Origin: a virus
Length of the DNA stretch: 24,308 nt
Virus record (IMG/VR): IMGVR_UViG_3300037492_000161
Span: 1-24,308 of that record
Reading direction: 5' to 3' (one strand)
Positions 1-24,308 of the stretch are shown piece by piece. Below the pieces are notes generated by a model. It saw only the letters and a list, made by a program, of their open reading frames with translations, had not been told where the DNA came from and did no database searches. A program made the translations under genes and the position numbers. Position 1 is the first letter of the stretch; the number at the start of each line of letters is the position of its first letter.

Positions 1-2
1 AC

Positions 3-1436
3 CCTATTGATGGCGGGAGTGTAGAAAACAGGCGGGCATACCCCGGCGTAATGCCCATGTACACCGGTGCCCCGCGGATTCTTGATTCTTCCGTTGTCGC
101 AGAGCGCGGGGCTTCTTTGGGGAGCTCTGGTGACTTTTCCTTAAGCGCAGGTGATCCTGATGCCCTGATGTCTCTTGTATACAGCCCCAGCAATTTGCCG
201 CGGGTTACCGGAACTGTTTATCCTAATGACCCCGAGGTGGATATCGGACAAGGGCCTGCCGGTCGCGTCCCCGGTGCCGCTCCCGTTGCCGCTTCCCCTG
301 CCGGTCCCGTTGCCGCTCCCGTTCCCGTTCAAAGCGCACCGTCTGCTCCCGATGCTATTAAAAGAAACAGGGAAGCCATAGACGCCTACAGGAAGGGTTT
401 GGCTGAACTGTCTTCAAGCGAAACTGATCCAAATGCGGCTGAGAAGTGGTTCCGTCTAGCGGCTGCTTTTCTTGCCCCAACAAAAACAGGGCAAGGCGCG
501 TTTGGAGAATCCATTGGTAATGCGGCTGGGGTGATGGGCAATATTGAGAAAGAAAACACCTCAAGAAAAACTGCGGAGAAAAACAAAAGAGATGAAATGG
601 GGCTCAAGGGCCTTGCGCTTGATTACAAGCTCACTAGCGACGAGGTGCTTGCGCTGCGAGAAGACGAGAAAGAAAGAAATAAAGCTCTTCTTGCGATTCG
701 TTTGAAAGGCATGGAATCGCCTAATAGAGGTGTTGAAGCATCCGATATAAATATTTTGCTGAACGGCGATCCGTCATCACGCGAATATGCCGCAGCTTAC
801 GCACGTCAAGGGGCCTCGCGCGTGATGAGCGATGGTACCGAGGTCAGGCCAAACATGAATTGGGCTGAGGTGCCTACATTCAAACTAAAATCGGACAGCG
901 CGGGCGGTGAAAATAATTATGGGAGTCCCACAATCGTACCGGCGCCAAAGCCAATTCCAGCGGCCGTAGTGAAAGGCATGACTGAAAACATTTCTGCTAT
1001 CACCCAAATTGACCAGACGCTTCAAGAACTCGAAAATACCCAAGGAAGTGGCGTTGGGCTTGTTGAGGGAAGTTTGCCCGGCGCAATTTCAGACAGAATC
1101 AATCCTGAAGGCGTGCGATTGCGCGCGATGATTGCTGATATTGGAAGCATGAAGATTCACGACCGAAGCGGTGCGGCTGTTACAGCTGCAGAATTTCCGC
1201 GATTGCGCCCGTTTATTCCAAGTCCTTCTGACAACCCAGAAACCATTCGCAAGAAACTAAATCAATTTCGCGATCAATATCTTAATGAATTGCGCGATCA
1301 ACGTAGCGTCTATGGCGCAAGCTCAGGGTATAAACCCGTAAATGCCGTTGACGACATTCTTAAAAAGAATGAACCGCGGCCAGTATCCGACAATTTCATC
1401 ACATTTGACCGCAACGGCAACAGGATCTCCAAATGA
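3..1436 (+). CDS. Putative virion/ejection-associated protein (5' partial)
   Basis: The reading frame is open from base 3 with no stop before the first in-frame ATG at 51. That ATG has no Shine-Dalgarno sequence, so the gene probably begins upstream of the window; the minimal version from 51 is 461 aa. After the start comes a low-complexity Pro/Ala/Val stretch (about 270-340, residues 70-95 from the ATG), made of short CCG/CCC-rich repeats. A charged, probably coiled-coil region follows (residues about 100-215), with an AFLAP-TKTGQGAFGES segment of the kind seen in uncharacterised phage virion proteins. The C-terminal half is mixed alpha-helical. No enzyme motif is visible. It overlaps the next gene by ATGA (1433-1436), implying translational coupling. 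Its place before another long internal-protein-like gene suggests a role in the ejectosome or tail. That role is inference; that it is coding is well supported by length and coupling. Confidence 0.72.
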   Translation, partial: PIDGGSVENRRAYPGVMPMYTGAPRILDSSVVAERGASLGSSGDFSLSAGDPDALMSLVYSPSNLPRVTGTVYPNDPEVDIGQGPAGRVPGAAPVAASPAGPVAAPVPVQSAPSAPDAIKRNREAIDAYRKGLAELSSSETDPNAAEKWFRLAAAFLAPTKTGQGAFGESIGNAAGVMGNIEKENTSRKTAEKNKRDEMGLKGLALDYKLTSDEVLALREDEKERNKALLAIRLKGMESPNRGVEASDINILLNGDPSSREYAAAYARQGASRVMSDGTEVRPNMNWAEVPTFKLKSDSAGGENNYGSPTIVPAPKPIPAAVVKGMTENISAITQIDQTLQELENTQGSGVGLVEGSLPGAISDRINPEGVRLRAMIADIGSMKIHDRSGAAVTAAEFPRLRPFIPSPSDNPETIRKKLNQFRDQYLNELRDQRSVYGASSGYKPVNAVDDILKKNEPRPVSDNFITFDRNGNRISK

Positions 1437-3997
1437 TCCAAGCAAAAATGCCGGACGGGAAAATATTGCAATTCCCTGCTGATACGGCGGATGCCGTTGT
1501 TGACCGAGTTGCCAAAGAATACATTGCCACGCTGCCGCCGCCGCCTTCTTTTGGACGAGGCCTTGGCCTAGGCGTGCGCGATGCGGTGCAGGGTGCGGCG
1601 GCGCTGCCCGGCCTTGCTTATGACGCGTTGGGTGAAGGTCTAAACTTAATTTCAAAAGGCGTTGAGGCTGCTGGCGGCCCATCATTACCTCGCATGCGAA
1701 CTGCACGCGAAAACATCGATTCTATTTTGAACGCGGGTGGCGTGCCAAAACCAGCCACGAAAGACGAAAAACTTACGAGCGCGGCAGTTGAAGGCGTTGC
1801 GTCTGTTATTCCTAATATGGGACTTGGCGCGCTGCTACAAGCAGCCAAATCAGCTCCAAACCTTGCTCGAATTCTTTTGGCCAATCCATCTACACAGATC
1901 GCGGCGGGCGTCGGCGGAGGCACGGCGGGCGAATATGCGAAACAAAAAGACGTTGGCACCGTAGGGCAGATTGCTTCTGCTTTAGGTGGCGGCGCAGCTG
2001 GCGCATCGTTGGCTGGGCTGGCCCGCGGCAGTGGTCGCCTTGTGGGGGCGTTGGTGGAACCACTCAGCGAAGCTGGGCGTCAACGCATTGTTGCCGGGGC
2101 ATTGTTGGGACAAAGCTCTGCGCCGGGAACGCTGCCCGCGCGACTGGCAGAGGGGCTTGAAAACACCAACGCTCGGCTGCCCGGCGCCGTGCCGACGCTT
2201 GGCGAGGTCGCGCGAGATCCAAGCTTGCTGCGTGTAGAAAGTGGCGTGAGGGCTGGCGCTATAGGGCCGTATGCGCAATCCGCCATGTCCGACGCAGACT
2301 TTGCTCGGAACGCTACGCGCACCCAGGCAATGGCCGCTATGGGCGACAACCTAACGCCGGAAGCTCGCGGCGCAATCATTCGCCAAGGCCTCGAAGGCGC
2401 CAAAAGCGGGATGGGCGCGCGCGTTGGCCAAATGTTCAAGATTGCTGAGGATCGGAACACGTCGCGTTATTCCGTCCAGCCCGTCATGGAAGTGGCGCGC
2501 AATGCCATAAGACGGTTTGACCCAAAACAGGGCGGCAGTGGCGTTCCACCGGAATTACAAAGTGTCATTGACCAAATTGAACAATTTGGGCGAGTCGATA
2601 TAACGCAAGCTCAGAACCTCCGCAAACAGCTAGGTGAAATTGCTGGAAAAGCCAGCGTGGCCAAAAACAACAGTTTGGCAGAAACGGCGGGACTCATCCG
2701 CACGTCGCTACAAAACACAATTGACGACCCACGGTGGATGGAAGCGGTGGCTGCCCGACGCACCATGGGTGAAAACGTCGGAAGAGATGCCACTGGAACA
2801 AGTGCATCTGCCAACATCTTGCGCACTGATCAATTTCAAGCGCCTATGATGGCAAACAAAGATGTCCCGGGCCAAGTTCTCAAAAGTCCTGACGCTGTGC
2901 GCCAAGTCATGCGGGCCAGCTTGCAGGGGATTGATGACGCCCGCACGGCGCGCAATCCCAACGTTAACCCAGAAGATTTGTTTAATCAACACCGCGCCCT
3001 GACAAGCGCTTTACGCGGCCAGTTTGTTGAGAATTTAATGAAGCAGGCGCAAACTACGGTTTATTTTACAAATTCGGCTGGCAATACTCAACGCGGCCTA
3101 AGCATCGCAAATTTTAATCGTTTCATGCTTGACAACAACCGCATTGCGCAGGAACTTTTTGAGCCCAAACAATACCAGCAGCTTTCGCGTATTGCTTCGG
3201 ATTTTGCAGAGGGTAGCATGGCCGCTAATACCGGAGCCACGCGCAACAGCCAGACCATGCAAAACCTGAGCGTGGCCAACATGCTGTCAAGGGTAGGTAA
3301 CGGTATGCTAAACCCAGACAACCCGACCATGCGTCAATTTGCTAGTTTGGGTGGGTTGCTCAAGATTGTATACGGCAGCCCCGAGGTGGCAATGCGCGAC
3401 ATGTTGACGCGATCCATGACCGATCCTGTGTTTGCCCAAATGATTTTGGCGCGAGCCACGCCGAAGGCAGTGCAACGAGCGGTAACTCGTTTGGGGTTTA
3501 ATGCTGTAGACGAAATTACACGCGCGGGGACGCCAGGGCTAGCACAACAAGTTATTCGAACATCAACCGACTTCGGCGATATGGCCCGCGGCGGTCCCGT
3601 TGGGCTGAATGAAGCCCTGCAAGGACCCCAAGCAAACGCGGTTAAAAACATCTACAATTCTGTCATGAACCCTGAATCTAATATTGTTGCTACGCGAAAT
3701 CTCATCAATTCTCCGCAAATGCGGACTAGGGTTGAAGCAATTTTTGAAAACCCCGCGCATGCCGGTCTGTTTACTGCGGCCCTAAGTCGTGAAGCGCAGT
3801 TTTTCCATCGTGCTAATCAAAAAGACGGCATGGGTTGGGATCAATCCCTGAGTAGTTTGGTTACCAATGCAGTCAGAAATGGAAATCTTAGCCCGTCAAC
3901 TGCCGGTCGGATTGAAAGGCTAATCACATCCAATAACCCAACAAACCTGGCTGCCGCAGTTCGGGCGTTACAAAACGCCCTGCAACCTAAGCGGTAG
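1433..3997 (+). CDS. Large internal virion / DNA-ejection-like protein
   Basis: This 854-aa protein starts at the ATG inside the ATGA overlap with the preceding gene. The first 30 residues (MPDGKILQFPADTADAVVDR) match the common opening of podovirus internal or injection proteins, a short domain of the form 'PDG-hydrophobic-FP'. Gly/Ala-rich helical segments follow (residues about 40-80 and 120-210) that could interact with membrane, as expected of proteins ejected into the envelope. A long helical region rich in Ala, Arg and Gln runs to the C-terminus. No catalytic motif, transglycosylase signature or signal peptide is visible. By position and character it resembles the P22 gp16/gp20 class, but no specific homology can be claimed from reading alone. 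It is the last gene of the left late block; a strong hairpin lies 10 bases past its stop. Confidence 0.8.
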   Translation: MIQAKMPDGKILQFPADTADAVVDRVAKEYIATLPPPPSFGRGLGLGVRDAVQGAAALPGLAYDALGEGLNLISKGVEAAGGPSLPRMRTARENIDSILNAGGVPKPATKDEKLTSAAVEGVASVIPNMGLGALLQAAKSAPNLARILLANPSTQIAAGVGGGTAGEYAKQKDVGTVGQIASALGGGAAGASLAGLARGSGRLVGALVEPLSEAGRQRIVAGALLGQSSAPGTLPARLAEGLENTNARLPGAVPTLGEVARDPSLLRVESGVRAGAIGPYAQSAMSDADFARNATRTQAMAAMGDNLTPEARGAIIRQGLEGAKSGMGARVGQMFKIAEDRNTSRYSVQPVMEVARNAIRRFDPKQGGSGVPPELQSVIDQIEQFGRVDITQAQNLRKQLGEIAGKASVAKNNSLAETAGLIRTSLQNTIDDPRWMEAVAARRTMGENVGRDATGTSASANILRTDQFQAPMMANKDVPGQVLKSPDAVRQVMRASLQGIDDARTARNPNVNPEDLFNQHRALTSALRGQFVENLMKQAQTTVYFTNSAGNTQRGLSIANFNRFMLDNNRIAQELFEPKQYQQLSRIASDFAEGSMAANTGATRNSQTMQNLSVANMLSRVGNGMLNPDNPTMRQFASLGGLLKIVYGSPEVAMRDMLTRSMTDPVFAQMILARATPKAVQRAVTRLGFNAVDEITRAGTPGLAQQVIRTSTDFGDMARGGPVGLNEALQGPQANAVKNIYNSVMNPESNIVATRNLINSPQMRTRVEAIFENPAHAGLFTAALSREAQFFHRANQKDGMGWDQSLSSLVTNAVRNGNLSPSTAGRIERLITSNNPTNLAAAVRALQNALQPKR

Positions 3998-4006
3998 GCC
4001 TTACCG

Positions 4007-4047
4007 TCAGCGGTGGTTATCAAGGAACCCTTGATAACTGCCGCTGA
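4007..4047. terminator. 19-bp hairpin after the late block, no U-tract
   Basis: The arms 4007-4025 and 4029-4047 pair over 19 consecutive positions, with two G-U wobbles and a 3-base AAC loop. The hairpin starts 10 bases after the stop of the 854-aa gene and about 90 bases before the Cro-like gene. No T-run follows on either strand, so it is not a textbook intrinsic terminator. It could be a 3'-end stabiliser or a factor-dependent terminator between late and early transcription. The structure is certain; the function is inferred. Confidence 0.5.
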
Positions 4048-4103
4048 ATGGCAACCGGAAAACGCCGCATAACTAAAATTATTTTCCCGGCGCGAAATTT
4101 CTA

Positions 4104-4133
4104 TTGACTTAGCGAAATGCGTGCGGGCACGAT
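4104..4133 (+). promoter_or_regulatory. Putative promoter for the Cro-like gene
   Basis: A TTGACT -35 box (4104-4109) is followed after 18 bases by a poor -10 (CACGAT, 4128-4133, 3 of 6 consensus). GCGAAAT lies in the spacer (4112-4118), and a second copy lies just upstream (4092-4098, in GCGAAATTTC). If used, transcription would begin within a few bases of the ATG at 4140, giving a leaderless message. Confidence 0.4.
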
Positions 4134-4139
4134 GCGGCT

Positions 4140-4373
4140 ATGAAACTCACCAATTATCTGCGCAAAAACCGCATCCGCGCAAACGCCTTCGCCAAGATAG
4201 TGCAAGTGTCTCCGGCGACCGTTGGCCGGTGGATGTATGACGAAAAGATGCCCTTCAAAATCGAAACGTTTCGTCGGATTGCCGCAGCTACAAACGGCCA
4301 CGTCACGGCGAACGACTGGGTGGACGCGTCTGCGGATAACAGCCGATGGGTCGTCCTGGCAAAGGACGAATGA
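4140..4373 (+). CDS. Cro/YdaS-like helix-turn-helix regulator
   Basis: This is a 77-aa basic protein. Residues about 13-42 (FAKIVQVSPATVGRWMYDEK) read as a helix-turn-helix of the Cro/YdaS type, in which a short scanning helix is followed by a recognition helix containing T-V-G-R-W. A second part (FRRIAAATNGHVTANDWVD) is typical of small phage Cro-like proteins. It is the first gene of the early block and is followed 4 bases later by the SANT-like gene. The ATG at 4140 has no Shine-Dalgarno sequence, and the candidate promoter sits so close that translation may be leaderless, as for lambda cI from PRM. It probably represses or switches early promoters; GCGAAAT elements at 4092, 4112 and 7261 are candidate targets. 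No divergent repressor gene is present next to it. Confidence 0.85.
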   Translation: MKLTNYLRKNRIRANAFAKIVQVSPATVGRWMYDEKMPFKIETFRRIAAATNGHVTANDWVDASADNSRWVVLAKDE

Positions 4374-4377
4374 AAAG

Positions 4378-4800
4378 ATGATCGTAGCGCCGGGAGAGAC
4401 ACTCAAGGTAAGGCCCGCACCATGGACGCCTAATGAGAAAAAGCGGTTGCGATTTCTGTGGACGCAAACCATCAGAACACGGGCAGAGATTGCGCAGGAA
4501 CTGGGGCGCACAATGGACGGATGCTCTGCGCAAGTTAAGGCGATGATGATCAAGCGGCCCCGTTCAAACGCAGCAGCGACAATCAATCCATTGCTTTCCG
4601 GGAGCAGATTGGAAGGGAACCGTGTGGATGCAGAACGGCAAGCAAAACGCATTCGGGAGTATTGGCTGGCGCTCGGACAGCCCAAAACAGTTGATGTGCG
4701 TTACGTGCCGGGCCGTGGTGGGTATACCGGGTCTTGGTCGCCGGTAATCCTAGATGAGATAGTATGGCGTGCGCCCGAAGTGGCGCGGGTGAAACGATGA
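4378..4800 (+). CDS. SANT/GcrA-like DNA-binding protein
   Basis: This is a 140-aa protein from the ATG at 4378, which sits 4 bases after the preceding stop with AAAGGA upstream. An in-frame TTG- or ATG-type extension to 4222 would lie inside the HTH gene and was rejected. Residues 15-55 have the spacing of a Myb/SANT-like tri-helix: W16 with T-P-N-E-K, W28 in the first helix, then AEIAQELGRT and SAQVKAM. This resembles the N-terminus of GcrA and related phage proteins ('W-T-x-E-r-v-x-x-L-k-x-l-W ... s-x-I-A-x-x-L-G'). The C-terminal half (basic, then a Gly/Arg segment GRGGYTG) is not recognised. It probably binds DNA and may act on host or phage transcription. It overlaps the next gene by ATGA. 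Confidence 0.7.
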   Translation: MIVAPGETLKVRPAPWTPNEKKRLRFLWTQTIRTRAEIAQELGRTMDGCSAQVKAMMIKRPRSNAAATINPLLSGSRLEGNRVDAERQAKRIREYWLALGQPKTVDVRYVPGRGGYTGSWSPVILDEIVWRAPEVARVKR

Positions 4801-5024
4801 CCGACGAAGAAAAACAGCGCGCATACGAAAAGCGCCGTGCAAAAATCCGTCCAATTGGGATGGAGGGGGTGCCGAAAACCCTCTATCGCATTTGGATGCC
4901 CGACGGGACGGTGTTCACCGAGCGGTCTATTGGGCCCAGCGTTATTTGCGCACATTACCCGCAGTTGGTGGCGTTGCGGGTGGTGCAGGAGCCTGAGGAA
5001 GGGATGATGATGGAGCTATGGTGA
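4797..5024 (+). CDS. Small hypothetical protein
   Basis: This 75-aa protein starts at the ATG inside an ATGA overlap with the SANT-like gene; a longer in-frame start at 4764 is inside that gene and unlikely. The N-terminus is highly charged (MTDEEKQRAYEKRRAK), followed by a compact region with YRIWMPDG and an acidic, Met-rich tail. No known domain is recognised. The coupling to the upstream gene and the protein-like composition support coding. It sits in the early operon between a DNA-binding protein and recombination genes. Confidence 0.6.
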   Translation: MTDEEKQRAYEKRRAKIRPIGMEGVPKTLYRIWMPDGTVFTERSIGPSVICAHYPQLVALRVVQEPEEGMMMELW

Positions 5025-5101
5025 TAAGCGTTGAAACCATCGGCTCGGCTACGCTTTACCTCAACAACTGCCTCGTTGTTTCCCAGATTAGTCCTGAAAG
5101 A
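5018..5101 (+). pseudogene. Possible 5' stub of a DNA methyltransferase gene
   Basis: In the frame starting at the ATG at 5018, the first 25 or so residues read MVISVETIGSATLYLNNCLV and then lose protein character. The pattern ETIG-ATLYL-(G/N)(D/N)CL matches the usual opening of phage and plasmid N6-adenine/N4-cytosine DNA methylases, just before the part leading to the catalytic DPPY motif, which is absent here. The frame continues without homology into the resolvase gene and stops at 5224. The simplest reading is a deletion that removed a methylase body and left its N-terminal codons in front of the resolvase. The motif match is from memory, not a search. A short functional leader peptide is an alternative. 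Confidence 0.35.
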
Positions 5102-5108
5102 AAAGCCA

Positions 5109-5561
5109 ATGGCATATATCATCATGGGCTTAGACCCCGGCGTGTCAGGCGCCATCGCGTTCTACGACTGCCTTACCAAGTCTATTGTGGCTCACGACAC
5201 CCCTGTCGTCGCCGGGGAAATTGATTGCGATACTTTGAGTCGCATGATCCTTGAAGCCAAGCCCAACGTGTGCATCATCGAGCACGTTCATGCCGTTCGA
5301 GGCAACGGAGTCACAAGCTCTTTCAATTTTGGCAAATCATACGGCATGGTCAGGGGCGTCGTTGCCTGCTGCAACGTGCCGCTGCATCTAGTGTCCCCGT
5401 CCGTCTGGAAGCGCCACTTCAGGCTCAAAGCCGATAAAGAAGAATCTAGGGCGCTTGCGCTGATGACGTGGCCTGGGGTCAACATGTTTGGGCGCAAAAA
5501 AGACCACGGTCGCGCTGAGGCGGCGCTGATGGCAAAATACGGAGCCGACTTGCGCACTTGA
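5109..5561 (+). CDS. RuvC-like Holliday junction resolvase
   Basis: This is a 150-aa protein from the ATG at 5109, with GAAAG about 10 bases upstream; the longer TTG start at 5031 is less likely. It has an RNase H/RuvC fold signature. The first catalytic Asp is D9 in GLDPGVSGAIA, a hydrophobic strand ends in E58 (VCIIEHVHA), and the C-terminal acidic cluster has D132 and E137 (KKDHGRAEAALMAKYG). The order and spacing match the compact phage RuvC-like endonucleases that resolve branched DNA during recombination, replication and packaging. The length is normal for the phage family. It lies directly upstream of a PD-(D/E)XK nuclease and an SSB-like gene, so it belongs to a recombination and DNA-processing operon. 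The last acidic residues differ from E. coli RuvC (Asp-Asp), but this is common in phage members. Confidence 0.88.
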   Translation: MAYIIMGLDPGVSGAIAFYDCLTKSIVAHDTPVVAGEIDCDTLSRMILEAKPNVCIIEHVHAVRGNGVTSSFNFGKSYGMVRGVVACCNVPLHLVSPSVWKRHFRLKADKEESRALALMTWPGVNMFGRKKDHGRAEAALMAKYGADLRT

Positions 5562-5612
5562 CGTTGCCTAGATATTGGCGCCTATTTGCTTTCAGAAATA
5601 TTGAAAAAACCA

Positions 5613-6410
5613 ATGACAAATCCGTTCATCCGCCACGGCATTGAGCATCTGTCACCCTCGACGCTCAACACCTGGGCCGCACAACCCGCCATTGTCGTGC
5701 TGGAAAAGCTGTTGAATCGGCGCGGGAATGGCGTGTCGATGGCGGCGCTGCGGGGCACTGCGTCCGAGGCTGGCATCGTTGCCGGGCTGATGGACCCGCA
5801 TATGGATCAGGTTGAATGCCAGGACATCGCCCTGCGTGAGTTTGACCGCCTGTGCGGCCTGTCCCCTGATCCTAAGCGCCTCAAGGAGCGCGAAGGTATC
5901 CCAGGCATTGTGGCCCAAGGGCTCCTGGCCCTGCGGCCCTACGGCATCCCGTCGCAAACCCAAGGCAAGATCGTCCACCACTTTCCATCGGTTCCGGTTC
6001 CCATCCTGGGCTATTACGACCTGATCTTCCGCGACTCCGGCGTTCTGGTGGATATCAAAACGCAACTGCGCTTGTCGTCCGAAATATCCGACGCCCATGC
6101 TAGGCAGGTGTCATTCTACCTGCATGGCACCGACCTCGAAGGCCGGATTGCTTACGTCACGCCACAGAAGTTCGGTGTCTACCGCATCGAGGATCCCAAG
6201 GCCGGCATGAACGAATTGCTTAACATCGCCCACCGCATGGAGCGGACGCTGGCGGTGTCTGACGATCCAAATGTAATCGCGGCAATGATGACGCCCGATT
6301 ACGGGTCATTCTATTACTCGGACCCTCTCACGAAGCAACATGCGCGTGAAGTGTTCGGGTTCCAAGACCAGCCGGAGAATCCGGCGGTGCGTGATAACGG
6401 CGACGCTTAA
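5613..6410 (+). CDS. PD-(D/E)XK nuclease (RecB/Cas4-like exonuclease)
   Basis: This is a 265-aa protein from the ATG at 5613; a TTG at 5586 would add 9 residues but has no better ribosome site. The opening HLSPSTLNTWAAQPA (residues 12-26) is the typical first helix of RecB-type PDDEXK_1 nucleases. The active site is visible as GYYD (D136) and DIKT (D147, K149), followed by a conserved helix with ARQVSFYL, where the Gln corresponds to the QxxxY motif of the RecB/Cas4 group. It probably acts as a DNA exonuclease in phage recombination or in degrading host DNA. It sits between a RuvC-like resolvase and an SSB-like protein, which fits a single-strand-annealing or end-processing pathway. No Fe-S cysteine cluster of the Cas4 type is evident. 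Confidence 0.85.
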   Translation: MTNPFIRHGIEHLSPSTLNTWAAQPAIVVLEKLLNRRGNGVSMAALRGTASEAGIVAGLMDPHMDQVECQDIALREFDRLCGLSPDPKRLKEREGIPGIVAQGLLALRPYGIPSQTQGKIVHHFPSVPVPILGYYDLIFRDSGVLVDIKTQLRLSSEISDAHARQVSFYLHGTDLEGRIAYVTPQKFGVYRIEDPKAGMNELLNIAHRMERTLAVSDDPNVIAAMMTPDYGSFYYSDPLTKQHAREVFGFQDQPENPAVRDNGDA

Positions 6411-6437
6411 CAGCCCGTCCTAATGAAAGAAGAAAAA

Positions 6438-7181
6438 ATGTCTGGTTATTTTGGCGTGCCTGGCACCAACAAGCAGACTTCGCAAGAATTCCTCGGCCGC
6501 CTCCAGTTTGACGCTCGCGTCGGGTTCTGGTGCGTGGTCGATCGGGAGCAACAGGCAGACGGTGGATGGGCGGACCGCCGATCCGACGATGTCCGCAAGT
6601 TGACCTTCGCTATTGATTTTGGCAGCCTTGAAATTGGCTGGCTGAAGCTTTCGTCGCCACCATCGTTTGTTTTGGCGCCCTACGGGCAAATCTGCCCGCC
6701 GCAGCCGCAAGAGATGGGGGACAACAACAAGCGCGCATACAGCTTCGGCTTCCGCGTCAAGACCCTAGCGCCGACGTTGTTCGGCGACGACAAGCCGCGC
6801 TATTTTAGCGGCACCAGCCGTTCGCTGCTCGATCCGTTTAACACCCTCCATATGCAATATCTAAATTCTCCAGAGGCCCAGATGGGTCAGATTCCTATTG
6901 TTAAGGTGACCGGCACAGCGGTGACGGAGGCCAAAACGCCGCAGGGCACCAGCCGCTTTCACAGCCCGATTTTCGAGATCGCGCGCTGGGTTGATCGCAC
7001 CGATGAGCTCGGCGAAGCCATCGCGTCCCACGGCGTCATGCAGCAGCCTGCCGCTGCTTCTGAGGCTGTCGCCCAAGCAAAGCCCACCGCGTCGGCGATG
7101 CCCCCCAAGCACGTCCAGCCTCCCGCGCCCAAAGCCGCGCCGGCCAAGGAAATCATCGCTGATGACGACCTGCCGTTCTAA
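6438..7181 (+). CDS. Phage single-stranded DNA-binding protein-like
   Basis: This is 247 aa from the ATG at 6438, preceded by a purine-rich AAAGAAGAA ribosome site. An ATG at 6423 would add five residues but lacks a Shine-Dalgarno sequence. The N-terminal three quarters (SGYFG..., YSFGFRVKTLAPTLFG, SRFHSPIFEIARW) look like a compact beta-rich domain. The last 60 residues are a Pro/Ala-rich linker ending in DDDLPF (242-247), the acidic tip used by SSB proteins to recruit partners. There is no classical OB-fold SSB signature, so it is best described as a phage SSB-like protein with a convergent tail. It would coat single-stranded DNA made by the neighbouring nuclease and helicase. It is the last gene of its operon; a terminator follows 32 bases after the stop. 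Confidence 0.75.
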   Translation: MSGYFGVPGTNKQTSQEFLGRLQFDARVGFWCVVDREQQADGGWADRRSDDVRKLTFAIDFGSLEIGWLKLSSPPSFVLAPYGQICPPQPQEMGDNNKRAYSFGFRVKTLAPTLFGDDKPRYFSGTSRSLLDPFNTLHMQYLNSPEAQMGQIPIVKVTGTAVTEAKTPQGTSRFHSPIFEIARWVDRTDELGEAIASHGVMQQPAAASEAVAQAKPTASAMPPKHVQPPAPKAAPAKEIIADDDLPF

Positions 7182-7212
7182 ACAAGAGGGCTTAATTTTT
7201 TCATGAGAAAAG

Positions 7213-7242
7213 GCCGCAGGGGAAACCTTGCGGCTTTTTTTT
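7213..7242 (+). terminator. Rho-independent terminator after the SSB-like gene
   Basis: A 9-bp stem (7213-7221 with 7226-7234, one G-U) closed by a GAAA tetraloop is followed directly by eight T residues (7235-7242). This is a textbook intrinsic terminator. It ends the early operon just upstream of the next promoter. Confidence 0.93.
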
Positions 7243-7253
7243 CGTTTTAGCCG

Positions 7254-7283
7254 TTGACGTGCGAAATCTTTTCGCGGTATATA
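7254..7283 (+). promoter_or_regulatory. Sigma70-type promoter for the helicase gene
   Basis: The -35 TTGACG (7254-7259) and -10 TATATA (7278-7283) are separated by 18 bases and lie 11 bases after the preceding terminator. The predicted start near 7290 places a short CCCC-AACA-GGGG hairpin (7291-7302) at the 5' end of the message. The helicase ATG at 7332 with GGAG six bases upstream follows. Confidence 0.75.
7261..7275. promoter_or_regulatory. Palindromic operator candidate inside the promoter spacer
   Basis: GCGAAA-TCT-TTTCGC is a perfect 6-bp inverted repeat with a 3-base centre, placed exactly between the -35 and -10 boxes, where a bound repressor would block RNA polymerase. The half-site GCGAAAT recurs at 4092 and 4112 around the Cro-like gene's promoter, suggesting a common regulator. 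Binding is inferred. Confidence 0.5.
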
Positions 7284-7331
7284 TGCGTCACCCCAACAGG
7301 GGCGCCCGATGCAGGGCATATGGAGACTGAA

Positions 7332-8861
7332 ATGAGCAAGACATTCACCCCATCACCTCAGCAGGCCGACTTTCTCCACTGGGTTACCGACGGCAGCGGC
7401 TCTTGCATCCTGGAGGCTGTTGCGGGTGCGGGCAAGACAACTACCTTGATCGAATCCATCAAACTGACGGGCGGCAATGTCGCCATCCTTGCCTACAACA
7501 AAAAGATCGCCGACGAGATTAGCGCCAAGCTGAAGGAGCGCGGCATTGACTGGAAGCAGGCCCGAGCCGGCACCGTCCACAGCTTCGGCTTTGGCGCCTA
7601 CCGCAAGTCCTACCCTAACGCAAAGGTTGATGGCCATAAGGTCGACAACATGCTCGAAGCAGCGTGCGTGAATCAAAACGCCTGGGCGGCGCGTTACTCG
7701 CCGGGCATTGCCCAGATGGTGTCCCTCGCCAAACAGCGCGCCCTTGGCGTCGTCGGCTCAATTTCCGACGCTAAACTGTGGCACGACATCATCGACCACT
7801 TTGATCTGTTTTCGGACGAAAAAGATGCCGACGCACCCATCGACGACATCATCCCCTTCGCTCAGTCGGTCCTTCGCGCCAGCAACGCCCAGACCGACCT
7901 CATCGATTTCGACGACATGGTCTATTTGCCGGTGCTGCTGAAGGTTCGCTTCTGGAGGTTTGCGTGGATCTTCGTCGATGAGGCGCAGGACACCAACCCG
8001 GCCCGTCGCGCCCTGGTGCGTGCGCTACTCGCCCCCGGTGGACGCGTTGTGGCCGTGGGCGACCGTGCCCAGGCAATCTACGGTTTTACCGGCGCCGATG
8101 CCGACAGCCTCGACCTGATCGCCTCCGACTTCAGCGCCGCGCGCCTACCGCTCACCATCACCTACCGCTGCCCCAAGGCCGTCGTTGATTTCGCCCAGCA
8201 GTGGGTCAGCCACATCCAGGCGCACGAAAGCGCGCCCGAGGGAAGCGTAAGCAATATTGAATTCGAAGACTTGTTCAACCGCAACGACCTTGACGCCAGC
8301 AGCGTTGTCCTTTGCCGTCTCAACAAGCCATTGGTGTCCCTCGCGTTCAGCCTGATCCGCCGTGGCATTGCCTGCAAAGTGGAAGGCCGCGATATCGGCA
8401 ACGGCTTGATCAAACTGGCCACCAAGTGGAAAGCAGCCGTTACCCTGCACGGCCTGGAAACCCGGCTGCAAAAATGGCGCGAAGCCCAGGTCACCCGCGC
8501 CCTCGCGCAGAAGAAAGAAAGCATCGCCCAGTCAATTGCCGACCAAGTTGACACCTTGCAGGTGGTGATTGATGATTGCCGCGAGCGCCGCCAAGACAGT
8601 ATTGATGCTGTTGTTTCCCGCATCCGGCAGATATTTGAGGACAATATTTCGGGAATGCTGACGCTGTCCAGCATCCACAAGAGCAAGGGGCGCGAGTGGC
8701 CGACGGTTTATTGGCTTGACCGCGTCGGCACATGCCCCTCGAAATACGCCAGACAAAGGTGGCAGCAGGAACAGGAGCGGAACTTGTGTTACGTCGCCGC
8801 CACACGCGCCATGGCCTCCTTGGTGGAGGTCCACGCGCCCCGCGACGTTGACAGAGTGTAA
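7332..8861 (+). CDS. UvrD/Rep-like superfamily 1 DNA helicase
   Basis: This is 509 aa from the ATG at 7332, chosen because GGAG lies six bases upstream; longer in-frame starts overlap the promoter. The SF1A motifs appear in order. The Q-motif region is FTPSPQQADFL (5-15) and Walker A is AVAGAGKTT (29-37). Walker B is FVDEAQD (214-220), motif III is VAVGDRAQAIYGFTGA and motif IV is ITYRCP. Near the C-terminus come SSIHKSKGREWP (motif V) and CYVAATRA (motif VI). It translocates 3'-5' on single-stranded DNA and unwinds duplex DNA. At 509 aa it is shorter than cellular UvrD (about 720 aa), typical of phage members that lack large 1B/2B insertions. No nuclease domain is fused. It precedes the primase-helicase by 141 bases and probably aids replication or recombination. 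Confidence 0.93.
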   Translation: MSKTFTPSPQQADFLHWVTDGSGSCILEAVAGAGKTTTLIESIKLTGGNVAILAYNKKIADEISAKLKERGIDWKQARAGTVHSFGFGAYRKSYPNAKVDGHKVDNMLEAACVNQNAWAARYSPGIAQMVSLAKQRALGVVGSISDAKLWHDIIDHFDLFSDEKDADAPIDDIIPFAQSVLRASNAQTDLIDFDDMVYLPVLLKVRFWRFAWIFVDEAQDTNPARRALVRALLAPGGRVVAVGDRAQAIYGFTGADADSLDLIASDFSAARLPLTITYRCPKAVVDFAQQWVSHIQAHESAPEGSVSNIEFEDLFNRNDLDASSVVLCRLNKPLVSLAFSLIRRGIACKVEGRDIGNGLIKLATKWKAAVTLHGLETRLQKWREAQVTRALAQKKESIAQSIADQVDTLQVVIDDCRERRQDSIDAVVSRIRQIFEDNISGMLTLSSIHKSKGREWPTVYWLDRVGTCPSKYARQRWQQEQERNLCYVAATRAMASLVEVHAPRDVDRV

Positions 8862-8882
8862 ACCGAGGGCCACAAATAGCGA

Positions 8883-8911
8883 ACGCCGGTTCCGTGCAAG
8901 GGATCCGGCGT
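8883..8911. other. Hairpin in the helicase-primase gap
   Basis: In the 141-base gap after the helicase gene, 8883-8893 pairs with 8901-8911 (11 positions, one T-T mismatch, 7-base loop). No T-run follows. It may be a weak terminator, an mRNA 3' end or simply a GC-rich dyad. The rest of the gap shows no gene. A TTGACTTA element at 8950-8957 has no matching -10 box. Confidence 0.35.
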
Positions 8912-9002
8912 CCTGGCCATGGTGCGTAGGGGAGGTCACACCAAAGTGGTTGACTTATCATATATGCGCCGGAAGCCCGAGGCAATAAGCTAAGGGGGTT
9001 TT

Positions 9003-11357
9003 ATGATTTCCGACGAAGATCCAGCAGCCGCTATCCGCGAATTTATCGCATTGCTCTTCCGATACGCGGAGGAGGGGTCATTCGTATCACTGCGCGCTTT
9101 TGACCAGTTTGACCGGGGAAAGCCCCCCGTCATGGTCCTCGCCGTTAAAGTTACAGGGTTGATCGCAGACCTCGCCGACTCGGCACAGACCGCCGCAGAT
9201 TACTGCGACACCCTTGCCGATCCAGCGGTGTTCGCGCCGCCGGTCTGTACGTTCCGCACGCATCGCACGGCCCGAACCGCAGATATACAAAATGGGCTTG
9301 TTCTATCGGTCGAGATCGACGACGTAGACCCAGACGCCGCGCGCCAACGCCTGGAAGGAATTATCGGACCAGCCACTTGCGTTGTCACATCCGGGTCGGA
9401 ATGGACAAGCCCTGAAACCGGCGAAATCAAACCGAAAGCCCACCTGCACTGGCGCCTGTCAGAGCCCACGACAACGCCCGAGGAACACGATCGCCTGCGA
9501 CGAGCCCGCAGCCTGGCCGCCGCTTTAATCGGCGCAGATCCAACAGGAAGCCCCGTCGTTCACCCATTCCGCTGGCCCGGCTCGCTCAACAGGAAAAAAC
9601 CCACCGCGCCCCGCATGGCAGCAATTTCCCACAGCAACGGCGCCGCTGAAATCAATCTGGGAGATGCCCTGGACGCGCTTGAGGAGGTCATGGGCCATGA
9701 TGGATGGAAGGTCGCCACAGCGCCACAGGGCGCAGCAGGAGGGGTTGCAGGCGACGTAGACATTGGCACCCTGGTATCGGCAATGGACGCCATCCCCAAC
9801 CCAGGCACGGTGGTCCACTACGATACCTGGGTCCGGCTGGGATACGCCGCATACCGCGCGACAGGCGGGTCCATCGAGGGGATGGAAATGTGGGGAGAGT
9901 GGTCCAGTAAAAGCGAAAAATACGACGCCCGTGAAACCGAAGTTACCTGGAAGCGGATTGCCTCCGCATGCTCAAGCAAGCCCCCCGCACGCATCATCGG
10001 GGCGGGAACCATCTACTATATGGCAGCTCAGGCCGGGTGGGCACCGCCGATTAGATATTTCCAGCAACACCCGCAACACCCGCAACCGGGAGCCACAGGA
10101 GGCAGCCAAGCCAGCAAACCCCCTTTTGACGATGCCCCTGAATACGTCAAGGCGCCCCCGCCCCTGGAAATTGACGCATATGCCCTAGCCGCGTCAGATC
10201 TGGAAAACCTGCGAAACCGTCGTTGGATATACGGGCGCGAGTTGGTCAGGAATTACGTGTCGGTGCTGGGCAGCCCCGGCGGCACCGGTAAAACTGCATA
10301 CGCAATCGTCGTCGCACTCTCAATCGTCACCGGCAGGGCGCTGCTGGACCATAGCCCGATGGCGCCCAGCCAACAGAACTTTATCCACAAACCCGGCGCT
10401 AAGGTCTGGATCAACAACCTGGAGGACCCGCTGGAGGAGATGCTCCTGCGCCTCAAAGGCGCGTTTATCCGGCACAATATCCAGCACGCAGATGTCGCCG
10501 GCAAGCTGTTCCTCAATTCCGGGCGCGACCAGCCGCTGATCCTCACGCAACGCATCGGCAGCGCCCTGGTGGCAACGCCCGTGGTCGATGCTCTGGTGGC
10601 GGTGATCATTGCCCGCAAGATTGACGTGATCATCATCGATCCGTTTGTCCAGAGCCACACAGCCGAGGAAAACCGCAACGACGAAATGAACCTCGTCATG
10701 AGCCTGTGGGGGCTTGTGGCCGCCAGAGGCAATTGCGCGGTGTGGCTGATCCATCACTTCCGCAAAGGCGGTCAGGCAGGCGACAGCGAGTCATTCCGTG
10801 GGGCAGCAGCAGTCCAGGGAGCCGCGCGCGTTATGTCCACATTGGCAGTGATGTCGGCCGAAGAGGCGGACAAGGTCGGCGTGCCGGTCGAGGAAAAGTG
10901 GCAATACATTCGGAAAGACAGCGCCAAAGCCAACCTGGCACCCCAGGCCGATAGGGCTGATTGGTTCCAACTGGCCAGCGTGCCAATCGGAAACCCAACC
11001 CTGGAATATCCATTGGGCGACAACGTCCAGACCGTGCTGCCCTGGAAACCGCCCACAGCGTTCGACGGCGTGGCATGGTCCGATATCCTGCGATGCCTCC
11101 AGATGATCGACGCCGGCCCCGGTGAGGGAGAGTTTTACACCGAAGCCACACAGGCAAAGCGGTGGGCCGGCCACGCCATTATGGCCGCTCTGGGCAAGAC
11201 AAAACCCCAGGCATCAGCCATCGTAAAGGCGTGGATCAATAACGGGGTGTTAATAAAAATGACGTATAACTCGCCGTCTCAGAATCGCGTTGAGGTCAAC
11301 GGGCTCCGCGTAGACAACGAAAAAGCCAGCGAAATGCGCATGAACGAGGGTGAGTGA
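9003..11357 (+). CDS. Primase-helicase fusion (AEP-like primase, PriCT-2, RepA-like ATPase)
   Basis: This is 784 aa from the ATG at 9003, with AAGGGGG five bases upstream. The N-terminal part has an acidic motif SVEIDDVDPD (about 101-110). A later segment, CVVTSGSEW...HLHWRL, has the SG...H pattern of archaeo-eukaryotic-type primases, as in RepB-like or prim-pol proteins. Residues about 253-325 (LVSAMDAIPNP...YDTWVRLGYAAY...TWKRI) match PriCT-2 (PF08707). From about 410 comes a RecA/RepA-type ATPase: Walker A GSPGGTGKT (423-431), Walker B DVIIIDP (541-547), then LIHHFRKG and an ESFRGAAAVQGAAR segment. It should prime synthesis and unwind the fork. No DNA polymerase is visible in the window, so synthesis may rely on the host or on a gene outside. 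The probable origin lies directly downstream. Confidence 0.88.
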   Translation: MISDEDPAAAIREFIALLFRYAEEGSFVSLRAFDQFDRGKPPVMVLAVKVTGLIADLADSAQTAADYCDTLADPAVFAPPVCTFRTHRTARTADIQNGLVLSVEIDDVDPDAARQRLEGIIGPATCVVTSGSEWTSPETGEIKPKAHLHWRLSEPTTTPEEHDRLRRARSLAAALIGADPTGSPVVHPFRWPGSLNRKKPTAPRMAAISHSNGAAEINLGDALDALEEVMGHDGWKVATAPQGAAGGVAGDVDIGTLVSAMDAIPNPGTVVHYDTWVRLGYAAYRATGGSIEGMEMWGEWSSKSEKYDARETEVTWKRIASACSSKPPARIIGAGTIYYMAAQAGWAPPIRYFQQHPQHPQPGATGGSQASKPPFDDAPEYVKAPPPLEIDAYALAASDLENLRNRRWIYGRELVRNYVSVLGSPGGTGKTAYAIVVALSIVTGRALLDHSPMAPSQQNFIHKPGAKVWINNLEDPLEEMLLRLKGAFIRHNIQHADVAGKLFLNSGRDQPLILTQRIGSALVATPVVDALVAVIIARKIDVIIIDPFVQSHTAEENRNDEMNLVMSLWGLVAARGNCAVWLIHHFRKGGQAGDSESFRGAAAVQGAARVMSTLAVMSAEEADKVGVPVEEKWQYIRKDSAKANLAPQADRADWFQLASVPIGNPTLEYPLGDNVQTVLPWKPPTAFDGVAWSDILRCLQMIDAGPGEGEFYTEATQAKRWAGHAIMAALGKTKPQASAIVKAWINNGVLIKMTYNSPSQNRVEVNGLRVDNEKASEMRMNEGE

Positions 11358-11371
11358 TGTGAATGTTTACC

Positions 11372-11486
11372 GCCAGGGTTCTGCCAGGGTTCTGCCAGGG
11401 TTCTCTAAAAAAGACTGCCAGGGTTCTACCTGGGGGCCCTAGTAAAACAGGTAAACCCTGGCATGCCAGGGGTTTGCCAGGGTTCT
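11372..11486 (+). repeat. 11-bp iterons (GCCAGGGTTCT), probable replication origin
   Basis: The 11-mer GCCAGGGTTCT occurs exactly at 11372, 11383, 11394, 11417 and 11476. A one-base-expanded variant lies at 11465 and an inverted copy at 11453-11462. The first three are head-to-tail with a period of 11, about one helical turn, and are followed by an A-rich spacer (CTAAAAAAGA). Iterons beside a replication-initiator or primase-helicase gene are the classic form of plasmid and phage origins. The 215-base gap (11358-11572) holds no credible gene. The repeats are seen directly; origin function is inferred from context. Confidence 0.75.
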
Positions 11487-11524
11487 ACCCCGGTAAACAT
11501 ATTTACCTGTTTTACTAGGCCCCC
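11432..11524. repeat. Long inverted repeat enclosing a perfect 16-bp palindrome
   Basis: The arm 11439-11455 is the exact reverse complement of 11502-11518 (17 bp). Pairing extends outward through CC/GG and, after one bulged base, GGGGG/CCCCC (11432-11436 with 11520-11524). Between the arms lie the perfect palindrome CCCTGGCATGCCAGGG (11456-11471, itself two facing iteron halves) and two more iterons. A further outer pair, GTTTACC (11365) and GGTAAAC (11492), also exists. The arrangement could extrude as a cruciform or serve as a binding platform at the origin. Confidence 0.8.
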
Positions 11525-11572
11525 CCTACCCCCGCGCCAAAGTCTTCGGAAATCAGAAAAAGGAAACGCGAA

Positions 11573-12199
11573 ATGGCTAAGCCAAAAACCAAACCCATGT
11601 CGTATGTAGCACCCGCCGCGTTAGTGACGCCCCAATCTTTCGATCAATGCATGACGGTTGTTATAGGGGTCGATCAGGTCGCATCAGCCATGGAAACGCG
11701 GTGGGGCATCCGCCGGCTCCCGCTGATCGTATCCGACGACACAAGGCTACGGTTTCGATCCGCGTGCGTCCTCTGGAGCGCCGCCATCCGCAGTTGGCAA
11801 ATATCCGAGATCACCAGAGTGGGCAGCATGATGCGCAGAGCATGGGCAACGCTTGAAGCGGAAGCCATCAGCCTGGGGCACGGACCCATCAATCCCCGCA
11901 GCCTAGAGACAGTGATGCCAGATGGCACCGTGCTGGCAATCGTGGACAGCCCCGACGACGCCCACCACGTCGCACGCACAGCCGCAGGCAGGCATGTGAT
12001 CGCCCTGACCGTCGACGAGGTGGGGAGGCTCTATCAAAAATATGGGCGCGCCGATATCCAAACCGCCATCTTAGCCACGTTTCCCGGCGCTACCGTCGCC
12101 GCCAAGCGAGAGGGAGAAATGTCATCAAGCGCCGCACACGACTGGGTGACCAACTCAGTCATGGCCGAGCTGCTGGGAGACGACCTAGGCCGAGAGTAA
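11573..12199 (+). CDS. Hypothetical protein downstream of the origin-like region
   Basis: This is 208 aa from the ATG at 11573, with AAAAAGGAAA upstream (spacing about 7-9). The protein looks soluble and mixed alpha/beta. Visible parts are a helical middle (ACVLWSAAIRSWQISEITRVGSMMRRAW) and a short region with ETVMPDGTVLAIVDSPDDAHHV, reminiscent of small phage proteins that carry a PDG turn. The C-terminus is charged. No catalytic motif, HTH, membrane segment or signal peptide is recognised. It stands between the iteron region and a separate promoter, so it may be expressed with the replication genes. A role near replication is only positional inference. Confidence 0.72.
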   Translation: MAKPKTKPMSYVAPAALVTPQSFDQCMTVVIGVDQVASAMETRWGIRRLPLIVSDDTRLRFRSACVLWSAAIRSWQISEITRVGSMMRRAWATLEAEAISLGHGPINPRSLETVMPDGTVLAIVDSPDDAHHVARTAAGRHVIALTVDEVGRLYQKYGRADIQTAILATFPGATVAAKREGEMSSSAAHDWVTNSVMAELLGDDLGRE

Positions 12200-12206
12200 T
12201 CAGCGC

Positions 12207-12229
12207 AAAAAAAAACCGCCGTTTTTTTT
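12207..12229 (+). terminator. A/T-stem hairpin, weak terminator candidate
   Basis: A run of nine A residues (12207-12215) and a C pair with a G and eight T residues (12221-12229) around a CGCC loop. It starts 7 bases past the stop of the 208-aa gene and precedes the next promoter. The stem is almost all A-T, so it would be a weak intrinsic terminator. It reads symmetrically and could act on both strands. Confidence 0.4.
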
Positions 12230-12249
12230 GAAAAAAGTGCAACCGCATG

Positions 12250-12278
12250 TTGACTGCTGAAAATTCTTCCATTATGTT
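12250..12278 (+). promoter_or_regulatory. Sigma70-type promoter for the small-gene operon
   Basis: TTGACT (12250-12255) and TATGTT (12273-12278) are separated by 17 bases. The predicted start near 12285 lies just ahead of a CCCCA-CGG-TGGGG hairpin (12288-12300), echoing the helicase transcript. The run of small genes 12321-13450 follows. Confidence 0.7.
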
Positions 12279-12320
12279 CTGGAGGTGCCCCACGGTGGGG
12301 TCCAAATGAAAGATTGAACC

Positions 12321-12602
12321 ATGTCAAACACCGCCCCCCTCGTTGTAGCCTTCCTGGCCGCTAAGGCCGCCGCTGAGGCCGCCAACGCAACCTTGGACGC
12401 AGCCAAGGCTGCAATCCTCGCCACTGGCCTGGAGACCCTCACAGACGGCCGCGTGGATGTGGTGGTGTGCCTGTCCGAGCGTGCGACGCTCGACACCAAA
12501 ATCGCCAAATCTTACCTCGATGCCGCGCAGATCGCTGCGGCCACCAAAACAGCCCTGGTGACAACTTTGCGCGTCAAGGCGCGACTGGCGGTGGCAGCGT
12601 GA
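12321..12602 (+). CDS. Small conserved phage protein, unknown function
   Basis: This is a 93-aa protein from the ATG at 12321; the ribosome site is weak (GAAAGA). An Ala-rich amphipathic helix (about 8-35, FLAAKAAAEAANATLDAAKA) precedes a beta-type segment DVVVCLSERATLDTKIAKSYLD and a closing TALVTTLRVKARL. The pattern 'V-SER-TLDTK ... TLRV' recalls small proteins near YqaJ/RecB-type recombination genes in other phages. This is from memory and gives no proven function. It is the first gene after a clear promoter and overlaps the next gene by GTGA. A four-codon reading frame (12306-12317) ends just before its start and might couple translation. Confidence 0.72.
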   Translation: MSNTAPLVVAFLAAKAAAEAANATLDAAKAAILATGLETLTDGRVDVVVCLSERATLDTKIAKSYLDAAQIAAATKTALVTTLRVKARLAVAA

Positions 12603-12958
12603 GCCCCGGCGCCAAGGCATGCATTGTCCGCGTGCGATACAGCGTGCCAAATCAATCTTGGGGGTATGCCATCGTCGACGACGCAGGAAACGTCCTAAAA
12701 AACTTTGACGGCTCCGGCTACCTCACCTCCAAGGAAGCTCTGGCAGCAGGATACGACGATGCCGCTTTTGACACCTCTGCCCCACAACACTCTGCGCTTG
12801 AGGCTCTGGAGCTAATTGCTGACTACCCAGCCACAGTTAATAATTACGCGGAAACGCCATGGAGCTTAATCGCCCAAACAATGGCCCTGATGGCGCGCGC
12901 CGCAGCGCAGCGCGAAAGGATGAGAATCGCTGATGACCAAACACCAAAACGCGTTTAA
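12599..12958 (+). CDS. Hypothetical protein, GTG start
   Basis: This is 119 aa from the GTG at 12599, which overlaps the preceding TGA (GTGA), the usual coupled-gene arrangement; an ATG-type start at 12467 would lie deep in the upstream gene. The N-terminal half (ACIVRVRYSVPNQSWGYAIVDDAGNVL) reads as a beta-sheet domain, followed by a helical region. No family is recognised. Its end overlaps the next gene by 26 bases. Confidence in coding comes from tight packing in an operon driven by a clear promoter. Confidence 0.6.
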   Translation: MSPGAKACIVRVRYSVPNQSWGYAIVDDAGNVLKNFDGSGYLTSKEALAAGYDDAAFDTSAPQHSALEALELIADYPATVNNYAETPWSLIAQTMALMARAAAQRERMRIADDQTPKRV

Positions 12959-13175
12959 CGACCTCGTCGTTGAGGTCGGGCTATCGACGACGGATGTCGC
13001 GTCTATCGCCGGCGTGACAACCCGCGCCGTCTATCACTGGCAAAGTGGCAAAACAGCCCCGCCCCAGTCGCTGATCATGCTGCTGCATGCGGTGGTGGAG
13101 GGCAAAATAACCCGCGAGTGGATAGACGACTGGGTAGCTAATCAATCACCGACAACAGGAGAACAAAAAACATGA
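12933..13175 (+). CDS. Small HTH DNA-binding protein
   Basis: This 80-aa protein begins 26 bases before the end of the previous gene, with AAAGGATGAGAAT upstream as ribosome site. Residues about 18-42 (STTDVASIAGVTTRAVYHWQSGKTAPP) form a typical XRE/YdaS helix-turn-helix: DVASIAGVT, then a recognition helix with R-A-V-Y-H-W and a following SGK-APP wing. The rest is helical, ending with REWIDDWV. It probably regulates phage or host promoters. It is the second of three unrelated HTH proteins here and overlaps GapR by ATGA. Confidence 0.82.
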   Translation: MTKHQNAFNDLVVEVGLSTTDVASIAGVTTRAVYHWQSGKTAPPQSLIMLLHAVVEGKITREWIDDWVANQSPTTGEQKT

Positions 13176-13450
13176 ACCAGCCCCCCGACAACAGCCGCCT
13201 CCCCACCCTAGTCGCAAGGATCGAGCGGCTAGAGGCGGAGCGTGCAGACCTGGCGCTGGCCGTGAAGGAAATTTATGCCGAGGCCAAAAGCGCCGGATAT
13301 GAGGTCAAAATTTTGCGCAAACTGATCGCCGAGCGGAAGATGGACAGCGACAAGGTCACGGCCGCCCAATCGATGCTGGAGCTCTATCGCGACGAACTGA
13401 CCGCGTTTGAGTCGACGCCATTGGGTCGATCGGCCGAACCTGCCCATTAG
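13172..13450 (+). CDS. GapR-like DUF2312 nucleoid-associated protein
   Basis: This is a 92-aa protein from the ATG at 13172, overlapping the HTH gene by ATGA. Residues about 15-80 match DUF2312/GapR closely: the long first helix RIERLEAERADLALAVKEIYAEAKSAGYEVKILRK (in part), then LIAERKMDSDKVTA and a closing LELYRDEL. GapR is an alphaproteobacterial protein that forms a clamp on overtwisted DNA and stimulates type II topoisomerases ahead of replication and transcription. A phage copy would act on DNA topology during replication and points to an alphaproteobacterial host. Its last codons (SAEPAH) and stop lie inside a hairpin repeat that continues downstream, so the gene end may have been reshaped by that repeat. 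Confidence 0.93.
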   Translation: MNQPPDNSRLPTLVARIERLEAERADLALAVKEIYAEAKSAGYEVKILRKLIAERKMDSDKVTAAQSMLELYRDELTAFESTPLGRSAEPAH

Positions 13451-13561
13451 GCTCGGCCATAAATTAAACTCTGGCGGAAATGGCCGAACCTACCCCCTAG
13501 GTTCGGCCATTATACGTGGGGCCGAACCTACCCCCTAGGTTCGGCCATTAAGCGTGGGGCC
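13432..13561. terminator. Three related hairpins between convergent genes, likely bidirectional terminators
   Basis: Hairpin 0 pairs 13432-13441 with 13449-13458 (one mismatch) and includes the GapR stop. Hairpin 1 pairs 13479-13492 with 13498-13511 (14 bp, CCCCC loop). Hairpin 2 pairs 13520-13530 with 13536-13546 (11 bp, same loop) and includes the stop of the minus-strand HTH gene. Hairpins 1 and 2 are near-identical with a 38-base period, and a partial unit starts at 13558. They separate convergent GapR and HTH genes, fitting bidirectional termination, although no long T-run follows. Confidence 0.65.
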
Positions 13562-13758
13562 GGATCACCCTCCCTGTGCGCAACCTGGCGCCGTAGCCAA
13601 TCCGCGATGGCAGCCGGGACGGGCGTTGCATAGCCCTCCCTGGAGTTTGCCCGCGTCCAATTGGCGATCGTGCCAGATGGAATGCCGGTGACACGGCCGA
13701 CGTAACGGGCGCTGATGCCGAGGGCTTCGAGCGCCTCGACAAATTGAAGGGGGGTCAT
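13528..13758 (-). CDS. Small HTH DNA-binding protein (minus strand)
   Basis: This is a 76-aa protein whose ATG lies at 13758-13756, preceded on its strand by AGGAGA (spacing about 8). Residues about 14-40 (ISARYVGRVTGIPSGTIANWTRANS) are a helix-turn-helix, and a later segment PVPAAIADWLRRQ is typical of small Cro/YdaS-like regulators. It is last of four minus-strand genes and converges on GapR. Its final residues (AEPRG) and stop are encoded by one arm of a repeated hairpin. It may regulate its own cluster or host genes. A much longer frame on this strand (to 14352) only runs through the pentapeptide gene in a wrong phase. Confidence 0.8.
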   Translation of the reverse strand: MTPLQFVEALEALGISARYVGRVTGIPSGTIANWTRANSREGYATPVPAAIADWLRRQVAHREGDPAPRLMAEPRG

Positions 13759-13796
13759 GCTGCGTGTCTCCTGTGTGCGAAACGGTGGGCGTGGGG

Positions 13797-14243
13797 TCAG
13801 GTGGTGGTGGCGCCGGTCAGGTTGGCGCCGGTCAGGTCGGCGCGGCTCAGGTCGGCGTGGCTCAGGTCGGCGCGGCGCAGGTTGGCGCCGGCCAGATAGG
13901 CGCCGCGCAGGTCGGCGTGGCTCAGGTCGGCGTGGCTCAGGTCGGCGTGGCGCAGGTTGGCGCCGGTTAGGTCGGCGCGGCTCAGATAGGCGCCGCGCAA
14001 GTCGGCGCGGCGCAGGTTGGCTCCGGCTAGATAGGCGCCGCGCAAGTCGGCGTCGCGCAGGTTGGCTTTGGCCAAGTCGGCGTGGCGCAGGTTGGCGCCG
14101 GTTAGGTAGGCGTAGCTTAAATCGGCGTTGCGCAGGTCGGCGCCGCGCAGGTCGGCGTGGCTGCCCGCCGGGTCGTTGTTTAACCACAGCCTGTGGCCGG
14201 CCAAGATGGCGGCGAGTTCGGCGGCGGTGTGGGTGTCGGCCAT
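13797..14243 (-). CDS. Pentapeptide-repeat protein
   Basis: This is a 148-aa protein from the ATG at 14243-14241, with AAGGAAA upstream on its strand. An N-terminal segment of about 29 residues (HTAAELAAILAGHRLWLNND) is the usual opening of phage pentapeptide proteins. It is followed by 23 successive A(D/N/Y)LxX repeats, ending in ATTT. Such repeats form a right-handed quadrilateral beta-helix. Some members mimic DNA and inhibit or protect gyrase, but many phage copies have no known role. Repeats are very similar at DNA level, including two larger blocks about 135 bp apart, pointing to recent expansion or contraction. The reverse frame gives an Arg/Gly-rich shadow that is not a gene. Confidence 0.92.
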   Translation of the reverse strand: MADTHTAAELAAILAGHRLWLNNDPAGSHADLRGADLRNADLSYAYLTGANLRHADLAKANLRDADLRGAYLAGANLRRADLRGAYLSRADLTGANLRHADLSHADLSHADLRGAYLAGANLRRADLSHADLSRADLTGANLTGATTT

Positions 14244-14271
14244 GTTCGTTTTCCTTGTGTGTGCGGGGTGG

Positions 14272-14291
14272 TGGGAGGCCGAAGCCCCCCA
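14272..14291 (-). other. Intercistronic cUUCGg hairpin, copy A
   Basis: In the minus-strand RNA, seven or eight base pairs (one G-U) close a UUCG loop with the C-G closing pair that makes it exceptionally stable. It starts 8 bases after the stop of the Rmf-like gene. No U-tract follows, so it probably stabilises or tunes the message rather than ending it. Confidence 0.7.
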
Positions 14292-14299
14292 GGTGGGGG

Positions 14300-14497
14300 T
14301 TAGGCGGCGTCCCATTCCATGTCAGCAGACAGCCGCTCCTCAGCCAGCACATCGCGCAGTCCCGTTGCCCAATGGCGGGCTAGGCTTGTGCCATTGTGCG
14401 GGTTAACGGTTGGTATTTTCTCCCCCAATTCCCATGAATTTCGGCCCTGATAATATGCGGCAACTTCTATTTTTTGTTGGGCGGTAAGGTCGGCCAT
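14300..14497 (-). CDS. Small Rmf/CrpP-like protein
   Basis: This is a 65-aa protein from the ATG at 14497-14495, with AGGAGA about 9 bases upstream on its strand. The layout, an N-terminal helix with AAYYQGRNSW, a G..IP..NP..NGT.LARHWATGL segment and a charged acidic tail, resembles the Rmf/CrpP fold. That family comprises small proteins with G, NP and W..G signatures, including ribosome modulation factor and phage/plasmid CrpP. The match is by pattern and is tentative. If right, it could bind ribosomes or another host target. Flanked on both sides by UUCG hairpins, it behaves like an exchangeable cassette. Confidence 0.6.
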   Translation of the reverse strand: MADLTAQQKIEVAAYYQGRNSWELGEKIPTVNPHNGTSLARHWATGLRDVLAEERLSADMEWDAA

Positions 14498-14526
14498 GTT
14501 CGTGTCTCCTGTGTGCGGGAGGGTGG

Positions 14527-14546
14527 TGGGGGGCCGAAGCCCCCCA
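14527..14546 (-). other. Intercistronic cUUCGg hairpin, copy B
   Basis: In the minus-strand RNA an 8-bp perfect stem (UGGGGGGC with GCCCCCCA) closes a UUCG loop with a C-G closing pair. It lies 6 bases after the stop of the 49-aa gene. It shares flanking sequence with copy A, including CCGAAGCCCCCCAGGT on the plus strand, so the two are repeats. Confidence 0.75.
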
Positions 14547-14551
14547 GGTAG

Positions 14552-14701
14552 TTAAACGTCAAAGCCGTTTGCTTTAAGAAATTCGAAATCTTCGGCGGTC
14601 GCGAGGCAGACCGCCATTGCGTGGCGATAAAGGTAGCGGGCGAGTTTGGCGTGGTTGGCGGCGGTTGGTGCGGCGCGGTAGGCGTTGAGTAGGGTGGCCA
14701 T
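14552..14701 (-). CDS. Very small hypothetical protein, first of the minus-strand cluster
   Basis: This is a 49-aa protein from the ATG at 14701-14699, with AAGGAAA about 8 bases upstream on its strand; longer in-frame starts lack a ribosome site. It is helical (LLNAYRAAPTAANHAKLARYL, then AEDFEFLKANGFDV). No family is recognised. The strong ribosome site, a stop placed just before a UUCG hairpin and the same leader style as its neighbours support it. It probably begins the minus-strand transcript. Confidence 0.6.
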   Translation of the reverse strand: MATLLNAYRAAPTAANHAKLARYLYRHAMAVCLATAEDFEFLKANGFDV

Positions 14702-14726
14702 GTCCGTGTTTCCTTGTGTTTCTCTA

Positions 14727-14751
14727 CGCCCACAATATGCGCTTGTGGGCG
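14727..14751. promoter_or_regulatory. Inverted repeat in the divergent intergenic region
   Basis: CGCCCACAA (14727-14735) and TTGTGGGCG (14743-14751) are perfect inverted arms around TATGCGC. The repeat lies 26 bases upstream of the first minus-strand gene and could be an operator. The 197-base gap 14702-14898 also holds TGCGCTTGTG at 14738 and 14816, with TGCGTTTGTG at 14860, and an imperfect dyad at 14784-14811. No strong promoter is evident on either strand, and no gene is seen. Confidence 0.5.
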
Positions 14752-14898
14752 CGGTCACGCAAGCGCAGTTTGCTGTATGGTTTGCATGTCGGGGATGCTC
14801 CCGGCGCATGCGGTTTGCGCTTGTGAGGGGGGCTTTGCTGTTGGGCTTTGCGTTGCGGTTGCGTTTGTGCTAGGCGTCGCGTGTTATTAGGAGGCTGT

Positions 14899-15381
14899 AT
14901 GACAAAAAAGAAGCCGCCGGAGTTGCTGCTAGCGCTTGGGCGTAAATCAACCTACAGCGCTGATATCGCTGACCGAATCTGTATCATGCTCGCTGATGGG
15001 CGTACTATTACGTCTATCTGTTCGGATTCGGATATGCCTAGTATCGATGGTGTTTACGGATGGCTGCAGAAACAACCCGCCTTCGCGGAAGCCTACGCGC
15101 GCGCTCGCGAAGCTCAACAAGATACTTTCGCCGGGCAAATTATTGATATTGCTGATAATGATGACGACCCACAACGCGCACGCAATCGTATCGATGCTCG
15201 CAAATGGCATGCTGCTAAGGCTGCACCGCGCAAGTATGGTGATAGAGTAGTGCAAGAGATAACAGGTGCTGATGGTGGTCCGATTGCGATAGCAACACTA
15301 CAAGTGCAAATGCGTGGTCTAAACGATGAAGAACTGCTAATTATGCAGCAGTTGTTACTTAAAGGTAAGACTGCGCCGTGA
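14899..15381 (+). CDS. terS: Terminase small subunit
   Basis: This is 160 aa from the ATG at 14899, with AGGAGG five bases upstream; a frame extension to 14848 lacks a ribosome site. The N-terminal region (STYSADIADRICIMLADGRTI in part, then DMPSIDGVYGWLQKQPAFAEAYARAREAQ) has the HTH-plus-helix layout of small terminases, with YGWL in the recognition part. A middle RIDARKWHAAKAAPRKYGD segment is characteristic of the family. It recognises the packaging site on phage DNA and loads the large subunit. It overlaps terL by GTGA. Its codons use many A/T third positions compared with the replication genes, by eye. Confidence 0.92.
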   Translation: MTKKKPPELLLALGRKSTYSADIADRICIMLADGRTITSICSDSDMPSIDGVYGWLQKQPAFAEAYARAREAQQDTFAGQIIDIADNDDDPQRARNRIDARKWHAAKAAPRKYGDRVVQEITGADGGPIAIATLQVQMRGLNDEELLIMQQLLLKGKTAP

Positions 15382-16946
15382 ACGCGGCGTTCGACCCGCA
15401 TGTGATGATGACAGTTGTCGAAGCCGAGATGTCACGTCGTGTTGCATCGGCGTCGCTCTATGAGTTTGTTAAGCAGGCGTGGCATGTAGTAGAGCCCGGC
15501 GTGCCGTTTGTGCCCAGTTGGCACATCGAAGTGATATGCGAACACCTTGAAGCTGTTAGCGCTGGTGATATACGTCGGCTGTTGATTAACATTCCACCGC
15601 GACATAGCAAGTCACTGATTGTGAGTGTTATGTGGCCGATGTGGGAATGGCTGAGTGCGCCGCATCACAAATACTTGTGTGCGTCTTACTCTAGTGTGCT
15701 GAGCATACGCGACAATTTATCAGCGCGACGGCTGGTGCAATCACCCTGGTATCGGGATCGATGGGGGCACATGTTAACGCTGGCGGGCGATCAGAATGCT
15801 AAGCAGCGATTCGAGAATGATAAGACGGGTTATCGCATAGCAACATCGGTCGGCGGCACTGCTACTGGTGAGGGTGGTTCGCGATTAATTCTTGATGATC
15901 CGCACTCAGCGCGCGATGCTCAAAGCGATACTATAAGAGAGTCAACAATTGACTGGATTAATATGGTATGGGCAACGCGGCTTAATGACCCAAAGCTAGA
16001 CGCCATGGTAACAGTGATGCAACGCCTGCACGAACGCGATGCTAGTGGTATTATACTAGAGCAAGGCGGTTGGGAACATGTGTGTATTCCAGCCGAGTAT
16101 GACGGCCGACAGCGTAAGACAACGCTAGGCCCGTATGATCCGCGCACTACCAAGGGCGAGTTAATTTGTCCCGAGCGGTTCGGCGATGCTGAGATTACCA
16201 GCCTCAAACAGAGCCTGGGTGTCTATGGCACTGCTGGGCAATTGCAGCAGGACCCTGCACCAGCCGAGGGTGGCATTCTCGACGTCAGCAAGTTTCAGCA
16301 CTGGCCATGCGACAAGGCGCTGCCACCATTTGAATACATACTACAGTCGTATGATTGCGCGTTTAGCGAGAGCGCTGCGAATGATCCGACAGCGTGTACT
16401 GTTTGGGCGGTGTTTACGCTTAAGGGCGAACGCAATGTCATGCTGATTGATGCATGGGACGAACACTTAAGTTACCCCGAATTGCGCACTCGCGCGATCA
16501 AGGATTGGCAGACAGAGTATGGTGGTATGAGCAAGGACTCGCCGTATGGTCGCGCCAGGCGCCCGGATCGTGTGCTGGTTGAAGCCAAGGCTAGTGGTCA
16601 AAGCCTACTGCAAGATTTCAGACTGGCACGCATACCGGCCGTTGGCTACAACCCTGGTAATGCCAGTAAGACCAGTAGGGCGCACCAGTCTGCGCCAACG
16701 TTGGAGTTGGGGCTACTATGGGTGCCGGAGTCGAGGAAGAACCCGGGCCATCCGGTGAGTTGGGCTGGTGCTTTCATCAAGCAGTTGGCGAAGTTTCCGG
16801 TAGCTGAACATGACGACTATGTTGATACGTTCACGCAAGCGGTGATATATTTGAAGAATGATGGGTGGTTTGAGCTGCCGAAAGCTAAGGACCCGGATGA
16901 GCCTAGGCCGGTAAGGCACGAAAGGGTAAACCCGTATGCCGCGTGA
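15378..16946 (+). CDS. terL: Terminase large subunit
   Basis: This is 522 aa from the GTG at 15378, overlapping terS by GTGA. The N-terminal ATPase has a Walker A-type loop IPPRHSKS (72-79), the adenine-region motif CASYSSVLS, and Walker B SRLILDDPH with D173-D174. A coupling region follows with MQRLHERDASG. The C-terminal RNase H-like nuclease has D326 in SYDCAFSES, a central LVEAKASGQSLL and the late acidic pair in EHDDYVDTFTQA. The protein drives DNA into the procapsid and cuts it. The length is usual for the family. Confidence 0.96.
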   Translation: MNAAFDPHVMMTVVEAEMSRRVASASLYEFVKQAWHVVEPGVPFVPSWHIEVICEHLEAVSAGDIRRLLINIPPRHSKSLIVSVMWPMWEWLSAPHHKYLCASYSSVLSIRDNLSARRLVQSPWYRDRWGHMLTLAGDQNAKQRFENDKTGYRIATSVGGTATGEGGSRLILDDPHSARDAQSDTIRESTIDWINMVWATRLNDPKLDAMVTVMQRLHERDASGIILEQGGWEHVCIPAEYDGRQRKTTLGPYDPRTTKGELICPERFGDAEITSLKQSLGVYGTAGQLQQDPAPAEGGILDVSKFQHWPCDKALPPFEYILQSYDCAFSESAANDPTACTVWAVFTLKGERNVMLIDAWDEHLSYPELRTRAIKDWQTEYGGMSKDSPYGRARRPDRVLVEAKASGQSLLQDFRLARIPAVGYNPGNASKTSRAHQSAPTLELGLLWVPESRKNPGHPVSWAGAFIKQLAKFPVAEHDDYVDTFTQAVIYLKNDGWFELPKAKDPDEPRPVRHERVNPYAA

Positions 16947-17124
16947 TAAGTCTGACTCCAAGGTTAACGCTGCGGGTGTTTACACCAAGCCGGGCATGCG
17001 CAAGAGGTTGTTTGAGTCAGTTAAGGCGTCAGCGGTGCAGGGCACTGGTGCAGGCGATTGGAGTGCGCGCAAGGCGCAATTGCTTGCCAAGAAATATAAG
17101 GAGAAGGGTGGTGGTTACAAATGA
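16936..17124 (+). CDS. Small basic protein, DUF5872-like
   Basis: This is 62 aa from the ATG at 16936, overlapping the end of terL by 11 bases. It is Lys-rich, with a conserved-looking C-terminus GDWSARKAQLLAKKYKEKGG, a signature of small phage proteins assigned to DUF5872. The function is unknown; a nucleic-acid or capsid-associated role is a guess from its charge. It overlaps the next gene by ATGA, making a coupled chain terL to 17357. Confidence 0.75.
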   Translation: MPRDKSDSKVNAAGVYTKPGMRKRLFESVKASAVQGTGAGDWSARKAQLLAKKYKEKGGGYK

Positions 17125-17357
17125 AAGCTCCGCAGAAGTCTCTGAAAGACTGGGGCGATCAAAAATGGCGCACTAAGTCTGGCAAGCCGTCGTCTGAGAC
17201 TGGCGAGCGTTATTTGCCGGAGAAGGCGATCAAAGCGTTATCATCGCAGGAGTATGCTGCTACGACAAAGGCTAAGCGGGCTGGCACGGCTAAGGGTAAG
17301 CAGTTTGTAGCTCAGCCTAAGGCGATTGCGGATAAGACTGCACGGTTTCGGAGGTAG
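17121..17357 (+). CDS. Small basic conserved phage protein
   Basis: This is 78 aa from the ATG at 17121 within an ATGA overlap. Key segments are SGKPSSETGERYLPEKAIKA and KAKRAGTAKGKQFVAQP, a pattern I associate with small proteins next to terminase or DUF5872 genes in aquatic phages. Highly basic, with no membrane segment. The function is unknown. Its stop lies one base before the next start, and the GGAGG that serves the next gene is inside its last codons. Confidence 0.75.
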   Translation: MKAPQKSLKDWGDQKWRTKSGKPSSETGERYLPEKAIKALSSQEYAATTKAKRAGTAKGKQFVAQPKAIADKTARFRR

Positions 17358-17358
17358 T

Positions 17359-17634
17359 ATGGCCAACCCGATCGACAAGGATAGCCTACAGCTTAACAAG
17401 CCCCGCCGCACGCCTGGGCATCCGACCAAGTCTCATGTCGTTAAGACCACGGTAGACGGCAAGCCTAAGATTATTCGCTTTGGGGAACAGGGTGCTAGCA
17501 CTGCTGGCGCACCCAAGGCTGGCGAGAGTGATAGGATGACGGCCAAGCGTGCTAGCTTTAAGTCTCGGCACGCTGCTAATATTGCCAAGGGTAAGAGTAG
17601 TGCGGCCTACTGGGCGGACAAGGTCAAATGGTAA
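17359..17634 (+). CDS. Small basic conserved phage protein
   Basis: This is 91 aa from the ATG at 17359, with GGAGG four bases upstream. The protein has a KIIRFGEQGAST segment and the C-terminus FKSRHAANIAKGKSSAAYWADKVKW (in part), a recurring ending in small phage proteins of unknown function. Rich in Lys, Arg and Ser. It overlaps the transglycosylase gene by 7 bases. With the two previous genes it forms a conserved triad of basic proteins, possibly virion components. Confidence 0.78.
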   Translation: MANPIDKDSLQLNKPRRTPGHPTKSHVVKTTVDGKPKIIRFGEQGASTAGAPKAGESDRMTAKRASFKSRHAANIAKGKSSAAYWADKVKW

Positions 17635-20600
17635 CAGGACGCGCGGGACTTCAATCGCTAATGCGCCCCGCAACGTATCAGTTGCGAGTTCGGGAGGATT
17701 CCCGACCGCAGCAGCCTACGGAGTTCATTCCGCGTGAGTTCATGTCTGCTTTGCGGGCGGCAGCACAGGCAGCGCCACAGGCGACGGTAGCACCACAGGC
17801 GACAGCACCACAGGCAGAGCCACAGGCGACGGTAGCACCACAGGCAGAGCCGCAGGCGACAGCGCAGCAAGATGCCGGAGGCACTCCATCGGCGACGAGC
17901 GCTAGGTATGATCCCAGCAATCCATACGTTGCGGAGGCTATGCGTCTAGAAGAAAAATACAATTTGCCGAAGGGTGTTTTTCTGGCTTTGGTTCAACAGG
18001 AAAGCAATTTCAAACCTGATGCAGTAAGCAAGGCTGGGGCTTATGGTCTTGCTCAATTGATGCCTGGCACGGCGGAGGGGCTGGGTGTAGACCCCCGCGA
18101 CTGGAAGCAAAACTTAGACGGCGGCGCGCGTTACTTGGCGCAGCAGTATAAGGCGTTTGGTGGCGATTTGTCGTTGGCTCTTGCGGGTTACAACGCTGGC
18201 CCTGGCGCGGTTCGCAAGGCTGGGAACGCTATTCCTAATTTTCCAGAAACGCAAAAATACGTGGCTGCTGTCATGCGCAATGCGGGTTATCCGATGTCGC
18301 CACCAAAACTAGCTGATGGTGGTTTGATTGATTTGGCGCGTAAGTATGCGGACGGCGGCTCGGTTGTGGGTTCGGCTCAGGTGTATGATCCGGCGGTTAT
18401 TGCGGCGATTGCGGCAAGCATTGTTGAGCCCCAGGGCTACGCTGAGGGTGGTCAGGCTGCGCCGACAAGCAGCGAGTGGGACCGTTACCTCCCTCGGGAC
18501 CTGCCTGATAGTGCTTACGGAGATTTGCAGCAAAACTTAAAATATCTTCCTTTGAACTACCCGTTTTTGCTTAACAAGGGGGCGATTAGGATTACGCAAC
18601 CGGGCAGCGGCGACGAAAACAACCCGCATGCGATTAATTCATCGGACCCAGAAAAATGGTCTTTGGTGTCGGCGTACAATGACCTGTATCCAAATTCCCC
18701 CACGCGCGGTTGGGCGAGTAAGCCGGAAAGCTACGAGTCAGCAATTAAAATTTTGAACAATCCCGGCGGTCTGTACGACGGCAAATACCGTCAGATTTTG
18801 CAGTCTGCCCGCGATCTGGGCCTGCGCCCGGATGAAGTGTTTATGCCAGAGAAGAAGACCCGTGGTCGGGGCTACGCTGACGGTGGCACTGCAACCGGCG
18901 TTAGCAGTGATGATGCGACACCGCCGGATTACAGCGGTCAATACAACACAGCCCTATCCGAAAAACTTGAAACGGAATTCCAGTCGCTAATTAAGCAAAT
19001 AGGGCGCCAGCGCGACTTGGCAGATTACGACATGCGCGGTGCGTTTGCTGCCGGTCAGCTTAAGCCAGATGGGCGCGGCCATCTTACAAGCCAATTCAAA
19101 AAACCAAACCATCCGACGTTTTCGCAGGATAGTATCTGGAACGGTTCTGATGGTTACACGGGCGGCCATTGGCGGCAGGACGCAAAGCAGTCGTGGTCGT
19201 TTACGCCTAGTGCTACGAATCTTAACATGCACGGTATTGGCGGCTTGCGCGACTACTGGGATAAGCAGGAAGCCCCCGCAGGAAACGTGCTGAACATGGG
19301 GCGCATTCCTTTTGCTGCGGGCGGTTACGTCCAGGGCTATGCTGAGGGTGGCGTTACAACCGGCGTTAGCAGTGATGAGACTGCGCCTGTGCCGGAGCAA
19401 GTGCAGGCGCCCCGGACCTTTGCGGACCTTGTTGGGCGTTACGGTGTGGGCGATGCGATGCAGGTAGCGGCACCGTTGGACGACCAGTCTCTGGGCGCCG
19501 GCGTGCTACGAAAAATAAGCAATTACGTGCGCCCAATTGGCCAAGGCTTTCTTGAGATTCTGCCAACTGTTAAGAATTACGCCGCTGGCGTTGCAGCCGA
19601 TCCAAATCCGTTCACTCGCTTAGGGTCCGACATTAGCACGCTTGGCTCGGCGGTCTGGGAGGGTGTTAAAAATGACCCGCTTGGAACGGTCCTAGACATC
19701 CTGCCGGTTGTAGGCGAGGTCCGTTCGGCTATGGACGCCGATGAATTTCGGAACAAGGCGGTGGAGGCTGAGAGAGCTGGCGACGAAAAGCAGGCTGCCA
19801 TGTTCCGTCAGCTTTCGGCTGTGGGAATGGCTGGCGCCGTTCCGCTTGTTGGCATGGCTGCGCGCGCTGCTAATCGCGGTGTGAAATTGGGCGTTGAGGG
19901 TGCTGAGGTTGCTGCTCGCGCTGGTGCTAGGGGTGTTGAGCAAGCAGTTGAAACTGCCGCACGTGAGGGGGCTGCAAAATCGGTTGAGGCGGCAAAGTTT
20001 GCCGGCAAAGCTGGATCAACGCCGAAGGAAATGGCGGCGCTGCTTGACGATGTGCGCGGCACCCAGATCGGGAAGATGGCCGATCGTTACAATAGTCTTC
20101 CTGGTGAGGAAGCCACGCAGCTTTTATACCAAGACCTTAAGGGGCTGGCGGTTGAGGGCAATGTTGGCAAGGAGTGGTACGAGCGTTCAAGCGACCGCAT
20201 TTTGGAGTTTGTGGGGGGCAATAAAGATCAGGCTGACAAATTTGCGCAATTGATTGCGATCTACAGCCCGCAAACTTCCGTTGACGTGAACACGCAAAAC
20301 GCAATGAAATCATACAACCGCGCCATCGTCGGTGAGCAAATTTGGAACGGCACAATTATTAACCCCGAGATCACGTTCAAAACCATTGCGGCGGCTAATA
20401 GATACATGAAAGAGCTTGGTGGCTTAAAGGCTGGCGTCACCAAAGTTCCACTGGATGACAGCGGCAAGCGATTTTTGATCGCCAAGCACGACCAAATTGG
20501 CTCTTACGACAACATTTCTACGCTTGATCGCGATTTAAAAGCTCACCTTGTAATGAATGAGAACATCCCGTTTGAAGGGCGCAAGATCAACAACTTCTAT

Positions 20601-22121
20601 AACAATCTTATGGTGCAAATTGACCCCAGCCGTCTGCAGGGATCTACTCAAGATTTGTGGATGGCGCGGGCTTTTGGGTTTCTTGATGACGCGGTTGGTA
20701 GCGGCGCAAAATACGATTTCATGGAGCGGATGACGGCTGACTTGGCGAAAGAAATGAACTGGAAGCCTCACCAAATTCAAGCTGCAATCTGGGTCGCGAT
20801 GAAGACCCGTCAGGAAAGCGTAAAAGATTCTGTTCGCGCCGCCGCATTGGAACAAGGCATTGCCAAAAATGTGTCGGACCCGAAGTCGCCCAACAATATG
20901 GTCTTCCAAGTTATTGATGGAAATGAGGCTCAATATGCCAACATATTGCGTGAGGCTTCGCTCGGCGCTAACATTACCGAAGAAGCGATCGCGCTTGCGG
21001 CTCGGAACTTCTCTGACTTCCTTGATCAGAACCTCGCCTATGTGTCCTGGGAGACTGTGCCAAGCACCAAGATCGGGCATCTTGACGGCCTCGGAAACTT
21101 GCCGCCGCAAGCGCGCGCTGAGTATCACACTGAGATGTCAAAGGCTCTTCAAGACAGCCAAGGGCGCGATCTTCTTGCCCGCTACCTCAACATTCTCACG
21201 CCCGGTTCGGTCACATCTCCCGGCTATTGGGAGAATGCAAGCAACCCCGCGACACTCACGCAAGTGGGCGCCACACGCGTCAAAGGGGCAGGACAGCAGC
21301 CTACAATCGACAGCGCCTCACGGTCAGCGATGGAATTGTACTCCAACGCGCTTGGTCTCTTGTTGAAGCAGGACGGCGTTGGATTCCACCGTCCGTACTA
21401 CAACCCGCAAGTCACAAAAGCCAATGGGATGGAGTATCAGTTTGAGAAGGCCTTATCGCGCGACGACATCATCAACATTGGGAAGCTGCTGGACGAAAAA
21501 TTTGACGGCAGCGTCGCTCTAATCCCTGTTGGCGACAAGCAAGTTCGCATTCTCAGCTTTGGCGACGCCAAAGACCAACGAGGGTTCCATAAGGCAGTTG
21601 ACCAAGTCCTGCAGTCTGCTAGCATGGACAATGCAGCCGGGTTCCGTGTTTTCGGCAGCGATGGGGATTTGGTTTTCAACAACTGGAAGGAGAAACCAAA
21701 TGGTGAAGACTACGTTTCTCGGATTAGTTCCGCCGGACGACCCGATGTTCTTGAATACCTATCAGACTTTCTCGCCCCAAAGGTCCAAGCAGTTGATCGG
21801 AAATTCGCAAGCCAATACAACCTCAAAACAAATGAAAAACTCGAAAATTACCTCTCCGGCCTCGGCAAGAATTTTGAGCGCAAAGCCCAAGGAGGTGTAG
21901 TTCGTTTTGCCGAAGGCGGCTCTGTCCAAGGCTACGCTGATGGCGGCTCGGCGAGCGGATCGGCCAGCAACTCGCTAGCGGACCTTTATGAGAAGTATTA
22001 CGGGGATCCGACTACGCGCATTTCCTACGCCCAAGGCGGCTCTGTTGATAGCGCCCCAGTTTATGACCCTGCCGTAATTGCAGCGATTGCCGCCAGCATC
22101 ACCGAGGACAATTATGCCTGA
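17628..22121 (+). CDS. Giant virion protein with lytic transglycosylase domain
   Basis: This is 1497 aa from the ATG at 17628, with AAGG upstream. After a Pro/Ala/Gln tandem stretch (about 40-85, APQAT/EPQAT units) comes an SLT-type transglycosylase (about 103-205): catalytic E125 in QQESNF, then AYGLAQLMPGTAEG and ALAGYNAGPGAV. It would cleave peptidoglycan during DNA entry. Nine [L/Y/F]A-x-GG motifs are spread through the rest, and YDPAVIAAIAASI occurs at 253-265 and again at 1479-1491, six residues from the end. The middle has a hydrophobic, Ala-rich region (about 725-790). The C-terminal third contains WYERSSDRILEF..., IAIYSPQTSVDVN and DLWMARAFGF, a conserved segment of large phage and polyvalent proteins of uncertain function. 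The whole resembles a multi-domain ejection protein. Confidence 0.9.
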   Translation: MVTGRAGLQSLMRPATYQLRVREDSRPQQPTEFIPREFMSALRAAAQAAPQATVAPQATAPQAEPQATVAPQAEPQATAQQDAGGTPSATSARYDPSNPYVAEAMRLEEKYNLPKGVFLALVQQESNFKPDAVSKAGAYGLAQLMPGTAEGLGVDPRDWKQNLDGGARYLAQQYKAFGGDLSLALAGYNAGPGAVRKAGNAIPNFPETQKYVAAVMRNAGYPMSPPKLADGGLIDLARKYADGGSVVGSAQVYDPAVIAAIAASIVEPQGYAEGGQAAPTSSEWDRYLPRDLPDSAYGDLQQNLKYLPLNYPFLLNKGAIRITQPGSGDENNPHAINSSDPEKWSLVSAYNDLYPNSPTRGWASKPESYESAIKILNNPGGLYDGKYRQILQSARDLGLRPDEVFMPEKKTRGRGYADGGTATGVSSDDATPPDYSGQYNTALSEKLETEFQSLIKQIGRQRDLADYDMRGAFAAGQLKPDGRGHLTSQFKKPNHPTFSQDSIWNGSDGYTGGHWRQDAKQSWSFTPSATNLNMHGIGGLRDYWDKQEAPAGNVLNMGRIPFAAGGYVQGYAEGGVTTGVSSDETAPVPEQVQAPRTFADLVGRYGVGDAMQVAAPLDDQSLGAGVLRKISNYVRPIGQGFLEILPTVKNYAAGVAADPNPFTRLGSDISTLGSAVWEGVKNDPLGTVLDILPVVGEVRSAMDADEFRNKAVEAERAGDEKQAAMFRQLSAVGMAGAVPLVGMAARAANRGVKLGVEGAEVAARAGARGVEQAVETAAREGAAKSVEAAKFAGKAGSTPKEMAALLDDVRGTQIGKMADRYNSLPGEEATQLLYQDLKGLAVEGNVGKEWYERSSDRILEFVGGNKDQADKFAQLIAIYSPQTSVDVNTQNAMKSYNRAIVGEQIWNGTIINPEITFKTIAAANRYMKELGGLKAGVTKVPLDDSGKRFLIAKHDQIGSYDNISTLDRDLKAHLVMNENIPFEGRKINNFYNNLMVQIDPSRLQGSTQDLWMARAFGFLDDAVGSGAKYDFMERMTADLAKEMNWKPHQIQAAIWVAMKTRQESVKDSVRAAALEQGIAKNVSDPKSPNNMVFQVIDGNEAQYANILREASLGANITEEAIALAARNFSDFLDQNLAYVSWETVPSTKIGHLDGLGNLPPQARAEYHTEMSKALQDSQGRDLLARYLNILTPGSVTSPGYWENASNPATLTQVGATRVKGAGQQPTIDSASRSAMELYSNALGLLLKQDGVGFHRPYYNPQVTKANGMEYQFEKALSRDDIINIGKLLDEKFDGSVALIPVGDKQVRILSFGDAKDQRGFHKAVDQVLQSASMDNAAGFRVFGSDGDLVFNNWKEKPNGEDYVSRISSAGRPDVLEYLSDFLAPKVQAVDRKFASQYNLKTNEKLENYLSGLGKNFERKAQGGVVRFAEGGSVQGYADGGSASGSASNSLADLYEKYYGDPTTRISYAQGGSVDSAPVYDPAVIAAIAASITEDNYA

Positions 22122-24308
22122 AAAATTGGACGATAATGATCAGGCCGACGGCGAGAATATTCGGCTGGAGGACGTTGATAACGATGTTGAGGACACGGAG
22201 GATGGTGGCGCGATCATCCGCATGAAGAATGCGAAGGATGATAAGATTCATCTAGACCACTTTGCCAACATTGTTGAAGAGGTTGATCAGTCCCTGTTGA
22301 AGGGCGCGGTTACGGACTTGTTGGATAAGATTGAGCGCGACAAAGAGGCGCGTGAGAAGCGTGACAAGCAGTATGAGGAGGGGCTGCGTCGCACTGGTCT
22401 AGGCGATGACGCACCTGGCGGCGCGCAGTTTACTGGCGCGAACAAGGTCGTTCATCCCATGCTCGTTGAGGCGTGTGTGGATTTTAGCGCGCGGTTCATG
22501 AAGGAGATCTTCCCGACGGGAGGTCCGGTTAAGAGCAAGGTGCTTGGGACTCAGGACAGCGATAAGGTTGAGAAGGGCCGACGCAAGGCGGCGTTTATGA
22601 ATTGGCAGTTGACCGAGCAAATGCCAGAGTTCCGGGGCGAGCTTGAACAGCTAAGCACGCAGCTCCCGCTTGGCGGCGGCCAGTATCTGAAGCTGATGTG
22701 GAACGCCAGGTATGCCCGCCCTGTGGCTGAGTTTATTGCCATTGACGACGTGTATCTGCCGTTTTCGGCCACTAATTTCTACACTGCCGAGCGCAAGACC
22801 CATGTGCAGTATATCACTGAGATGGAGTATCAGAGCCGCGTTAAGTCGGGCATGTATCGGGACATTGACGTTGGCTCGCCTGACGACCCGGAGTATAGCG
22901 AGAGTTCGCAGGCCAACGATAAGATCGAGGGGCGCAAGGACCTTGGCTACAACGAGGACGGTCTTCGCACCATCTTTGAGATTTACACCAGCCTAGATTT
23001 TGGCGATGACGTTGAGCCTTACATTATCAGCGTTGATAAAAGCAGCAGCAAGGCTCTGAGTTTATATCGAAACTGGGAGCCGGACGACGATCGGCGCAGG
23101 GAGCTTGATTGGATTGTAGAGTTCCCGTTTGTTCCGTGGCGTGGGGCCTATCCGATTGGCCTTACACATATGATCGGGGGCCTGAGCGGTGCGGCGACAG
23201 GGGCGTTGCGTGCTCTGCTGGACTCCGCGCACATTCAGAACATCCCGACGCTGCTGAAGCTCAAGGGTGGGCCAAACGGGCAGACGATTAACTTGCAGCC
23301 GACCGAGATCATCGAGCTTGAGGGCGGCGCGATGGTTGACGATGTTCGCAAGATCGCCATGCCTATGCCGTTCAACCCTCCAAGCCCGACCTTATTTTCG
23401 TTGCTTGGCTTCCTGGTTGAGGCTGGCAAGGGCGTTGTTCAGACGTCGTTTGAGAAGCTGTCTGATACAAACACGGCGCAGCCTGTTGGCACCACGATGG
23501 CGCTGATTGAGCAGGGGATGGTTGTATTCAGCAGCATCCATTCTCGTTTGCACAACTCAATGGCGCGGTGCCTAAAGATTCTGCACCGGATTAACTCGGC
23601 TTACCTGACTGACGAGGACATCAAGGCTCAGGAGTCTGGCCTTGATATTAAGCCGGCTGATTTTGACGGACCGCTAGACGTTATTCCGATCAGCGACCCG
23701 GCTATTTTCAGCGACACGCAGCGGTTTGCTCAGACGCAGGCGATTTTGCAGCGGGCTGAGAAGCTGCCGCAAATGTATGACGCCAGGAAGGTTGAAGAGC
23801 GGTTTCTGCGCGACATGAAGGTGCCGGACGCTGATGTTTTGCAGCCAAAACCTGGCAGCGAAAACATGGATCCGGTGTCGGAGAATATCGCAGCAACCAT
23901 GGGGCGACCGATATACGTTCTGCCGACCCAGGATCACGTAGCGCACATTATGACGCACATGGCGTTTCTCAAGTCGCCAATGTTTGGCAGCAATCCTGTG
24001 ATTGCTCGGACATACATGTATCCGATTGCCACGCATTTGCGTGATCACTTGCTAAATTACTACCTTGTTGAGGCGCACAACGCTGTTGATCTGGCGCAGA
24101 AGGAGAAGCTGATTAAGAACGACGGCAATGAGCAGGCGCGGGTGATCATAAGGGTGCAGGAGTTTATTGAGCAGCAGATGGGTCAGTTTGGCCAAGAGCT
24201 GGCGCAGATTGATCAGGCTGCGCAGCAGTTCAAGCCTCAGCCCCAACTGCCGCCCGACAGCAACGTGCAGATTGCTCAGCTTAACGCGCAGCTTCAAGGC
24301 CAAGCCCT
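22114..24308 (+). CDS. Portal protein (3' partial)
   Basis: The frame opens at the ATG at 22114, overlapping the previous gene by 8 bases, and remains open to the window end (about 731 codons). The N-terminus is very acidic (LDDNDQADGENIRLEDVDND). Recognisable portal-like parts include AQFTGANKVVHPMLVEACVD, LPLGGGQYLKLMWN, a central PFVPWRGAYPIGLTHMIGG and a late LDVIPISDPAIFSDTQRFAQ with LQRAEKLPQMYD. These are typical of the P22-type/podovirus portal group. The portal is the dodecameric ring at the capsid vertex through which the terminase pumps DNA. A Gln-rich, probably coiled-coil segment begins near the right edge. The gene is unusually far from terL, separated by the giant transglycosylase gene. 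Confidence 0.88.
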   Translation, partial: MPEKLDDNDQADGENIRLEDVDNDVEDTEDGGAIIRMKNAKDDKIHLDHFANIVEEVDQSLLKGAVTDLLDKIERDKEAREKRDKQYEEGLRRTGLGDDAPGGAQFTGANKVVHPMLVEACVDFSARFMKEIFPTGGPVKSKVLGTQDSDKVEKGRRKAAFMNWQLTEQMPEFRGELEQLSTQLPLGGGQYLKLMWNARYARPVAEFIAIDDVYLPFSATNFYTAERKTHVQYITEMEYQSRVKSGMYRDIDVGSPDDPEYSESSQANDKIEGRKDLGYNEDGLRTIFEIYTSLDFGDDVEPYIISVDKSSSKALSLYRNWEPDDDRRRELDWIVEFPFVPWRGAYPIGLTHMIGGLSGAATGALRALLDSAHIQNIPTLLKLKGGPNGQTINLQPTEIIELEGGAMVDDVRKIAMPMPFNPPSPTLFSLLGFLVEAGKGVVQTSFEKLSDTNTAQPVGTTMALIEQGMVVFSSIHSRLHNSMARCLKILHRINSAYLTDEDIKAQESGLDIKPADFDGPLDVIPISDPAIFSDTQRFAQTQAILQRAEKLPQMYDARKVEERFLRDMKVPDADVLQPKPGSENMDPVSENIAATMGRPIYVLPTQDHVAHIMTHMAFLKSPMFGSNPVIARTYMYPIATHLRDHLLNYYLVEAHNAVDLAQKEKLIKNDGNEQARVIIRVQEFIEQQMGQFGQELAQIDQAAQQFKPQPQLPPDSNVQIAQLNAQLQGQA

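What the first reader, a model, noticed from the sequence alone, without database searches (positions are those of the whole stretch)
11365..11524. Iteron-type replication origin with cruciform potential behind a primase-helicase
Five exact GCCAGGGTTCT copies (three in tandem with an 11-base period), one variant and one inverted copy are nested with a perfect 16-bp palindrome and a long inverted repeat whose 17-bp core arms enclose part of the array. An A-rich spacer follows the tandem copies. The initiator-like primase-helicase ends 15 bases upstream. Helical-turn spacing suggests cooperative protein binding. I do not recognise this exact architecture in a described phage.
Basis: partly seen in the sequence, partly recalled or inferred. 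Interest (0 to 1): 0.72.

Follow-up and report, generated by a model that had tools for sequence, protein, structure and literature searches.

The report
Phage replication origin behind helicase gene
Just behind its DNA-unwinding enzyme gene this phage carries a cluster of short repeated DNA words, and the same kind of cluster, with a different word in each lineage, follows this enzyme in dozens of related phages and plasmids, so it is most likely the spot where the enzyme's tail grips the DNA to start copying it.

Summary
The array is real. GCCAGGGTTCT occurs five times exactly, all between 11372 and 11486, with one inverted and one variant copy, a 16-bp palindrome and a 24-nt inverted repeat. 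It starts 14 bases after a PriCT_2/RepA-like (AAA_25) primase-helicase.

The word is not conserved in relatives, but the arrangement is. Among 73 helicase clusters, 64% have an 8-mer present at least four times in the 350 bp after the helicase stop, against 0.8% of control windows. 37 of 47 words contain GCA (16 expected). The stretch also folds unusually well (67% with z below -3; control 2.5%).

The word follows the helicase's C-terminal winged helix. Two sets of close relatives show it: nine iterons changed in concert (L076/L105), and a ~0.9-kb segment holding winged helix plus array swapped as a unit (L124). It does not follow the primase (Prim-Pol or TOPRIM) or the downstream gene.

Best explanation: the winged helix binds these iterons and loads the helicase there, making this the replication origin. 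No replication or binding was measured. The layout is known from SaPI islands, P4 and pRN1. New here are a RepA-like helicase in that layout and a diversified iteron/winged-helix cassette: a new variant of a known kind.

The parts
9003..11357 (+). Primase-helicase / proposed initiator, 784 aa: PriCT_2 (res 267-341), RepA-like AAA_25 hexameric-type helicase (res 385-685), C-terminal winged helix (res 686-784); N-terminal primase domain inferred only
   Evidence: Pfam PriCT_2 E 2.6e-14, AAA_25 E 6.3e-28; AF2 helicase matches RSF1010 RepA, Z 25.5; CTD model pLDDT 92, winged-helix matches
11055..11354 (+). Codons of the C-terminal winged helix proposed to bind the iterons; predicted recognition helix res 734-746, wing strands res 750-770
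   Evidence: co-variation in relatives
11372..11404 (.). Three head-to-tail exact iterons GCCAGGGTTCT, 11-bp period (GCA-register core AACCCTGGCA lies on the - strand)
11417..11427 (.). Fourth exact iteron, after the spacer CTAAAAAAGACT
11452..11462 (-). Inverted iteron (9/11); AACCCTGGCA on + at 11454-11463
11456..11471 (.). Perfect 16-bp palindrome CCCTGGCATGCCAGGG, formed by the inverted and the variant iteron head to head
11465..11475 (+). Variant iteron GCCAGGGGTTT (2 mismatches)
11476..11486 (+). Fifth exact iteron
11432..11455 (.). Left arm of the long inverted repeat (perfect core 11438-11455)
11502..11525 (.). Right arm of the long inverted repeat (perfect core 11502-11519)
11363..11372 (+). 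Second motif ATGTTTACCG, inverted partner at 11491-11500
11493..11518 (.). Most AT-rich stretch of the gap, candidate opening site (weak)

Best explanation
The 215-bp gap behind the primase-helicase gene is the phage's replication origin, or at least the loading site of its replicative helicase. SHOWN by sequence comparison: arrays of short iterons, with strong fold-back potential, sit right behind this helicase-winged-helix protein across many phages and plasmids; their word differs between lineages but usually ends in GCA; the word changes together with the C-terminal winged helix. INFERRED: the winged helix (res 686-784) binds each iteron on one face of the helix (11-bp spacing), several protomers assemble into a hexameric RepA-like ring, the bound array and its inverted repeat favour strand opening or a cruciform, and the fused primase domain lays the first primer on the exposed strand. 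It would work like SaPI Rep or P4 alpha, with a RepA-type motor. Whether the long hairpin is a priming site (like RSF1010 ssiA/ssiB) or only an opening aid is open.
For: Enrichment of repeated 8-mers behind the helicase: at least 4 copies in 64% of 73 clusters versus 0.8% of control windows in the same loci; against other intergenic gaps, 8 of 22 versus 0 of 154. Same-orientation spacing peaks at 8-12 bp, highest count at 11. GCA in 37 of 47 words, expected 15.6, p 2e-10. Fold z below -3 in 67% versus 2.5%. Nine iterons at matching places changed in concert TTACTGGAGCA to TTACTGTCGCA; of 18 residues that separate the two iteron classes, 11 lie in the last 94 residues and none in helicase residues 331-600. 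L124/L125: helicase 97% like L120 (90% like L134), winged helix 100% like L134 (62% like L120), array of L134 type; DNA identical to L134 from roughly -600 to +280 around the helicase stop and L120-like outside. Partial correlation of iteron with winged-helix distance given helicase distance 0.215, 0 of 500 permutations. Array persists whether the primase is Prim-Pol, TOPRIM or a separate toprim gene, and whichever gene follows. Structure: RSF1010 RepA fold plus winged helix. Published precedent: SaPI Rep binds iterons directly downstream of its gene through its C-terminal domain, and Cch2 binds direct repeats behind its gene (PMC7581432).
Against: No binding, replication, coverage or footprint data. 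Winged-helix codons adjoin the array, so linkage alone lets both travel together in a recombination event; this weakens the swap evidence, less so the concerted change of nine copies. The closest helicase relative by identity, L002 (53%), has no array in that gap, and L083 and L094 have none either; L002 has another array about 3.6 kb further on. The exact window array was found in no other contig. AT-richness is modest. GC skew of four circular or near-complete relatives does not point to the array. The GCA score was read off consensus words in whichever orientation showed GCA; related loci are not independent, so p-values are optimistic.
Confidence: 0.8

Rival explanations
1. The array is an operator or copy-control site: the initiator (or another phage regulator) binds it to repress its own or downstream transcription or to handcuff copies, while replication starts elsewhere (like incA of P1).
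For: Iteron arrays often double as control sites (general knowledge). A weak promoter-like match overlaps the array at 11474-11503. The array co-varies with the winged helix, which any bound protein function would also give.
Against: It lies behind the gene, not at its promoter; downstream genes differ between loci. No second array was found in the window, nor any array of at least 4 copies in 154 other gaps of the loci, so no alternative iteron origin is seen in most of them. Strong fold-back potential is not needed for an operator.
Confidence: 0.12
2. The inverted repeat is mainly a transcription terminator or a structured RNA, and the iterons are incidental.
For: Strong fold; hairpins behind genes are commonly terminators.
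Against: No terminator-like hit on the + strand, the one on the - strand is at chance level; no Rfam match. Does not explain 5-15 copies of one word, concerted change of nine copies, or co-variation with a protein domain.
Confidence: 0.03
3. A DNA packaging (pac/cos) or partition site bound by terminase or a Par protein.
For: Small and large terminase genes lie about 3.5 kb downstream.
Against: The array goes with the helicase, also on plasmids such as the Microvirga repABC plasmid whose table lists no terminase. Contigs with a close terminase but another replication module lack the iteron.
Confidence: 0.03
4. A mobile or selfish repeat element, or slippage-generated array without function.
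For: Tandem copies can expand by slippage; L189 has about 15 copies.
Against: The array sits at one fixed place relative to one gene family across many lineages, the tandem pair occurs in no other viral contig, and copies stay identical within a locus while differing between loci.
Confidence: 0.02

Closest known systems
SaPI rep-ori (Staphylococcus pathogenicity islands) and SCCmec Cch2 (PMC7581432)
   Same: Self-loading helicase initiator whose C-terminal domain recognises multiple short repeats directly downstream of its own gene; primase fused or nearby.
   Different: SaPI and Cch helicases belong to other families (DUF927, or D5/Primase_Cterm type), here RepA-like AAA_25; iteron sequences unrelated; SaPI binding is experimental, here inferred.
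pRN1 orf904 / Bordetella phage BIP-1 (PMC4234260)
   Same: Prim-Pol (+ PriCT_2 in BIP-1) + helicase + C-terminal winged helix; essential (pRN1) or proposed (BIP-1) stem-loop right behind the gene; stem-loop sequence varies while structure persists.
   Different: Their helicase is SF3 and their origin is reported to lack iterons; no specific binding could be shown for pRN1.
Phage P4 alpha protein with its ori repeats
   Same: One protein primes, unwinds and binds origin repeats through a winged helix (as cited in PMC4234260).
   Different: TOPRIM primase and SF3 helicase; different repeat. The P4 sequences were not fetched or compared here.
RSF1010 / IncQ1 oriV with RepA, RepB', RepC
   Same: Closest solved helicase structure (RepA, Z 25.5); iterons plus stem-loops; IncQ1 iteron TAACTGTCACG with 22-bp period shares ACTGTC with the L105/L194 iteron.
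   Different: Three separate proteins, iterons bound by RepC; in the IncQ1 plasmid pP59A-5 the oriV is not directly behind repA or repC.

Membership tests
Iteron-type replication origin | Several copies of a short word, direct and/or inverted, with regular spacing | tested here: met
   Five exact + one inverted + one variant, 11-bp period
Iteron-type replication origin | Array located next to the gene of its initiator, conserved in relatives | tested here: met
   64% of 73 clusters versus 0.8% of control windows; absent from the gap in L002, L083, L094
Iteron-type replication origin | AT-rich opening region | tested here: inconclusive
   Best 25 bp is 76% AT at 11493-11518; gap as a whole 53% GC
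Iteron-type replication origin | Initiator binds the iterons; replication starts there | not testable with these tools
   Only indirect: iteron class follows the winged helix
RepA-like (RSF1010) helicase family, AAA_25 | Sequence and fold of the helicase domain | tested here: met
   Pfam AAA_25 E 6.3e-28; 1g8y by sequence E 5e-10; 1olo Z 25.5, rmsd 2.8, 238 aligned
Prim-Pol (AEP) primase fused to helicase | Recognisable Prim-Pol domain at the N terminus | tested here: inconclusive
   Window N-terminus has no Pfam match and no BLAST similarity to L089; adjacent PriCT_2 is significant; Prim-Pol is found in relatives L089, L093, L123
SaPI/P4-type initiator (C-terminal winged helix) | Winged helix C-terminal to the helicase | tested here: met
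   CTD model pLDDT 92; listed matches are mostly winged-helix domains, top Z 7.2, in the range where a common arrangement alone can score
SaPI/P4-type initiator (C-terminal winged helix) | SF3/D5/DUF927-type helicase | tested here: not met
   Helicase is RepA-like AAA_25; so it works like these initiators but is not filed as a member
RSF1010 replicon (IncQ) | Separate RepC binds iterons | tested here: not met
   Single polypeptide here; IncQ1 plasmid has separate repA, repC and RepB-domain genes

The most novel reading that the evidence does not exclude
The array and the winged helix form a modular specificity cassette that phages and plasmids exchange and diversify, so each lineage has its own orthogonal origin word (often NNNNNNGCA) while the helicase motor and primase stay interchangeable. 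The collection would amount to a natural library of protein-DNA specificity pairs and a rule-based way to find origins in uncultured alphaproteobacterial and aquatic phages.
Probability: 0.55. Interest if true: 0.65.

Novelty: new variant of a known kind. Interest (0 to 1): 0.5.

Why it matters
Origins of most environmental phages are unknown. If right, the origin of any phage or plasmid with this helicase can be read off the sequence behind its gene. The paired changes of winged helix and iteron word, including nine copies changed together and a whole-cassette swap, would allow the evolution of initiator-origin specificity to be tested directly.

Tried and rejected
GC skew: window minimum near 13.2 kb, not at the array, beside a strand switch of the genes; relatives show no consistent minimum at the array; not informative for a linear contig with mostly one-way genes. 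Exact tandem pair in 2.9 million viral contigs: no hit. DNA search of phage records: no hit. Downstream 208-aa gene as a marker: no viral relative by scan. First profile of 8 divergent helicases was too diverse to scan with. Terminator, Rfam RNA and tRNA readings of the hairpin: no support. The 51-aa ORF inside the array (11363-11518) looked repetitive but its repeats only mirror the DNA repeats in shifting frames; not pursued as a gene. RSF1010 reference record was not held, so two IncQ1 plasmids were used instead. No P4 or SaPI structure was among the listed matches of the winged helix; that excludes nothing.

Full report
OBSERVATION. The window is the whole of a 24,308-bp viral record. The gap between the helicase stop (11357) and the next gene (11573) contains GCCAGGGTTCT five times exactly (11372, 11383, 11394, 11417, 11476), an inverted 9/11 copy (11452-11462) and a variant (11465-11475). 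It also has the palindrome CCCTGGCATGCCAGGG (11456-11471) and an inverted repeat 11432-11455 / 11502-11525 with an 18-nt perfect core. Mononucleotide shuffles of the gap never gave more than two copies of any 11-mer (20,000 trials). As single strands the region folds with z -4.6 and -6.1.

THE NEIGHBOURING PROTEIN. The 784-aa product of 9003-11357 has PriCT_2 and AAA_25 domains. Its helicase model matches RSF1010 RepA (Z 25.5, rmsd 2.8 over 238 residues). The last 100 residues, modelled alone (pLDDT 92), are a winged helix by the character of the matches, which are mostly winged-helix domains; the best Z is only 7.2, as expected for so small a common fold. The N-terminal primase domain is not recognisable by Pfam or BLAST in the window itself. 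Relatives carry Prim-Pol (L089, L093, L123) or TOPRIM (L163) there, and some have a separate toprim gene upstream (L084, L085).

RELATIVES. The terminase finds many close contigs, but almost none keeps this helicase, so replication modules are swapped between these phages. Searches with the helicase gave over 100 loci from viral contigs, plasmids and mostly alphaproteobacterial genomes. Read directly, the gap behind the helicase in many of them holds its own array: GCTCCAGTAA nine times in L076, AAGGTGACGCA/GCGTCACC eight times in a Rhodoplanes plasmid, TTTGTAGC in L093, AGTCGGCGCA in L092.

STATISTICS. After clustering at 85% identity, 73 loci remained. In the 350 bp from the helicase stop, 64% have an 8-mer at least four times (both strands, non-overlapping) against 0.8% of control windows in the same loci; at least five: 37% versus 0.5%. 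Against other intergenic gaps the contrast is 8/22 versus 0/154 (fewer gaps qualify because chance ORFs cover arrays). The 220 nt after the stop fold with median z -3.5; 67% are below -3 against 2.5% of controls. Those controls are mainly coding, so ordinary terminators could account for part of the folding signal, but not of the iteron signal. Among the 47 arrays with at least four copies, 37 consensus words contain GCA (15.6 expected, p 2e-10). The orientation was chosen to show GCA, and the expectation allowed both orientations. In that register the window's iteron reads AACCCTGGCA. Same-orientation spacing is mostly 8-12 bp with the highest count at 11. Related loci are not independent, so the p-values are optimistic.

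WHICH PROTEIN READS THE ITERONS. L076 and L105 have nine iterons at matching positions, and all nine differ in the same central bases (TTACTGGAGCA versus TTACTGTCGCA), while parts of the sequence between them are identical. The iteron class conflicts with overall protein similarity. L076 is closer to L105 than to L106 over most of the protein, but closer to L106 (same iterons) over residues 661-720 (88% versus 67%). Of 18 positions that separate the classes, 11 lie in the last 94 residues and none in residues 331-600. In a second group, L124 and L125 have a helicase of L120 type (97%) but a winged helix identical to L134 (62% to L120) and the L134 array. At DNA level the L134-identical segment runs from roughly -600 to +280 around the helicase stop. 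Across 39 loci, iteron distance correlates with winged-helix distance after allowing for helicase distance (partial r 0.215, 0 of 500 permutations; the reverse 0.114, p 0.026). Physical linkage between winged-helix codons and array is a confounder for the swap. It is less able to explain nine copies changing together.

INTERPRETATION. The most economical reading is an origin at which the helicase's winged helix binds iterons and loads the ring. SHOWN: position, repeat content, fold-back potential, co-variation. INFERRED: binding, loading, strand opening, priming, and that replication starts here. Operator or copy control by the same protein is the main rival and could coexist.

KNOWN SYSTEMS. 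SaPI Rep recognises iterons directly downstream of its gene through its C-terminal domain, and SCCmec Cch2 binds direct repeats behind its gene (PMC7581432). pRN1 needs a 100-nt stem-loop downstream of its Prim-Pol/helicase gene, and the same was proposed for Bordetella phage BIP-1 with Prim-Pol, PriCT_2, SF3 helicase and winged helix (PMC4234260). RSF1010 splits the tasks among RepC, RepA and RepB' (same paper). The present family combines a RepA-type motor with a SaPI/P4-type C-terminal DNA-binding domain and origin position. The literature searches made here turned up no description of it, but subscription papers are not covered.

EXCEPTIONS. L002, the closest helicase relative by identity (53%), has no array in the gap. 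It has GAAGTTCG repeats with inverted copies about 3.6 kb further on, possibly a moved origin; not tested. L083 and L094 also lack an array there.

Noticed in passing
window 13432-13562: Three copies of a stem-loop, GGCCGAACCTACCCCCTAGGTTCGGCC, lie between the + strand genes and the opposing - strand genes, close to the GC-skew minimum near 13.2 kb; perhaps a two-way terminator.
   Followed up: no
window 13797-14315 (-): A gene with a 15-nt DNA period that reads as a pentapeptide-repeat-like protein (ADLRxAD...) on the minus strand, in an otherwise + strand module.
   Followed up: no
window 14266-14294 and 14521-14549: A 29-nt sequence repeated at 97% (GGGTGGTGGGAGGCCGAAGCCCCCCAGGT) beside the small - strand genes.
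   Followed up: no
L002 9783-9880: Tandem GAAGTTCG repeats with inverted copies, about 3.6 kb downstream of a helicase whose own 3' gap lacks an array; possibly a relocated origin.
   Followed up: partly
L189 around 5113-5480: About 15 copies of GGTGGGGCA in a partly duplicated layout behind the helicase, the largest array seen.
   Followed up: no
L206 2586-2638: An IncQ1/IncFII plasmid carries a second set of three IncQ iterons right behind repC, besides the usual set at 5400-5475.
   Followed up: no
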